Source of the DNA: Prosthecobacter sp.
GTDB lineage: Bacteria > Verrucomicrobiota > Verrucomicrobiia > Verrucomicrobiales > Verrucomicrobiaceae
Direction: 5' to 3'
Length of the DNA: 64,000 nucleotides
Assembly (NCBI RefSeq): GCF_034366625.1
Contig: NZ_JAXMIH010000010.1
Location: 62,001-126,000 of the forward strand
Shown here: positions 1-64,000 of the stretch, one piece after another
Numbering within the stretch: position 1 is the stretch's first letter
Layout of the letters: each line of letters begins with the position of its first letter
Translations under genes and position numbers: made by a program
Notes under the pieces: generated by a model
Database searches by the model: none
What the model was told of the DNA's origin: nothing
What the model saw: only the letters and a program-made list of their open reading frames with translations

Positions 1-1
1 G

Positions 2-1771
<1,770 letters not shown>

Positions 1772-1827
1772 TCCGGGGCCTTTCGCCCGCTTCCTGTTCT
1801 TTCGTTTAGCCCTTTCGTTCTCCGTCC

Positions 1828-4470
1828 ATGCAAGACCCCAACATCCGCCCCATCTCTGTCGCTGAAGAAGTGAAGAACTCCTTCCTCGACTATTCGATGT
1901 CCGTCATCATCGCCCGTGCGCTGCCGGATGTTCGCGATGGTTTGAAGCCCTCTCAGCGTCGCATCCTTTACGCGATGCATGAGCTGTCGCTCTATCCGCC
2001 GAAGAAGCACATGAAGTGCGCGAAGATCTGCGGTGACACCTCGGGTAACTATCATCCACATGGCGAGGCGGTCATTTACCCGACACTCGTTCACATGGGA
2101 CAGCCCTGGGCCATTCGTGAGCCGCTGATCGACCCGCAGGGGAACTTCGGCTCGGTGGAAGGCGATCCTCCGGCTGCCATGCGTTACACGGAAGCCCGCA
2201 TGACGCATCTCGGCGGGACTTTGATGTCGGACATGGAGAAGGAGACGGTCGATTTCGTGCCCAACTACGATGAACGTCTCACCGAGCCGACCGTGTTCCC
2301 GGCGGCGTTCCCGAATCTCATCGTCAATGGCGGCACCGGCATCGCGGTCGGCATGGCCACGAACATGCCGCCGCACAACCTCGGCGAAGTCGTCGATGCG
2401 GTGTGCGCGCAGATCGACAATCCGCAGATCACTTGCGGAGAGCTTCAGGCGCACATCAAAGGCCCCGATTTCCCGACGGGCTGCGTCATCCTCGGCACCA
2501 ACGGCATCCGTGAATACATGGAAACCGGCCACGGCAGCGTGCGCATTCGTGGTCAGGCCGAGATCGCTGAGAACGGCAACCGTGAGCAGATCATCATCAC
2601 CGAGATTCCGTTCAACGTGAACCGCGCCGAACTGGTGAAGCGCATTGCTGAACTCGCCAACGAGAAGATCATCGCGGAAATCAGCGGTGTGCGCGATGAG
2701 TCGGATGAAAACACCCGCGTCGTCATCGACCTCAAGCGCGATGCACGCGGGCAGGTCGTGCTAAACAATCTCTACAAGCACACCGCGCTCGAATCGAGCT
2801 TCTCGATCCACATGCTGGCCATCGACGGCGGCAAGCCGCGTGTGTTGAGCATGAAGGACGCCATCGCGTGCTACATCGAGCACCGCCGCGAGGTCATCAT
2901 CCGCCGCACGCGCTTCCTGCTCAAGCAGGCCGAGATCAAGGCCGAAAAACTCGAAGCCCAGCTCCTCGCGCTCGGCCATCTCGACGATTTCATCAAGATC
3001 ATCCGCGACAGCAAGAACCGCGACGAAGCTCGTGAGCGCCTCAAGGCTTACAGCTTCGCCATCAGCACAGCCGAGCAGCTCGGCATCATGATTCGCGCCC
3101 AGGCCAGCATTGTGGGCGACAAATACATCTTCACCGATAAGCAGGTCGAAGACATCCTCGAACTTCGCCTCTATCAGCTCGTCGGACTCGAGCGCGACAA
3201 GATCAAGGCCGACTACGACGACGTTCTCGTCAGCATCCGCGACTTCATGGACATCCTGGCCCGTGAGTCCCGCGTGCTCCAGATCATCAAGGACGAATTG
3301 ATGGCCATCCGCCTCAAGCACGCTGGCCCGCGCCTTACCCGCATCGAAGCTGCCGAAGGTGAGATCGAGAATGTCGATCTCATTCCGAACGACCCGACCG
3401 TCGTCACCATGACGCATCTGGGCAGCATCAAGCGCACCTCCACGACCGAATACCGCCTGCAAAACCGTGGTGGCAAAGGCCTCAAAGGCATGGAGGCCCG
3501 CGAAGCGCAGGGCGAGGAGGAGGCGACCGACTTCGTCGAGCATCTCTTCAGCGCGCATCTGCACGACTTCCTGCTCTTCTTCACCAACACGGGCCGCATG
3601 TATGTGGAGCGGGTGTATCAGATCCCGGAGGCTGCACGTACCGGCAAGGGCCGCAGCATCAAGAACATGCTCAATCTGCGCGCTGAAGAGAAAATCGCGG
3701 CCGTATTGATTCTTGTTGCCCAGGGCCCCGAAGACGAGGCCATGTGGGCGGCGGACAAGTATGTGCTCTTTGCCACCAAGGATGGCACGGTGAAGAAAAC
3801 CGCCCTCGAAGAGTTCAAAAACTACCGCAAGGACGGCATCATCGCCATCAAGCTCGATGAAGGCAACGACCTCGTTGATTGCGTCCTCACCGACGGCAAC
3901 AAGGAGATTTGTCTCATCACGCATGAAGGCATGTGTGCCCGCTTCCACGAGACGGGCGATGATCCCGCGTCACCGAATCTGCGTCCGATTGGCCGTGCCA
4001 CCGCCGGTGTGCGCGGCATCACGCTCGACGATGGCGACTTCCTCGTGAGCTGCATCACGCACGAGGTGGGAGCCATGCTGCTCGTCGTGAGCGAGAACGG
4101 CCTCGGCAAGCGAACCGCCTTCGACGAATACCGCCTCCTCACCAATCGTGGTGGCAAAGGTGTCACCACGATGAACGTCACCGAGAAAACCGGCAAAGTC
4201 GTCGCTGCGAAAGCCGTGCATGACAAAGACGAACTCATGCTCATGACCACCAAGGGCCAGAGCGTGCGCATCCGCGTCTGCGACATCCGCGAAACCGGCC
4301 GCAACGCCCAGGGCGTCAAGCTCATGGGCCTCAACGAAGGCGAAACCATTCAGGACGTGGCCACTGTGGTCGCCGATGATGTGGTGCCGGTTGTTGAAGT
4401 CGGCGAAGTGCCTGCGACTGTAGTCGAACCCTCAGAACCGGAATCCGAAGGCATGCCAGCGGCGGAGTGA
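1828..4470 (+). CDS. gyrA: DNA gyrase subunit A
   Basis: Breakage-reunion subunit of gyrase, 880 aa, the usual family length. The catalytic tyrosine is Tyr120 in the AMRYTEAR motif. The quinolone-determining stretch reads [10 protein letters not shown] (76-85), so the positions matching E. coli Ser83 and Asp87 are Ala81 and Pro85. The C-terminal beta-pinwheel begins near residue 530. Its GyrA box is QNRGGKG (545-551) rather than the classical QRRGGKG, and a second NRGGKG lies at 773-778. The box supports assignment as GyrA rather than ParC, as does adjacency to gyrB. The C-terminal 30 residues are acidic and Val/Pro rich. No hairpin terminator is visible before the convergent TIR gene. Confidence 0.97.
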
Positions 4471-4560
4471 TTCATCCATATGGTAATGTCTACTGGCAAC
4501 ATCGAGTTTTGACCGGAGGTGGCTGGAGAATCATCTGCCCTAAGAGTGAAGCGTTGTCGT

Positions 4561-5223
4561 TTATTTCCGCAATTTCCGCCGTGTCTCCACAGCCTTGCGG
4601 ATCGCTTGCTCGACTTCTAACCAGCCTTTCTGCACGATTTCGAAGTCATAGATTTGCATTGCGTCCTGGGTGGCACATTGGATGTCTTTGAGACGGCTTT
4701 CAAGAGGGTGGCTGGCATTCAGGTCGTTTCGCTCCAGTGGTACCCAGAGAACAGTGCATTGATTGTTGTCGGAGCGTTCGAGCATGATCGGCAACTCGGT
4801 TTCTTGGATGAATTTGGAGATCCTAGCCGCCGTGGTGTAGAAGAGCAGGACGATATCGGCATGGTTTAGAGCGTCACGACTGCCGGCCTCCCACTTTTCT
4901 CCGGAAAGTAGATCACGATCCTGCCACACCTGAATGTATCCTTGTTGGCTCAAGTGTGTGAGGTTCTGTCGGAAGGGCAGCAACTCCTTCTCGTTCACTT
5001 GGGCATAACTGATAAAGAGCTTCATCTTCAATTCCGCGTCGGGGGCATTCCACTGCTTTTCTTCCGCGCTCGTTTGTTCCTCTTCGCTCGTCTCGATGAA
5101 CCCGATGTCGCCTAACAATGGCGCTGCTGGCAACGCGAGGGGCTTCATTGTCGTATCAGTGCTCCTCCCGTCGCCAGAGCTTGAGCGTTCGCGCAAGAAA
5201 CGTACTCCACCGCCAGTCTTCAT
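4561..5223 (-). CDS. Stand-alone TIR-domain protein
   Basis: 220 aa. Residues 67-210 form a TIR fold: the first strand is KLFISYAQ (68-75), followed by a VWQDRDL BB-loop-like segment and the DIVLLFYT strand (123-130). The helix ETELPIMLER (141-150) contains Glu143, which fits the catalytic glutamate of NAD-cleaving TIRs. Bacterial TIR proteins often act in abortive antiphage immunity or as NADases. No STAND, SMODS, Thoeris or Argonaute partner is visible, so the role here is inferred. The first 66 residues are low in complexity and acidic. Met67 (codon at 5025-5023) is an alternative start directly at the TIR domain. The gene is visibly AT-richer than gyrA and converges on it, suggesting acquisition. 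Domain call sure; function open. Confidence 0.75.
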   Translation of the reverse strand: MKTGGGVRFLRERSSSGDGRSTDTTMKPLALPAAPLLGDIGFIETSEEEQTSAEEKQWNAPDAELKMKLFISYAQVNEKELLPFRQNLTHLSQQGYIQVWQDRDLLSGEKWEAGSRDALNHADIVLLFYTTAARISKFIQETELPIMLERSDNNQCTVLWVPLERNDLNASHPLESRLKDIQCATQDAMQIYDFEIVQKGWLEVEQAIRKAVETRRKLRK

Positions 5224-5505
5224 GATTCCAACTTTGGCTATGAGTGGCGATTCGATGCCATTTGGGTTTCCCTTCGCATTCGTGGGTCTTCACCGAACTA
5301 CGCTCCGAACGCTCCACCCACTGCGGCTTACTGGCAGGGCGGGCTGACGGCAGGTGCCCCTTTCGTCTTCGTCGGCCTAAAGCCTGAGACCCCATCCGAG
5401 TCAGGTCGATGAAGGCGCGTCAGCCAGCATTCGGGAGGGTGGCGCAAAATGCGCGCGATGATTGGTCTTGCTAATGGCCCTGTTTTTGAAAACAATCCTC
5501 TTATT

Positions 5506-6312
5506 ATGAATACCAGTCTTCATCGTGCCGCGGGGAAGAGGAACGTTGTCTTGTTCTTGGTGTGCCGCGTGTTTGGAATGCTTGTGCTGACAGCACCGGT
5601 GGCGCTGAGAGCAGCGGTCACCTTTCATGTGAATGATCAAACCGGGTTCACCACGGCGATGTCTGCGGTGACGAACAACACCCTGCTGGGCACGGAAACC
5701 TTTGGGGGATCCGCGCTGGGCACGAACTCCAACGCGAACCCGAACCCGCCAATCACACAGGGGGTGCCGAACTTTCCGTACAACAGCGGGCTGGTGATGC
5801 CGATGACGGTGCAGAGCAACTCGCTGGGCGGGTCGGCCTCGGTCGTGAGCATGGGCACCATCCTGCTGGCGGTGGGGCCCAATTCCACCCGGGGGAACAT
5901 CACGCCAGTCATCACGATCGCGAGCACCACCAACAGTCTGGACTGGATCTTCAGCCCTACGACGCAGGTGAACGGGGTGGGGTTGAACCCCTTTTCCATC
6001 AACGGGGCCGGATTTTCGAACATTGTGATCAGTGCTTATTCGACGACGGGAGCTTTCTTGGGATCCACCAACTTCAGTGCCGACCCGGCATCGACCCAGT
6101 ATCTGGGCGTCGAGGCCACGGGCGGGGATCAAATCGGCCGCATCAACTTCTGGAGTCCCACCGCCGGGCGTCTCCCCGGCGGGATCAATGCCAGCCTGTA
6201 TGCGACGCCGGAGCCAGGCCGTGCCATGCTCCTTGGGCTGGGACTGGGACTGGCGGTGATGCGTCGGCGAAGAAGGCGCGATCAGGAGGGGAAATGGGAA
6301 AACGAAAGCTGA
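5506..6312 (+). CDS. PEP-CTERM sorting domain protein
   Basis: 268 aa from the ATG at 5506; the frame is open upstream to 5449, but the leader fits best from 5506. An N-terminal signal peptide ends near LRAAV. The body is Gly/Asn/Thr/Ser rich and low in charge, like many exported beta-rich exopolysaccharide-associated proteins. The C-terminus is a complete PEP-CTERM tripartite signal: PEPGRAM, a Leu/Gly hydrophobic helix, then an Arg cluster (RRRRRR). Such proteins are processed by exosortase, which is not in this window. The gene converges on a DUF1501 gene 30 bp downstream. Substrate or partner cannot be read from the sequence. Confidence 0.8.
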   Translation: MNTSLHRAAGKRNVVLFLVCRVFGMLVLTAPVALRAAVTFHVNDQTGFTTAMSAVTNNTLLGTETFGGSALGTNSNANPNPPITQGVPNFPYNSGLVMPMTVQSNSLGGSASVVSMGTILLAVGPNSTRGNITPVITIASTTNSLDWIFSPTTQVNGVGLNPFSINGAGFSNIVISAYSTTGAFLGSTNFSADPASTQYLGVEATGGDQIGRINFWSPTAGRLPGGINASLYATPEPGRAMLLGLGLGLAVMRRRRRRDQEGKWENES

Positions 6313-6342
6313 AAAACTGAAATGCTGAAAGCGGGAGCCTGC

Positions 6343-7752
6343 TCAGCCGAAAAGGCCGAGGACTGGTTTGCCGGTGGAGAAGGGGGGACGGGAGAGGCCG
6401 GTGTTCATGCCGAGGTCGTTGAGGGGCACACCCAAGGCGTGGAGCACGGTGGCGTGGAGATCTTGGACGGTGACGGGATCACTGATCGGGGCGGAGGCGG
6501 TTTTGTCAGACTCGCCATAAACCGCACCGCCGCGAATGCCGCAGCCAGCGACAATGGCGGAGAAGCACTTGGGCCAGTGTTGGCGCCCGGGTGGCCCTTT
6601 CGTCAGGATGATGGGCGTGCGCCCGAATTCGCCGACGGCGACGACGAGGGTGTCTTCGAGCAGACCGCGCTGCTTCAAATCGCTGAGGAGGGCGGAGAGC
6701 GCCTGATCGAGGCGGGGCAGGCAGAAGTTCATGCCGTAAGAGCCGGTGCCGAAGGCGTTGCCCATGCCCATGTTCCCGCCATGCATGTCCCAACTGGAAC
6801 TGGGCGGGCCGCCGTCTTTTTCTCCCGGCGCGGGACCGACCCAGCCGTTGACGGTAACGAAGCGCACGCCGGCCTCGACCATGCGCCGGGCCAGGAGGAG
6901 ATTTTGACCGAGGGGATGCATGCCGTAGCGCTCGCGCACGGCGACGGTTTCCTGCGTCAAGTCAAAGGCCTGCCTACCTTCGGGGCGGGTCATGGAATCG
7001 TAGGCTTTCTCGCGGAGTTCACTCCAGTCCTTGCCAAGCGGGGTGTCGGCCAGGGCTTTGGATTCAAGATCGGCCAGCAGTTTGCGCCGTTCCCACAGAC
7101 GGGCGGGATCGCCCATGTCATAAATCTCCGGTGGTTTGAAGTTCGGCATCGCGGGATGGTTGTCGGCGGAGCCGATGAACACCGGCGCTTGAGCGGAGCC
7201 GAGGTAACCGCCCGAGCCGATGTTTGGCGCGCAGAAGACGGGCTGCCCAACGCATTTGATGAGCCAGGCGTTGGAGACGAGGTTGTGCTCGCTTGGAAGA
7301 TGCTTGGCCACGACGGAACCGAGGTAGGGCAGGCCGTCGGGCTCGCCTTGCTTGACGCGCTCGATCAACTGCCCGCTGAGCAGGTTGTGCATGGCGTCGA
7401 AGTGATTGCTGATCGGGCCTGGGTGCGTCATCGAGCGGATGAGGCAGAAGTGATCGGTGACTTTCGCGAGCAGAGGATGGAGCTCGCTCAAGTGCATGCC
7501 GGGCACTTTGGTGCGGATGGGTTTGTAGGGTCCGCGGATTTCGGACGGAGCGTCGGGCTTCAGATCCCAAGTGTCGAGCTGGCTCGGACCGCCGCAGAGC
7601 AGCAGGAAGATGCAGCGCTTCTTCGAAGCCACTGCCTTGCCCGAGGCATCGAGCTTGTCCTTCCCGACGACGAGTCCCGGGATGGCGAGGTTCAGAGCGC
7701 CGATGCCACCGGCTTGAAGAAATCGGCGACGGGAGCTCGGGAGGAGATTCAT
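6343..7752 (-). CDS. DUF1501 family secreted protein, orphan copy 1
   Basis: 469 aa from the ATG at 7752; a second ATG two codons upstream at 7758 is equally possible. A twin-arginine leader SRRRFLQAGG lies near the N-terminus. The body has the DUF1501 hallmarks LLLCGGPSQLDTWDLKP, HLSELHPLLAKV and VAVGEFGRTP. DUF1501 proteins have an alkaline-phosphatase/sulfatase-like fold and in PVC bacteria usually follow a DUF1549/DUF1553 gene; here no partner is present. The upstream region holds repeats and a decayed insertion sequence instead. No specific substrate is known for the family. Start and family call are firm, function is not. Confidence 0.88.
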   Translation of the reverse strand: MNLLPSSRRRFLQAGGIGALNLAIPGLVVGKDKLDASGKAVASKKRCIFLLLCGGPSQLDTWDLKPDAPSEIRGPYKPIRTKVPGMHLSELHPLLAKVTDHFCLIRSMTHPGPISNHFDAMHNLLSGQLIERVKQGEPDGLPYLGSVVAKHLPSEHNLVSNAWLIKCVGQPVFCAPNIGSGGYLGSAQAPVFIGSADNHPAMPNFKPPEIYDMGDPARLWERRKLLADLESKALADTPLGKDWSELREKAYDSMTRPEGRQAFDLTQETVAVRERYGMHPLGQNLLLARRMVEAGVRFVTVNGWVGPAPGEKDGGPPSSSWDMHGGNMGMGNAFGTGSYGMNFCLPRLDQALSALLSDLKQRGLLEDTLVVAVGEFGRTPIILTKGPPGRQHWPKCFSAIVAGCGIRGGAVYGESDKTASAPISDPVTVQDLHATVLHALGVPLNDLGMNTGLSRPPFSTGKPVLGLFG

Positions 7753-8118
7753 GAACAAGTCCTGGTTGAGATGAACTGTGATGCCGCCGGAGGCAGCCTG
7801 CCTCCTGGAGACCCTGAGGCCGGAGAGTTACGGAGGTCGGGGGCGGGATTTCTCACGCGACGACGCGAAAGGGCGGAGGAGAGTTGGAGAAGTGGAGTGA
7901 TGGAGGAGTGCGGAATGAATGAGACTTGGAGCCGAGCACAATGGCGGGCTGCGAACCGGAACGAAGTGGAGATAGCCGAAGGCACACAGATAGAATGCAG
8001 CGATGAGCGTGGGTGAGATGAGTGTCGTGAGCGCTGCTCCCGGAATTCAACGAAGCCGATACCAAGGGACCGTGCGTTGCTGGTGATGGACGGCACCGGC
8101 TGGCATGTCCTCTGAGCC
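7753..8118. other. Gene-free repeat-bearing gap upstream of the IS element
   Basis: About 366 bp with no convincing gene. It contains a 17-bp palindrome GGAGGCAGCCTGCCTCC (7789-7805) and a purine-rich GGAG/GTGGAG stretch (about 7868-7915) resembling one at 21480-21530. It also holds a copy of the dispersed repeat listed separately at 7928-7984. Long open frames crossing it on the minus strand also run antisense through the IS element and look like shadows. Confidence 0.6.
7928..7984 (+). repeat. Dispersed GC-rich repeat, intergenic copy 1
   Basis: Contains GGAGCCGAGCAC (from 7928) and the block from 7951 to 7984 with the core GGAGATAGCCGAAGGCA. The same modules recur at 22244-22290 and 61471-61613. 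The GCCGAGC half matches the reverse complement of the two insertions inside the neighbouring transposase. No coding potential. Confidence 0.55.
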
Positions 8119-8347
8119 TGCCACGAATTCGCGGACACGAAAACCAACCTGTATAGGAACCGTGTCCAGTGAACCAAGAATCTGAATCGACCAACCGGGG
8201 TGCGCAGCACCCGATGCATGATGAAGCCTTCAAAGAGCAAGCCGTTCTGTTGATGGCCGAAGGCGCGCGCGGCCCCGTGGCGCTTGCGGCGGCGGTGGCC
8301 CGCCTCCAGGCCGATCTGCGTCATGTCATCATCCAGCACGACATTTT

Positions 8348-8354
8348 AAAAAAG
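8348..8354 (+). promoter_or_regulatory. Programmed -1 frameshift heptamer (A6G)
   Basis: AAAAAAG read in the OrfA phase as xxA AAA AAG. A -1 slip gives the canonical continuation KKALAID. In the present copy that frame reaches a stop at TGA 8459-8461. If 71 bp (8369-8439) are removed, the shifted frame continues directly into orfB, which is the normal IS3 OrfAB arrangement. Confidence 0.65.
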
Positions 8355-8368
8355 CCTTGGCCATTGAC

Positions 8369-8439
8369 TCGGCTGCGCCTTCGCCCTGCGGGCAGCACTC
8401 CGTGCTGTCTGTCTCGCTTCGCTCGGCTGTCGGCCAGAC
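8369..8439 (+). repeat. Dyad element inserted at the orfA/orfB junction
   Basis: 71 bp flanked by GAC on both sides (8366-8368 and 8437-8439), consistent with 68 bp plus a 3-bp duplication. The core hairpin is GGCAGCAC-TCC-GTGCTGTC. It shares CCCTGCGGGCAGC, CTGTCTCGCT and GCTCGGCT with the second insertion at 8869-8934. Its length is not a multiple of three, and removal restores the frame. Confidence 0.65.
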
Positions 8440-8457
8440 ATCCCCCGTCGCCACGAG

Positions 8458-9390
8458 ATGATCCACGCCATGATCTCCCATCCTGGCAACACGCATTGTC
8501 TCACTGACATGCGCCAGACGCTTGAAGTATCGCGCAGTGGTTACTACGATCACACGCACAAGGCGCACCGCCAGCGCCGTCAGCAGGATCAAGCCATCGC
8601 CACGCAACTCGTCGAAGGCTTCAAGCTCAGCCGCCAGACTTATGGCAGTCCGCGTTTGCGCGAGGTGCTCAAGGCGCAGGGCCTCGGCGTGAGCCGCAGA
8701 CGCATCAGCCGCCTGATGGCCGCCAAGGGACTGCGCCCCAAGGCCAAGCGCCGCTTCGTGCCTAAAACCACGCACAGCAATCACTGCGGCCCCATTGCCG
8801 CCAATCTGCTTCAACAACGCCGCCCCACTCCACCCACCCGCCTCAACGAGATCTGGGTCAAAGACATTTGCTTCGTTCGCTGCGCTCACCCTGCGGGCAG
8901 CCTGACGGTTGGCTGTCTCGCTGTGCTCGGCTCTTACATCCCCACGCGTGAAGGCTGGCTCTATCTTGATGCCACGCTGGATTTATGCAGTCGCCGAGTG
9001 CTCGGCTGGCACGCCTCTGCGGCCATGCCTGTGGAGCTGGTCATCACCTCGCTGCGCCAGGCCTACAGTCATCGCGGTGTTCCCCTGCACGACCTCATCG
9101 TTCATATCGATCGTGGCTGCCAGTATGCCAGCGCGGCCTACCGCGCTGACCTCACCCTGCGTCACGCCATCCCCAGCATGAGCCGCACAGGCAACTGCTA
9201 CGACAACGCCGCCATGGAGTCCTTTTGGGCCACGCTCAAAACCGAAGCCTTCGGCTCCACCATCCCCGCCACCCGCTCCGCTGCCATCACCATGATCTTC
9301 GATTACATCACCACCTTTTATAACTCCAAGCGTCTCCATTCTTCCCTCGACTACATGTCCCCGCTGGACTTTGAAGCCTCACTCAACTAA
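8458..9390 (+). pseudogene. IS3 transposase OrfB (DDE), interrupted in frame
   Basis: 310-residue open frame with the retroviral-integrase-type DDE core: Asp136 in EIWVKDI, Asp218 in VHIDRGCQYAS and Glu254 in DNAAMESFW. The HTH_21 region precedes it (QTYGSPRLREVL). Residues 138-159 do not belong to the family: the normal DITYIPTREGW motif is split, with a 22-residue Cys/Gly/Leu-rich stretch between KDI and YIPTREGW. This insertion is one residue after the first catalytic aspartate and should destroy activity although the frame stays open. Related to IS150/IS407-like IS3 members; no closer assignment possible. Confidence 0.8.
8869..8934 (+). repeat. Dyad element inserted in frame in orfB
   Basis: 66 bp, a multiple of three, encoding residues 138-159 of the OrfB frame. 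It has the core CCCTGCGGGCAGCC, a short loop, then GGCTGTCTCGCT and GCTCGGCT, forming a GGCAGCC/GGCTGTC stem with one wobble. It matches the insertion at 8369-8439 in the same orientation, and the reverse complement of 22244-22290. Confidence 0.65.
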
Positions 9391-9445
9391 CTCCCGATCT
9401 GTTATCCGTGTTTTCGAGGCAAAATCAGGTTGGGGGCGGAATCGT

Positions 9446-9474
9446 GGAGCGCGGACTTCAGTCCGCAGCGCTCC
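9446..9474. repeat. 29-bp palindrome downstream of the IS element
   Basis: GGAGCGC and GCGCTCC arms enclose an inner GGACT/AGTCC stem. It lies in the 9422-9622 gap, which otherwise shows no gene. It has the look of a REP-type extragenic palindrome; no T run follows. Confidence 0.5.
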
Positions 9475-9622
9475 GATGCAGATTGTGCGCCGCGCTGCTT
9501 TCCTCTTTTCCTGCGTTTCTCAGATGCCAAGTATGGAGGCTTGATCCTGGCTCCTGGCAAAGAGGACCCATCCATCGAGGACGAGTTCGAGTAGGAGGAC
9601 GAGGAGGATCACTTGCAGTGGG

Positions 9623-10891
9623 TTACACGCGCGTCTGACCACTGCCATCCACGAGATACTTGTAGCTGCACAGCTCGGCGAGGCCCATGGGGCCGCGGGC
9701 GTGGAGTTTGTCGGTGGAGATGCCGATCTCGGCACCGAAGCCGAATTCGCCGCCGTCGTTGAATCTCGTGCTGGCGTTGTGAAGGACGACGGCGCTGTCC
9801 ACCTCGTGCTGGAAGCGTTCGGCGGCACTGCGATCCCGCGTGATGATGCTGTCGGTGTGGTGGGAACCGTGGCGGTTGATGTGGGCGATGGCTTCATCCA
9901 AGCCGCTGACGGTTTTGGCGGCGAGGATGAGGTCGAGGTATTCGGTGGTCCAATCTTCCTCGGTGGCGGCTTGGGCGGGCACGCCGAGGTGCTGCAAGGC
10001 GGTGGCATCGCCACGGATTTCGACTTTGGCTTCGACAAGGCGCTGGCCGATGAGCGGATAAAAGGAGGCGGCGATGTCCTGATGGACGAGGAAGGTTTCG
10101 AGGGCGTTGCAGACGCCGGGCTTCTGGCACTTGGAATTGACGATGATGTCGGCGGCCATCTGCAGATCGGCATCGGCGTGGACATAGACGTGGCAGACGC
10201 CGTCGTAGTGCTTGATGACGGGCATGCGGGCGCAGGCGACGACTTTTTCGATCAAGCCTTTGCCACCGCGGGGAATGATGAGGTCGAGGTATTGATCCAT
10301 CTTCGCCATGTGCTCGACGCTGGCGCGGTCGGTGAAGGGGATGAGCTGGATGCTGTCGGGCGGGAGACCGACGCGTTCGCCACCGGCCTGCAACGCGGCG
10401 GCGAGGGCGCGGTTGCTGTCGATGGCCTCACTGCCGCCACGGAGGATGGTGGCGTTGCCGGTTTTGAAGCAGAGCGAGGCGGCGTCGCTCGTGACGTTAG
10501 GGCGTGATTCAAAGATGATGCCGATGACACCGATGGGAACGCGGACTTTGCGGATGTGGAGGCCGTTGGGGCGGGTCCAGACGCGGAGCTGCTCACCGAC
10601 GGGATCGGGCAGGGCGGCGACTTCATGCAAGGCGTCGGAGATGTCTTGCAAACGCTTTGGATCGAGCGCGAGGCGGTCGATCATGGCCTTGCTGAGGCCG
10701 TTTTGCTCGGCACGGGCGAGGTCGAGGGCATTGGCCGCGAGGATGACTTCTTGTCGTGCACGGATCTCATCGGCCATCGCATGTAGGATGGCGTTTTTCT
10801 GCGTGGTGGAGAGTTTGACGAGGGCGTAGGAGGCGGCACGGGCCCGGCGGCCCATGTCGAGGATGGCGGACTGGATTTCGGAATCGGTCAT
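9623..10891 (-). CDS. proA: Glutamate-5-semialdehyde dehydrogenase (gamma-glutamyl phosphate reductase)
   Basis: 422 aa, cytoplasmic. It reduces gamma-glutamyl phosphate to glutamate-5-semialdehyde with NADPH, the second step of proline synthesis. The start is the ATG at 10891 (MTDSEIQSAILDMG); the frame is open further upstream, but that extension is low-complexity antisense sequence of the neighbouring gene. Family motifs: RKVRVPIGVIGIIFESRP, GNATILRGGSEA, and the catalytic cysteine in PGVCNALETFLVH; it ends in RGPMGLAELCSYKY. Length matches E. coli ProA (417 aa). proB is not adjacent. The upstream gap 10892-10958 contains short GTTCTTGG word repeats. Secure call. Confidence 0.96.
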   Translation of the reverse strand: MTDSEIQSAILDMGRRARAASYALVKLSTTQKNAILHAMADEIRARQEVILAANALDLARAEQNGLSKAMIDRLALDPKRLQDISDALHEVAALPDPVGEQLRVWTRPNGLHIRKVRVPIGVIGIIFESRPNVTSDAASLCFKTGNATILRGGSEAIDSNRALAAALQAGGERVGLPPDSIQLIPFTDRASVEHMAKMDQYLDLIIPRGGKGLIEKVVACARMPVIKHYDGVCHVYVHADADLQMAADIIVNSKCQKPGVCNALETFLVHQDIAASFYPLIGQRLVEAKVEIRGDATALQHLGVPAQAATEEDWTTEYLDLILAAKTVSGLDEAIAHINRHGSHHTDSIITRDRSAAERFQHEVDSAVVLHNASTRFNDGGEFGFGAEIGISTDKLHARGPMGLAELCSYKYLVDGSGQTRV

Positions 10892-10958
10892 CAAAAAAGG
10901 TTCTTGGTTCTTAGTTCCTCGTTCTTGGTGGATGGCAAGCAGCAAACGGAACAATGCT

Positions 10959-11879
10959 CTACTTGGAAGGAACGGCTCCTTCGGGGATCTGGACGTCTTT
11001 GCCAAGGAGATGGCGGTCGATGAAGTGGCGCATGTGCTCGAAGAGTGGCGCACTGAAGAAGACGTGGCCGCCGTTGGTGCCGGTGAGGAGGGTGGCGGGA
11101 ATCTGGGCCTTCTCGAGCGCCGCGTCGAACTCGGTGGCTTGGGCATAGCGGACGATGTTGTCCTTGTCCCCATGGATGATGAGGAAGGGGGCGTCATCTT
11201 TGGTGATGTAGGTGACGGGAGAGGCGCTGCGAGCAACGTCGGGCTTTTCTTTGACCGTGCCGCCGATGAGCTTCGAGAGCCCAGTCTTGGGATCGTCCAC
11301 ATTGATGATCGTCCCTTCACCGGCGAAGGTGAGGAAGTTTGAAGGGCCGCAGAAGTCGAGCACGCAGGTGACGCGGCTGCTTTGACCGAGGTTCGTGCCC
11401 AGCTCGCCCTCCAGTTCCTTCACACCGCCGGTGACGCCGAGCAGGCTGACGAGATGCCCGCCGGCCGAGATGCCGAAGACGGCGATCTTGTCCGGGTCGA
11501 TCTGGTTCTCCGCAGCATGGGCGCGGAGGGCGCGGATGGCGGCTTTGCAGTCATGAAGCTGCGCGGGCCAGATGGCCTCGTTAGTGAGGCGGTAGTTGAT
11601 GCTGGCTCCGGCATAGGCTGTGTCCTTGATGAGATTGATGAGCACGCCAGCTTGGTCCTTGCTGCCGTTTTCCCAGCCGCCGCCGTGGATGTACACCACG
11701 AGCGGACGTGGTTTGGTGGTCTTCGTCTCAGGCAGGTAGAGGTCGAGCATCTGGCGTGGGTTGCCCTTGCCAACATAGTCGAGATTGCGCACGACTTGGA
11801 AGCCGGCGGGGCTTTGACAGAGAGCCAGGGCAGGGAGGACTAGGGCAATGAGGCAGGAGAGACGCATGACGGGCCTCAT
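10959..11879 (-). CDS. Secreted alpha/beta hydrolase (BD-FAE/carboxylesterase type)
   Basis: About 306 aa from the ATG at 11879; an ATG four codons later (11867, MRLSCLIALVL) gives an equally good signal peptide ending near LALCQ. The oxyanion motif HGGGW, the nucleophile elbow GISAGG, IIHGDKD with the acid, and GGHVFF with the histidine make a complete Ser-Asp-His triad. The family hydrolyses short-chain esters such as acetyl or feruloyl groups on plant polysaccharides; substrate here is inferred only. Divergent from the TPR gene across about 100 bp. Confidence 0.85.
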   Translation of the reverse strand: MRPVMRLSCLIALVLPALALCQSPAGFQVVRNLDYVGKGNPRQMLDLYLPETKTTKPRPLVVYIHGGGWENGSKDQAGVLINLIKDTAYAGASINYRLTNEAIWPAQLHDCKAAIRALRAHAAENQIDPDKIAVFGISAGGHLVSLLGVTGGVKELEGELGTNLGQSSRVTCVLDFCGPSNFLTFAGEGTIINVDDPKTGLSKLIGGTVKEKPDVARSASPVTYITKDDAPFLIIHGDKDNIVRYAQATEFDAALEKAQIPATLLTGTNGGHVFFSAPLFEHMRHFIDRHLLGKDVQIPEGAVPSK

Positions 11880-11941
11880 AAGCCGGGAAAAAGGGCAAAA
11901 CAAGAGCCGCAAAAGGATGTCGAGATGGGCATGTTGCAACC

Positions 11942-11970
11942 TTGACGCATGCTTAACCAGAACATACTAT
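11942..11970 (+). promoter_or_regulatory. Sigma-70-type promoter for the TPR-lptE block
   Basis: TTGACG (11942-11947), a 17-bp spacer, then TACTAT (11965-11970). The predicted transcription start at about 11977-11978 coincides with the ATG of the downstream gene, so the message may be leaderless. This is one of the best -35/-10 pairs seen in the window. Confidence 0.6.
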
Positions 11971-11977
11971 CGGAACG

Positions 11978-13321
11978 ATGATCCCCCCCATTTCTGCCCG
12001 CCTGCCAGTGGTCCTGGCGTGTGCCCTGTCGTTCCTGTCTCTGACGACCCCTTCCTTTGCCTTGTTTGAGTTCATTTTCGGCAAAAAGGACAAGGTGGTG
12101 CCGATGGCCAGCGAGCGTGATACTCAGGAAGCCGCCGCCTCGGCCTTGCTCGCGCAGGCCCGGCTGGCGCACAATGCCGGCAAAGCAGGCAAGGCGCAGG
12201 GATTGTACCAGGCCATCGTGAAGAAATATCCCTTCACAGTGAGCGCTGGGGAGGCGTCCTTTCAAAATGCACTCATCATCCGCCATGTGGGCAAAATGGA
12301 TGCTGCCTTCGAGGCATTTCAGGCCTTCATTCAAGCCTACCGTGACAGTCCCCGGTTCGCCGAGGCCATCGAAAAGCAGTATGAAATCGCCGAAGAGGCG
12401 AAAGGTGGCAAAAAGCAAAGCGGCCTGCTGCTGCTGCCGATGAAATTGAACACCTCGGAAGTGATCGGGTTTTACGAGCAGATCATCAAAAACGCCCCCT
12501 TCGGCAAGTACGCTCCGCTGGCGCAGTTCAGCATCGCTGAAATCCAGCAGGACATGAAAGAGAAGGACAAGGCCGTCGCCGCCTATCAGAAGGTGGTGGA
12601 AAACTACCCCAACACCTCGCAGGCGGCCGAAGCGCAGTTCCGCATCGGCTCCATCAGCAACATCGCCGCCCAGCGCAGTGAGGACGCCTCCAACCTGCTC
12701 GCCGCACGTGACGCGCTTCGCACTTACATCGCCTCGAATCCCGCCGGGGAGCGCAAGCAGGAGACGGAGATGATTCTCAGCCAGGTGAACACGGCGGAGG
12801 CCAATCAATCGCTGACCGTGGCGAAGTTTTACAAGCGCATCGGCAAGACCAAGGCGGCGGCGATTTACCTCAACGAGGCGCTGAAGTTCGGCTCGCCTGA
12901 AGTCTCGGCTGAAGCCCGCACGCTGCTCGCTGAACTCGCCGCCACCGATCCCGAAGGCGTGGCAGATGCGAAGAAGGGTCCGGGACAGGATTACACAGCG
13001 CTCACGGCGCAGAATTTGAAAACGCGTGATGATTATGTTGGCCCGCTGGCGCCGGAACTGGCCCGTCTGAGCCAGAAACCCAGGATGCGCACGGGCGATG
13101 AGGGTTTCATGCCCATCCCCCTGCAGGAGCCCATGCTGCCGTTGCGCCCGGGTGCAACGATGCCAGGTGCGGGTTCACTGCTGCCGCCGGTGCCAGAGAC
13201 GGAAAAACCCGCGCTGTTGCCGGTGCCTCCGGTTCCGAACAAGCCGCTGATCCCGCCTCCTCCTGCCTCCGGCAACAAGCTGCCGGTGCCGCCACCGCCG
13301 ACGGTGAAGCCTGCGTCATAA
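11978..13321 (+). CDS. Exported TPR-repeat protein (BamD/CpoB-like)
   Basis: 447 aa. Signal peptide with hydrophobic core LPVVLACALSFLSL and cleavage near PSFA-LF; no lipobox. Residues about 45-330 are tetratricopeptide-like helical repeats (for example AQGLYQAIVKKYPF, AVAAYQKVVENYPN, KTKAAAIYLNEALKFG). Residues 385-447 are strongly proline-rich (PVPPVPNKPLIPPPP), a likely extended periplasmic linker. It resembles BamD-type outer-membrane assembly TPR proteins but is longer and lacks the lipid anchor. lptE follows after 61 bp, which supports an envelope-assembly role. The ATG at 11978 sits only 7 nt after a -10 box. Confidence 0.75.
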   Translation: MIPPISARLPVVLACALSFLSLTTPSFALFEFIFGKKDKVVPMASERDTQEAAASALLAQARLAHNAGKAGKAQGLYQAIVKKYPFTVSAGEASFQNALIIRHVGKMDAAFEAFQAFIQAYRDSPRFAEAIEKQYEIAEEAKGGKKQSGLLLLPMKLNTSEVIGFYEQIIKNAPFGKYAPLAQFSIAEIQQDMKEKDKAVAAYQKVVENYPNTSQAAEAQFRIGSISNIAAQRSEDASNLLAARDALRTYIASNPAGERKQETEMILSQVNTAEANQSLTVAKFYKRIGKTKAAAIYLNEALKFGSPEVSAEARTLLAELAATDPEGVADAKKGPGQDYTALTAQNLKTRDDYVGPLAPELARLSQKPRMRTGDEGFMPIPLQEPMLPLRPGATMPGAGSLLPPVPETEKPALLPVPPVPNKPLIPPPPASGNKLPVPPPPTVKPAS

Positions 13322-13382
13322 TTCTTGCGCGGACATGGCAATCACGCCATGCTGGATGGCATCACTTCTCAAACTTTTTTGG

Positions 13383-13892
13383 ATGAAACAGATTTTCCTT
13401 TTGCTGGCCCCCGTCTGCCTCCTGCTTTCCAGTTGTGCGGGCTACACCCTCGGCGGCCAAAAGCCTGCCCACCTGCGCAACATCACCAAGATCGCGGTGC
13501 CGACCTTTAAAAATCTCACGCTTGAACCTCGTCTCGCCGTGCTGGTGACGAATGCGGTCATCAAGCAACTGCAAAACCACGGCTCGTATCAAATTGTCGC
13601 CAAGAGCGATGCCGAGGCGGTGCTGGAGGGCAATATTCAGCAGATCACCCGCTCGCAGTTCCGTTCGGACCGCAACAACATCCTGCTCACCTCGCAGATT
13701 ATGGCGACTCTCAACAGCAGCTACGTCATCAAGGATGCTGCGTCGGGAACCGTGCTCCACAATGGAAGCGCCTCGGCTGACTCCTACATCATTCTCGATG
13801 CCAATCTTCAGCTTTCGGAAACCCAGCTGCTCGAAGATGCCGCACAACGTCTCGCCTACAATGTGGCGGATGAAGTCTCCGAGGGCTGGTAA
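13383..13892 (+). CDS. lptE: LPS-assembly lipoprotein LptE
   Basis: 169 aa. The start is ATG 13383 (MKQIFLLLAPVC); the frame is open 16 codons upstream, but the lipoprotein leader begins here. Lipobox LLSSC, then GYTLGG and the KIAVPTFKNLTLEPRLA strand typical of LptE, with AVLEGNIQQITR later. LptE plugs the LptD barrel in the outer membrane and helps insert LPS. lptD is not in the window. It lies between the TPR gene and rsmI on the same strand. Confidence 0.88.
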   Translation: MKQIFLLLAPVCLLLSSCAGYTLGGQKPAHLRNITKIAVPTFKNLTLEPRLAVLVTNAVIKQLQNHGSYQIVAKSDAEAVLEGNIQQITRSQFRSDRNNILLTSQIMATLNSSYVIKDAASGTVLHNGSASADSYIILDANLQLSETQLLEDAAQRLAYNVADEVSEGW

Positions 13893-13907
13893 CCGCCTGT
13901 CCGTCTC

Positions 13908-14687
13908 ATGCCGTCGGAGCAGGATTTACCCCCAGAGCCTATCCAGAGTGAAGAGGATGCGCCATTAGAGCCTGTGGCCTCCATGGGCCGGCTGAAACCG
14001 GGCCTGCATCTCGTGGCCACCCCCATCGGCAACATGCGTGACATCACCCAGCGCGCGCTCGATGTCTTGCGTGCCGCTGACTTGGTTGCCTGCGAAGACA
14101 CCCGCCATTCCGGCATGCTGCTGAAACACCACGACATCCGCGCGCGGCTCATCAGCCTGAATGAGCACAACGAGGCGCAGCGCATCCCGCAGTTGCTCGA
14201 TCACATGCGCCAGGGCGGCAGTGTGGCGCTGATTTCCGATGCGGGAATGCCCACCGTGTCCGATCCGGGGCAGAGGCTCGTCGGAGCCACCGTTGCGGGG
14301 GGGCTGCATGTGGAGGGCATTCCTGGACCCAGCGCTGTGCTCACGGCGCTCGCCGCGTCGGGTCTCCCCACCACACCATTCTACTTTGGCGGTTTCCTGC
14401 CGCACAAAAAAGGCGCGCGCGCCACCGAACTGACCGCTGCTCTTCAGCGCGACTGCACCAGCATCTACTTTGAGAGCCCCTACCGGCTCGTGGACACGCT
14501 GGCCATCCTGGCTGAGGCAGGGCCTGAGCGTCGCGTGGTGGTGGCACGTGAACTGACCAAAAAATTCGAGGAATTCCGGCGTGGCACGGCAGGCATCCTG
14601 CTATCTCACTTTCAAGTCAAACCGCCCAAGGGCGAAATCACCCTCCTTATCGCTCCGGTCGAGTCTCCCAAGTGGCTCGTCTGGTAA
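13908..14687 (+). CDS. rsmI: 16S rRNA (cytidine1402-2'-O)-methyltransferase
   Basis: 259 aa, SAM-dependent. It methylates the 2'-O of C1402 in the decoding centre. Motifs: LHLVATPIGNMRDIT, ACEDTRHSG, NEHNE, VALISDAGMPTVSDPG and IPGPSAVLTALAASGLP, all diagnostic of RsmI. There is a 25-residue acidic/proline N-terminal extension; Met26 (13983) is where most family members start. 15 bp after lptE and 24 bp before glgP, on the same strand. Confidence 0.95.
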   Translation: MPSEQDLPPEPIQSEEDAPLEPVASMGRLKPGLHLVATPIGNMRDITQRALDVLRAADLVACEDTRHSGMLLKHHDIRARLISLNEHNEAQRIPQLLDHMRQGGSVALISDAGMPTVSDPGQRLVGATVAGGLHVEGIPGPSAVLTALAASGLPTTPFYFGGFLPHKKGARATELTAALQRDCTSIYFESPYRLVDTLAILAEAGPERRVVVARELTKKFEEFRRGTAGILLSHFQVKPPKGEITLLIAPVESPKWLVW

Positions 14688-14711
14688 ATTCATTTCTAAA
14701 AAAGAACACTC

Positions 14712-17174
14712 ATGGAAGCCCTCGCCAACTGCGCCGTCCTCAACACTTCCGACAGCCTCAAGCTTTCGATCACCAATCATCTGCGCTTCACCCTCGGGGC
14801 CTACATCGAAACCGCGAGTGAGAACGACTGGTATGTCGCCACCTCGCTCGCCGTGCGTGATCGCGTCATGGAGCGTGCCACGCAGTCGCGCCGGCAGCAT
14901 CGCGCGCAGGGAGTCCGTCGTGTGCATTATCTCTCGCTCGAATATCTCATGGGCCGTCTGTTGGAGAACAACCTGCGCAATGCAGGCATCTATGACGCCA
15001 CGAAAGAAGCGCTGGCGGACATGGGCAAGGATCTCGATGTGCTCGTGCAAAAGGAGCCTGACATGGGCCTCGGCAACGGCGGTCTCGGTCGTCTCGCGGC
15101 CTGCTTCATGGATTCGCTCAGCACCCTGGACCTTCCGGCGATCGGTTACGGCATCCATTATGAGTTTGGCCTCTTCCGTCAGGAGTTCGTGAACGGCAAA
15201 CAGGTCGAGCATCCCGACGCCTGGATGCGCGATGGCAGCCCGTGGAAGATCGCCCGCCCGTCCTACCGCCAGACCGTGCATCTGTATGGCAAGGTCATTC
15301 AAAAATTCGACGAGTTCGGCCAGCCGCACCACGAATGGATCGAAACGAAATGCCTGCTCGGCCTGCCGTGGGACATTCCCATCGTCGGCTACGACAGCAG
15401 CACGGTGAACGTGCTGCGCCTCTGGCAGGCGCAGGCGGATGAAGATTTTAACTTCAAGGTCTTCAACGAGGGCAGCTACGTCGAGGCCCTGCGAGAAAAA
15501 GCCATCGCCGAGACTGTCTCCAAGGTGCTTTACCCGAACGATGCCACGGAAAGCGGCAAGGAACTCCGCCTCGTGCAGCAGTATTTCTTCGTCGCCTGCT
15601 CCCTGGCAGACATCGTGCGTCGTTTCAAAGGCGGCTATGAGCTGCCATGGAGCGAGTTCCCCTCCAAGGCGGCGGTCCAGCTCAATGACACGCATCCGGC
15701 TGTCGCCATTCCCGAGCTCATGCGCATCCTCGTGGATGACGAGGGGATCGAGTGGAGCCAGGCCTGGGACATCTGCCAGAAAACCTTCTCATACACCAAT
15801 CACACGCTGCTTCCCGAGGCTCTCGAAACTTGGAGTGCCGCGCTCTTCGACCGTGTGCTGCCACGCCATCTCCAGATCATCTACGAAATCAACAAACGCT
15901 TCCTCGAAGGTGATGTGGAGACACGCTGGCCGGGCGATGCGGAGAAAAAACGCAACCTTTCCCTCATTGAAGAGCGTGGCGGCAAACACGTCCGCATGGC
16001 GCATCTCTCCGTCCTCGGCAGCCATGCCACCAACGGTGTCGCCGCGCTGCACACGCGGCTGCTGTGTGAACGTCTCTTCCCGGAGTTCTTTGAATTGTAT
16101 CCCGAGCGCTTCCTCAACCTGACCAACGGCGTCACCTTCCGTCGCTGGCTTGATGTGTGCAATCCGCAGCTCTCCGCGCTCATCACCGAATCCATCGGCG
16201 AAGGCTGGTTGAAGGACTCAACGAAACTCAAGGCTCTCGATCGTTTTGCCGACGACTCATCCTTCCGTGAGCGCTTCCAGGCCATCAAACGCGGTCACAA
16301 AGTACACCTCGCCAAGATCATTCAGGACACCTGCGGTGTCTGCGTCAGTCCTGACGCCTTGTTCGATGTGCAGATCAAGCGTCTGCACGAGTACAAGCGC
16401 CAGCACCTCAATCTCCTGCACATCGTCAGCCTCTACCGCAAGATCATCGCCAATCCGCAGATCGACATGGCCCCGCGTGTCTTCATCTTCGGCGCCAAGG
16501 CGGCTCCGGGTTATTACCTCGCGAAAAACATCATCCACGCCATCAATGCCCTCGCCGCCAAGGTGAATCATGATCCGCGTGTCGATGGCAAGCTGAAGGT
16601 CATCTACATTCCGAACTATGGCGTCTCCCTCGCCGAGCGCATCATTCCTGCCGCCGATCTCTCCGAGCAAATCTCCACCGCTGGCAAGGAAGCCTCCGGC
16701 ACCGGCAACATGAAGCTCGCGCTCAATGGCGCTCTTACCATTGGCACGCTCGACGGTGCGAATGTCGAGATCCTCGAAGAGGTCGGCCCGGAAAACATCT
16801 TCATCTTCGGACTCACCGTCGAGGAAGTCACCGAGCTGTATGCCAAGGGCTACAACCCATGGGATTTCTACCACGCCAGTGAAGATCTGCGCCTCAGCAT
16901 CGACTGGCTGGCTTCGGATTACTTCACCGGCAATCAGGACGAGTTCAAACCGTTGCGCGACAGCCTGCTCACGCACGGCGATCCTTTCCTGGTCATGGCG
17001 GACTACGATTCCTATGCCGCCAGCCAGGCCAAAGTGGATCTAGCCTACCGCGACCAGAAGCACTGGCAGAAGATGGCCATTCATAACACCGCCCGTGTTG
17101 GCAAATTCAGCAGCGACCGCACCATCCTCGAATACGCGAAGCACGTGTGGAAGCTGCCTCAGGTCAGCCTCTGA
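14712..17174 (+). CDS. glgP: Glycogen/starch phosphorylase
   Basis: 820 aa, GT35 family. It releases glucose-1-phosphate from alpha-1,4-glucan ends using a pyridoxal phosphate cofactor. The PLP lysine is Lys668 in [12 protein letters not shown]; other hallmarks are [31 protein letters not shown] and QLNDTHPA. Length equals the family norm. Starts 24 bp after rsmI; no other glycogen genes nearby. Ends 5 bp before the convergent lpxB stop, with no hairpin between. Confidence 0.97.
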
Positions 17175-17179
17175 GGCGG

Positions 17180-18303
17180 CTAGGCTGCCAGAGACTCATG
17201 CACCACTTTGGCCACGCGTGCATACGCGCCGCCGGAACCGAGTGTCGCCACCACAGCGGCGAGTTCGCCTTGCATGTGCTGTCGCTTTGATTCGCTGGTG
17301 AGCAGGTCGGCGGTGGCTCTGGCCAGCGTGTCAGCATTGAGCTTTCCTTGCACGAGTTCTTGCACCACCTCGCGTTTGGCGAGGATGTTGATAATGCCGA
17401 GGTGCTTGATGCGCACCACCAGCTTCGCGATGATGTAGGTGGGCCAGCTCACGTTGTAGATCAGTGTGTAGGGCAGGCCAAAGCAGGCGGCTTCGAGCGT
17501 GGCGGTGCCGGAGGCCACGGCTCCGGCCTCGGCACGCTGCATCAGATCATAGACCGTGCCGGTCTCGATCCAGCGCTTCGCCTCGGGCATGCCATGCTCC
17601 TCCGCCATCTCACGCATGAAGCCCGCCAGCGTCTCGTTCGCGGCTGAAACGGCAAAACGGGCGTTCGGCACCGCCAGTTTGATCGCTTTCGCGGCATCCA
17701 TCATGAGCGGGAACAAGCGACGCACTTCATTGAGCCGGCTGCCAGGAAACCAGCCGACGAGGCCGGGTTCGCGCTTCCATTCACGTTTCAAGGTGACCAC
17801 GCGGTCCACCATCGGATGCCCGCAGAATTCGGTGCGCAGGCCGCTCTTCTCATAAAACTCCTTCTCGAAGGGGAAGATGCAGATCATGAGGTCGAGCACT
17901 TGGGCCATTGTCTTCACGCGGCCCTTCTTCCACGCCCAGACCTGTGGGCTGATGTAGTAGAGGAGGCGGCCTTTGTAGCCGCCGAGGCGCAGCGCCTTCG
18001 CCAGCCGCAGATTGAAGCCGGGATAATCGACGAGGATGACCGCTTCGGGCTTTTGATCGAGGATCGAGTCCAGCACGCCATCCAGCTTCTCCTTGAAGTA
18101 GCGGTACATCTTCACCACCTCCCACAAACCGACCACACCGGCCGTTTCGACCCAGTCCTCAATGCTCTCGCCGATCACTTCGCGCATCTTCGGTCCGCCG
18201 AGACCGACGACTTTCAGGTCGGGTTCCAGTGTCTTCAACTCACGCAGGAGTCCGGCGGCATGGGTGTCGCCGCTGACTTCGCCTGCGATGATGAAGATGC
18301 GGT

Positions 18304-18307
<4 letters not shown>
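17180..18307 (-). CDS. lpxB: Lipid-A-disaccharide synthase
   Basis: 375 aa, GT19 family. It joins UDP-2,3-diacylglucosamine and lipid X into the lipid A disaccharide at the inner-membrane face. The start is ATG 18307 (MNRIFIIAGEVSGD); the longer frame upstream is antisense noise. Motifs: GEVSGD, LVDYPGFNLRLAK, YISPQVWAWK, GHPMVD and PGSR, with GTATLEAACFGLPYTLIYNV near the C-terminus. The ATG overlaps the stop of the upstream oxidoreductase by 4 bp (ATGA), implying translational coupling. Confidence 0.95.
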
Positions 18308-19257
<950 letters not shown>

Positions 19258-19294
19258 GAGGACAAGTCTGGGAGAGAAAAATTAGAATCGTTTT

Positions 19295-19359
19295 ACAGGA
19301 GATAACGAAGTTAACGGAGATCAAAAATTCAGGGCTTTGTTTTCTTCGTTATCTTCTGT
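19295..19359. repeat. Inverted repeat between ffh and the oxidoreductase gene
   Basis: Arms ACAGGAGATAACGAA (19295-19309) and TTCGTTATCTTCTGT (19345-19359) match at 14 of 15 positions. The loop repeats the same words (GTTAACGGAGAT). The right arm ends one base from the ffh stop. One of several intergenic dyads built from locally repeated short words. Confidence 0.6.
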
Positions 19360-19360
19360 T

Positions 19361-20797
19361 TCAGAATTTACCAGGGAACTTCATGCCCGGCGGGAGTTTG
19401 GGCATTTTGCCGCCGCCGCCAAGGCCACCGAGCATGCTGCCGAGGCCGCCCATGCCACCACCACCACCGCCGCCGCCTCCCATCATGCCGCCCATCATCT
19501 GAGCCATCATGCCTTTGTTGCTCATGAGCTTCTTCATCATCTCGAACTGCTTGAGGAGCTGGTTCATTTCCATCACGGGACGACCGGCACCGTTGCAGAT
19601 GCGTTTGCGGCGCTGGCCGTTGATGATTTCGGGTCGCTGGCGCTCTTTGGGCGTCATCGAGAGGATCAACGCCTCGGTGTGCTTGAGTTTTTTGTCGGCA
19701 TCGGGACCGATGGCGTCCTTCATTTTGCCCATGCCAGGGAGCATGCCCAGCAGACTCCCCATGCCGCCAGAACTGAGCTTTTTCATCATGCGCATCTGCT
19801 GCAGCATGTCGGTGAAGTCGAATTTGTTCGACTGCATGCGCACGGCGAGCTTCATCGCCTCCTTCTCGTCGATTTCTTCCGCCGCTTTCTCCACAAGGCC
19901 GACGACATCGCCCATGCCGAGGATTCGCTGCGCCATGCGGTCGGGATGGAAGACTTCGAGCTGATCGACTTTTTCGCCGACGCCGAGGAATTTGACCGCG
20001 CAGCCGGTGACTTGGCGCATCGAGAGCAGCGCACCACCACGGGCGTCGCCATCGAGCTTGGTCATGATCAAGCCGGTGATGCCGACGGCGTCGTTGAATT
20101 TTTGGGCCACGTTCACGGCCTGCTGGCCGGTGGCGGCATCGGCGACGAGCAGCACTTCATTCGGCTGCACCACGGCACGCACGCGTTTGAGTTCGGCGAG
20201 CAGTTCTTCATCGAGATCCTGGCGACCGGCGGTGTCGAAGATGGCGATGCCGCTGCCTTGCGCCTTGAGCCATTCGAGTGACGCCTTCGCGGCTTTGACG
20301 GGATCGGTTTCGCCTTCAGCAGGTGCAAAGACCGGCACGTTGAGCTGCTGACCGAGCACCTGAAGCTGCTTGATGGCGGCAGGGCGGTACAAATCGAGAG
20401 CGATGAGCAACGGACGGCGGCCCTGTTTTTTCAACCAGCTCGCCAGCTTGGCGGAAGTGGTTGTTTTACCGGCACCGTTGAGGCCGGTCATCAGAATGCG
20501 CTGCGGCGGGTCGAGGTTCAGCGCGCTGGCATCACTGCCGAGCAGCTTGACCAGTTCATCGTGGAAGATTTTGACGATCTGCTGGCCGGGGGAGACGGTG
20601 CGCAGCACTTCGGCACCCACCGACTGCTTGGTGACGTTTTCGACGAGATCCTTGGCGACTTTGAAGTCCACATCGGCCTCCAGCAGGGCCATGCGGATCT
20701 CCTGCATGGAGTCGCTGACGTTGGCTTCGCTGATGCGGCCCTGGCCACGCAGCTTTTTGAAGGCGAGTTCGAGTTTTTCGGAGAGAGCGGAGAACAT
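19361..20797 (-). CDS. ffh: Signal recognition particle GTPase
   Basis: 478 aa from ATG 20797 (MFSALSEKLE). It binds signal sequences and SRP RNA and delivers ribosomes to FtsY. The N domain is residues 1-95; the G domain has GLNGAGKT (105-112), DTAGR (188-192) and TKLDGD (246-251). The methionine-rich M domain follows, with the RNA-binding GQRRKRICNGAG segment. The C-terminal tail is unusually Gly/Met rich, with a run of nine glycines. Upstream begins a repeat-rich gap. Confidence 0.96.
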   Translation of the reverse strand: MFSALSEKLELAFKKLRGQGRISEANVSDSMQEIRMALLEADVDFKVAKDLVENVTKQSVGAEVLRTVSPGQQIVKIFHDELVKLLGSDASALNLDPPQRILMTGLNGAGKTTTSAKLASWLKKQGRRPLLIALDLYRPAAIKQLQVLGQQLNVPVFAPAEGETDPVKAAKASLEWLKAQGSGIAIFDTAGRQDLDEELLAELKRVRAVVQPNEVLLVADAATGQQAVNVAQKFNDAVGITGLIMTKLDGDARGGALLSMRQVTGCAVKFLGVGEKVDQLEVFHPDRMAQRILGMGDVVGLVEKAAEEIDEKEAMKLAVRMQSNKFDFTDMLQQMRMMKKLSSGGMGSLLGMLPGMGKMKDAIGPDADKKLKHTEALILSMTPKERQRPEIINGQRRKRICNGAGRPVMEMNQLLKQFEMMKKLMSNKGMMAQMMGGMMGGGGGGGGGMGGLGSMLGGLGGGGKMPKLPPGMKFPGKF

Positions 20798-20863
20798 CGG
20801 GAGATAAAAGGGAGCGCTGGATAGTCGGCAGATGCCCGCGCATGGCAACTGCGAAGCTCAGGA

Positions 20864-21025
20864 GGGCGCGTTCGGACAACGCGCCCGTGAGTGACACAGG
20901 CTGCCAGCCTGTGGGCTCGGAAACTTAGAATTGAAAGCACAGGCAGGCTGCCTGTCTCACGCCCCCAAGGTAGGGAGGCTGGTCCCCAGCGGCCGGGTTT
21001 GGCGGCGCGTTGAGGACAACGCGCC
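20864..21025. repeat. Cluster of four short palindromes
   Basis: Stems: GGGCGCGTT/AACGCGCCC (20864-20886), CACAGGCTG/CAGCCTGTG (20895-20913), ACAGGCAG/CTGCCTGT (20939-20955) and GGCGCGTTG/CAACGCGCC (21004-21025). The first and last are versions of one motif, as are the middle two. The second recurs at 39766-39782. REP-like extragenic palindromes. Confidence 0.6.
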
Positions 21026-21040
21026 CTACCTCCGCAGCGC

Positions 21041-21124
21041 CAGGATCAGTTCATCTTCAAGGACGGGCACACCGGCATCTACGCCGAGGTGCGCGTCAAC
21101 GGCGGCTGGACTACAGGGCCATGA
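21041..21124 (+). pseudogene. Possible C-terminal gene remnant
   Basis: A 27-codon run ending in TGA (21122-21124) reads QDQFIFKDGHTGIYAEV then RVNGGWTTGP. The composition is protein-like and alternates hydrophobic and polar residues like beta strands, unlike the surrounding repeats. No start or upstream domain exists in frame; a palindrome (21004-21025) abuts it. It may be the tail of a deleted gene; I cannot name the family. Confidence 0.25.
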
Positions 21125-21228
21125 GCGCATCCTCCGAAAAGAGTTGGAAAGACCGGCGACCAGGCCCTGCGGCCGTGAGAGGCGGTCAAACCTCTGAAAA
21201 TCACGTCCTTGTGCCGTGTCGGCTCCGT

Positions 21229-21396
21229 CAGCCGTCGGGTAGATCGAATCAGCCCTTGGGTGGATTGAGCCAGCCGTAGGATTTATTGAGCCAACCGTCG
21301 GGTTGATTGAATCAACCATTGGGTTGATCGAGCCAGCCGTAGGATTGATCGAGCCAATCATCGGGTTGATCGAATCAGCCCTCGGGTTGGTCGAGT
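21229..21396. repeat. Tandem repeat, 8 units of 21 bp
   Basis: Eight contiguous, perfectly phased 21-bp units with consensus near CAGCCGTCGGGTTGATCGAAT/C. Variation sits mainly at positions 2-9, 15-17 and the last base, and no spacers are present. Because 21 is a multiple of three, only the minus strand stays open throughout, giving heptads of the form SINPxxG/D. The plus-strand frames are broken by TAG and TGA inside units. Confidence 0.85.
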
Positions 21397-21583
21397 TGGG
21401 GTGACGCAGGAAAGGGTCACAGGAAAGGGGCAGGTGACGATTCGTGACAGGCGCGAGGTGGAGAGAGGAGGAGACGGCTGCGCCGGAGACTTGGAGAAGA
21501 GGAGACATGGAGACTGGGAGAAGTGGGGATGAGGAGAACCGCATTGACGGAGTCGCGCGGATTGTGTTTCCTCGGATACCCAC

Positions 21584-22177
21584 ATGAAGCGCGCATTCAC
21601 CCATGCCCCTAGGCTCACCGCCATGAAGCTGCCATCACTGGCGCTCCTGGGGTCGATCTTGTGGGTGCTTTTCGTGACTGTTGCCCATTCGGATGCCGGG
21701 TGGAACGAGGGTGTGTTTTTTCTTTGCTACGGCGTCAACGTTGTCTGGGGATCTGCGTGGGTGATTCGACTTCTCGTCTATGCATGGAAGTCACGATTTG
21801 GAGTGGTCACTAAACGCCGAAGACTCGCTTATTGGGCCATCGAGCCACTGGCCTTGATTCTTGCGGTCGTCATCTCCCATAGTAAGGTGCCCTTTTATCT
21901 TCGCTTCATGGCATCCCGACCTTCGTTGGAGCATTATGTTCAGTCGATGAAGGACCCCGAACGTGATTCCCGGATCTGGGTGGGTCTCTATCTGATTCGT
22001 GAGAGGACGGAGATGCTGCCTGACGGTGTGGTTCGCTTTATCACATGCGACAGCGGATTCGGCGACCATGCCGGATTTGCCTTTGCTCCGAAATCATCAC
22101 CCCCCGTCATTGGCGAAGACAGCTATACGAAGCTGCCCTTTGCGGAAGGCTGGTACCATTGGGATCGCAGTTGGTAG
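21584..22177 (+). CDS. Small integral membrane protein, unknown function
   Basis: 197 aa. Three likely membrane helices at about 15-36 (LPSLALLGSILWVLFVTVA), 46-68 and 84-102. The C-terminal 95 residues are soluble and aromatic, ending GWYHWDRSW. Either Met1 or Met14 (21623) could be the start. The gene is AT-richer than its neighbours. A TTGACG box (21544-21549) lies upstream but with a poor -10. I do not recognise the family; the composition and hydrophobic periodicity make it a credible gene. Confidence 0.6.
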   Translation: MKRAFTHAPRLTAMKLPSLALLGSILWVLFVTVAHSDAGWNEGVFFLCYGVNVVWGSAWVIRLLVYAWKSRFGVVTKRRRLAYWAIEPLALILAVVISHSKVPFYLRFMASRPSLEHYVQSMKDPERDSRIWVGLYLIRERTEMLPDGVVRFITCDSGFGDHAGFAFAPKSSPPVIGEDSYTKLPFAEGWYHWDRSW

Positions 22178-22243
22178 CAACGAGCAGTGGAGAGGGTGAG
22201 ATGGGAGGGCAAACGTCCCGGTTTGCCGAAGTCGGAAATGCAG

Positions 22244-22290
22244 GAACCGGAGCGCAGCGGAGATAGCCAGCCGCAGGCTGCCCGCAGGGA
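22244..22290 (-). repeat. Dispersed GC-rich repeat, intergenic copy 2
   Basis: Read on the minus strand it is CCCTGCGGGCAGCCTG followed by GGCTGGCTATCTCCGC and GCTCCGGTTC. It lines up with the in-frame transposase insertion at 8869-8934 over the CCCTGCGGGCAGCCTG core and the following GGCTnTCTC segment. The remainder of the 22178-22442 gap shows no gene, only a small GGCAAAC/GGTTTGCC dyad at 22207-22227. Confidence 0.6.
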
Positions 22291-22442
22291 TGGTGAAGCC
22301 AGGCAACATTTCCCTCCTGATCAAAGCGATGTCTCCAAGTCTCCTGAGCACCCGCCTGCATCGCTGTGCAAAGCACTGCGGCTGGCAGCGAATCTCCGCG
22401 TCTTCTGGGACGTGGCTAAGCGGCGGAGGATCGAGGGGCCAG

Positions 22443-23759
22443 CTACGGCGCTGGCAGATAAGCCGCCGCGAGGTCGATCTTGAAGCGCCAGCTCACGACT
22501 TCGGCGGGCTGGGTGGCATCGCGCTGGAAGCTGAGGCTGACGGCGCATTCTTCGCGGCGCAGTTTGTAGGGGAACTGGAAGCGCACGATCATGGTGGCGG
22601 GGTCGTAGTGCGCGGGCACGGTGCCGAGTCCGGCGATGCGCAGCTTGATGCTCTCCGGCATGAGGGTGCCGATCTTTTTCAAATCGGCCTCGATGACGGG
22701 CATGCGGTTGGCGACGACGGCGTCGGGCTTGGGTGTGAGCAGGATGAGCTGCTCGCCCTTCTCGTTCTTGGCATCGGCGACGAGGAATTTGTTGGAGCCG
22801 ACATCGCCCCGGCCACGGAAGCTGGTGGCGAGCTTGAAGTTGGTGTCGCTGTCGCCGTGGATGATGTAGCGGCCGAGTTTGCCGTTGGGCGTGTCCCAGG
22901 TGACTTTCTGGCCGTTGACGGTGACGAGGGATTCGTAGCCAATCTGCAAGCCGGTCTCCATGATGGCATCGTCAAAGATGCCGAAGGGGTAGGCGAAGGA
23001 GGTGACCTTGATCTTGAGGTTCTGCTCCAGGAAATCTCGCGAGTCCTTCAGCTCACCGAGCACCCACTGCTGGAAGTCGGCTTCGGTCTTGGCGCTGCGG
23101 GGGCGCTTCTTGAGGCTTTCATGCGAGACGCTGTGGCTGCCGATCTCACAGCCGTGCTGCATCATCTCCTTGATCTGGTCCCAGCTCAGCGAGCGGCCGC
23201 CGATGTTGACGTACTTTTTGTAGAGATAGACGGTGAAGGGGAAGCCGAAGTCGCGCAGGACGGGATAGGCATAGGTGTGAACGCCCTCCCAGCCGTCATC
23301 CATGGTGATGACGATGGCTTCTTCGGGGATGTTCTTCTCGCCCTTCTTCCAGGCCATGACATCGCTGAGTGAGATGACGGGGATCTTGGAGTCCTTGATG
23401 GCCTGCATCTGCTCGCGGAACTTGGTGGAGGCGATGAGCATGGGGCTGCCGCCGCGCTCGCGGAAGTCGTGGTAGCCGAGGATGGAGACGACGGAGGATT
23501 TGTTGAGCTCGAAGGCCGTGGCTTTGGGAACGTCGGGCTCCGGTGCGGCCGTGGCGAGCAGCGCGGACTCCTGCAGCTTCTTTTCAATGGCCTGTTCCTC
23601 GGGGGTGAGGACGGGTTCGGCAGGTTTGGGCGGTGGCGGTGGTTTGGGGGTGACGCCGCTCTGCTCGGCAAGCCGGCGCAGCTTGTCCTCAATGCGCTTG
23701 CAGGAGGGCAGCGTGCCGAGGGCGAGGAGGACGAGGAGAATGAGAGAGGCAAAACGCAT
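22443..23759 (-). CDS. Polysaccharide deacetylase (NodB/CE4) lipoprotein
   Basis: 438 aa. Lipoprotein leader with LPSC (17-20). A basic and proline-rich linker (PKPPPPPKP) follows. The CE4 core starts at SILGYHDF; motif 1 is MDDG (153-156, Asp154/155) and motif 2 is SHSVSH (208-213) with His209 and His213 as metal ligands, followed by FAYPFG. CE4 enzymes remove N- or O-acetyl groups from peptidoglycan or exopolysaccharide with a divalent metal. The C-terminal 150 residues are an extra domain of unknown fold. Last gene of a four-gene operon; it begins 5 bp after the preceding stop. Confidence 0.88.
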   Translation of the reverse strand: MRFASLILLVLLALGTLPSCKRIEDKLRRLAEQSGVTPKPPPPPKPAEPVLTPEEQAIEKKLQESALLATAAPEPDVPKATAFELNKSSVVSILGYHDFRERGGSPMLIASTKFREQMQAIKDSKIPVISLSDVMAWKKGEKNIPEEAIVITMDDGWEGVHTYAYPVLRDFGFPFTVYLYKKYVNIGGRSLSWDQIKEMMQHGCEIGSHSVSHESLKKRPRSAKTEADFQQWVLGELKDSRDFLEQNLKIKVTSFAYPFGIFDDAIMETGLQIGYESLVTVNGQKVTWDTPNGKLGRYIIHGDSDTNFKLATSFRGRGDVGSNKFLVADAKNEKGEQLILLTPKPDAVVANRMPVIEADLKKIGTLMPESIKLRIAGLGTVPAHYDPATMIVRFQFPYKLRREECAVSLSFQRDATQPAEVVSWRFKIDLAAAYLPAP

Positions 23760-23764
23760 GGAAA

Positions 23765-24511
23765 CTAGGGATTGGGGGCGGCAGGTCGCGGCCGGGTGAT
23801 GAGCAGGCTTTTGAGGATGAGCTTCGGGCTGGTTTTGTCACCGGCGCTGAGGCGCAGTGTTTCGCCGCGATGGTCGCCGGTCAAGGTGAGGCTGCCGAGG
23901 CGCAGGATGCGGAAGGTCTGCGCGTCCTTGGTGGCACGGTCAGTGGCCAGTTCCTTTTCGACCGTCTGACCGTTGAATTCGACGCGGATGGTCAAGGGCG
24001 CGGCAAGCTCGGGGCAGGCATATTGCAGCAGGATGTCGTAGGTGCCGGCGGCGATGAGTTCGATGCGCCAGTCTGCCTCCCCGATGGTGGCGGTCTCGGC
24101 ATTGGCGGCAGGCGTGGGTGAAACGGTCTGTGCCAGCGCGGGGGAAAGCGCGATGAGCGCCTGCTTGCGCTCGATGGGAATGGGAGCAGGCGGTGGCGCG
24201 GGCATGGGCATGGCTCCCGAGAGCGACTGCTGCATGGCGATGAGGTCCAGCACACCACCCGCGCTGATGACCTGCTGGATGCGCGTGACTTCGGCCTCAT
24301 AGGCGGTCTTGTCGGTGGCGGTGGCGGCCTGGCGCTGCAATTCGACGAGATACTTGCCCAGCAGTGGAATGTGCCGTGCGCTCAGTTCCTTCTGATAGAT
24401 GCCTTCCATCTGCTGCAGACGTGTGATGGCGGCCGGTGGAGCAGGCTGCTGGGCCACGGAGGGAGGAACCAGCAGTGCCAGGCAAAAGACAAGCGTGAGC
24501 AGGCGCATCAT
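23765..24511 (-). CDS. Secreted protein of unknown function, operon gene 3
   Basis: 248 aa. Two adjacent ATGs (24511 and 24508); the first overlaps the previous stop as ATGA. Signal peptide MRLLTLVFCLALLVPPSVAQ. Residues 25-90 form a helical segment with ITRLQQMEGIYQKEL and YLVELQRQAA, then a proline linker (APPPAPIPIE), then a C-terminal beta-rich domain (about 140-248) with GTYDILLQYACP. The latter resembles ligand- or carbohydrate-binding jelly rolls. The two upstream genes share the order helical segment then beta domain. No family recognised. Confidence 0.7.
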   Translation of the reverse strand: MMRLLTLVFCLALLVPPSVAQQPAPPAAITRLQQMEGIYQKELSARHIPLLGKYLVELQRQAATATDKTAYEAEVTRIQQVISAGGVLDLIAMQQSLSGAMPMPAPPPAPIPIERKQALIALSPALAQTVSPTPAANAETATIGEADWRIELIAAGTYDILLQYACPELAAPLTIRVEFNGQTVEKELATDRATKDAQTFRILRLGSLTLTGDHRGETLRLSAGDKTSPKLILKSLLITRPRPAAPNP

Positions 24512-26007
24512 GGGGCTTTCCCTCCGTTCGTTTCCGCCGAGAGCGCCCAGGCTCCGGGGGCAGGCTGGCGTTTTTTGGCGGCGTTTTCACGGGCGCTGAG
24601 CGTTGCGATGAAGGCCTTCTCCGTGGCGCTGCGTCGTTCATCGCGTGACGGCGGCACCACGGCGGCGAGTCCGTGATCGACGAGCACGTTTTGATACAAG
24701 CCGACATCCGGCAGGAACAGCAGCGCGGCCTGGGTGCCGTCCTTGTCACGATCCGGGCGGATGAGGAGCCGCAGTGGCTTGTCGTGCAGGTAACCGGCGG
24801 TGAATTCGCGTGCGTCACGGCCCACGGCCACGGCATCCTCGTCATCCATGTTGAAGTGCTTCGCGAATCGCTTCACGCCAGGATCCTTTTCATCCACCGG
24901 GGCGCAATCGATCCACAGCAGGCGCACGGCGATGGTGCGGCCTTCGTGAACCACGTTGAAGCGCTCGCCAGACAAGGGTTCCTCATCGGCAAGACGTGCG
25001 TCACTGATGTCTTCAAAGCCATCAAGGCTGCCGCCCGTGGCGATGGCACGCAGGCCGGTGGGACCGGTTTTTTGATCGCTGAGCCGCTGGATGCGGCGTG
25101 TTTCGGCCTCGATCTGTTCCTTCAAGGCAGTCTTGCCCATGGCCAGCTTCTGCAAATCGGCGAGGTAAGTGGTGGCGGCGTTTTTTCTGGCCGTGTCGAG
25201 CGCCGCCTTCAACGTGGCGGTGGCCTGCTGCATGGCCGTGGTGGAACTCGTCAGGATGGTGGCGGCCACCGGGACGGCGGTTTCCTCGGTGACGGGCACC
25301 AGACGCAGATTGCGAATGCGGATGATGTTCGCGGGATAACCGGCAGTGGTGGCGAAACGCAACGTGACCGGGCTGTGGCTGAAGTTGAGCGGGCCGACAC
25401 GCACGGTGACGAAGGTGGTCTCATCCGTGCTGCGGGCGATCTCAAAGGTGCGGCGGTTTTCCGAGGAATTGCCCAGCAGCGTGACTTCGTTGAACTCAAA
25501 CAGGGCGCTCTGCTGCGGCTGAAATTTGGACGAGGCGTAGATGCTGCCGGCCACGGGTGCGTCGCTCATGTTGACCTCGAATTCGAGATGGTAGCGACCG
25601 GGCAGGATGCGGAAGTTCAGCCACTCAGCGCCGCTGCCGTTCGAGCGCCAGCCGCCGAGCGTTTCGCCCGAGGCTTGGGCGGAACCTGTGAGTCTTGCTT
25701 GTGCCAAGGGCAGGGGAGTGGCGAGGCTGGACACGGTGCCGGTGTACAGCGCCTGCAATTGCTCGCGGCGCTGGCGGATGGCGCGCGCCTCTTCGTAATC
25801 TCCCGTCGCGGCGACTTCCGCTTCCGTCCTGGCCAGCGCACGCTCGTATTGCTGGGTGAGGAGCTGTGAGTCCGCCATCACCTGACGCAGAAACGCCGCG
25901 CGTGTGGCGATGAGCGCGTCCGGCTCCGAGGGCGCCGTCTGGGCATGCAAGGCCAGGCAGGCGCAGGCATGCAGGGCGGTGATCCAGACTGGCAGGCGGT
26001 GTTTCAT
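24508..26007 (-). CDS. Secreted coiled-coil/beta-domain protein with nuclease-like C-terminus
   Basis: 499 aa. Signal peptide ends near ALHAQ. Residues 30-95 are a coiled coil (TQQYERALARTEAEVAATG), then a beta-rich domain (about 110-235) containing LPGRYHLEFEVN. A second helical stretch spans 250-310. The C-terminus (about 345-465) follows the staphylococcal-nuclease order: TIAVRLLWIDCAP, GRDAREFTAGYL, DKDGTQAALLFL, NVLVDHGLAAV. The arginine normally found in the GR-LA motif is replaced (DGTQAA), so nuclease activity is doubtful. Overlaps its neighbours by 4 bp on both sides (ATGA), so it is translationally coupled. Confidence 0.72.
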   Translation of the reverse strand: MKHRLPVWITALHACACLALHAQTAPSEPDALIATRAAFLRQVMADSQLLTQQYERALARTEAEVAATGDYEEARAIRQRREQLQALYTGTVSSLATPLPLAQARLTGSAQASGETLGGWRSNGSGAEWLNFRILPGRYHLEFEVNMSDAPVAGSIYASSKFQPQQSALFEFNEVTLLGNSSENRRTFEIARSTDETTFVTVRVGPLNFSHSPVTLRFATTAGYPANIIRIRNLRLVPVTEETAVPVAATILTSSTTAMQQATATLKAALDTARKNAATTYLADLQKLAMGKTALKEQIEAETRRIQRLSDQKTGPTGLRAIATGGSLDGFEDISDARLADEEPLSGERFNVVHEGRTIAVRLLWIDCAPVDEKDPGVKRFAKHFNMDDEDAVAVGRDAREFTAGYLHDKPLRLLIRPDRDKDGTQAALLFLPDVGLYQNVLVDHGLAAVVPPSRDERRSATEKAFIATLSARENAAKKRQPAPGAWALSAETNGGKAP

Positions 26008-26717
26008 CGGGATGCGGGCACCAGTTCCACGGCCAGCAGTTGCATCAGGTTGTTGGTGACGAGTGATTGCGCGGCGAGGGTGAGCGTGCCGGAGCCGTCG
26101 CTGACCTTGAGGGTGCCGGCGTTGCGTTCCTCGGGGCCTTTGAGCGTGGTTTCAATGGTCGTGGTGAGCGTGAAACGAGCCTCTTTGATCAACAACTGGC
26201 CGCCCTCCGCGGCACCGCAGCGATAGCGCAGCATCACCTCGTAACCACCGGGCGGCAGCGCGGGCAGCTTCCAGGTGGCGGCAGCGCCGATCTTTGACCA
26301 GCCGGTGATGGCACCCCCTTCGCGTCGCAGATCGCTCAAGGTGGCGGAGTCGAGCGGGAGCTTGATGCGCTCCGGCAGCATCGCGGTCTTGAGCGCACGT
26401 TCGCGGGTTTGCAGCAGCAGCAGTTCCTTGTCGAGCCGGCCCAGCTCGTTTTGCAGGCGCTTGCGCTCGTCGCGCGCGGTGATCGCGGCGTCGTAATCGC
26501 GGGCATCGGCGAATTGTTTTTCCAAACCGGCCAGCGTGGTGATCTGCTGCTTCACCGGCGCGAGACTGGATTCGATGAGGCTGCGTTCGTAGCCGAGCCG
26601 CAGCAGGGCGATCTCCTGGCTCGCGCCCGGATCATCCGTGCGCTTCTCCGCCGCCGGGACCGACATGGCGAGCCCCATGCCGATGAACGTGCATGCAAGG
26701 ACGAGAGCGGGTTTCAC
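26004..26717 (-). CDS. Secreted coiled-coil/beta-domain protein, operon gene 1
   Basis: 237 aa, GTG start at 26717, signal peptide ending SVPAAE. Residues 35-115 are a long coiled coil (YERSLIESSLAPVKQQI, RDERKRLQNELGRLDKELL). Residues 130-237 are beta-rich with ALPPGGYEVMLRYRCG, the same GxY-V-hydrophobic signature as in the two following genes, so the three look like divergent paralogues. The stop overlaps the next ATG (ATGA). First gene of the operon, divergent from the esterase gene at 26868. Confidence 0.7.
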   Translation of the reverse strand: MKPALVLACTFIGMGLAMSVPAAEKRTDDPGASQEIALLRLGYERSLIESSLAPVKQQITTLAGLEKQFADARDYDAAITARDERKRLQNELGRLDKELLLLQTRERALKTAMLPERIKLPLDSATLSDLRREGGAITGWSKIGAAATWKLPALPPGGYEVMLRYRCGAAEGGQLLIKEARFTLTTTIETTLKGPEERNAGTLKVSDGSGTLTLAAQSLVTNNLMQLLAVELVPASR

Positions 26718-26750
26718 GCGTGAGAAAGAAGGGGTTGGAAGGAGAAGGGG

Positions 26751-26778
26751 ATGCTAGCCGGAGCACCCGTTGAAACAA
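26751..26778 (-). promoter_or_regulatory. Possible promoter of the four-gene operon
   Basis: On the minus strand TTGTTT (26778-26773), a 16-bp spacer and TAGCAT (26756-26751), about 34 nt before the GTG start of the first gene. Both boxes deviate from consensus, so this is tentative. Confidence 0.3.
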
Positions 26779-26867
26779 GCCGGAAGTCAGCCATGTGGAA
26801 TGGGGAATGCACCCCACCCGGAGAAAATCACGCTGGCGGCCCGATTCCGCTTCTGCCAGCATGCCAA

Positions 26868-28337
26868 ATGCGCTCCATCCTCGCTCTTTTGCTCCTCACT
26901 CGCATCGCTCTCGCCGCCGAGCCCGAGTTCCCGCTCACCGCCGATTCCCAGCCGCAGCCGAACGTGCCGAAGGGCACCATGCTGAAGGACAACCACACTG
27001 CGAAGGAAGGCAGCGTCTTCCCCGGCACGCAGCGCGAATACCAGATCTACCTGCCCGCCGGTTTCGACAAAACGCAACCCGCATCCTTCATGGTCTTCCA
27101 GGACGGTGTCATCTATCAGGCGCCTGTCGTCTTCGACAATCTCATCGCCAAAAAGGACATCCCGCCGCTCGTCGGCATCTTCATCAAGCCAGGCGTCGTT
27201 CCCGCCGCGAATGACAACGCCCTGCCGCGCTTCAACCGTAGCTACGAGTACGACAGCATCACGCCCACCTACTCGCAGTTCCTCATCGACGAGTTCCTGC
27301 CCGCCATCGAGTCCAAGCACGGCCTCAAACTCAGCACCGATCCGAATCACGCCGCCATCTCCGGCAACAGCAGCGGCGGCATCTGCGCCTTCATGGCCGC
27401 GTGGCATCGCCCCGACCGTTTCCGTCGCGTGTTCACCGGTGTCGGCACCTACGTCGGCATACATGGCGCCGATCAACTGCCCGTCCTCGTCCGCAAATTT
27501 GAACCCAAGCCCCTCCGCGTCTTCCTGCAAAGCGGCACCGGCGACAACAACCTCTACTGCGGCGACTGGTGGATGGCCAACCAGATGATGGAACGCAGCC
27601 TCACCTGGGCCGGCTACGACGTGAACCACGCCTGGGGCGAAGGCGGCCACAACGCCAAACACGCCTCCCAAATCTTCCCCGACGTGATGCGCTGGCTCTG
27701 GCGCGACTGGCAGACGGACATAGAGGTGAAAGCGAATCCGAAGGGCGAGTCGAAGTGGAAGGGGTATGAGGTGGTGGATGCAGGGGGCAGGTGGGCAGAC
27801 TCTTTGATTGTGAATGCACAGTACCTCAAAGTATCCGCTGACGGTGTCGTTGATCGAAGCACAGATCGACATGCCCGCTCCAAAGACTCTGAAGGTCGCT
27901 ACTTGGGTGCCAAGCCCCTGCCTAACGGGCACACTGCTCTTTCGCCTGACCAATCGATTGTGTACTTAAATTTGCGAGGAACCAACACAGTCTTTTCTGC
28001 CCAGGTGCAGCCGAGCGGTGCATCAAAGCATCTTCAGATGTTCTACAGACTCGAAATGACTTCGATGGGACAATGTAGTGAAGGAGGAATGTGTGTGGAC
28101 ACCGAAGGTCGTCTTTATGTTGCCACCAGTCTTGGCATTCAAGTTTGTGATCAGGCAGGTCGTGTGAACTTCATCATCCCGACCCCAGAAAAGCCACATG
28201 ATGTATGTTTCGGCGGCAAGGACATGAGTGAACTGTACATCGCCTGCGGCTGGAAAAACTACAAACGCCCGACGAAAGCCAAAGGCGTCGTCAGCGGCCA
28301 GCAGCCACCGATCAAGCCCGCGCCGCCGAAGCTGTAG
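26868..28337 (+). CDS. Secreted esterase fused to SMP-30/gluconolactonase-like domain
   Basis: 489 aa from ATG 26868 (MRSILALLLLTRIALA signal peptide). Residues about 40-290 are an esterase-D/enterochelin-esterase-like alpha/beta hydrolase: REYQIYLPAGFD, FQDG, and the nucleophile in SGNSSGG, with the late histidine in EGGHNAKH. Residues 315-489 form a beta-propeller-like region with GMCVDTEGRLYVAT and KPHDVCFGG, like SMP-30. Such fusions are known in PVC bacteria and are thought to act on sugar esters. Between about 27745 and 28225 base composition and codon use shift to AT-richer and then return, suggesting a recombined tract inside the second domain. Confidence 0.82.
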   Translation: MRSILALLLLTRIALAAEPEFPLTADSQPQPNVPKGTMLKDNHTAKEGSVFPGTQREYQIYLPAGFDKTQPASFMVFQDGVIYQAPVVFDNLIAKKDIPPLVGIFIKPGVVPAANDNALPRFNRSYEYDSITPTYSQFLIDEFLPAIESKHGLKLSTDPNHAAISGNSSGGICAFMAAWHRPDRFRRVFTGVGTYVGIHGADQLPVLVRKFEPKPLRVFLQSGTGDNNLYCGDWWMANQMMERSLTWAGYDVNHAWGEGGHNAKHASQIFPDVMRWLWRDWQTDIEVKANPKGESKWKGYEVVDAGGRWADSLIVNAQYLKVSADGVVDRSTDRHARSKDSEGRYLGAKPLPNGHTALSPDQSIVYLNLRGTNTVFSAQVQPSGASKHLQMFYRLEMTSMGQCSEGGMCVDTEGRLYVATSLGIQVCDQAGRVNFIIPTPEKPHDVCFGGKDMSELYIACGWKNYKRPTKAKGVVSGQQPPIKPAPPKL

Positions 28338-28510
28338 GAGCGCGAGTATTTTACTCGCCATTTGTCCGGCCCAGCGTTCTCGAATGCGATTGAGCGCTTT
28401 CGCTGCATCTCTAGCCGTGCGACGCGGCAGGAAAGTCAGGCGAGTAGAATACTCGCGCTCCCGCCTTGCCACTCGACAGGAAAGCCAGGCGAGTGGAATA
28501 CTCGCACTCC
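28337..28510. repeat. Three copies of a 23-bp palindromic repeat
   Basis: Core GGCGAGTARAATACTCGCGCT, self-complementary over GCGAGTA/TACTCGC. Inverted copy at 28337-28359; two direct copies at 28428-28461 and 28477-28510, each preceded by CAGGAAAGYCA to make a 34-bp unit. The first begins on the last base of the esterase stop codon and the last ends 3 bp before the next ATG. No T run. Confidence 0.75.
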
Positions 28511-28513
28511 ACC

Positions 28514-28750
28514 ATGTCCGACCTCGCTTCACTCCGCACGCTCCTGCAACGCCGCCTCGATCTCATCGCCGATCATGCGTTTCGGGATCGCGATGCGGCG
28601 GCGCATCTGGAAGCGCTCAAAAACGTCTCGGAGGAGATCATGGCCGAGCATCAGCGTTTGCGCGCGCAACTGCCGCCACGGCTGAATCATTTCCTCACGC
28701 AGGCCAGTTTCTCGAAGGCGCTGGAATATCTCGATAGCTCGGAAGGCTGA
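28514..28750 (+). CDS. Small helical protein, unknown
   Basis: 78 aa from ATG 28514 (MSDLASLRTLLQRRLDLIAD). Entirely helical and amphipathic, with no signal peptide. Located 17 bp before a sulfatase gene on the same strand. The frame is open upstream but passes through the palindromic repeats, so the internal ATG is the better start. Short four-helix or hairpin proteins of this type often accompany sulfatases in PVC genomes, but I do not know a function. Confidence 0.55.
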   Translation: MSDLASLRTLLQRRLDLIADHAFRDRDAAAHLEALKNVSEEIMAEHQRLRAQLPPRLNHFLTQASFSKALEYLDSSEG

Positions 28751-28767
28751 ACGCGTTCCAGTGGACC

Positions 28768-30345
28768 ATGAACCGACTCCTGGCCCTGCTTTGCCTCACC
28801 TTCGTCGCCGTCGCTGCTTCTGCGGCCGACAAACCGAACATCATCTTCATCCTCTGCGATGACCTCGGCACCGGCGACGTGAAATGCCTCAATCCCGAAG
28901 GCAAGATCGCCACGCCGCACATGGATCGTCTCGCGAAGGAGGGCATGATCTTCACCGACGCGCATTCCGGCTCCAGCGTCTGCACGCCGACGCGTTACGG
29001 CGTGATGACCGGCCGCTACGCCTGGCGCTCAAAGCTGCAAAGCGGCGTGCTCGGCGGTCTGAGCCCGCGTTTGATCGAGCAGGGGCGCCTGACCGTCGCC
29101 AGCATGCTCAAAGGGCTAGGCTACTCGACTCACTGCGTCGGCAAATGGCACCTCGGCATGGACTGGGTGCGCAAGGGCGATGTCACCGAACTTGGCATCG
29201 AATCAGAAGGCCAGGTGAACAACGTCGATTACACCCAGCCGATCACGAACGGCCCCACCAGCGTCGGCTTTGACACCTACTTCGGCATCAGCGCCTCGCT
29301 GGACATGGTGCCGTATTGCTTCATCGAAAACGACCGTGTGCCAGCGACTCCCACCGAGACGATGAAGCTCGCCATGAACGGCTCGGGCGGCAAGATGAGC
29401 TTCACCCGCGAAGGCCCCGGCTCCCCCGGTTTCCGTGGAGAAGATGTGCTGCCATCGTTCACGAAGCGTGCGCTGAAGATCATCGACGAGAAGTCCGCCG
29501 GAGCGAAGAAGGGCGCTCCCTTCTTCATCTACATGCCGCTGAACTCACCGCACACTCCGATCCTGCCGAGCGAGAAGTGGCAGGGCAAAAGCGGCCTCAG
29601 CCTCTACGCCGATTTCGTCATGGAAACCGACGACGCCATCGGCCAGATCATGCGCGCGACGGAAGAAGCTGGAATCGCCAAGGACACGCTCATCATCGTG
29701 ACCAGCGACAACGGCTGCTCCCCGCAGGCGAACTTCCCCGAGCTTATCGCGAAGGGTCACAATCCCAGCGGCGTCATGCGCGGCCACAAGGCGGACATCT
29801 TTGATGGCGGCCATCGCGTGCCTTTCATCGCGCGCTGGCCCGCGAAGGTCAAAGGCGGCCAGACCACGGGCCAGTTGACCTGCCTCACCGATTTCACCGC
29901 CACCGCTGCTGAAATCGTGGGTGTCAAACTCCCCGACAACGCCGCTGAGGACAGCTTCAGCTTCCTACCAGTGTTGCTGGGCGAATCCGGCAAGGCCACA
30001 CGTCAGAGCATCATCCATCATTCCATCAACGGCTCCTTTGCGTTGCGTGAAGGTGCGTGGAAACTTGAACTCTGCGCCGGTTCCGGCGGTTGGAGCGATC
30101 CGCGGCCCGGTTCGCCCGGCGAGAAAGGTCTGCCGAACACACAGCTCTACAATTTGGAGAGCGACATTGCCGAGAAGACCAACGTGCAGGACAAGAACCC
30201 CGAGATCGTCGCCAAGATGACCGCCCAGCTCGAAAAAATCGTCGCCAATGGCCGCAGCACGCCGGGGACGCCGCAGCAGAACGCGGTCGAGGTCGTGCTG
30301 CGCAAACCGACTCCCATCGCGAAGGCGAAGAAGAAGGCCAAGTGA
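28768..30345 (+). CDS. Secreted arylsulfatase (FGly type)
   Basis: 525 aa. Signal peptide ends ASAAD. Sulfatase signature VCTPTRYGVMTGR with Cys72 as the formylglycine site in CTPTR; metal ligands Asp31/Asp32 in CDDLGTGD; SDNGCS later, and a C-terminal subdomain with WKLELCAGSGG. Formylglycine sulfatases cleave sulfate esters from polysaccharides or glycosaminoglycans; activation needs FGE or anSME, not seen here. Lys-rich tail (AKAKKKAK). Follows the 78-aa gene by 17 bp. Confidence 0.94.
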   Translation: MNRLLALLCLTFVAVAASAADKPNIIFILCDDLGTGDVKCLNPEGKIATPHMDRLAKEGMIFTDAHSGSSVCTPTRYGVMTGRYAWRSKLQSGVLGGLSPRLIEQGRLTVASMLKGLGYSTHCVGKWHLGMDWVRKGDVTELGIESEGQVNNVDYTQPITNGPTSVGFDTYFGISASLDMVPYCFIENDRVPATPTETMKLAMNGSGGKMSFTREGPGSPGFRGEDVLPSFTKRALKIIDEKSAGAKKGAPFFIYMPLNSPHTPILPSEKWQGKSGLSLYADFVMETDDAIGQIMRATEEAGIAKDTLIIVTSDNGCSPQANFPELIAKGHNPSGVMRGHKADIFDGGHRVPFIARWPAKVKGGQTTGQLTCLTDFTATAAEIVGVKLPDNAAEDSFSFLPVLLGESGKATRQSIIHHSINGSFALREGAWKLELCAGSGGWSDPRPGSPGEKGLPNTQLYNLESDIAEKTNVQDKNPEIVAKMTAQLEKIVANGRSTPGTPQQNAVEVVLRKPTPIAKAKKKAK

Positions 30346-30351
30346 GCGGCG

Positions 30352-30459
30352 AATGACGAAACCAGAATGAGGAAAATCGAATGAATGACCAATAACCGAA
30401 GGCGTTCGCCATTGGGATTTCGGTATTCCTTCGTCATTCGCCATTCTGGTTTCGTCATT
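30352..30459. repeat. Long inverted repeat after the sulfatase gene, possible terminator
   Basis: Perfect 18-bp arms AATGACGAAACCAGAATG (30352-30369) and its complement (30442-30459); the loop repeats the words GAATGA, CGAAT and ATTCG. The right arm runs into five T residues, so it may also terminate sulfatase transcription. Confidence 0.65.
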
Positions 30460-30560
30460 TTTGATCTCCCTCCAACCCGTCAATTCGCCGCATTTTCCTC
30501 GTGCGTTCGTAAACCTGCCCGCTAACCTCGCGGCCTCGCTTCCCAAACCAAGCATCTACT

Positions 30561-31589
30561 ATGAGCAACTCCGCACCCAAACTCCACAACGCGATGTGGC
30601 CCGGCCTCGTCGGCAAAGGCACAGGCGAAGGCCAGGAACCCCCGATCAGCCTTGAGCGCATGCTCGATCTCAGCGCCGCGGCCAATGTCGGCGGCCAGAA
30701 GTTCGAAGGCATCGACTACTTCCTCTTCCTCCCGCACACCAATCCCGAGGCCAGCGACGACGAACTCAAGAAGATCGCCGATCTCATCGCCAGCAAAGGC
30801 TTCAGCGTCGGCTCCCTCGTGGCTCCCGTGTGGCCCGGCACCGTCGGTGATTCCGCCATGGGCGACGACGCGCAGCAGGAGAAATTCCTCAGCGCCGTGA
30901 AAATGGCCTGCCGCATCGCCAAGATCTTCAATGCGCACGGCGTCCGCAAATACGGCGTCATCCGCATCGACTCCGCCGAGTTCGGCGTGGCCAAATGGCG
31001 CGAGAACCCGAAGGCGAACACCGCCCGCATCGTGGACACCTTCAAGAAGGCCGCCCGCATCGCCGCAGACAGTGGCGAGCGCCTTGCCGCCGAAGGTGAA
31101 ATCTGCTGGGCCGGCATGCACTCCTGGAAAGACATGCTCGATGTCCTCGAAGGCGTCGGCATGCCGAACGCGCTCGGCTTCCAGGCCGACCTCGCCCACA
31201 CCTACCTCTACACCCTCGGTTACAACGCACCCGAGCATGCTCTTCTCAAAGAAGGCTACAGCGACGCCGAGTTTTGGGCCGCCTACGAACAGATGACCGA
31301 CAAGCTGCGTCCTTGGACCATCGACTTCCACGTCGCACAGAACGACGGCACCGTCCACGGTGCTGGTTCACACGACAAGACCGGCAAGCACTGCCAGGCG
31401 GACGATCCCAATGGCAAGCTCGACATCACCAAGGCCTCCGGCTACTGGCTCAAAGACGCCGCCGCCCGTGGCATCCAGCACATCTGCTGGGATGGCTGCA
31501 TGTTCCCGAACGCCGTGCTCGAAACGCCGGACACCTGGAACAAGATCCTCGCCGCGATGATCAAGGTGCGCGACGCACACGGCTGGTAA
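30561..31589 (+). CDS. Xylose isomerase-like TIM-barrel protein
   Basis: 342 aa, no signal peptide. Sugar phosphate isomerase/epimerase (AP endonuclease 2) superfamily: [36 protein letters not shown] with a metal-ligand Glu, FQADLAHT, and [12 protein letters not shown] with Asp/His ligands. The family interconverts aldoses and ketoses or related sugars. Probably works downstream of the surrounding esterases and sulfatase, but substrate is not readable. A strong rho-independent terminator follows at 31632. Confidence 0.85.
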
Positions 31590-31631
31590 AGTAGCCATCA
31601 TCGCTCCGCGTGATGAGCGCAACGCATTCGC

Positions 31632-31670
31632 AACGCCGCAGAGTCTCACCACCCTGCGGCGTTTTCATTT
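31632..31670 (+). terminator. Rho-independent terminator
   Basis: Ten-bp stem AACGCCGCAG/CTGCGGCGTT with a 12-nt loop, followed by TTCATTT. It closes the isomerase gene 42 bp earlier and separates it from the L,D-transpeptidase gene. Confidence 0.75.
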
Positions 31671-31683
31671 CACCTCAGAACGC

Positions 31684-32403
31684 ATGCATCGCCTGCTTGT
31701 CATGCTCCTCGTGCTCGCCTCCTGTGCGCGCATGCCCGCCCCAGCCACGCTGCCACCGGAGATCGCCGCTGTTTTGCCCGCAAGCTGTCAGCAGGTGCTC
31801 TTGGTCACTGCCGCCGACGACAAGACCACGGCTGCGGAGCTCCGCATGCTTCAACGCACCACGGCGAATGCCTGGAAGAGCTTCAGCACGGCCATTCCCG
31901 TTCGCGTCGGGCGCCATGGTCTCGCCTGGGGACTTGGCGAGCCCGCTTTGCCTGCGCCTACCGGATTTCGCCTCAAACAAGAAGGAGATGGCTGCGCTCC
32001 AGCGGGCATCTTCCGCATCACGCAGGCCTTCGGCTCCGAATCGAAGCCGAACTGGATCAAACTGCCCTACATCCGCTGCACCTCGCATCATTTCGGCATC
32101 GACGATGTGCGTTCGCGTCATTACAACCAGATCGTCGATGATCGTGAGGTTGCCTGCGACTGGACCAGTCCCGAAACGATGGTGCCCAGCGGCGGCTGTT
32201 ACCAGCTCGGGGCTGTGATCGCTCACAATCCACAAAACCTGCCCGGACGCGGCTCCTGCATCTTCCTTCACATCTGGCAGGGCGAAAGCGTCCCCACCTC
32301 CGGCTGTACGGCGATGCGCGAGAGCGATCTTCGCTCCATTCTCATGTGGCTGGATCCCGAAAAAGATCCACGGCTCGTGCAACTGGTGCGAAACCCGGAA
32401 TGA
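31684..32403 (+). CDS. L,D-transpeptidase (YkuD) lipoprotein
   Basis: 239 aa. Lipoprotein leader with LASC (11-14). The YkuD core ends in FLHIW (His196) followed by PTSGCTAM with the catalytic Cys208. L,D-transpeptidases make 3-3 crosslinks in peptidoglycan or attach proteins to it in the periplasm. The N-terminal half contains GLGEP and CAPAGIFRI, typical of the secreted L,D-transpeptidase family that needs no LysM domain. Convergent with the nitroreductase gene 6 bp away. Confidence 0.88.
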   Translation: MHRLLVMLLVLASCARMPAPATLPPEIAAVLPASCQQVLLVTAADDKTTAAELRMLQRTTANAWKSFSTAIPVRVGRHGLAWGLGEPALPAPTGFRLKQEGDGCAPAGIFRITQAFGSESKPNWIKLPYIRCTSHHFGIDDVRSRHYNQIVDDREVACDWTSPETMVPSGGCYQLGAVIAHNPQNLPGRGSCIFLHIWQGESVPTSGCTAMRESDLRSILMWLDPEKDPRLVQLVRNPE

Positions 32404-32409
32404 ACAACG

Positions 32410-33051
32410 TCAGCGATGTTCGATCACATCGTTGCTCTTGAAGCGCACTTTCGGCAGTGATGCGTAGCGGTCATCGGCATGGCGATAACCAACGGGGCAG
32501 AGGACGGCGGTGGTGAGGCCCTGGGCTTCGAGGCCGAGGATTTCGTCGTATCTTTCGGCAACGAATCCTTCCATCGGGCAGGTGTCGATGCCGAGCAGGG
32601 CGCAGGACGCCATGAACTGGCCGAGGGCGATATAGGCCTGCATCTTGGCCCAGACGGTGATGTATTGGCTGCGTTCGCCGGTGACGACATCGCCAATGAG
32701 CATCCTGCGAAAACCGGCGAGCGCATCCGGCGTGCCGCCGCGCACTTCGGCGATGCGGATGAGGTTCGCGTCGATGTCGGCCTCGGTCATGGTGCGTTTC
32801 GTGGCCATGACGACGAGATGCGAGCAATCGGCGACCTGACGCTGCCGCCAGGAATGCGGCACGAGTTGTTCACGCAGATCCTTGTCCTGAATGATGAGAA
32901 ACTTCCATGGTTGCAGGCCATAGCTGGAGGGCGTGAGCACGAGCGACTCCTCCAAAGCGGCCCAGATGTCGGCAGGGATTTTCTTCGTGGAATCGAAGAC
33001 CTTGGTGGCATAGCGCCAGTTCAAGGCGGCGAGGAGTTCGGTGGGAGTCAT
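32410..33051 (-). CDS. NAD(P)H nitroreductase, NfsB type
   Basis: 213 aa from ATG 33051 (MTPTELLAALNWRYATKVFD). FMN-binding nitroreductase fold: LNWRYATKVFD, SSYGLQPWKFLII, then QAYIALGQFMASCALLGIDTCPMEGF and VGYRHADDRYASLPKVR, all classic NfsB/NfnB signatures. Cytoplasmic two-electron reduction of nitro-compounds or quinones; dihydropteridine reductase activity has also been reported in the family. The natural substrate cannot be read. Confidence 0.93.
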   Translation of the reverse strand: MTPTELLAALNWRYATKVFDSTKKIPADIWAALEESLVLTPSSYGLQPWKFLIIQDKDLREQLVPHSWRQRQVADCSHLVVMATKRTMTEADIDANLIRIAEVRGGTPDALAGFRRMLIGDVVTGERSQYITVWAKMQAYIALGQFMASCALLGIDTCPMEGFVAERYDEILGLEAQGLTTAVLCPVGYRHADDRYASLPKVRFKSNDVIEHR

Positions 33052-33126
33052 GTTCAACAGTTCGCGGTTTGGCACGGAATCAGACGAACTGCAACCGGCA
33101 GACACGCTAAAGCGTGAACAACATAC

Positions 33127-34635
33127 TCATTCCAGTTCCGGTGGCACGTTGCCGTAGGTCCAGGGTTTGCCAGCGAAGGGCGAGATCTTGGGAGGCTCGG
33201 GCTTCGGCTCGGGAGCCATTTGGTTGGCGAGTTCGATGCCCTTTTGGGCCATCTGCGTGCCAGCAGTGATTTCGAGATTCGAGTAAGCGGTGAGGCGTGT
33301 TTCGTAACCGCCGCCATTTGGGCCAAAAGCCTCCTCCGTGGGCACATAGCCGACGATGCCATTGGAAAGCTCGCACGGGAAGGTGAAAGCGTGCTTGCTG
33401 CCTTTTTTGATGTCGAGGCCATACTGCACGAAGTACTCGGCAGGATTCGAGACGAAGCACGCGGGGCCGATTTTGACGCACTGCACCTCGCAATCGACCA
33501 GCGGGACGGTTTTGTTGAGGTGATCGAGCATGACGATCTCCTTCGCAAAGATCCATTCCGTGGGTTCGACGGTGTTCTTCGGCTTCTGCACGATTTCGAG
33601 ACTCTTGGCGACGCGTTGCGCCGAGGGCGGACGGCGTTTGATCTTGAGCACCTCCTGGCGCGTCTCGACGGGAGCGGATGTGGTCTTCGGTATCGCAAGC
33701 AGGGTGCGGATCGCTTCCGCTCCGATGCGGCTGCCGACAAATTGCGACCATTCCTCCGGTTTCGGGCGCTGGTTCGGGCTGAGATTGTCCACCTGCGTCA
33801 CATCACCGCATGCGCCCTGCATAAAGACGATGGGCGCACGCGTGCCGAGGCCGCCTTGGATGGTTTTTTCGAGATATTGAATCCAGTTGGCCGAGATGCC
33901 ACCGGGATTGGTGGTGGCATGGCAGGCGTAGTTCACCACGACACCGACAAGCTGGCCCTGCATGTCCCACGCCCCGATGACGCCGACCTGTGGGTCGATG
34001 GGACCGGCGTATTCGAGGATGTCCGGATTGCCAGCGCCGGGATGACTCCAGCTCTGGCCGTTCTTCATGCGCAGACGACGGTTGAAGGCGACTTTGTCCT
34101 CATGGCCGTAGCCAAAGCCGAGTTGCACGGGCACCTTGCCTCGATCCGCTGCGACAACACCGGCGACGATCTCGTTTGTCAGACGCAGCAGGTAGCCAGC
34201 ATCAGCGCAGGAGGATTCCTCATACGCGAGCTTCTTCACTAGATCGGACGCGGCATCGTATTCGCCTGGCATCACCATGCCGACGGGGCCGGAGCTGTGA
34301 GAATGCGAAGCGCAGATCAAAACGGCGTCGCCCTTGATTCCAGTGGCTTTTTCAATCTGCGATCTGGCATCCAGCACAACCTGCCGTGGCACGACGAGTG
34401 CATCGAGGCCGATGACTACGGCACGTTTTTTGCCATCGTCGAAGAGGGCCACGCGCACTTTGCACGGATCGTGGAAGGTTTTGTGGAAGCCCTTGCCGTA
34501 GCCGCCGGGCTGCTCCATGCCGATGCCGGGTGTGATGTCACGCTCGGCGAAGCCAGCCTTGATGCTTGAGGTAAGAGCGGGTGTCTGGGCGTGCAGTGTC
34601 GCCGTGAGAAGACAGAGGAGAAGGGTGGGGCGCAT
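33127..34635 (-). CDS. Secreted neutral/alkaline ceramidase-like protein
   Basis: 502 aa from ATG 34635 (MRPTLLLCLLTATLHAQ signal peptide). The N-terminal region has KAGFAERDITPG, VIGLDALVVPR, CASHSHSSG (putative zinc-site histidines), VNYACHATT and MQGACGDVTQVD, which mark the neutral ceramidase N-terminal family. In PVC bacteria such proteins are usually uncharacterised secreted hydrolases; ceramide need not be the substrate. The C-terminus is proline/lysine rich (PEPKPEPPKI). Divergent from the GYF-domain gene. Confidence 0.82.
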   Translation of the reverse strand: MRPTLLLCLLTATLHAQTPALTSSIKAGFAERDITPGIGMEQPGGYGKGFHKTFHDPCKVRVALFDDGKKRAVVIGLDALVVPRQVVLDARSQIEKATGIKGDAVLICASHSHSSGPVGMVMPGEYDAASDLVKKLAYEESSCADAGYLLRLTNEIVAGVVAADRGKVPVQLGFGYGHEDKVAFNRRLRMKNGQSWSHPGAGNPDILEYAGPIDPQVGVIGAWDMQGQLVGVVVNYACHATTNPGGISANWIQYLEKTIQGGLGTRAPIVFMQGACGDVTQVDNLSPNQRPKPEEWSQFVGSRIGAEAIRTLLAIPKTTSAPVETRQEVLKIKRRPPSAQRVAKSLEIVQKPKNTVEPTEWIFAKEIVMLDHLNKTVPLVDCEVQCVKIGPACFVSNPAEYFVQYGLDIKKGSKHAFTFPCELSNGIVGYVPTEEAFGPNGGGYETRLTAYSNLEITAGTQMAQKGIELANQMAPEPKPEPPKISPFAGKPWTYGNVPPELE

Positions 34636-34709
34636 GCCACGGAGTACGTCCTGCGACAGCAGATTCCTGAGAAAAAACTTACAATTCATTCTGGCGTGGA
34701 TATTGCATC

Positions 34710-35333
34710 TTGCCTGCGGATAGGACTATCCTTCCGCCGTTCGACTCCTCCCGGTTCGTGCATGCTCTGTATTACATCGCCAAAGGCCAGAAGACTCTGG
34801 GGCCCTGCTCCAAGGATGATCTGCGCAATTTCCTCGCGTATGGATCGATCAAGGACAGCGATCTGGTGAAACGCGAGGATGATGAACAGTGGCGGCCGGT
34901 TTCCACGCTGCTGGAACTGCATGCCGAGGGGCAAGTTTCAGCCGACGGTCTCACCGTGCGGCCTTCACGTCGGCGTGTGGCACGCTACCGTGATTACACC
35001 CGCGTGCCTTACAGCCAGCGCGGCGGCGCTGTGCTGCGGCGCATGATCTTGGGCTTCTTGCTTTTTCCGCCGTTGCTGTGGTGGGCGGCGGTGTCGTTGT
35101 ACTCGGACCATATCTTCCGCCGTAAGAAGGACGAAAACGGCTATCTTAGAGTCTGGGGCCGCTGGGTGGAGGTGCTGGTGACCCTCATGATCATCATCAA
35201 CGCCGTCGCGTGGTGGGCGGGCATCACTTATGCCTCGTGGATTCTTGGTCCGGGTCTGAATGAGCTGATGAAAGGCCTGGGCGAGGCTGGGGATGTGATC
35301 AAGGGCCTCTTCAACGACATGTCCATGAAGTGA
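34710..35333 (+). CDS. GYF_2-domain membrane protein
   Basis: 207 aa from a TTG start at 34710; a GTG at 34758 is an alternative, and no good ribosome site distinguishes them. Residues 20-70 form a GYF_2 (DUF4339) domain: LYYIAKGQKTLGPCSKDDL and DLVKREDDEQWRPV. Two membrane helices follow, about 109-131 (MILGFLLFPPLLWWAAVSLY) and 151-176. GYF_2 domains are thought to bind proline-rich peptides or sense envelope state; no direct partner is evident. Confidence 0.72.
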   Translation: MPADRTILPPFDSSRFVHALYYIAKGQKTLGPCSKDDLRNFLAYGSIKDSDLVKREDDEQWRPVSTLLELHAEGQVSADGLTVRPSRRRVARYRDYTRVPYSQRGGAVLRRMILGFLLFPPLLWWAAVSLYSDHIFRRKKDENGYLRVWGRWVEVLVTLMIIINAVAWWAGITYASWILGPGLNELMKGLGEAGDVIKGLFNDMSMK

Positions 35334-35356
35334 CTGTTTTTTGCGAATAGATCAAC

Positions 35357-35414
35357 TGCCGGGATGCCCGGCAATACGCCGCTTGTCATTCGCTGTGCAG
35401 GATTTGGCATCCTG
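35357..35414. repeat. Two short palindromes
   Basis: TGCCGGG/CCCGGCA (35357-35373) and CAGGAT/ATCCTG (35398-35414), in the 126-bp gap between the GYF gene and the DUF1549/1553 gene. No T run follows either. Confidence 0.45.
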
Positions 35415-35459
35415 AAGCTGGGTTGACACGGTGACACTTCTTCCTGCGTTGGTTGCGGC

Positions 35460-37625
35460 ATGAAAGCCACGCTGCTCATCCCGATCATCGCCGCCGTCTG
35501 CCTCGCCTCCACTCTTGCAGCGGCGCAGCCAGACACCGCCGCCTCGAAGCAAATCGATGCCCTGCTTGCTCAAAGCTGGCAGAAGCAGAAGATCACGCCG
35601 AATCCACTGGTGGGTGAAGCCACGTTCCTGCGCCGTGTTTATCTCACGGTCGTGGGCCGCATCCCGACGCTGGACGAGGCGAAGGCCTTCCACGCCTCAC
35701 AGGCTCCCGACAAACGTGCGAAGCTCATCGACTGCCTGCTGGCAAGCGACGGTTATGTGCAGCACGCCTTCAACTACTGGGCCGATGTGCTCCGTGCACA
35801 GAGTCAGGGCGTGGGTGGCAGCACCACGGCGCAGCAGTACCTGAACTTCATCCGTGAATCCCTGCGCACGAACAAGCCATGGGACCAAATGGCCCGCGAA
35901 CTGGTCTCCAGCGAGGGCACTTGCTTCGACACGGGCGCCATCGGCTACTACATGCGCGACCGCGGCATGCCGCTCGACAATTTGTCCAACACCACGCGCA
36001 TCTTCCTTGGCACGCGCATGGAGTGCGCTCAGTGCCACGATCATCCCTTCGACAAGTGGACGCAGAAGCAGTTCTTCGAGATGGCGGCCTTCACCCACAA
36101 CATGAGCGCCACCAGCTACCGCTCGAAGGGCAACGACGAGGTGCAGAAAATGATGCGTGCCGACAAGTCGCTCGACAGCCAGTCACGTGATCTCATGCGC
36201 CAGGCGCTCAATGAGGCCTTCCGTCCGCTGCGTGACACGCTCGTGGTGCAGAACAAAGGCGCCATGCGCCTGCCGCACGATTACAAATACTCCGACGCGA
36301 AGCCGAAGGATGTCGTGCAGGCTGCCGTGATGTTTGGCAAGCCGGTGACGCTGAAGAAAGAGTCGAACACCATCGGTGAATTTGGCCAATGGCTCACTTC
36401 CGCCGAGAATCCTCGCTTCACCACGATCATCGCGAACCGCCTGTGGAAGCGTGTCTTCGGCGCGGGCATCTATGAGCAGGTCGATGAGATGATGGACAAC
36501 AGCGTGGCCTCGAATCCTGAGCTGATGCGTTATTTGGAGAAGCAGATGGTGGCGCAGAAGTATGACATGAAGGCCTACTTGCGCATGCTGCTGAACACGC
36601 AGGCCTTCGCCCGCGAAAGCACCAAGGAAATCAGTCCCGGTGTGCCTTACTATTTCCAAGGGCCTGTTTTCCGCCGCATGACCGCCGAGCAGGTGTGGGA
36701 CTCGCTCGTCGCCCTCGTCAGCCCTGATCCTGAGCAGCCGAACTGGAGCGCCCGCGAGCGCGAGAAGCGCGATCTCGAAAACCGCCGTCGTCTGTCCCAG
36801 ATTCTCGACCAGACCGAGGCTCCGTTGCTCTTTGAGGCCTCGAAGGCTGTCGCCGATGCCATGCGCGAGCAGAACAAAGAGTTCGATGCCCTGCGCAAGG
36901 AACTCGACGAGGCCCGTGCCAAGGACGACAAGGAAAAAGCCCGCGACATTCAGCGCCGCCTCGGACAGAGCCAGCGCATCCTGCGCGAGAACGTCTCCAA
37001 GCACTTCTACGCTGCCGCGAAGAAGTCTGGCAATGAGAAGATCCAGGCCGAACTGGCAGCGGTGAGCGGTGGTGGCTCGATGGACATGGCGATGATGAGC
37101 CTGATGGAGGACACGCGTGTCGATGCCAAAGACATGCCGCTCGATCCCAAGCTCCTGAAACGCATCAAGGCCGATGAGCAGGTGCTCGGCATCAAAGACC
37201 CGAAGAGCGCCAAGAGCTACGAAACTTACCAGAAGACGCTGCATCAGACTTGGAGCCGCGCTGCTGAACAGCCGTCGCCCGCCCCACGCGGCCACTTCCT
37301 GCGTGAGTTTGGCCAGAGCGACCGCGAGATCATCGAAAACGCCAGTGACGAGGCCAGCGTGCCGCAGGCGCTCACGATGATGAATGGTTCACTCTTGGGG
37401 CAGATCACTGGTGCATGGTCTACGCTCAGCATCAACCTCCGCAAGGCAGCGACCAACGAGGAAAAGATCAACACCTTCTTCCTCAGCCTCTACTCCCGCC
37501 CGCCAAGCGCGAAGGAAAAGACGCAGATGCTGCAAACCCTCGAATCCTACGCCTCCAACAAAAACCTCTGGGAAGACATCACCCTCGCCGCGCTCAGCAC
37601 ACAGCGCTTCATCTTTGTCGAGTAG
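35460..37625 (+). CDS. DUF1549/DUF1553 secreted protein (PSCyt2/PSD1)
   Basis: 721 aa. Signal peptide ends LAAAQ. The DUF1549 part (about 30-240) contains WQKQKITPNP, FLRRVYLTVVGRIPT and the haem-like motif CAQCHDHPFDKW with Cys189, Cys192 and His193. The DUF1553 part (about 330-700) contains NRLWKRVFGAGIYEQVDE and ARESTKEIS. A helical, charged segment (about 440-520) lies inside. These proteins are abundant in planctomycetes and verrucomicrobia and are assumed to be c-type cytochrome-like enzymes acting on polysaccharide. Its DUF1501 partner follows after 38 bp, the usual arrangement. Confidence 0.93.
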   Translation: MKATLLIPIIAAVCLASTLAAAQPDTAASKQIDALLAQSWQKQKITPNPLVGEATFLRRVYLTVVGRIPTLDEAKAFHASQAPDKRAKLIDCLLASDGYVQHAFNYWADVLRAQSQGVGGSTTAQQYLNFIRESLRTNKPWDQMARELVSSEGTCFDTGAIGYYMRDRGMPLDNLSNTTRIFLGTRMECAQCHDHPFDKWTQKQFFEMAAFTHNMSATSYRSKGNDEVQKMMRADKSLDSQSRDLMRQALNEAFRPLRDTLVVQNKGAMRLPHDYKYSDAKPKDVVQAAVMFGKPVTLKKESNTIGEFGQWLTSAENPRFTTIIANRLWKRVFGAGIYEQVDEMMDNSVASNPELMRYLEKQMVAQKYDMKAYLRMLLNTQAFARESTKEISPGVPYYFQGPVFRRMTAEQVWDSLVALVSPDPEQPNWSAREREKRDLENRRRLSQILDQTEAPLLFEASKAVADAMREQNKEFDALRKELDEARAKDDKEKARDIQRRLGQSQRILRENVSKHFYAAAKKSGNEKIQAELAAVSGGGSMDMAMMSLMEDTRVDAKDMPLDPKLLKRIKADEQVLGIKDPKSAKSYETYQKTLHQTWSRAAEQPSPAPRGHFLREFGQSDREIIENASDEASVPQALTMMNGSLLGQITGAWSTLSINLRKAATNEEKINTFFLSLYSRPPSAKEKTQMLQTLESYASNKNLWEDITLAALSTQRFIFVE

Positions 37626-37663
37626 GCCCGCTTGAAACTGTAAACCTCAAACTTGAAACGATC

Positions 37664-38956
37664 ATGAACTCCGAACTTACCCGCCGCTCCGTGATGACCC
37701 GCATGGCCCAAGGCTGCCTTGGCGTCGGCCTGCTGCCTTCGATGGAGCATCTGTTCTCCGGCAAAGCCCTGGCCGTTGGCGAAGGGGCCGCTGTGGCGAA
37801 ACAGGCGGCCACCGCGCGCAATGTCATCTTTCTCTACATGACCGGCGGCCAGAGCCATCTGGACACCTGGGATCCGAAGCCCGACAACAAGGAAGTCGCC
37901 GGGCCGGTGAAGGCCATCAAGACGAGCGCCGATGGCGTGCAGATCAGCGAATACCTGCCGCGCATGACCAAACAGATGCATCACGCCTGCGTGATCAACT
38001 CCATGGCCACCAACACCGCCGCGCACGAGCAGGCGAACTACTTCATGCACACCAGCTTCGGCCTGCGCAGCACGATCAAGCACCCAGGCATGGGCGCGTG
38101 GCTGAGTTTCTATCAGGGCAGCGGCAATCCGGCGCTCCCGGCCTATGTGTATGTCGGAAACGACAGCCGCCATCCCGGCGCGGGCTTCTTTGCGAAGAAG
38201 CATGGTCCGCTCATGGTCAACAATCCCGAGGCCGGGCTGCAAAACGTGCGCCCGCAGAAAGGCGTGACCGATGAACGCTTCGCCTTGCGTCGTGAAATGG
38301 CCGGGGCGCTCGACGCCGAGTTTCAGGGCAAGTGGGAGACGCGCAACGTCAAAGCCTACTCCGACATGTATGACGACGCGGTCAAACTCATGAAAAGCGA
38401 GGATCTCGTGGCCTTCGATCTCACCAAGGAGCCGGATGACCTGCGCCAGGCCTATGGTCGCGATACCTTCGGCCAAGGCTGTCTGCTGGCGCGTCGTCTC
38501 GTCGAACACGGTGTGCGCTTCATTGAGGTCAGTTTTGGCAGTTGGGACACGCATGTGGCGAATTTCATCAACACACCGCGTCTCTGTGACACGCTCGACA
38601 CCGCACTGGCAGCGCTCGTCACCGATCTGGAGCGCCGGGGCATGCTCGACAGCACCATGATCGTGGTCAGCTCCGAGTTTGGCCGCACGCCGAAGATCAA
38701 TCAGAACCAGGGCCGTGATCATTATCCGATCTTCAGTTCAGTCATCATCGGCGGCGGCATCAAGGGAGGCATGAAATATGGTGCCACCACTCCTGATGGC
38801 GCAGGCATTGCCGCTGACAAAGTCGGACCGCCTGATTTGAACGCCACCATCGGCTATGCTCTCGGTCTTCCACTCGATCAGGTGATCTTCTCACCCAGCA
38901 AGCGTCCGTTCACTGTCGCCGACAAAGGGCAGCCGCTGACGCATCTGTTTGCATAA
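37664..38956 (+). CDS. DUF1501 family secreted protein, paired copy
   Basis: 430 aa from ATG 37664 (MNSELTRRSVMTRMAQG). Weak twin-arginine leader. Hallmarks: YMTGGQSHLDTWDPKPDN, QISEYLPRMTKQM, SSEFGRTPKINQNQGRDHYP and IIGGGIKGG. Sulfatase/alkaline-phosphatase-like fold, likely secreted. Forms the standard two-gene unit with the DUF1549/1553 gene upstream. Substrate unknown. Confidence 0.93.
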   Translation: MNSELTRRSVMTRMAQGCLGVGLLPSMEHLFSGKALAVGEGAAVAKQAATARNVIFLYMTGGQSHLDTWDPKPDNKEVAGPVKAIKTSADGVQISEYLPRMTKQMHHACVINSMATNTAAHEQANYFMHTSFGLRSTIKHPGMGAWLSFYQGSGNPALPAYVYVGNDSRHPGAGFFAKKHGPLMVNNPEAGLQNVRPQKGVTDERFALRREMAGALDAEFQGKWETRNVKAYSDMYDDAVKLMKSEDLVAFDLTKEPDDLRQAYGRDTFGQGCLLARRLVEHGVRFIEVSFGSWDTHVANFINTPRLCDTLDTALAALVTDLERRGMLDSTMIVVSSEFGRTPKINQNQGRDHYPIFSSVIIGGGIKGGMKYGATTPDGAGIAADKVGPPDLNATIGYALGLPLDQVIFSPSKRPFTVADKGQPLTHLFA

Positions 38957-38984
38957 AAGCTCATCGCCGTTATCGGGCCAGCCC

Positions 38985-39013
38985 TTGACACTGACTTAAG
39001 CGCTGCTTTCACT
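38985..39013 (+). promoter_or_regulatory. Possible promoter with perfect -35
   Basis: TTGACA (38985-38990), a 17-bp spacer and TTCACT (39008-39013), a weak -10. The predicted start falls 1-2 nt before the ATG at 39022, another candidate near-leaderless message. Confidence 0.35.
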
Positions 39014-39021
39014 GGGAGCAC

Positions 39022-39765
39022 ATGATTGACCGGGTAGAGCGTGATCGAATGATTGTGGTCATCGAGGGCTACCTTGATGACCGGATCACTGCCTTCGAGT
39101 TCGATAAGCAATTATGCCCGGCCAGTAACAACGACCAGATGGCGGCAGAAATCGCGCGCCTGGCGTGGTTCCACTACGATGATTGCAAGGATCATCATGT
39201 CGTGATGACCAAAGAACAGTGGAACTTGTTTCAAAGGTTCATTTTGCTCCTGAAATCCGATTTGGAGGCTCTGCCGGAGTTGCCAATATCAACGGTAAAA
39301 CGCTGGGGATGGGATCACGGGCTGGCTCTGGTCGTGTGTCTGCTGTTTGTCGCATTGGCTTGCTGGGTGGGCTGGGGGCCGCTGTTGTTTCTGCTAGCCC
39401 TGCCTTTTGGTGTGGTGTCACTGATGATTGACCGGTATCGCACAGGGCTTGAGCCTGTGTCGAACCAGCGTGATCCGGCCTTTTTTCCACTGAATAATTT
39501 TGTTCAGCTCAGCCAGTTGCGGAGGCGAACCATGGACTTCGAGAAGCGTCAGTACCGGCAGGAGATTTCAACCCGTCGCATTCGTGACGAGGCGGAGCAG
39601 CAATTGAACTGCTTCATGGGATATGTGTTTCGACTGCTGTTTGGCCCGCTGATGCTGCTGGGGCAGGCGTTTCCCAGTACGAGCATCGCCGCGCCTGTTA
39701 GCGAAAGCGAAGGCCAAAAAAATGCCCGGCAGCGTGAACTGCCGGGCGATGGGAAGCGGGAATGA
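39022..39765 (+). CDS. Membrane protein of unknown function
   Basis: 247 aa. Residues 1-90 are soluble and acidic. Two adjacent membrane helices, about 97-135 (GLALVVCLLFVALACWVGWG and LLFLLALPFGVVSLMI), are followed by a charged helical region (EKRQYRQEISTRRIRDEAEQ). A weaker hydrophobic stretch ends near 215. The last 30 codons cover a hairpin that serves the opposite-strand gene as terminator. AT-richer than its neighbours. Not recognised. Confidence 0.6.
   Translation: MIDRVERDRMIVVIEGYLDDRITAFEFDKQLCPASNNDQMAAEIARLAWFHYDDCKDHHVVMTKEQWNLFQRFILLLKSDLEALPELPISTVKRWGWDHGLALVVCLLFVALACWVGWGPLLFLLALPFGVVSLMIDRYRTGLEPVSNQRDPAFFPLNNFVQLSQLRRRTMDFEKRQYRQEISTRRIRDEAEQQLNCFMGYVFRLLFGPLMLLGQAFPSTSIAAPVSESEGQKNARQRELPGDGKRE
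39714..39747 (-). terminator. Rho-independent terminator for the minus-strand Gfo/Idh gene
   Basis: Nine-bp stem GCCCGGCAG/CTGCCGGGC with a 6-nt loop; on the minus strand it is followed by a T run (A tract 39714-39722 on the plus strand). It lies inside the 3' end of the convergent membrane-protein gene, 45 bp beyond the Gfo/Idh stop. Confidence 0.7.
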
Positions 39766-39782
39766 ACAGGCTGGCAGCCTGT
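39766..39782. repeat. Palindrome shared with 20895-20913
   Basis: ACAGGCTG-G-CAGCCTGT followed by GTCAC. The reverse complement, including the GTGAC flank, occurs at about 20891-20913. Confidence 0.6.
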
Positions 39783-39792
39783 GTCACGCTGG

Positions 39793-41220
39793 TCAGACCT
39801 TGTCGGAGCTATAATCCCAGCCGTCGCGGACGGCGGCACGCTTGATGAGCTTGTTGGCGTCGGCGTTGTCGGATTCCTGCTTCGCGGCGTCCCAGTTGAT
39901 GACTTTGCCGGGGTTGGCGATGGCGAGATTGCCGAGAAGGCAGAATTTCGTCAGCGGCACGGAGTAGTCGAAGTTGCTACCGCAGATCTTGTTCTGTTCG
40001 ATGGCGCGGACAAGCTCGAGCTGAGGCTCGCCTTCGGCGATGGATGGCTCGATCTTCAATTCAGGCGATTTGCCGCCGAGGAAGTCGGTCATCTTCGTGC
40101 TCGGGATGAGACGCGGGCTGCCGCAGTAGTCGTCAGTGTTGAGGATCACGCCGGCATCGCCACGGAGGATGAAGCCGCCCTTGATCTTGTCCCAGTCGCG
40201 GTCGGCTTCGAGTTCGGCCGGACGCTCGGGTTTGCGGCTGCCTTCATACCAGTGGAGTTTGATCTCGCCGTATTTCTCGGTCTTGAAGTAGCAGACGACG
40301 TGGGAGGACTTTGGCCAGCTCACATCGGTGAGTTCACTGCATTCGGCTTCCATCTTGTAGGGTTCACCGAGACCGCAGGCCCAGAAGGGACCGTCGAGCA
40401 GATGGCATCCCATGTCACCCATGGCACCGGCGCCGTACTCGGCATGGCCGCGCCAAGCGAAGGGATGCAGGCCGTTGGTGAAGGGGATGGACGGGCATTG
40501 CGCCAGCCAGGACTCCCAGTTCAACAAATCCTGGGTGGTGTCCACCATGATGTCTTTGCCATCGGGCCCTTTGGCCTTCTCCTTCACCTTCGGCATGGTG
40601 CCGGTGATGTACTTGGCCTTGGCCTCGTTGCCCTGTGGCCAGATGGGGCGGTTGGTCCAGACGTGGATTTCTTTGACGTTGCCGACGATGCCTTCGCTGA
40701 CCCATTGCTTGAGGAAGCGGATGCCCTTGCCGGTGTGGCCCTGGTTGCCCATGTTCGTCTTCACGCCCATCTTGCCTGCGGCCAGATGCAGCTGATTGGC
40801 CTCCCAGATACGGTTGACGAGGGGCTTCTGCACGCAGACGTGCTTGCCACGCTTGATGGCCTCCATGGCGGCAGGGTAATGCGCGTGGTCAGGTGTGGAA
40901 ACCGTGCACAGGTCGATCTTGTCGCCCATGGTTTCAAACATCTCGCGGAAGCTTTCGAACATCTTCGCATCAGGATATTTGGCCTGGGCTTTCTTGAGGC
41001 GCTCACGATCCACGTCACAGATGGCGACCACATTCGCGCCCTTGGCGGCGATTCCGATGTCGCTCTCACCTTTGCCGCCGGCACCACCGATGCCCGCGAC
41101 ATTGAGTTTTTTGACGCCACCTTCTTGGCCGATCAGCAGATTGGGGAAAAAGATCCCGCCCGCAGTTGCGGCGGTGCTACGAAGGAACGTACGACGATTG
41201 GGGAATAAGGAGGGTTTCAT
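39793..41220 (-). CDS. Secreted Gfo/Idh/MocA oxidoreductase with Tat leader
   Basis: 475 aa. Twin-arginine leader NRRTFLRSTAATAGG. Rossmann domain beginning NVAGIGGAGGKGESD, then VAICDVD and HVCVQKPLVNRIWEA with the conserved Lys. The C-terminal domain contains GAGAMGDMGCHLLDGPFW with the family His. Tat export of a cofactor-loaded Gfo/Idh protein is common in PVC bacteria and points to periplasmic sugar oxidation or glycoside turnover. Own terminator at 39714-39747. Confidence 0.9.
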   Translation of the reverse strand: MKPSLFPNRRTFLRSTAATAGGIFFPNLLIGQEGGVKKLNVAGIGGAGGKGESDIGIAAKGANVVAICDVDRERLKKAQAKYPDAKMFESFREMFETMGDKIDLCTVSTPDHAHYPAAMEAIKRGKHVCVQKPLVNRIWEANQLHLAAGKMGVKTNMGNQGHTGKGIRFLKQWVSEGIVGNVKEIHVWTNRPIWPQGNEAKAKYITGTMPKVKEKAKGPDGKDIMVDTTQDLLNWESWLAQCPSIPFTNGLHPFAWRGHAEYGAGAMGDMGCHLLDGPFWACGLGEPYKMEAECSELTDVSWPKSSHVVCYFKTEKYGEIKLHWYEGSRKPERPAELEADRDWDKIKGGFILRGDAGVILNTDDYCGSPRLIPSTKMTDFLGGKSPELKIEPSIAEGEPQLELVRAIEQNKICGSNFDYSVPLTKFCLLGNLAIANPGKVINWDAAKQESDNADANKLIKRAAVRDGWDYSSDKV

Positions 41221-41381
41221 GGTTGGATTAAAACAGGGGATGAGGATAGCGGAAGGGCGGTGAAATACGCAACGGGAATGTCACCGTCGGCAAAAATCAC
41301 ACCGCATGCGCAGTACTCGCCTTGCAGCCTGTATGGCTGCCAAACCCGGGCCGAAATGATTGAAAAAATCCACCCTCACGC

Positions 41382-41409
41382 TTGCAACCACGGCGGGCAC
41401 CTCTATTCT
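41382..41409 (+). promoter_or_regulatory. Promoter of the tRNA-Gln gene
   Basis: TTGCAA (41382-41387), a 16-bp spacer and TATTCT (41404-41409), placing transcription start about ten bases before the mature 5' end at 41427. Confidence 0.5.
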
Positions 41410-41426
41410 TCGCGCCCGCCACCCAC

Positions 41427-41500
41427 TGCCTCATGGTGTAATGGTAACACAGCAGATTCTGAATCTGTTATTCAAGGTTCGAATCCTTGTGAGGCAACCA
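41427..41500 (+). tRNA. tRNA-Gln (anticodon CTG)
   Basis: Complete cloverleaf of 74 nt. Acceptor TGCCTCA pairs with TGAGGCA, including the U1-A72 pair usual for Gln. D arm GTG/CAC; anticodon stem GCAGA/TCTGT with loop TTCTGAA, so the anticodon is CTG, reading CAG. T arm CAAGG-TTCGAAT-CCTTG. The 3' CCA is encoded after discriminator A. Confidence 0.95.
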
Positions 41501-41548
41501 CGCTGCCCTAGCGAGCACGTGGATTTGGTGAATGCTCCCGGTGACCTG

Positions 41549-41902
41549 TTAAACCACAACGGCCTTGTTCTGAGCGGCCAGGATGGCGGAATCCAAGCGT
41601 GCCAGACGATGGGCGCTGGAGGCTGTTTCAATGCCTTCGAGAGCACGGTAGGTCTTGCCAATCTTTTGCACGAGTCCGCAATTGGTCAGCTTGAGAATCT
41701 TCTCATACGAGCGCAGCCGGAGCATCTCCTCACCGCCGCTGACGGCGTTCTTGAGCTTCAATCCTTCGAACACTTTCGTGAACAGGGCTTTGAACTCATA
41801 GGTTTCGCCCTTGGAGAGCACGTTCACGAGTTCGTCAGTGACGTGGTCAACTACCCGGCGGGAGAAAGGCGCTTTTTTCGTGACTACTTTAGTGGTGACC
41901 AT
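41549..41902 (-). CDS. Small conserved-looking protein, unknown
   Basis: 117 aa from ATG 41902; a GTG five codons upstream (41917) is possible. Mixed helical protein with no signal peptide: VVDHVTDELVNVLSKGETYE and FEGLKLKNAVSGGEEM, basic N-terminus. Located between tRNA-Gln and the GIY-YIG gene. Family not recognised. Balanced composition and periodicity favour a real gene. Confidence 0.55.
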   Translation of the reverse strand: MVTTKVVTKKAPFSRRVVDHVTDELVNVLSKGETYEFKALFTKVFEGLKLKNAVSGGEEMLRLRSYEKILKLTNCGLVQKIGKTYRALEGIETASSAHRLARLDSAILAAQNKAVVV

Positions 41903-41981
41903 CGTTCCCTGTACCACAAGAATATGGTTCTGTCTCAGAAACCATCATCAAATGTGACGATTCATTCACCGGCGAGACATT

Positions 41982-42266
41982 TCATGCGAGTAAAAACGCG
42001 TCTTTGGCACGCCGGGTCAGCCGTTTGAAGGCGAATTCGGCCTTTAGTGCGGCGGACTTGCCCTTCTGCGGCCAAGAGCGCAGCAGTTTTACCGGTCCAC
42101 GTCCACGTGTGTAGCGGGCTCCCTTGCCTGCATCGTGTCGGGCAATGCGGCTGGCCAGATCGTTCGTGATGCCGCAGTAGAGCGTGCCGTCCTTGCAGCG
42201 CAGCACATAAAGGCACCATTTTTTGGCAGGCTTGGCCCTGGCGTCGGGAGTTTTCTTTTTTGGCAC
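41982..42266 (-). CDS. GIY-YIG domain protein (UPF0213-like)
   Basis: 94 aa with a GTG start at 42266. Single GIY-YIG nuclease domain: WCLYVLRCKDGTLYCGITND with LYV and LYCGIT as the two signature strands, RIARHDAGKGARYTRGRGP with the catalytic-region arginine, and a final ALKAEFAFKRL helix. Small stand-alone members of this family are widespread; a role in DNA processing is assumed but not shown. Lysine-rich N-terminus. Confidence 0.85.
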   Translation of the reverse strand: MPKKKTPDARAKPAKKWCLYVLRCKDGTLYCGITNDLASRIARHDAGKGARYTRGRGPVKLLRSWPQKGKSAALKAEFAFKRLTRRAKDAFLLA

Positions 42267-42295
42267 GTGGCTAGATTAGCCTGTGGCGGTGAAAA

Positions 42296-43639
42296 TCAAA
42301 ACAACTCACTGACCGTGGCACCGTCGGTGAGCGGGATCGGCCGTCCATCCGCCGAGCGGTAATCGATCTCGCGGTAGTCATAACCCAGCGCGGCATAGAT
42401 GCTGGCATGGATGTCTGCCGGTGAGACGGGGCGATCTTTCGGATAAGCGCCCGTGGCATCGCTGCTGCCAATGACCTGCCCGCCACGCACACCTCCGCCA
42501 GCCAGCAACACGCTGTAGCAGCCCGGCCAGTGATCACGGCCCGCGTCATTGTTGATCTTCGGTGTGCGGCCGAATTCGCCCATCCACACGACCAGCGTGC
42601 TCTCCAGCAGGCCGCGTTCCTCCAGATCATCGAGCAGCGCGGCATAGGCCTGTTCCATCGGGGGCACGAGGCGGTTCTTGAGACCGTTGAAGTTGTCCTT
42701 GTGCGTGTCCCACGTGATGGACGGCCCGTTCACCGTGGTGACAAAGCGCGTACCAGATTCGATCAAACGCCGCGCTAGGAGATGCGACTGCCCCCAACTA
42801 TGCCTGCCGTAGCGTTCGCGGACTTTGTCGGGCTCTTTGGTGAGATCGAAAGCATCCGCCGCCTTGCCGGATTGCAGCATCGCGGTGGCCTGCTCGTTGA
42901 AAATATCAATCTGCTTCGTTTGCGATGAGGCAATGGGCTGCGAGGCAGCGCTCATGTGGTTTAGCAACGCGAGCCGTTCCTGAAAACGTGCCGGTGTCAG
43001 GCTTGCATCGAGTCCCATGTTCTTCACGCGGAAGGTGGCCGCGTTGGGATCATCATCGAGGACGAAGGGATCGTAGCGCGTGCCCAAACAGCCGCCGAAC
43101 TGACCGGGCGTGAGATAGACCCTGCTGTCGCAGTGCGGAAACGGTGTGATGACATATGGCGGTACGCCCTTGCTGAATCCATCGCGCTGCGCCAGCCAGC
43201 CGCAGAGTGTGCCGACGCCGGGAAGATCCGTCGGGCTAGGGGTGATCAGCGTGCTGTCCACGCGATACGGCCTGCCCGTGGTGGCCCAATGCATGCCGCC
43301 ATTGTGACTGCTGTGGCCATGATGCACGCTGCGGATCAGCGCCAGCTTGTCCATGCGCTTCGCCATCTGCGGCAGCAACTCCGTGATGTGGATGCCCGGC
43401 ACGTTCGTTTTGATCGTCTTGAACTCACCTCGAATCTCCGACGGCGCGTCCGGTTTCGGATCCCATAGGTCGATGTGGCTCGGCGCACCGCCATTGAAGA
43501 TCATGATCACCGATTTGGCCTTGCCCAAGCCGATACTGCTAGGTCGTGATAGCGATGCGAGCGCTCCGAGCTGGTTCAGACCGTAGCCCAGCATGCCCAT
43601 GCCGCCTGCATGGAGAACGTTGCGCCGTGAAATGCGCAT
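42296..43639 (-). CDS. DUF1501 family secreted protein, orphan copy 2
   Basis: 447 aa from ATG 43639 (MRISRRNVLHAGG, twin-arginine leader); the frame is open 10 codons upstream. Hallmarks: FNGGAPSHIDLWDPKPD, HITELLPQMAKRM, HHGHSSHNGGMHW and VWMGEFGRTPKINNDAGRD. No DUF1549/1553 gene adjoins it; upstream on the same strand lie a small secreted protein, a metallophosphoesterase and a GDSL/sialidase protein. Confidence 0.9.
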   Translation of the reverse strand: MRISRRNVLHAGGMGMLGYGLNQLGALASLSRPSSIGLGKAKSVIMIFNGGAPSHIDLWDPKPDAPSEIRGEFKTIKTNVPGIHITELLPQMAKRMDKLALIRSVHHGHSSHNGGMHWATTGRPYRVDSTLITPSPTDLPGVGTLCGWLAQRDGFSKGVPPYVITPFPHCDSRVYLTPGQFGGCLGTRYDPFVLDDDPNAATFRVKNMGLDASLTPARFQERLALLNHMSAASQPIASSQTKQIDIFNEQATAMLQSGKAADAFDLTKEPDKVRERYGRHSWGQSHLLARRLIESGTRFVTTVNGPSITWDTHKDNFNGLKNRLVPPMEQAYAALLDDLEERGLLESTLVVWMGEFGRTPKINNDAGRDHWPGCYSVLLAGGGVRGGQVIGSSDATGAYPKDRPVSPADIHASIYAALGYDYREIDYRSADGRPIPLTDGATVSELF

Positions 43640-43708
43640 GGCTGGAGTCGGTGTGCCCACGATGTGCAAACCTACGAGGGCAGGGGAGTGATCTTGCGTG
43701 GCAGGCGC

Positions 43709-44080
43709 TTACGGCACCCATTCGTCCGACCCCACATAGAGCCAGATGTGGACATGGTTGTTTCGGATGAGTGCCCGCGTCACGGCTTCGAGTTTTCCAA
43801 ACACAGTTCCAAGGTCGTACTCCAACCGGATGGCCCAATAGACATATCCATTCCATGTTTCCTTCTCGGGCTTGCCCCATCGGGTTATTTTGCCCGTTTG
43901 TGGCTCCGTGACCTGCTTTTCCTCCATGCTCTTCAGCATGCAATCATACGTCCCCTGCTTGTTCGGGTCCGGTTTCGGTCCCGGATCGTTGGGATCACCC
44001 TTGGGTTTGATGACCTCATTGGCAGCTTCGGCATGCGAGCAGGCGAGACCAAGTCCGAGGATGAATGGGAGGCGCTTCAT
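43709..44080 (-). CDS. Small secreted protein, unknown
   Basis: 123 aa from ATG 44080 (MKRLPFILGLGLACSHAEAAN signal peptide). Mature part starts with a Pro/Asp/Lys linker (KGDPNDPGPKPDPNKQG) then a beta-like segment with WNGYVYWAIRLEYDLG and ending HIWLYVGSDEWVP. Forty-two bases after the metallophosphoesterase stop, same strand. Not recognised. Confidence 0.6.
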   Translation of the reverse strand: MKRLPFILGLGLACSHAEAANEVIKPKGDPNDPGPKPDPNKQGTYDCMLKSMEEKQVTEPQTGKITRWGKPEKETWNGYVYWAIRLEYDLGTVFGKLEAVTRALIRNNHVHIWLYVGSDEWVP

Positions 44081-44122
44081 GCGTGCTGCAACGAACCAGG
44101 GCGCTCTCACGTTAGGCGCTCC

Positions 44123-45016
44123 TCAACTCCGCCATTTCAAGTCCACCGTCACACCATTCCATGCATGCTCCGGGATGTGCGTGTGCGTGGTGAAGGCACC
44201 TCCTGAGGTGGACAGCCGGGCCATCGTCCAGCCGGTGGTCGAGGTCTGCTTGTTGGCCACATACGAGGTGGCGGGCGTGTTGAGAATGTGGATGCCCTCA
44301 TGCGCGTAGAAGTCACGATGATGGATGTGTCCGTGGATGTAGGCTTTGATGTGCTTTCGGGCTGCGAACGCCTTCCATAACGTCTCCGAGTCCTCCAAGC
44401 CGCCAGGGAAGTGCAGGGGATCACCACCGAGACGCGGATTGTGATGCGCAAAGACGAGCGCGGGCTTGTCGGCGTGTTGATCGAGCAGTTTTGTCAGCCA
44501 GGCCATCTGAGTGTCGCCGATGAGTCCTTGCGTCACCATGGTCGCCTTCAGTGAGTCGAGCAGGAAAAGATTCGCGCCCGCCAGTTTCACCACGCCGACG
44601 TGTTTCGACTCAACGGCGGGTGACTCTGGCCTTTCGCTCTTCAGTACCTCGTAAAACATCGCGCGGTCGTCGTGATTGCCCATCGTGAGATGCAGCGACA
44701 CACCCGCGTCGCGCAGCGGGGCGATCAATCTGGCAAAATGCTCGTAATCACCGCGCTTGCCATCCTTCAAGGCCAGATCGCCGTTGATGACAACCGCAGC
44801 CGGGCGTTTCGGCAGCGCCAGCAGGTAGGCGACCGTGTTGCGCAGGTTTGTCGGGATCGGAGCACTCACCAGATGCTGCGCGCCGATGTGTGTGTCGTTC
44901 AAAATGGCGATCAGATTGTCATCTACCTCTGCCGCAGAGGTTTCGACCTGCGAGAGCGCGACGGCGGCTCCGAATTGAGTGATGAACTGACGGCGGGAGG
45001 TGAGATGCAGCGGCAT
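44123..45016 (-). CDS. Calcineurin-like metallophosphoesterase with Tat-like leader
   Basis: 297 aa. Leader TSRRQFITQFGAAVAL. All five dimetal motifs present: LNDTHIG, INGDLA, MGNHDD, FAHHNP and IHGHIHH. Hydrolyses phosphomono- or diesters, likely outside the cytoplasm; substrate unknown. Starts 9 bp after the GDSL/sialidase stop, so the two are probably co-transcribed. Confidence 0.9.
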   Translation of the reverse strand: MPLHLTSRRQFITQFGAAVALSQVETSAAEVDDNLIAILNDTHIGAQHLVSAPIPTNLRNTVAYLLALPKRPAAVVINGDLALKDGKRGDYEHFARLIAPLRDAGVSLHLTMGNHDDRAMFYEVLKSERPESPAVESKHVGVVKLAGANLFLLDSLKATMVTQGLIGDTQMAWLTKLLDQHADKPALVFAHHNPRLGGDPLHFPGGLEDSETLWKAFAARKHIKAYIHGHIHHRDFYAHEGIHILNTPATSYVANKQTSTTGWTMARLSTSGGAFTTHTHIPEHAWNGVTVDLKWRS

Positions 45017-45025
45017 GGCGGGTGA

Positions 45026-46873
45026 TTATTTCTTCCAGAGGATACGCGCCACATGCACGCGGTTGTTCGCGCCGAGCGGATGTCCGGGGCGGATGGCCAC
45101 ATTCGGCCCCCAGGTCTGCATCCATTCCGCCACGGTGACCCAAGTCTCGTTCGCGCTGACTTCGCAAACACCAAAGTTGCCCAGCCGCGCTCCATGCTCG
45201 GGCACCAGCACGACTTCGGTGGCACGTTTCACGCGCAGGGTGTCGCGATTCACTTCCGCCATGAAAAGCGGCGCGCGATGACGGAAGACGTGATCGTTGT
45301 GCGCGCCCTTCCTCGTGTAAACGAGATACAGCCGGTCCGCATGCGTCACCCAGTGCTGCTGCGTGTTGTAGTTGCCCAGTTCCGTGCCGTCCTCCCAGCA
45401 CCACATCGCCGGCTTGCTGAAGTGCTTCCCGTCGTCGCTGACGGAGACATAACCGGCCGTGTCGTTGCGCAGCGTCAGGTAAAAGCGCCCGCCGCATTGC
45501 ATCAGCGATGGCTCATACACTCCGCGGCCGGATTCCAGTGTCAGCACGTCGCCATGCTCGCGATAAAGCAGCTTCGTGCCGTCAAAGACGCAGCGCAGCA
45601 CGGTCACCGAGTAATATTTGTCCGTTTTTCCTTTGAAATAGATCGGCAGCAGGATGTCACCGTTGTCCAGATCGACGCGCTGCACGCTTCCCGCACCTGC
45701 GCTGTGAAATCGCGGATCGTCCGGCATCTCCAGCGTTGTCCAAGACGTCCACTGACGCGTCTTCTCGTCATAGACCGCATACGCGGTCTCACGCTTCCGG
45801 TCATGAATCACCTTGTCGCCGCTGTAACGCACAGTGTGGCCGATGCCGAGCAGTTTGCCGCTCTTCGCATGCCACTTCGGAGTGAAATCGCACGTCGCCA
45901 CGATCACGTCGTCAGGCTCGCTACGACGTCCCAGCGTCTCGCCGTGCTCGGTGATCGGACTCCAGGTCTGGCCGAGGTCATCACTGCGCGTGTCATTCAG
46001 CGCAAAAAACACATCGCTACCGGTGAGCAGCAGCTTCTGCATCGTCAGCACCACGCTGGGCGTTTTGCCAGGAATGGCACCTGCGCGTGGATGCACCCAG
46101 CAGGTTTTGCCGTCGTAGCCTTCGGAGACAATCGTGTGCTTCACCTCAAACGGCAGCCCGGCGGGTGGTGGCGGTACGAGTTGAAGATGCGAGCGCAGTT
46201 CCGGCACCTCGCGCGCCAGTCCTTCGGCCACCAACCTTGCGATCATGCGCGCGCCTTCCGTGGAGAAATGCGTCCGGTCCGTGTCCGAGGGGCCATACAG
46301 CTTGCAGAACTTCTCCCCCATCTGGTCAAACAGCGCAAAACTCGCCTGATGCAGATCCACCACTGGCACCTGCATCTCTTGGCCGACCACCTTCACCGCC
46401 TCAACATACGGTGTCAGCGTGGACGTCATTTTGCCATCCACATACACCCGCCGTGCCACGGAAGTGATCAGCACCGGCTTTCCGCCGCCATCTCGCACCT
46501 CGGTGATGAAGCGTCGCAAATTCTCACGGTAGGTTGTTGCCGCATCCGTCTCGCGCTCAGGCCCTTTGCCCGGCTGGTCGTTGTGACCGAATTGGATCAG
46601 CACCCAGTCTGCTTTCTCCTTCAACACACGGTCCCAGAGCCCCAGCGCGCGAAAACTCATCGTGCTCGTCCCCGAGCGCGCATGATTGATGATCTGCGCT
46701 TTGGGCATGAACTCCTGCAACATCTGCCCCCACCCGGCGAGCGTGGGCCGGTCCTTGGGGGCTTCGTTCACCGTCGCCACCGTGGAATCACCCGCGAGCA
46801 CCACCCTTGGCTGCGTTTGCGCCTGCACACTCAGGGTGAACAAAAAGCCGGAGAGAAAGAGTGTTCGGAGCAT
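45026..46873 (-). CDS. GDSL rhamnogalacturonan acetylesterase-like / sialidase-like fusion
   Basis: 615 aa from ATG 46873 (MLRTLFLSGFLFTLSVQAQ signal peptide). The N-terminal SGNH hydrolase (about 22-245) has GDS (28-30), GTSTMSF, GHND (96-99) and a late DRTHFS block, the layout of rhamnogalacturonan acetylesterases. The C-terminal 360 residues are a sialidase/BNR-type propeller with SDDLGQTWSP, YSVTVLRC and GRGVYEPSLMQ. The combination suggests deacetylation and trimming of acidic polysaccharide. Divergent from the DMFase-like gene with only 34 bp between starts. Confidence 0.82.
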   Translation of the reverse strand: MLRTLFLSGFLFTLSVQAQTQPRVVLAGDSTVATVNEAPKDRPTLAGWGQMLQEFMPKAQIINHARSGTSTMSFRALGLWDRVLKEKADWVLIQFGHNDQPGKGPERETDAATTYRENLRRFITEVRDGGGKPVLITSVARRVYVDGKMTSTLTPYVEAVKVVGQEMQVPVVDLHQASFALFDQMGEKFCKLYGPSDTDRTHFSTEGARMIARLVAEGLAREVPELRSHLQLVPPPPAGLPFEVKHTIVSEGYDGKTCWVHPRAGAIPGKTPSVVLTMQKLLLTGSDVFFALNDTRSDDLGQTWSPITEHGETLGRRSEPDDVIVATCDFTPKWHAKSGKLLGIGHTVRYSGDKVIHDRKRETAYAVYDEKTRQWTSWTTLEMPDDPRFHSAGAGSVQRVDLDNGDILLPIYFKGKTDKYYSVTVLRCVFDGTKLLYREHGDVLTLESGRGVYEPSLMQCGGRFYLTLRNDTAGYVSVSDDGKHFSKPAMWCWEDGTELGNYNTQQHWVTHADRLYLVYTRKGAHNDHVFRHRAPLFMAEVNRDTLRVKRATEVVLVPEHGARLGNFGVCEVSANETWVTVAEWMQTWGPNVAIRPGHPLGANNRVHVARILWKK

Positions 46874-46907
46874 GAGATCAGAACGCTGCGACGTTGGTTT
46901 CCTCATC

Positions 46908-48416
46908 ATGGACCGCCGCGATTTCATCAAAACCACCACTGCCGTTGCCGCTTTGACAGGAACACGGACACTCAAGTCCTCACCTTCTGCCAAACGTCAG
47001 CCCGAGCTCATCAAAGCCGAGAACGCCAAACCCGGCGCAAGCTTCCAGCTCACGCGCATGATGCCCGACAACGCGAAGTCCTACCGCACCTCGCTCATCG
47101 AAGGCTACTGCTCGCGCCAGTCCATCAAAGCCGGTGAAAAGCTCGACATCTTCGTCAGCACGAAGCCTGTGGCGAAATTCACCATCGACATTTTCCGCAT
47201 GGGTTACTACGACGGTGCAGGCTCACGTTTGATGACCACGCTCGGCCCCTTCACTGGCAAAGAGCAGCCCGTGCCCGAAATGGGCGAGCAGCGCCTGCGC
47301 GAATGCCAGTGGGAGGCCAGCACCACGCTCACGATTCCCGCCGACTGGCCCAGCGGTGTCTATCTCGGCCGTCTCTCCACCGTGCCCGAAGCTGCCGACA
47401 AACCTTACTGGCAGAGCTACATCATCTTCATCGTCAAAGACGACCGTCCTGCCGACATCCTCTTTCAATGCAGCGATAACACCTGGCAGGCCTACAACCG
47501 CTGGCCGGTGAATGAATCGCTCTACACCGATCCACGCGCCGCACATGCGCCCGGCGTCAGTGGCAGCTTTGACCGGCCTTACGGCAAGTATGTGCAGATC
47601 TTCGACAACCCGCAGAGCATGGGCAGCGGCGAGTTCCTACTGTGGGAATTCCCGCTGTGCTACTGGCTCGAAAAGGAAGGCTACGATGTCACCTACTGCT
47701 CCAACGTCGATAACCTCGAACCTGCTAATCTGAGCCGTGCCAAAACGATGATCAGCATCGGCCACGACGAATACTGGGACGTGCGGCAGTTTCACAACGT
47801 CAAACAAGCCATTGCCGACGGCCTTAGCGTGCTCTGGCTCTCAGCAAATGACGTATACATGGTCACGCCCTTCACCCCGAACGCCAAAGGCGATGCAAAC
47901 CGCCGCCTCACGCGTGAAACCTGCTTCGGCGAGTTTCGCGAAGAAGAAAAAGCGGCCTATTCCAAGGTTCTCGGCCCCTTTGAAAATCCAGGCCCCGACG
48001 AACGCGACATCATCGGCGCACGCACCATCGTCCCCTTCAACGGCGGTGGCGACTGGACCTGCGCCAAACCCGATCACTGGCTGTTTGAAGGCACCGGTAT
48101 GAAAATGGGCGACAGCATCCCCGGTCTCGTCGGCTGGGAATTCCACGGTGATCCCGACACCGCCCGCGAAGGCCTCGAAGTCATCGCCGAAGGCAACGTC
48201 TGGGCTGGCGGCACACGCCTCGGCAAATATGCCGCCACGATTTTCGAAGGCCCGAAGAAAAACATCGTCTTCAACGCTACCACCATCTTCTGGAGCCAAG
48301 GCCTCAGCGATCCACCTGGCCACATGATTCCGTGGAGCCACTACTCACGTCCGCATGGACCGGATGCGCGCGTGCAGAGAATCACTGCGAATGCGATCAA
48401 GCGGGCGATTGGATGA
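46908..48416 (+). CDS. N,N-dimethylformamidase large-subunit-like secreted protein
   Basis: 502 aa from ATG 46908 (MDRRDFIKTTTAVAAL, twin-arginine leader). The body matches the C-terminal part of the DMFase beta subunit: FRMGYYDGAGSR, LFQCSDNTWQAYNRWPV, SIGHDEYWDVRQ, GARTIVPFNGGGDWTC and GWEFHGDPD. Characterised members hydrolyse dimethylformamide, but the wider family is mostly uncharacterised; amidase activity here is inference. No small alpha subunit is visible nearby. Confidence 0.8.
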   Translation: MDRRDFIKTTTAVAALTGTRTLKSSPSAKRQPELIKAENAKPGASFQLTRMMPDNAKSYRTSLIEGYCSRQSIKAGEKLDIFVSTKPVAKFTIDIFRMGYYDGAGSRLMTTLGPFTGKEQPVPEMGEQRLRECQWEASTTLTIPADWPSGVYLGRLSTVPEAADKPYWQSYIIFIVKDDRPADILFQCSDNTWQAYNRWPVNESLYTDPRAAHAPGVSGSFDRPYGKYVQIFDNPQSMGSGEFLLWEFPLCYWLEKEGYDVTYCSNVDNLEPANLSRAKTMISIGHDEYWDVRQFHNVKQAIADGLSVLWLSANDVYMVTPFTPNAKGDANRRLTRETCFGEFREEEKAAYSKVLGPFENPGPDERDIIGARTIVPFNGGGDWTCAKPDHWLFEGTGMKMGDSIPGLVGWEFHGDPDTAREGLEVIAEGNVWAGGTRLGKYAATIFEGPKKNIVFNATTIFWSQGLSDPPGHMIPWSHYSRPHGPDARVQRITANAIKRAIG

Positions 48417-48420
48417 AAGC

Positions 48421-49536
48421 TCACTCAAACACGATCAGACTCCGCGCCACTTCGCCGCGCTGGAGCGCGTCATACGCTTCATTGATCCCCTCCAGCGGGT
48501 AGCGCTTGGTGACGAGTTCATCCAGCATCAGGCGGCCGGACTGGTGCATGCCGATGAGCAGCAGCAGATCAGTGCGTGGCTGGGTGCTGCCGTAGAGGCT
48601 GCCGCGCAGGGTTTTCTCGGCATAGACGAGTTGATTGACGTTGATCGACGCCCGATCCGCCGCGCTGGTGATGCCCACCATCACGCACATGCCGCCTTTC
48701 TTCGTCGCATCGAAGGCCTGTTCGGCGGTTTTGCCTGAACCGTAGGCTTCGAAGGAATAATCCACACCTTTGCCGTCGGTGAGGTCTTTGATGGCCTGCA
48801 CGGGATCACCGGCGTTCACATCGACGTAATCGGTGGCTCCAAACTGCCGCGCGTCGGCTTCTTTGCGGGTGAATTTGTCCACCGCGATGATCTGTCGCGC
48901 TCCGGCCATGCGCGCGCCTTGAATGACGTTCAAGCCGATGCCACCGCAGCCGATCACGGCCACCGTGCTGTTGGGCTGCACCTTGGCCGCGCGCTCCACC
49001 GCACCCACGCCGGTGATGACACCGCAGCCGATCAGCGCCGCCTTCTCGAAGGAAAACTCACGCGGAATTTTCACCACCGAGGCCTCCGGCATCGTTGAGA
49101 GCGAGGAAAAGGCCGAAACGCCCGCGTAATGCCGGATGTTCTCGCCCGCTGCGTTTTGAAACCGAGTGGTGCCGTCCGGCATCAGGCCGGTGAAACGCAT
49201 TGTCGTGCCCATGTCGCACAGCGCGGGGCGTCCGCTGGTGCAATACTCGCATTTCCCGCACGAACCCCGCCAGACGAGGATCACATGATCGCCGATCTCC
49301 ACCGAAGTCACGCCTTCGCCGACCGCTTCGATCACACCGCTGCCTTCGTGGCCCAGGATGATCGGCATCGGCATCGAAAGATCGCCCTTCATCACATGGA
49401 GGTCGCTGTGGCACACGCCCGCCGCCTTCATCCGCACCGTGACCTCGCCCTTTTGCGGCGGCAGCACGCGCACCTCCTCGATGCTCAGGGGGGTCTTCGC
49501 TTCATACAAAACGGCGGCGGGGGCGAGGGTGGACAT
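48421..49536 (-). CDS. Zinc-dependent alcohol dehydrogenase (class III-like)
   Basis: 371 aa, cytoplasmic medium-chain dehydrogenase. Catalytic zinc ligands Cys42 in GVCHSD and His63/Glu64 in GHEGSG; structural zinc Cys93, Cys96, Cys99 and Cys107 in the SCGKCEYC block. NAD-binding GCGGIGLNVIQGA. ALIGCGVITGVGAV fits the class III and NDMA-dependent groups. It may oxidise primary alcohols or formaldehyde adducts. Converges on the DMFase-like gene 4 bp away. Confidence 0.92.
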   Translation of the reverse strand: MSTLAPAAVLYEAKTPLSIEEVRVLPPQKGEVTVRMKAAGVCHSDLHVMKGDLSMPMPIILGHEGSGVIEAVGEGVTSVEIGDHVILVWRGSCGKCEYCTSGRPALCDMGTTMRFTGLMPDGTTRFQNAAGENIRHYAGVSAFSSLSTMPEASVVKIPREFSFEKAALIGCGVITGVGAVERAAKVQPNSTVAVIGCGGIGLNVIQGARMAGARQIIAVDKFTRKEADARQFGATDYVDVNAGDPVQAIKDLTDGKGVDYSFEAYGSGKTAEQAFDATKKGGMCVMVGITSAADRASINVNQLVYAEKTLRGSLYGSTQPRTDLLLLIGMHQSGRLMLDELVTKRYPLEGINEAYDALQRGEVARSLIVFE

Positions 49537-49575
49537 AGCGGGATGAGAGAGAGTCGTGGAGAACGGGCAAGCGAA

Positions 49576-49993
49576 TCATCGCCTGGTTGAACCACCTCTG
49601 TGATGCAGGATGAACCGGTTGTGTGGAGCCTCTCCTTCATAGTACGCCAATTGACCTGGAACACAGGATATGAGAGTTCCCTCCTCAAAGCCGAAGATTT
49701 TGTTGACCACATCGGCTAGGGGTTTCGTGGTGCCATCCATCTCCTTGTTTACACTCACGATGTAACACTCTTCAGGCGCTCCTCTGCGTCGTAGTTCTGC
49801 CAAGAAGGCCACGATTGGAGTTGGTTGCACCTGAGAGCTCCTCCACGCACGCAGGGTCAAAGTCGTTAAAATGGTAGAGTTGGCGCAAGAATTTTTGTCT
49901 TCGCTTCGGATCACTGAGAAAATAGACGCAACGATCTCGCTTTTCGGACACGACGAATGTGTTGATCAAATCAATCTCTCGGGTGGTATTCAT
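49576..49993 (-). pseudogene. Frameshifted gene of an uncharacterised family
   Basis: Two overlapping minus-strand frames complement each other. The first starts at ATG 49993 (MNTTREIDLINTFV) and carries FLSDPKRRQKFLRQLYHF and DFDPACVEEL. The second continues with PTPIVAFLAELRRRGAPEE, CYIVSVNKEMDG, GTLISCVPGQLAYYEGEAP and ends HHRGGSTRR. They join with a +1 shift near 49831-49836 (around GAGCTCTCAGG). The intact product would be about 138 aa. The region is AT-richer than neighbours. Either an assembly error, a dead gene or recoding; function unknown. Confidence 0.6.
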
Positions 49994-50148
49994 TGTCTGT
50001 TGGCCCCGGCAGGTTGCCTGAGACGAGTGGTTTTAGCATTGTGCAGATCACAAGAGCGAGAATTTTCCACAAGAATACGTGTGTCGACAAGAACGATCCC
50101 CCACTCCCCGGTTGCAGCCGCCGCCGGTCTCGCTGACATAGCGCCCGC

Positions 50149-52326
50149 ATGTTTTCCTACCGCAAGACTTTCTCCCTTCTCGGCGCTCTGGCGTGGCTGG
50201 GCGTGACCGGTCTCCGTGCGCAGACGCCGGAGCCGCTGCCGCCGACGGCACCTGCCGCCGAGGCCAGGCCTGATCTGCCCGCCTTGCAGGCCGCCGCACG
50301 CGAGGCGGAGGCAAAGCTGCCGAAGCCTGAGTCGAAACCGCAGAGCTACTTCGATCTGGCGCCGGCGCAGCGGGAGCGTTGGCAGACCTACCTGCCGCAG
50401 ACACTCTTAAAGCTCACCCGCCGCGAACGCGTGCAGATCGTGGTGCTGGGCGATGCGATCCTCGATGGCGCGAAGACCGAGGGTGATGCCGATCCGCTGC
50501 TCAAGAGCTTTGCGGGCGTGTTTGCGAAGGCGCTGGCGAATCAATTCTACTATACCGGCGGTGTGCGCGTGATTCGGCCGGGCTCCGAGCTGCGCAGCAA
50601 GGAGAGCATGGTCTTGGGGCCGGAGATTCTGCTGCAGCCGGTGCGCACCTCGAGCATCGTTTCCGCCGCCTCGGCGCTGGCGACGGTGGGGTTCCAAGGC
50701 AAGCCGGATGTGGTGCTGGTGGCTCATGGTCTCGAAGACGGTGTGGCGGGTACTTCGACAGCGGATGTGGCCATCGCCATGCGCAGCCTGCTGGACACGG
50801 CACGCACGCATCGTCTCGAAGTCATCGTCGCCGGGCCGATCCCGCAGGCGGCGGACCCGGAGGAGACGAGTCTGGCGCTCACCCGTGGGCCGGACAGTGT
50901 GATGCGTGAATTTTGTGAAACAGGGAAGATTTTGTTCTCGGACCTCGGCGATTTCTCGCGGCTGCTCACCCCGCCTGCGGGAACCAGTGAAGCCCATCTG
51001 CTGTTCCCGGCGCTGGTGCAGCAGTATCAAAGCCGGCTCAACACCGCCCCGCCCGGCAAGGTGGCGACACCGACGGCGGACATGCATGCGGCGATGGGAC
51101 GCATCCTGTTTGAAGATGTGATGAAAGGCACGCCTGTGGTCGCATGGAGGCTCAGCGATGCGAATGCGACGTTGGAGGGGCAGGGGAAGCTGACGCTCGA
51201 ATTCCAGGTCACCAACACGTCTCGTGAGACCCTGCCCATGACGGTGCTGCCGCTGGTGCCGCTCGGTTTGAAGCTCAAGGACACGAATCCCGAACTCACG
51301 CTGGCTCCTGGAGCGAAACAAGCGGTGAAGGTGAGCTACACGATCACGAACACCCTCCAACTGCCGCTGAGCGATGGCAAAGTGCGGCTGCCGGTGCTGG
51401 TGATCGCGGGCAAGGAGTCGCGCATCAGCGATCTCGTGGTGCCGCTGCACCCGTTCAGCGCTTCCTGGAATGCACGCGTGGCCTTCAATCAGGAATCAGA
51501 GTTTTCGCCTGAGCTGGAAATCACCAACAGCACAGCCGCCGGCCTCAACGCTTCTTGGGAATCAAGCTGGGGCGGCAAAAGCCAGGAGGGCAAGGTCTCG
51601 CTGGATGCGAATGGCTCCGAGACACTGCCACTGAGGCTCGCGCTGCCTGCGGACGCCAAAGCGCCGTTCCGCCAGCGCCTGCCGCTGAACTTTGCTGTGA
51701 GCGCCAACGGTGTGCGGCAGATTTTTGACCGCTACGTCGAGATCACGCGCAACTTTGGTCTCAAGGAAACCGTGCCGTTGAGCACGGCGGATGGTCAGCA
51801 CAGCGCGGTCACGCTGCGGGCGGATGCAGACAGCATGAAGTTTTTTTTGACACTGGATCTGACCGGCGTGGATCTTGTGGATGGCGCCTCGGGCAAAGCC
51901 TATGAACTGCTGCTGAACCTCGATGCGCGCAGTTATGGCGAGCGCCTGACACCAGGTGCCACGGCGGCACTGCGCATCACCGGCAAGGCGGGCGATGGCG
52001 CGGGGGAGATTGATCCCATTGCGCCCTGGGTCTTCGGCAGCGGTTACGCGGCGGAGTTTGAAGTGCAGGAGATTCAGGCCACGCTGAGCAGTTCTGCCAG
52101 CGGAGGCCGCAGGCTGACCATCACACTGCCCAAGAGCTACCTCTACCGCCACGAATGGGCGCTGGAGAATGGCAACAGCCAGTTGGGCATCAATCTGCGG
52201 CTGACCGGCGGCGGACGTGAGTATTTCCTCACCCGCAGCACACGCCAGGGAGACGATGCGGAGAGTTTGAGCGTATTGGAACTCACTGACAAACCCACCC
52301 GCCGCTGGACCGTGCGCGTGGAGTGA
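50149..52326 (+). CDS. Large secreted SGNH-like protein lacking the nucleophile
   Basis: 725 aa. Signal peptide ends LRAQT. After a Pro/Ala-rich segment (25-65), residues 94-350 follow the SGNH-hydrolase order: VQIVVLGDAILDG (motif I with Ala103 where the serine of GDS belongs), DVVLVAHGLEDG, EVIVAGPIP, then TADMHAAMG. Residues 350-725 are several beta-sandwich stretches, LTLEFQVTNTSRETLPMTV among them, probably Ig-like or carbohydrate-binding. Likely a binding or scaffold protein rather than an esterase. Followed 128 bp later by an ABC exporter. Confidence 0.65.
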   Translation: MFSYRKTFSLLGALAWLGVTGLRAQTPEPLPPTAPAAEARPDLPALQAAAREAEAKLPKPESKPQSYFDLAPAQRERWQTYLPQTLLKLTRRERVQIVVLGDAILDGAKTEGDADPLLKSFAGVFAKALANQFYYTGGVRVIRPGSELRSKESMVLGPEILLQPVRTSSIVSAASALATVGFQGKPDVVLVAHGLEDGVAGTSTADVAIAMRSLLDTARTHRLEVIVAGPIPQAADPEETSLALTRGPDSVMREFCETGKILFSDLGDFSRLLTPPAGTSEAHLLFPALVQQYQSRLNTAPPGKVATPTADMHAAMGRILFEDVMKGTPVVAWRLSDANATLEGQGKLTLEFQVTNTSRETLPMTVLPLVPLGLKLKDTNPELTLAPGAKQAVKVSYTITNTLQLPLSDGKVRLPVLVIAGKESRISDLVVPLHPFSASWNARVAFNQESEFSPELEITNSTAAGLNASWESSWGGKSQEGKVSLDANGSETLPLRLALPADAKAPFRQRLPLNFAVSANGVRQIFDRYVEITRNFGLKETVPLSTADGQHSAVTLRADADSMKFFLTLDLTGVDLVDGASGKAYELLLNLDARSYGERLTPGATAALRITGKAGDGAGEIDPIAPWVFGSGYAAEFEVQEIQATLSSSASGGRRLTITLPKSYLYRHEWALENGNSQLGINLRLTGGGREYFLTRSTRQGDDAESLSVLELTDKPTRRWTVRVE

Positions 52327-52330
52327 GAAG

Positions 52331-52424
52331 CAAAGGGCGTAGAGCGAAGGGCAAAGAGTCCAGAATGTCTATTGCCCACGCTAGCATGCACTCTAAGCCC
52401 TTCGCTCTTTGCCCTCCGCCTTTG
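52331..52424. repeat. Imperfect inverted repeat between the SGNH-like and ABC genes
   Basis: Left arm CAAAGGGCGTAGAGCGAAGG and onward (52331-52358), right arm 52391-52424; both arms repeat the words GAGCGAAGGGC and AAAGAG. Same design as the dyads at 19295, 30352 and 56300 but different words. Confidence 0.55.
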
Positions 52425-52454
52425 AACCCTTGATTTCCTTACACACCAACTAAC

Positions 52455-54236
52455 ATGGCTGAAGAACGAGCGAGTAAAAAACTGTGGGACCGCGCGGCAT
52501 GGAAAGACGCGGGCTTTTTCCTGACCTACCTGCGTCCGCACTACAACGTGTTCATCCCGGCGCTCATCGCGCTGGCGATCACGGGCGGGATGACGATCAT
52601 TTTCATCAAGGAACTGGCGGCCCTGGCCGGAAAAGGCATCGGCGGAGCCTCCGGGCCGCAATGGATGGCCGAACTCAATCACAGCGCGTGGTTTCTCGTG
52701 GGCATCGTGGCTATGCAGGCGTTCATCGCCTTCTTCCGTATCCTGCTGTTTGCCAAAGCCTCTGAACGCGCCCTGGCAGCGTTGCGGCTCGACACCTTCA
52801 GCCGCATCATTCGTCTGCCAATGACGACGCTGAACCAGCGTCGTGTCGGTGAGCTGGCCTCGCGCCTCGCGAACGATGTCGAAGCGATGCGTGAGACGCT
52901 GGTGGTGACGATTCCGATGCTGATCCGGCACACAGTGATGCTGTCGCTGTGCCTCGTGCTCATCCTGAACATGTCGGTGAAGCTGTCGCTGTTCATGGTC
53001 GGCACGATTCCCGTGGTGATTGTGATGATCGCCATCTTTGGCACCCGCATTCGCAAACTGACCAAGAAAGCGCAGGACAACCTCGCGGCCTCGCAGGTCG
53101 TGGTGGACGAGAGCCTGCAAAGCATCGTGAGCGTGAAGGCCTTCCGCAACGAAGCTTATGAAATGGCCCGTTATGACAAAAACCTCGGCGAATACCTGCG
53201 CACGGTGCTTCGTGCGGCGATTCCACGCGCGTCCTTCATCGCCTTCATCATCTTCGCGTTCAGCGTGGCCTTGATTCTGGTGACGTGGTTCGCCATGCGC
53301 ATGCTGAATGACGGCGGCATCGGCAAAGAGGAGCTGACTCAGTTTGCAGGTCTCAGCGGCATGATCGCGGCTTCGTTCATGCAGTTTCCCGAATTGATCA
53401 CGCAGCTTCAACGCTCCCTCGGCGCCACCGAACGCGTGCGCGAGATTCTGCGGGATGAAACGGAGCCGGATGACACCGCCGGAGCCTCGAAGATGCGCTT
53501 CAAGGGCGAGATCGAGATGCACGGCGTCAGTTTCGCCTATCCGACGCGGGCCGAAGCCGTGGTGCTGCGAGATTTTGATCTCAGCGCCAAGGCCGGCCAG
53601 CGCATCGCGCTCGTGGGGCCGAGTGGTTCGGGCAAATCGACGAGTGTGTCGCTGCTGTTCCGCTTCTACGAGCCAACAACGGGAGAAATCCTCATCGACG
53701 GGCAACCGATCCGTGACATGTCGCTCACCACGTTGCGGCGCAACCTCGCGCTGGTGCCGCAGGAGGTGCTGTTGTTTGGCGGCAGCATCAAAGAAAACAT
53801 CGCCTACGGCAAACCAGAGGCCTCGGAGGAGGAGATCATCAGCGCCGCGAAGAAGGCGAACGCGCATGATTTCATCGTCGGACTCACGGAGGGTTATCAA
53901 ACGCTCGTCGGAGATCGCGGCGCGCAGCTTTCCGGCGGTCAGCGCCAGCGCATCGCCATCGCGCGCGCCATTCTCGCCGATCCGGCCATCTTGATCCTCG
54001 ATGAAGCCACCAGCAGCCTCGACGCTGAAAGCGAGCGCCTTGTGCAGGACGCGCTCGACAAGCTGATGGAAAATCGCACCAGCATCATCATCGCCCATCG
54101 CCTCAGCACCGTGCGTCGCTGCGATCAAATCCTCGTCATGTCCGGCGGAGCGATCCTCGAACGCGGCACACACGACGAACTCGTGGCGAAGCCGGGCAGC
54201 CTGTATGGCTCGCTGGCGAAGCTGCAGTTGGAGTGA
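52455..54236 (+). CDS. ABC exporter, fused membrane and ATPase domains (MsbA-like)
   Basis: 593 aa half-transporter. Type I exporter membrane domain with six helices (about 32-50, 77-99, 152-172, 176-195, 260-281, 295-310) and the ATPase from 350: Walker A GPSGSGKST (388-396), Q-loop Gln436, signature LSGGQ (492-496), Walker B ILILDE (512-517), H-loop His548. It resembles lipid/LPS flippases (MsbA) and ABCB-type transporters, so a lipid or glycan substrate is likely. Converges on the permease gene with no gap. Confidence 0.9.
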   Translation: MAEERASKKLWDRAAWKDAGFFLTYLRPHYNVFIPALIALAITGGMTIIFIKELAALAGKGIGGASGPQWMAELNHSAWFLVGIVAMQAFIAFFRILLFAKASERALAALRLDTFSRIIRLPMTTLNQRRVGELASRLANDVEAMRETLVVTIPMLIRHTVMLSLCLVLILNMSVKLSLFMVGTIPVVIVMIAIFGTRIRKLTKKAQDNLAASQVVVDESLQSIVSVKAFRNEAYEMARYDKNLGEYLRTVLRAAIPRASFIAFIIFAFSVALILVTWFAMRMLNDGGIGKEELTQFAGLSGMIAASFMQFPELITQLQRSLGATERVREILRDETEPDDTAGASKMRFKGEIEMHGVSFAYPTRAEAVVLRDFDLSAKAGQRIALVGPSGSGKSTSVSLLFRFYEPTTGEILIDGQPIRDMSLTTLRRNLALVPQEVLLFGGSIKENIAYGKPEASEEEIISAAKKANAHDFIVGLTEGYQTLVGDRGAQLSGGQRQRIAIARAILADPAILILDEATSSLDAESERLVQDALDKLMENRTSIIIAHRLSTVRRCDQILVMSGGAILERGTHDELVAKPGSLYGSLAKLQLE

Positions 54237-55427
54237 TCAGCTTCTAAACACCATCGCGGGTTCCAGTTTGCTCACGCGCCAGATGCCCAGCAGCGCGGCC
54301 AGCATGCAGATGCTCAAAACGACCGCCAATACCGCGAATGGCACGAATTCCGGCATGTAAAACGGCGGTTGCTCGTTCTTCAGCGCGCCAAACGCGAATC
54401 CCGCCGTACCCAGCAGGCCGATGCCGTAGCCGATGATGCCCACGGTGAAGGCTTGCACGATCAGCATCAGGCACAAGATGCCATTCGAGGCTCCCATGGC
54501 TTTCAAAGCGCCGAGATGCCGCATGTTCTCCAGCACGAAGGAGTAAAATGTCTGGCAGCTCACCGCCATGCCCACCAGCAGGCCGATGATCACCGTGGTG
54601 CCGAAGGAAATCGGGATGCCGGTGTTCTTCACATACCACCACACCGTCGAGACGTTGAAGTTGGTTGTCGGCTTCTCACCTGTTTGATCCATGAACTCGC
54701 CAAAGCTGGCCTCGCGGTTGATGAAGGCCTTCAGGCCCGTCTCCCGCCGGATGTCTGCGATGGCCTGCTCCAGGCTCACACCGTCACGCGGGGCGCAGAT
54801 CACCGCCTGGAGCATCTTGCGCTGCGCCGGGACGTATTGCAGCGCGCGTTCATACGTCGTCCACACATACGGCCCGCCGGTGAAGGAGGTCACCGCGTCG
54901 GCGATGCCCACCACCCGCGCTTCCTGGTCGTTGATCTCGAACACATCGCCGAGCTTCACCTTGTCGCCACGCTTCTTCGCGAGTCGTTGCACGCCAAGGT
55001 CGTCGATGATCACCGAATGTGGCAGCCGCAGTTGCATCAGATCGCCTTGCAGCATCTTCGCCGGCGCACCGGCCAGCGTGTTCGCGTCGATGCCGATGAG
55101 CTGGATGATCTTGAAATTTCCATTCTCCAATCGCACGCGCTGGATGCCCGAATAAATCGGTGAGGCCCAGGCCACGCTGCCCACGCTGCGCACGCGCGCC
55201 ACGTCGGTGTCCAGCAGCGGATTCGTCTCGTTCACCTGCTCCACCTTCTCCTCCACCACCCAGATTGGTGCCGGAACGTTGCGCAGGGTTGATTTCGTCC
55301 AGCTCATCAGCCCGCAAAACACCGCTGTCTGCTGCGCCATCAAAAACGTCGCCACCGCCAGCCCTGCGACGAGCATCAGGTACTTCGCCGTGTCACCAAA
55401 CAGCATTTTCAGGGCGAGGCGGAGCAT
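54237..55427 (-). CDS. FtsX/MacB-type ABC transporter permease (DevC-like)
   Basis: 396 aa from ATG 55427 (MLRLALKMLFGDTAKYLMLV). One N-terminal helix, a large periplasmic MacB_PCD-like domain (about 45-265) and three C-terminal helices (FGTTVIIGLLVGMAVSCQTF, LMLIVQAFTVGIIGYGIGLL and a final VLAVVLSICMLAALLGIW). Ends in the classic RVSKLEPAMVFRS. Such permeases need a separate ATPase and usually an HlyD-type adaptor; neither is next to it. Confidence 0.88.
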   Translation of the reverse strand: MLRLALKMLFGDTAKYLMLVAGLAVATFLMAQQTAVFCGLMSWTKSTLRNVPAPIWVVEEKVEQVNETNPLLDTDVARVRSVGSVAWASPIYSGIQRVRLENGNFKIIQLIGIDANTLAGAPAKMLQGDLMQLRLPHSVIIDDLGVQRLAKKRGDKVKLGDVFEINDQEARVVGIADAVTSFTGGPYVWTTYERALQYVPAQRKMLQAVICAPRDGVSLEQAIADIRRETGLKAFINREASFGEFMDQTGEKPTTNFNVSTVWWYVKNTGIPISFGTTVIIGLLVGMAVSCQTFYSFVLENMRHLGALKAMGASNGILCLMLIVQAFTVGIIGYGIGLLGTAGFAFGALKNEQPPFYMPEFVPFAVLAVVLSICMLAALLGIWRVSKLEPAMVFRS

Positions 55428-55483
55428 GGCGTGAAGATGGGCCAGCCGTCCGTGTGCGCAACTGCTGGAATCAGCAGAAAAAC

Positions 55484-56296
55484 TCAAGGCACTCGCGGGA
55501 ACTTGGAGAAGTCGGGTTTCCGCTTCTCGATGAAGGCGTTTTTGCCTTCTTTGCCTTCTTCGCTCATGTAGTAGAGCAGCGTGGCGTTGCCAGCGAGATC
55601 GAGCAGTCCCATCTGGCCGTCGCAATCAGCGTTGAGGGCGGATTTGAGGCAGCGCAGGGCCAGTGGCGAATGCTGGAGCATCTCGCGGCACCATTTGAGG
55701 GTTTCTTCTTCGAGTTGGTCGAGCGGAACGACGGTGTTCACGAGCCCCATCTCCTGCGCCTGCTTGGCATCATACTGGCGGCAGAGATACCAGATCTCAC
55801 GCGCTTTCTTCTGGCCCACAATGCGGGCGAGGTAACTGGAACCGAGGCCGCCGTCGAAGCTGCCGACTTTAGGCCCGGTCTGGCCAAAGCGGGCGTTGTC
55901 CGCCGCGATAGTCAAATCGCAGACGACATGCAGCACGTGGCCGCCACCGATGGCGTAACCGGCCACCATCGCCACCACCGGCTTGGGAATCGTGCGGATC
56001 TTCCGCTGCACATCAAGGATGTTCAGCCGCGGCACGCCGTCTTCGCCGATGTAGCCGGCATCGCCACGCACTTTCTGGTCGCCACCGGAGCAGAAGGCGA
56101 GGGGACCTTCGCCGCAGAGGATGACCACGCCGACCTCACGGTCCTCATGCACGATTTCAAACGCCTCCAACATCTCCTTCACGGTCAGCGGCCGGAAGGC
56201 GTTGCGCACCTTGGGCCGGTTGATGGTGATCTTGGCGATGCCATCGCTGGTTTTCTCCAGCTTGATGTCTTTGAAAATTTTGATGGTCTGCCACAT
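55484..56296 (-). CDS. menB: 1,4-dihydroxy-2-naphthoyl-CoA synthase
   Basis: 270 aa crotonase-fold enzyme of menaquinone synthesis; closes the ring of o-succinylbenzoyl-CoA. Diagnostic motifs: [10 protein letters not shown] (69-78), [12 protein letters not shown] (139-150, Asp148), [17 protein letters not shown] and LYYMSEEG near the C-terminus, ending [13 protein letters not shown]. These separate it from general enoyl-CoA hydratases. Other men genes are absent from the window. A PfkB kinase gene lies upstream on the same strand, separated by an inverted repeat. Confidence 0.95.
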
Positions 56297-56299
56297 AGG

Positions 56300-56379
56300 G
56301 TTTGCGATGGTTGGCTATTGTTGACGATGGTTTGCAGTGGTTTTACAACAATCGCAAACGACTGCCAACCACCGCAAAC
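56300..56379. repeat. Inverted repeat between pfkB-type gene and menB
   Basis: Arms GTTTGCGATGGTTGGC (56300-56315) and GCCAACCACCGCAAAC (56364-56379), 15 of 16 paired. Inside, GGTTTGC/GCAAACG words recur four more times. It fills the gap between the kinase stop and the menB start. Confidence 0.65.
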
Positions 56380-56390
56380 AACGGCAAACT

Positions 56391-57305
56391 TTATGCAAAT
56401 GCCGTGAAGCTCCGCAGTTCCGCAATACGTGCCGCGATGTCGGCCTTGGTGACCGTTTGCAGCTTGTGCGTGCTGAACGCTTCGCAGGTGTAGCTGGCGG
56501 TGACGCTGCCGTGAACGACGGCGGTCTTCAAATCTTCAAACGTTGGCTTCGTCTTGCCGTTCGCGGCCAGCCAGCCGGACAAACCGCCGAGGAAGGAGTC
56601 GCCAGCACCCGTCGGGTCAAACACGCTGTGCAGCGGGTAGGCGGAGCAGGCGAAGAAGTCTTCCTTCTTCTCGCCAAACAGGAAGCTGCCGTGCTCGCCA
56701 CGTTTCACGATGACAAAACGCGGTCCCTTGGCCTGCAAACGGCGGCCTGCATCGACGAGATTGGTCGTGCCGGCAAATTCCTTCGCCTCGCCGTCGTTGA
56801 TGACGAGCAGGTCGATGCGCTTGAGCACGTCGTGCAGGCGCTCGTTGGCGATGTTGATCCAGAGATCCATCGTGTCGGCGGTGACGAAGTCGGCTTCGAC
56901 CTGGTCGAGCATCTGCATCTGGTTGTCGGGGCTCATGTTTGCGGCCACGGCCACCTTGGCCTGACGGGCGGCGGCGGGGAGCTTGGGCTGCCAGTTTTCG
57001 AGCACGTTGAGCGCCACCTTGTGCGTGGTGCGGCTGTTCATGTCGTTGTGGTATTCACCGCTCCAGGTGAAGGATTCACCCGAGCTGCGCTCCAGGCCAT
57101 CCAACGTGATGCCGCGTGCGGCCAGCATGTCGAGATGCGGTTTGGGAAAGTCATGGCCGATGACGCCGACGAGATGAATCGGCTGGCAGAAGACGCTGGC
57201 GGCCAGCGCCGCGTAGCTGGCGGAACCACCGAGCAGGTTTTCCTGCGAATCCTGCGGGGTTTTGACATTGTCTAGGGCGACGGTTCCGGCGATGACGACT
57301 GACAT
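56391..57305 (-). CDS. PfkB family carbohydrate/nucleoside kinase
   Basis: 304 aa, ribokinase fold, cytoplasmic. GGSASYAALAAS near the N-terminus binds substrate; the anion hole and catalytic base are in DPTGAGDSFLGG near 232-243; VIVKRGEHGS precedes it. The family phosphorylates sugars or nucleosides with ATP; FTWSGEYHNDMN and the overall layout resemble adenosine/sugar kinases, but substrate cannot be assigned. Upstream of menB, possibly the same transcript. Confidence 0.9.
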   Translation of the reverse strand: MSVVIAGTVALDNVKTPQDSQENLLGGSASYAALAASVFCQPIHLVGVIGHDFPKPHLDMLAARGITLDGLERSSGESFTWSGEYHNDMNSRTTHKVALNVLENWQPKLPAAARQAKVAVAANMSPDNQMQMLDQVEADFVTADTMDLWINIANERLHDVLKRIDLLVINDGEAKEFAGTTNLVDAGRRLQAKGPRFVIVKRGEHGSFLFGEKKEDFFACSAYPLHSVFDPTGAGDSFLGGLSGWLAANGKTKPTFEDLKTAVVHGSVTASYTCEAFSTHKLQTVTKADIAARIAELRSFTAFA

Positions 57306-57444
57306 GAGTGTGTGTTTGGTTAGATAAGGTGTAGCAGTTAATCCTTGCCTCGCGGGCGGCCAACTTTAACGGTACGCGGCCAGCGGGGGCCGCGATTATC
57401 GGTTCGCCCCTCGTTGTGTCAAATGCCACTCCGCCCACTCTTTC

Positions 57445-58719
57445 ATGCGCCTCAGCCTCATCTTCTTCATGCTGATCCTGCTGCCGGTGGCCACCGGCGT
57501 GCATGCGTGGCTGTTTTGCCGTGACAACCTCCCTGCGCTCACACAGGAAGCGATGGCACGCTTGACGGCTGCAGGCGTGCGCGATCCCGTCGTGGATGTG
57601 CGCTTCTTTGACATCGCCGTCAGCGGCGAAGCACCCGATCCGGCCGCACGCCAGAAGGCGCTGGCCTCCATCCGATCTCTTGTTCCACTGCGGCTGCAAC
57701 CCGGTGCCGACCGGATTCATGTGGTGGCCGGTCTCCAGGCGAAGCTGGACAAGGACACGCTTTTACTCAGTGGCTGGCTGCCCGAAGGGGACGAAGTGCA
57801 GAACGTGAGCCGTTTGCTTGCCGAACTCCGGCCTGACCTCGTCGTGCGCACGGATGAACTGCGCACCGCGCCGGAAGTACGCTGGCCGGAGGGTGTCAAA
57901 CCGCCGCTCACGGCGAACAGCGGCCTGCTCAAGTCCATCATCGACACGCTGCGTGTGCCCGCCGAACTGCACATCAGCGCCAAGGCTGATGCCATCGCGC
58001 TCACCGGCCTGCTGCCAGACACCGCATTGAAAGAAGAGCTCGTCGCCGCGCTCGCGGAAGTTGCCGGAGCACGAGTGGTCGATCCTGCGGCGCTCAAGGC
58101 CAGCCCGCATGTGCTGCCAGCCGCGTTTGTGAAACCAGAGTTGCTGGCGGCCTTCGTGCGCAGTTTCTTCAGCATGCCGCCACCGCGTTCGTTCGACATC
58201 GGAGAAGATGGCATCCCGCATCTGGTGGGAGTGGCCACACGACAGATGGAAAGCGCCTGGCTCGGCCTGCTGCGCCCCGTCACCGGTGCGGTGAAGGTGG
58301 ATGCCCGCTTCACGCTCGTGCCCTCGATCTACCATTTCCCCGGCTACGAAGTTCAATCCAAGCTGCCGCCCACCACGCTCGATCCGCTGCGCGAGGCCCT
58401 GCGTGGATGCGTGATCGCGTTCGATGCTGGTTCCGCGCGCATTCCGCCGCTGGAGCAGACGAAGCTCGCCACACTCGCACCGACGCTGCTCGCCGCCGGA
58501 CCGGCGCTCGGGCTGGTGATCGGCGCGCATCCTGATCCTGCCGGGCCTGAAAGCGTGGAAAGAGACATCGGCAAGGCACGGGCTGAAGCTGTGATGTCCT
58601 TTCTGATTGATCAGGGCGCGCCTGCCGCCGATGTCAGCGCCGTGGTCTTTGATCCCGTGCCTGCGGGCTCTCCCTCGGCACCGGCCAGCCCACGCAGCGT
58701 CGAACTTCTCATCAAATAG
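57445..58719 (+). CDS. Envelope protein with C-terminal OmpA-like domain
   Basis: 424 aa. N-terminal signal/anchor MRLSLIFFMLILLPVATG. Two BON-like alpha/beta repeats (about 50-110 and 150-205: HVVAGLQAKLDKDTLLLSGW, HISAKADAIALTGLLPD). The OmpA-like peptidoglycan-binding domain spans about 320-424: CVIAFDAGSARIPP, VIGAHPDPAGPESVERDIGK and ARAEAVMSFLIDQGA. Probably anchors an envelope complex to the cell wall. The next gene starts 6 bp later, so these two are one unit. Confidence 0.8.
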   Translation: MRLSLIFFMLILLPVATGVHAWLFCRDNLPALTQEAMARLTAAGVRDPVVDVRFFDIAVSGEAPDPAARQKALASIRSLVPLRLQPGADRIHVVAGLQAKLDKDTLLLSGWLPEGDEVQNVSRLLAELRPDLVVRTDELRTAPEVRWPEGVKPPLTANSGLLKSIIDTLRVPAELHISAKADAIALTGLLPDTALKEELVAALAEVAGARVVDPAALKASPHVLPAAFVKPELLAAFVRSFFSMPPPRSFDIGEDGIPHLVGVATRQMESAWLGLLRPVTGAVKVDARFTLVPSIYHFPGYEVQSKLPPTTLDPLREALRGCVIAFDAGSARIPPLEQTKLATLAPTLLAAGPALGLVIGAHPDPAGPESVERDIGKARAEAVMSFLIDQGAPAADVSAVVFDPVPAGSPSAPASPRSVELLIK

Positions 58720-58725
58720 CCGCCC

Positions 58726-59682
58726 ATGAAATTCGACTTTGAATCCCTGTCCACCGAGCCGCTGTTCTACATGCTCATGCACAGCGGTGTGTTTGTCACC
58801 GTGCTGGGGATCATCTTTTTCATCATCGGCCTGCTGTTTGGCTATGCGACCTGGGGCCGCTACAAGCGCCAGACCCGTGAGCTTCGCGGTGAAGCCGCCG
58901 CCATGAAGGATGAGATCGCCCAGTTGAAGCGCAAGATCGGCGACCAATCCGTCAAATCGGGTCCCAACATCGCGATGGCCACGGAAACCATCCACATGCC
59001 CCCCAAGGAGGGCGCGCCGGCGGCCGAAGCCGTGCCTGCCATCACGAAGGAAACCATCCCCCCCCAGGACGCACGTGTCCCCACCAAGGATCGTCTGCCC
59101 AGGTCGCGTGCCAACGTTATCAAGTCCAAAACCGTCACCCCGGCAGCGCCACCTGCTGGACCTGCGGTCAACGAGATCAAAACGCCCGCGCCGCCACCCG
59201 CCGAGCCCATCACTTCCAGCATCAAACTGCCTGCTCCCACCGAGCCACCGCCACCACCCGCGCGTCATTCCTCACCACTCGCCGCCATCATCGCCACGCC
59301 GCCAGTCGTGAAGGAACCTGAAAAGGCGGGCGACGCTCTTCCTGCGGTCGGTCTGGTCCCCACCGACACCATCCCCACGCTGACGACCGAGCTGCCCCTG
59401 ACACCGCTGCCAGCGGTCGCAATCCAGCCCGAGCTCGATCGCCGCCTCGGCCTCATTTACAAGACCCGGCCCGAGAAGATCGACGACCTCACCGAGCTCA
59501 AAGGCATTGCCAAAGTCCTCGAACAGCGCCTCCACGAGTTCGGCATCTACACCTACGCCCAGATCGCCGCCTGGAACGAGGAGCACATCAAAGAATTCTC
59601 CGCACGCCTCGCCTTCAAAGACCGCATCCAGCGTGAGCAGTGGGTGGAGCAGGCGCGGCAGTTGGCCGCCAAGAAGGCTTGA
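58726..59682 (+). CDS. Single-pass membrane protein with C-terminal helix-hairpin-helix domain
   Basis: 318 aa. Membrane helix about 23-43 (FVTVLGIIFFIIGLLFGYAT), short coiled coil (AMKDEIAQLKRKIGDQ), long Pro/Ala/Thr-rich linker (70-235), and a C-terminal domain (about 240-318) with DDLTELKGIAKVLEQRLHEF and GIYTYAQIAAWNEE. The latter is the helix-hairpin-helix module found in DUF4332-like and NDH-associated proteins. Six bases after the OmpA-like gene. Function unknown. Confidence 0.75.
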   Translation: MKFDFESLSTEPLFYMLMHSGVFVTVLGIIFFIIGLLFGYATWGRYKRQTRELRGEAAAMKDEIAQLKRKIGDQSVKSGPNIAMATETIHMPPKEGAPAAEAVPAITKETIPPQDARVPTKDRLPRSRANVIKSKTVTPAAPPAGPAVNEIKTPAPPPAEPITSSIKLPAPTEPPPPPARHSSPLAAIIATPPVVKEPEKAGDALPAVGLVPTDTIPTLTTELPLTPLPAVAIQPELDRRLGLIYKTRPEKIDDLTELKGIAKVLEQRLHEFGIYTYAQIAAWNEEHIKEFSARLAFKDRIQREQWVEQARQLAAKKA

Positions 59683-59728
59683 GGACACGCTCCGCAACCG
59701 CCGCCGTTCCGCCGCGTTCAATGCCGGC

Positions 59729-61072
59729 ATGAGCACGCGCCTGTCGTTTCTTCTGCTGTCATCCCTCTTTGTCCATCTCATCAGCAACGCCGCCGACTGG
59801 CCGCGCTTTCGTGGCCCCAATGGCAGCGGCATCGCCCCCGATGACAAACCGGTGCCGGTGGAGTGGAGCGCGACGAAGAATCTCAAATGGCAGACGGCAT
59901 TGCCCGGCCCCGGCTCCTCCAGTCCCATCGTTGTGGGTGATCGCGTGTTCGTCACCTGCTGGAGCGGTTATGCGGACAGTGGTGAACGCTCCGGCGGCGA
60001 CATCACCGCCTTGAAGCGTCACTTGATCTGCGTGGATCGCACCGCCGGCAAAATCCTCTGGGATCGCACCGTGCCCGCGAAGCAGCCGGAGGAGCAATAC
60101 GGCGGCATGTTCGCGCAGAATGGCTACGCCAGCCACACTCCTGTCTCTGATGGCAAAAGCGTCTTCGCCTTCTTCGGCAAGTCCGGTGTTCATGCCTTCG
60201 ATCTCGACGGCAAACCGCTCTGGCAGGCCGAGGTGGGAGATTGGGACGACCGTCGCGGCTGGGGCACCGCCTCCAGTCCTGTGATACACGGTGATGTGTT
60301 GATCGTGCCCGCCGTCATCGAAAGCCAGGCGATGTTCGGCTTCGATAAAAACACCGGCAAACAACTTTGGAAAGCGCCCTCCGAAGGCTTCGCCAGCACT
60401 TGGGGCAGCCCTGTCGTTGCCGGCACCGATCTTGTCATCGCCGTGCCCGGCGAAGTCTGGGGCTTCAACCCCGAGAGTGGCAAGCTGCGCTGGTATGCGC
60501 AGGGATTGCAAAGTGACTCCGTCTGCAACAGCGTCGTCACCGACGGCACCACCGTCTTCGCCATGGGCGAACGCGGCGGCGGCTCCGTCGCCATCAAGGC
60601 CGGTGGCAAAGGCGATGTCAGCGCCACGCACACCCTCTGGACCGGCTCCAACGGCTCCCGCATCGCCACGCCCGTCCTGTGGGAAGGCCGCCTCTACTGG
60701 ATCAGCAGTTCACTCGCGGTGTGTCGCGATGCCAAGACCGGCGCGGAAATCTACAACGAGCGCATTGAGTCCACCGGCGGTGGCAACACTGCCTCCACCA
60801 ATCGTCCTGACGGCAATCAAGGCGGCTTCGGTGGTGGCGGTGGACGCCGTGGCGGTGGCGGCGATTACTCCTCACCCGTCGCTGCGAATGGCCATCTCTA
60901 CCAAGTCACCCGCCGTGGCGAAGTCCTCGTCCTCAAACTCGGCCCCACCTTCCAGCTCGTCGCCCGCAACCGCATCGAAGGCGACACCTCCGACCACAGC
61001 TCCACCCCCGCCCTCAGCAACGGTCAGATCTTCCTCCGCTCCTCCCGCACGCTCTACTGCATCGGCGAGTGA
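59729..61072 (+). CDS. Secreted PQQ-like beta-propeller protein
   Basis: 447 aa from ATG 59729 (MSTRLSFLLLSSLFVHLISNA signal peptide); the frame is open much earlier, but that overlaps the previous gene. Opens with ADWPRFRGPNGSGIA, then repeated propeller blades (NTGKQLWKAP, GSPVVAG, FNPESGKLRWY). A Gly/Arg-rich loop (GGFGGGGGRRGGGG) lies near 380. Such proteins are abundant in planctomycetes and verrucomicrobia; BamB has the same fold but is shorter and a lipoprotein. Probably extracytoplasmic binding or redox role. Confidence 0.85.
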   Translation: MSTRLSFLLLSSLFVHLISNAADWPRFRGPNGSGIAPDDKPVPVEWSATKNLKWQTALPGPGSSSPIVVGDRVFVTCWSGYADSGERSGGDITALKRHLICVDRTAGKILWDRTVPAKQPEEQYGGMFAQNGYASHTPVSDGKSVFAFFGKSGVHAFDLDGKPLWQAEVGDWDDRRGWGTASSPVIHGDVLIVPAVIESQAMFGFDKNTGKQLWKAPSEGFASTWGSPVVAGTDLVIAVPGEVWGFNPESGKLRWYAQGLQSDSVCNSVVTDGTTVFAMGERGGGSVAIKAGGKGDVSATHTLWTGSNGSRIATPVLWEGRLYWISSSLAVCRDAKTGAEIYNERIESTGGGNTASTNRPDGNQGGFGGGGGRRGGGGDYSSPVAANGHLYQVTRRGEVLVLKLGPTFQLVARNRIEGDTSDHSSTPALSNGQIFLRSSRTLYCIGE

Positions 61073-61082
61073 TGCCGCTTTT

Positions 61083-61136
61083 GGAGGGCAAGGCTCCGGC
61101 GTTGCTGAATTCGGCAGCGCCGGAGCCTTGCCCTCC
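61083..61136. repeat. Very stable 54-bp palindrome between convergent genes
   Basis: GGAGGGCAAGGCTCCGGCG on the left pairs with CGCCGGAGCCTTGCCCTCC on the right, plus an inner TTGC/GCAG region around a GAATTC centre. It lies 11 bp after the PQQ gene stop and before the convergent csbD stop. No T run, so it is either a REP-type element or an intrinsic barrier to transcription from both sides. Confidence 0.8.
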
Positions 61137-61170
61137 GGAAGTGAGCCTGCCACGATTCGCGGATGCGCCG

Positions 61171-61356
61171 TTACAGACTGGCGATGTAGTCCCGCAGCTT
61201 TTGTTTGGTTTCTTCGGTTTTTCTTTGGAGTCGGCCGAGCAGCTCGTCGTCCTTGCTTTCGGTGAAGAGGAAGTCGTCATCGGTGAGCTTGGCATACTTC
61301 TGCTTCATCTTGCCTTTGATCTCATTCCAGGAGCCTTTGAATACGAGTTTTGTCAT
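61171..61356 (-). CDS. CsbD-like general stress protein
   Basis: 61 aa from ATG 61356 (MTKLVFKGSWNEIKGKMKQK). CsbD family: WNEIKGKMKQKYAKLTDDD is the diagnostic start, then LLGRLQRKTEETKQKL. Small hydrophilic stress-induced proteins; molecular role unknown. Length is the family norm. A longer frame upstream is repeat-derived sequence, not coding. Confidence 0.9.
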   Translation of the reverse strand: MTKLVFKGSWNEIKGKMKQKYAKLTDDDFLFTESKDDELLGRLQRKTEETKQKLRDYIASL

Positions 61357-61470
61357 GGGATGGAGGGTTGTTGCTCCCCATGAATCGTGGTGGGAGCGGT
61401 TTTGCCGTAGGGATGACGGTTGGGAATGAGTGTGGGAGTGGATTCGAAAGAACGGAAGGAGAGCCGATGC

Positions 61471-61613
61471 GGAGCCGAGCACGGTGGCGACATGCGAGAC
61501 AGACCATGCGAAGCATTGGGCGTAGCCCGACACGAGTGTGATGCACGAGGGAGTCAAACTTGGAGACAATCGCAAAGAAGCGAGCCGGAGCGCAGTGGAG
61601 ATCGCTGAAGGCA
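61471..61613 (+). repeat. Dispersed GC-rich repeat, intergenic copy 3
   Basis: GGAGCCGAGCAC-GGTGGCG at 61471-61489, GCGAGACAGACC just after, and GCCGGAGCGCAGTGGAGATCG within 61580-61613. Modules and order match 7928-7984, and parts match the transposase insertions in reverse complement. The gap 61357-61648 holds no gene. Confidence 0.5.
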
Positions 61614-61648
61614 AACCGACTGAGCGCAGCGGCTCTCCGCGTCCAGGC

Positions 61649-62221
61649 TTACGGCTTGCTGAGCAGGGACTCGATCTGGGCTTGCAGGGTCTGGTGGTCC
61701 TTGCTGCCGAGGGGGTATTCGCCGCCGGGATGGATGTGGTGGATGCGACCTTGCTTATCGAGGAGGAAGGAGACGCTGGTGAAGTCGCGCTCGGCGGGTT
61801 GGAGCCACCATTGTTTGAGGGTCTGCCAGCCGGGATCAGTGGCGATGGGGAACACCAAGCCGAGCTGTTTGGCCTGCGCCGCGACATGGCCGGGCTGCAA
61901 GGGCGCGGGGCTTTTGTGATGGTAGAAGCCGAGGACGACGAGGCCGCGCTCCCGATAGCGCTGGTGAAAGTCATTGAGGGCGGGCGCGGTGGCGGCGCAG
62001 AAGGGACAGCCGGGGGAGGTCCACCAGCGGACGAGGATGACCTTGCCACGGAGATCGGCGAGCTTGAGCGGCGGGGAGTGGAGCCAGTCCTGCACCTGCC
62101 ATTCCGGAGCCGTGGTGCCGAGCAGCGCGCGCCCTTGATCATCGGCCGCCCGCAACGCCGCCGCGCCGAGGAAGGCGACGATGGCCATCCAGCAGAGCCA
62201 GGGTTGTGAGCGAGGTGGCAT
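61649..62221 (-). CDS. Membrane-anchored thioredoxin-fold protein (TlpA/AhpC-like)
   Basis: 190 aa from ATG 62221 (MPPRSQPWLCWMAIVAFLGAAAL anchor); an ATG 16 codons upstream is possible. Redoxin motif WWTSPGCPFCAATAPALNDF with the CPFC active site, then GLVVLGFYHHK, FPIATDPG and SFLLDKQGRIHHIHPGGEY. Likely a periplasmic thiol-disulfide oxidoreductase or peroxiredoxin-like protein. Partner not visible. Confidence 0.87.
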   Translation of the reverse strand: MPPRSQPWLCWMAIVAFLGAAALRAADDQGRALLGTTAPEWQVQDWLHSPPLKLADLRGKVILVRWWTSPGCPFCAATAPALNDFHQRYRERGLVVLGFYHHKSPAPLQPGHVAAQAKQLGLVFPIATDPGWQTLKQWWLQPAERDFTSVSFLLDKQGRIHHIHPGGEYPLGSKDHQTLQAQIESLLSKP

Positions 62222-62421
62222 GGCAGGGAGTCTCCAAGGAAGTATGAGGAGGAGGGGAAGGAAGTGCAATGGGAAGCACGCTGCCGCTGGCGGCTCTCAT
62301 CTCAAATAGGCATTGATCTCACCCCGGCTGCCATGTCATTTTCAAAACACGGAGTCGCGGGGTCTTATCAGCCCAGCGGTTCCGGACACTTCAGGGTCGG
62401 AACTTTCAACACGCTTGTGGT

Positions 62422-63395
62422 ATGAAAAGAATCACTCTCCTGCTTGCTGCGGTGACCTTGGGTCTTGGCCTCACCGGAGTGTCAGCCGCCGTCGTTTCCG
62501 TGCAGTTCAACAACATGTTCGTCGTGGGCCACGGCTCCATCAGCAGTTGGAGCGGCAGCTTTTCCAATACGACGATGAACACGCGGCCTGTCCTTCTGCC
62601 CTTCACCAGTCCGGCGACCGGCGCTGCGCGCTTTGGTCCCAACCACCCGGCGAATCTGCTGGGGCAGGGCACGCTGATCGCCGTTACCTACAGCCTGCTG
62701 GATGGCGTGGGCACCACCGCCACGGCGGCGCTCGGCACCACGACGAGTGTGTTTGGCGGCACCCGCCCCAACTTCAGCATTCAATCCTATGCCAATGGCG
62801 CTCGTCTGCCAGTGGCGGCGGCGTCGGGCACACTGGGGTCGGCATTGAACCTGCCCAACGGCACGATTCTCAACGCGGGCACCACGATCTACGCGGATAT
62901 GTCCGCCTATGCGATGGATTACAACAAGCCGGCGAGCTACTGGCATGACACCACCACGACGCTGACCCATCAGGTGTATGAAGGCGGCACCACGTCGTTT
63001 TACTATCAGGACGGGCTGGGACAGTATCAGTTGCTTTCTTCGTATGCGGGCTCGTTCCTGGAACTCCTCAACAACTATTCGACGGGGAACACCCTTATCA
63101 ACAGGAGCGGCACGAGCACTGCGGTGAACAATGTGTTGCTGCCCGCGACGCTCCAGTTCGGTATTTTGGCGATAATATCCAAGACACCGGCATCCTGACT
63201 TCGGAGCTGGCCACCAGCCCGTATGTGGGATTTTTTGCCGTCGCCAGCATGCCGTTCACCGCGAACTTCGATCTGGACAACGCCACGCTCGCTCCCGAAC
63301 CCTCACGCGCCATGCTGCTGCTGGTGAGTCTGGTGTGTTTGAAACTCCATCGTCGCCGCGAAGTGACAGCGGGAACAGGTCGGGCGTCGATTTGA
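62422..63395 (+). pseudogene. PEP-CTERM protein interrupted by a frameshift
   Basis: The first frame (62422-63198) has a signal peptide (MKRITLLLAAVTLGLGLTG) and a Thr/Ser/Gly/Asn-rich body and stops after GILAIISKTPAS. In the next frame, open from 63159, the sequence continues RYFGDNIQDTG, LATSPYVGFFAVASMPF, NATLAPEPSRAM, a hydrophobic helix and LHRRREV, ending at 63393-63395. The complete PEP-CTERM signal is therefore out of frame by one lost base near TTCGGT (63157-63162). Restored, the protein would be about 324 aa. It could be an assembly error or true inactivation. Confidence 0.7.
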
Positions 63396-63539
63396 GACAG
63401 CGGGGAGAAAAATGGAGAACGCGCTGGCGAAGTAGCGCCGCAGGACGAGAAAATTTGGAAAGCAAAAAGTAGAAAGCCTGAGGCAAGGAGGAGCGGATGG
63501 ATGCGTGATCCTGCCTTCCGCGCAGCGGGGGCGCGGAAC

Positions 63540-63866
63540 TTACTTCGCGGCTTTGGTGGCGGCTTTGCGTGCTGTTTTCGCCGAGGGCTTCGCCTTGCCG
63601 GGTGCAGGCTGGACGAGCGAGGCGGAGAGATTGTCGAGAGACTTGGCGAGATTCTGCTCCAGATGGGTGAGCGCTCTGGCAAAGCTGTCGGCCTTCTTGC
63701 GCACGAGCTTGAGGGCCTGGGCGGTTTTCTTGCGCAGGCGGGTCTCCCCTTTCTGCCGCCATTCATCCAGCACCTCGCGCGCCTGGTTGGCGTGGGACGT
63801 GGTAGCCTGGAGTTTCTCTTCGAGAGTGGTGATCAACTTGTGGGCCTTTTCAAAGTTGATTTGCAT
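63540..63866 (-). CDS. Small coiled-coil protein with Lys/Ala-rich histone H1-like tail
   Basis: 108 aa from ATG 63866 (MQINFEKAHKLITTLEEKLQ); the frame is open 25 codons upstream but starts best here. Residues 1-80 are a charged coiled coil (RLRKKTAQALKLVRKKADSF). The tail reads PGKAKPSAKTARKAATKAAK, the AKP/AAK composition of bacterial H1-like DNA-binding proteins. Nucleoid association is plausible but unproven. Confidence 0.6.
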   Translation of the reverse strand: MQINFEKAHKLITTLEEKLQATTSHANQAREVLDEWRQKGETRLRKKTAQALKLVRKKADSFARALTHLEQNLAKSLDNLSASLVQPAPGKAKPSAKTARKAATKAAK

Positions 63867-64000
63867 GGGTGTGGGATGGTTGAAGGTGGGAGAGATGAAG
63901 CGGTTCGCTTCGAGAGGGCACCGCAGCCCCAGTCTCAGCACGCGGAGCAGACACGCAAGGGGGCAGTTGGGAAAATCGGCGGCACTATTCTTGACCTCTT

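Follow-up and report, generated by a model that had tools for sequence, protein, structure and literature searches.

Mobile repeats that code for parts of proteins are familiar chiefly from Rickettsia and Wolbachia. In the accessible part of their description, Rickettsia palindromic elements (RPEs) are 105–146 bp long and possess long stem-loops and 12-bp terminal inverted repeats (PMC2229807). The repeats treated by Delihas in 2007, enterobacterial RU-1/RU-2 (ERIC, YPAL) and neisserial NEMIS, are according to the available portion of that paper MITE-like, fused in frame and 103–168 bp long, several of them having terminal inverted repeats and target duplication (PMC2759123), and a 107-bp neisserial repeat is located in transposase genes (PMC2759123, PMC2229807). 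A third group are the GTAG and CGTC REPs, which the available text defines by a tag at one end of a 20–40 bp palindrome; GTAG REPs are abundant in O. terrae, a verrucomicrobium, and some REPs lie in genes (PMC3733652).

The present analysis concerns a stretch of 64,000 nucleotides from Prosthecobacter sp. (the window), which contains three copies of a small repeat. This repeat works like each of the groups above, yet for each of them it lacks at least one of the defining features that were tested. Like the palindromic elements of Rickettsia and Wolbachia, as far as their accessible description goes (PMC2229807), it is small, dispersed and palindromic and occurs in frame within protein genes as well as between genes. 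Orthologues of the genes that carry it in frame are uninterrupted, loci L116 and L143 being exceptions to the in-frame rule (loci are numbered with L and genomes with G). Set against the available RPE description, it differs in its length, mostly 59–71 nt, in its tiny hairpins and in the concentration of one subtype in signal peptides, and its ends, TTG and GGCTCT or CGGTTC, are not inverted repeats. An earlier note on this DNA had likened it to RPEs; the likeness holds for behaviour and for the existence of a dispersed family, and it fails for membership, the repeat being about half the size and without a terminal inverted repeat. Of the two features that define a MITE, target duplication beyond a 1–2 bp ambiguity was absent from eight comparisons of filled and empty sites, and terminal inverted repeats were absent, by reading, from the copies listed. 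A literature search that left out preprints and covered subscription papers sparsely brought up the Delihas papers and the REP survey and no description of this repeat; the note, too, had known of no such family in verrucomicrobia. The present system is a separate one, in which orthologous genes can be compared with and without the repeat, the copies are numerous enough for statistical treatment, and one class of protein region has been hit again and again. With it one can test whether proteins simply put up with small selfish repeats or can recruit them, and how such repeats move when no enzyme is known for the task.

Two insertions in one IS3 transposase gene

A 310-residue open reading frame on the plus strand (8458..9390) encodes an IS3-type OrfB with an integrase core. 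It matches HTH_21 and rve (PF00665, 3.8e-15), the domains expected of an IS3 transposase, and is the sole match of its IS in the genome at E≤1e-5. The frame runs across copy 2 of the repeat (TTG...GGCTCT, 8868..8934, plus strand), which stands directly after KDI, presumably the holder of the transposase's first catalytic Asp and a motif covered by the integrase core match. The DNA reads GACAT-TTGCTTCG...CTCGGCTCT-TACATC and the protein KDI-CFVRCAHPAGSLTVGCLAVLGS-YIPTREGW. It had been claimed that the motif KDI...YIPTREGW is split by a 66-bp element, and conservation of the extra residues in intact OrfB proteins had been named as the finding that would speak against it. The interruption is a real insertion of somewhat different size. 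The uninterrupted orthologues L032–L034, 81, 79 and 76% identical to the window OrfB over the best segment, read GACATCAC(T/C)TA at the site, and because of this the net gain is 63 bp (21 codons) and not 66, the repeat itself being 8868–8934. None of 80 OrfB relatives has residues at this position, so the conservation in question is absent from all 80.

Copy 1 (TTG...GGCTGT, 8364..8430, plus strand) lies after the A run that closes orfA and before orfB begins, and it likewise represents a net gain of 63 bp against the uninterrupted orthologues. The covariance model described below scored copy 2 at 71.3 bits (8874–8934, E 3.7e-15), copy 1 at 66.6 bits (8367–8430, E 4.9e-14) and a third window copy, of the CGGTTC-ended subtype (22244..22304, minus strand), at 59.5 bits, all three having belonged to the 12 sequences from which the model was made. 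When as many as three mismatches are allowed, the repeat's right-hand part is found twice in the window, where chance would give 0.02 occurrences. The view that the two insertions share pieces of sequence, and that one small element entered a single transposase gene twice and once in frame, was borne out.

The orfA remnant (8169..8363, plus strand) is shorter than the orfA of L033 and lacks a stretch present there; L032 and L034 are also shortened. The run of A before orfB, which we take to be the IS3 frameshift run, has six bases in the window and seven in L032–L034. The host IS looks decayed and, by its appearance, dead. Because of this the in-frame state of copy 2 is weak evidence of function, and its reading in one frame was set aside as a sign of it. 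For copy 2 the insertion is evident and there is no sign of function.

A degenerate relative containing GAACCGGAACGAAGTGGAGATAGCC is located at 7953–8006 on the minus strand. Taken as a pattern it is unexpected by chance; its model E value of 0.25 is below significance.

A dispersed family of hairpin repeats

Used as a query against the genome, the 66-bp stretch hit 37 places at E≤10, and for 17 of these E was below 0.01. A covariance model (R1) was built from 12 of this genome's copies, which a similarity search with the window copy had brought up, and it gave 46 matches here at E≤5 and 35 at E≤0.01. R1 matches were found in at least 29 of 37 near genomes, this one included, with at least 50 in the richest genome, G011, and none at E≤0.01 in G005 and G018 (at most 145 candidates scored per genome). 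Across the phylum they were found in at least 6 of 194 genomes, two of the six being this genome and another of its genus (scoring covered 27 candidates in each genome). The copy numbers and the figure of 6 in 194 are lower bounds, because the number of candidates scored per genome was limited.

Collecting copies, which had been proposed as a check, gave 123 that were read, 30 from this genome and 93 from relatives, and some of them lie in unrelated genes. Their lengths range from 51 to 76 nt with a mode of 61 (97 copies of 59–63 nt, 13 copies of 71 nt). The 5' boundary is TTG in 109 of the 123, and the commonest 3' ends are CGGTTC (41) and GGCTCT (20). Copies carry one hairpin, CCC-NNN-GGG, and after it a second, CAGC..GCTG. 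When 94 matches (91 distinct) were aligned to the model, an alignment that is fitted to the structure, 96.4% of cells paired and 22 cells showed double changes compared with 5.1 in shuffles (0 of 500 reached 22); at one stem pair A-U stands in 65 rows and U-A in 16. The stems are kept by paired changes. Covariation was weak in the first 12-copy alignment, built without structure (51 of 500 shuffles reached it), and stronger in a 14-copy alignment of the 71-nt form, with 9 double-change cells and 0 of 500 shuffles. Folds of five single stretches had no stability excess over shuffles (z −0.48 to 1.64); the stems are visible only in alignments. In five loci Rfam gave no match to the repeat, the only hit being a tRNA at one end of one locus. 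The family is a small, hairpin-rich dispersed repeat of about 60–71 nt with no gene of its own.

The CGGTTC-ended subtype often lies within a longer repeat (L153, L175, L178, L181, L184, and L189 at 1501; G011, G014, G020, G022). Several copies of the latter have an outer hairpin of their own ending in CATT (or GCATT) before the subtype and a CA(A/G)GACGCT tail after it, and the whole reads as a modular, larger element.

Filled and empty sites could be compared at eight places, and the net gain ranged from 60 to 69 bp. Besides the two window copies (63 and 63), it was 60 bp at L146 (IS3, G008), 66 at L332 (IS3, G041), 60 at L269 (a DDE_Tnp_1 transposase, G043), 69 at L248 compared with L244, and 69 each at L292 compared with L286 and L293 compared with L290; L292 and L293 are orthologues, and one event may account for both. 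In-frame reading was the reason for following up six of the eight, only window copy 1 (63) and L332 (66) not being so chosen, and therefore the multiples of three among the net lengths are not independent evidence. No target duplication beyond an ambiguity of 1–2 bp was seen at the eight sites, where the sequence preceding the repeat is CAT(T) or ACTT. Transposase genes were not always left readable: at L116 the repeat stops an orfA seven codons in, at L143 it shifts the frame of an orfB, and L332 now holds a stop. We take L116 and L143 to belong to the IS3 family and L269, with Pfam matches to DDE_Tnp_1 and DUF4372, to IS4.

The 71-nt subtype in probable signal peptides

Among the 30 loci of this genome, six (L112, L113, L114, L115, L120 and L124) carry the repeat in frame near the start of long open reading frames, in leader-like sequence. 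A model of the 71-nt subtype (R2) was made from 14 copies picked among the R1 matches by length (71–74 nt) and not by context. At E≤1e-9 it gave at least 39 matches in 18 of 48 genus genomes, at most 104 candidates being scored per genome. The 30 matches of 71–74 nt were counted. Nine were left out: the decayed 70-nt copy L274 and eight 62-nt copies (L279, L112, L268, L142, L146, L269, L115, L275), of which four (L279, L112, L268 and L115) can be read as leaders too. In 26 of the 30, one forward frame stays open for at least 250 codons counted from the repeat's first base; the other two forward frames do so in none. By reading, 25 of the 30 lie in N-terminal signal peptides, all in the single frame ASLRSLLRSSTRFAVLAVSLCSA or close to it. 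L270, L276, L265 and L266 were not read as signal peptides, and L273 has a long frame with no clear leader and no Pfam match. Of the six frames of the 71-nt consensus five are open, and the ASLRSLLRSSTRFAVLAVSLCSA frame is the most hydrophobic. L173, one of the 25, has in addition an antisense frame that is longer.

The proteins downstream of the 25 copies fall into 20 groups at 60% identity; 17 are sulfatases, two PSCyt1 proteins, one ThuA and one a 3-keto-disaccharide hydrolase, and four have no match. Over 270 pairs in which the proteins are less than 45% identical or give no hit, repeat identity averages 89.1% and reaches 98.6% (24 of the 25 copies; the 74-nt L220 was left out). In the accessible part of the Delihas paper signal-peptide cases amount to a few loci, whereas here there are these 25 copies, with repeat-free orthologues. 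Judged by eye and by hydropathy, the leaders that contain the repeat are probably working signal peptides. This recurrent insertion was missed by the earlier note, since it is located outside the positions with which that note dealt. In this group a number of secreted proteins would seem to have N-termini derived from repeats, and the signal-peptide subtype is the part that deserves specialist attention.

The copies L170 (G008) and L260 (G046), from different species and from proteins with no detectable similarity, are 98.6% identical, whereas the nearest 28 orthologues of the L113 gene have 69–86% protein identity, hinting at recent spread between species. Elsewhere, a copy at L130 (G000:C30:90226-90284) stands just before GFTLVEIVIALT, which by reading resembles a prepilin leader.

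Orthologues were tabulated for the L113 gene and for a PSCyt1 gene, with 30 listed loci each. For the L113 gene the repeat is present in L230, L241 and L248 and as a shortened remnant in L253; 26 loci are without it. Of these L242, L244, L250 and L252 read straight through the site (e.g. SSFVI-LHSSFAAGAP), and others among the repeat-free loci have different leaders. L245 and L250 carry reverse-oriented copies at or just upstream of the N-terminus, the internal copy being absent. For the PSCyt1 gene the 71-nt form is found in L292 and L293 and the 62-nt form in L281, L283 and L284, on another branch, so that two subtypes occupy PSCyt1 leaders of two branches; 24 listed loci are without the repeat (e.g. 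MRFIIPFVI-LHSSFVIAAAP), and L306 falls short of the N-terminus. Because orthologues without the repeat read through the site in both gene families, the comparison indicates that the signal-peptide leader existed first and the 71-nt form entered it later. For the 62-nt form in the PSCyt1 gene no clean empty site was seen among the 30 loci listed.

The empty site belongs to an ATTCGTC-like repeat, which is the apparent target of the 71-nt subtype. A 26-nt pattern of it, searched with no more than one mismatch, was present in 42 of 48 genus genomes (reversed control 0), with a peak of 184 matches in G014, overlapping tandem-array matches being counted apart. In a number of leaders, e.g. L250 and L286, it encodes the SSFVI/HSSF stretches. 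As a control for the target, 40 of the first 45 exact sites in G014 were read; the five that were skipped are second sites on contigs already represented. At least 250 open codons follow in the leader frame at 11 of the 40 compared with 26 of the 30 filled sites (Fisher p 8e-7), and on a generous reading 8 of the 40 look like signal peptides compared with 25 of the 30 (Fisher p 2e-7); this base rate comes from one genome, and a control frame that runs off its contig is scored as short.

In 24 signal-peptide copies third codon positions hold mildly more of the variation than the others do, 8.53 of 18.08 bits. The excess was reached by 753 of 20000 column permutations, so that it is no more than suggestive of selection on the encoded peptide.

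Movement and persistence of the repeat

Taken as a whole, the data are best explained by a mobile hairpin repeat that has inserted many times in the genus and of which the 71-nt subtype survives in leaders, a reading to which we give a probability of about 80%. The 71-nt subtype would be placed beside CATT within the ATTCGTC-like repeat, which often encodes SSFVI..HSSF in leaders. Copies in frame could then survive because stops are missing from most frames of the repeat and one frame is hydrophobic after an arginine-rich start, which would let it pass for a longer signal peptide. The weakest step is the movement itself, which might be the work of a trans-acting enzyme on single-stranded hairpins, or else of recombination or template switching between short flanking repeats. 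No mobilising enzyme was found, the 11 Y1 transposase loci having no significant copy within 1.5 kb. It is also conceivable, as a tentative extension, that the 71-nt subtype acts as a portable export signal, kept because its hydrophobic frame works as a signal peptide or strengthens one. If true, a transposon-like leader, recently spread to sulfatases and other secreted enzymes, would be common to parts of the secretome across the genus.

The alternative that survives best holds that gene conversion or recombination between flanking ATTCGTCATT repeats, and not transposition, was the main way in which the signal-peptide copies spread; their enrichment there would reflect a cassette swapped among genes for secreted proteins. 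Similarity between copies does reach 15 nt upstream and 12 nt downstream (67% and 72%) before dropping to 35% and 45%, the flanking motif is itself dispersed (184 matches in the richest genome and none in the reversed control) and the intergenic 71-nt copies have the same flanks. However, orthologues without the element have much the same flanks, and for this reason the flanks could instead be the target. Moreover, shorter subtypes lie at sites without ATTCGTCATT-type flanks, such as the IS3 genes and L269. Exchange of cassettes as the main route is therefore a serious candidate that we consider somewhat doubtful.

A mobile hairpin repeat of high copy number could also be a palindrome of the REP type that a RAYT (Y1) transposase mobilises. 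The repeat shares short palindromes and abundance with the GTAG/CGTC REPs, and there are 11 Y1_Tnp matches in the genome. However, none of the 11 Y1 loci contains a copy above chance, the best of three matches having an E value of 0.44. The consensus ends without a GTAG or CGTC tag tetranucleotide, and the repeat is larger than 20–40 bp. Membership in this group is unlikely.

Lower still do we rate the possibility that the repeat is an RNA structure at the 5' end, regulating translation or secretion of the mRNA, with the peptide as a by-product. What speaks for it is one stem pair that is T-A or C-G in 23 of 24 signal-peptide copies, the residues being Leu..Ser or Pro..Gly in 21 of the 24; the alignment indicates that the hairpin is kept even where the protein switches between Leu..Ser and Pro..Gly. 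The same hairpins are nevertheless present in copies between genes and within transposases, and relative to the gene they occur in both orientations; orthologous genes do without the repeat, and Rfam recognised it in none of the five loci, so that a regulatory role is improbable.

That the stretch in the window is merely an OrfB insertion inherited by one IS3 branch is hardly credible: three IS3 OrfB genes do have the repeat at the same codon (L146, L332 and window copy 2), yet L329 and L032–L034 are empty, which covers both branches, and the repeat is also found in unrelated genes. L329 is empty even though it is 92% identical to L146 over query residues 116–269. Common descent of the IS3 insertions was set aside on account of the empty sites on both branches. 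Because L329 and L032–L034 are empty, the simplest reading of the same-codon copies would be independent gains; exchange between IS copies is possible.

A reverse-oriented copy at L118 (G000:C29:10043-10103) is open in frame within a frame of 771 codons. This frame has matches to the PSCyt2 and PSD1 domains, and the PSD1 match spans the repeat.
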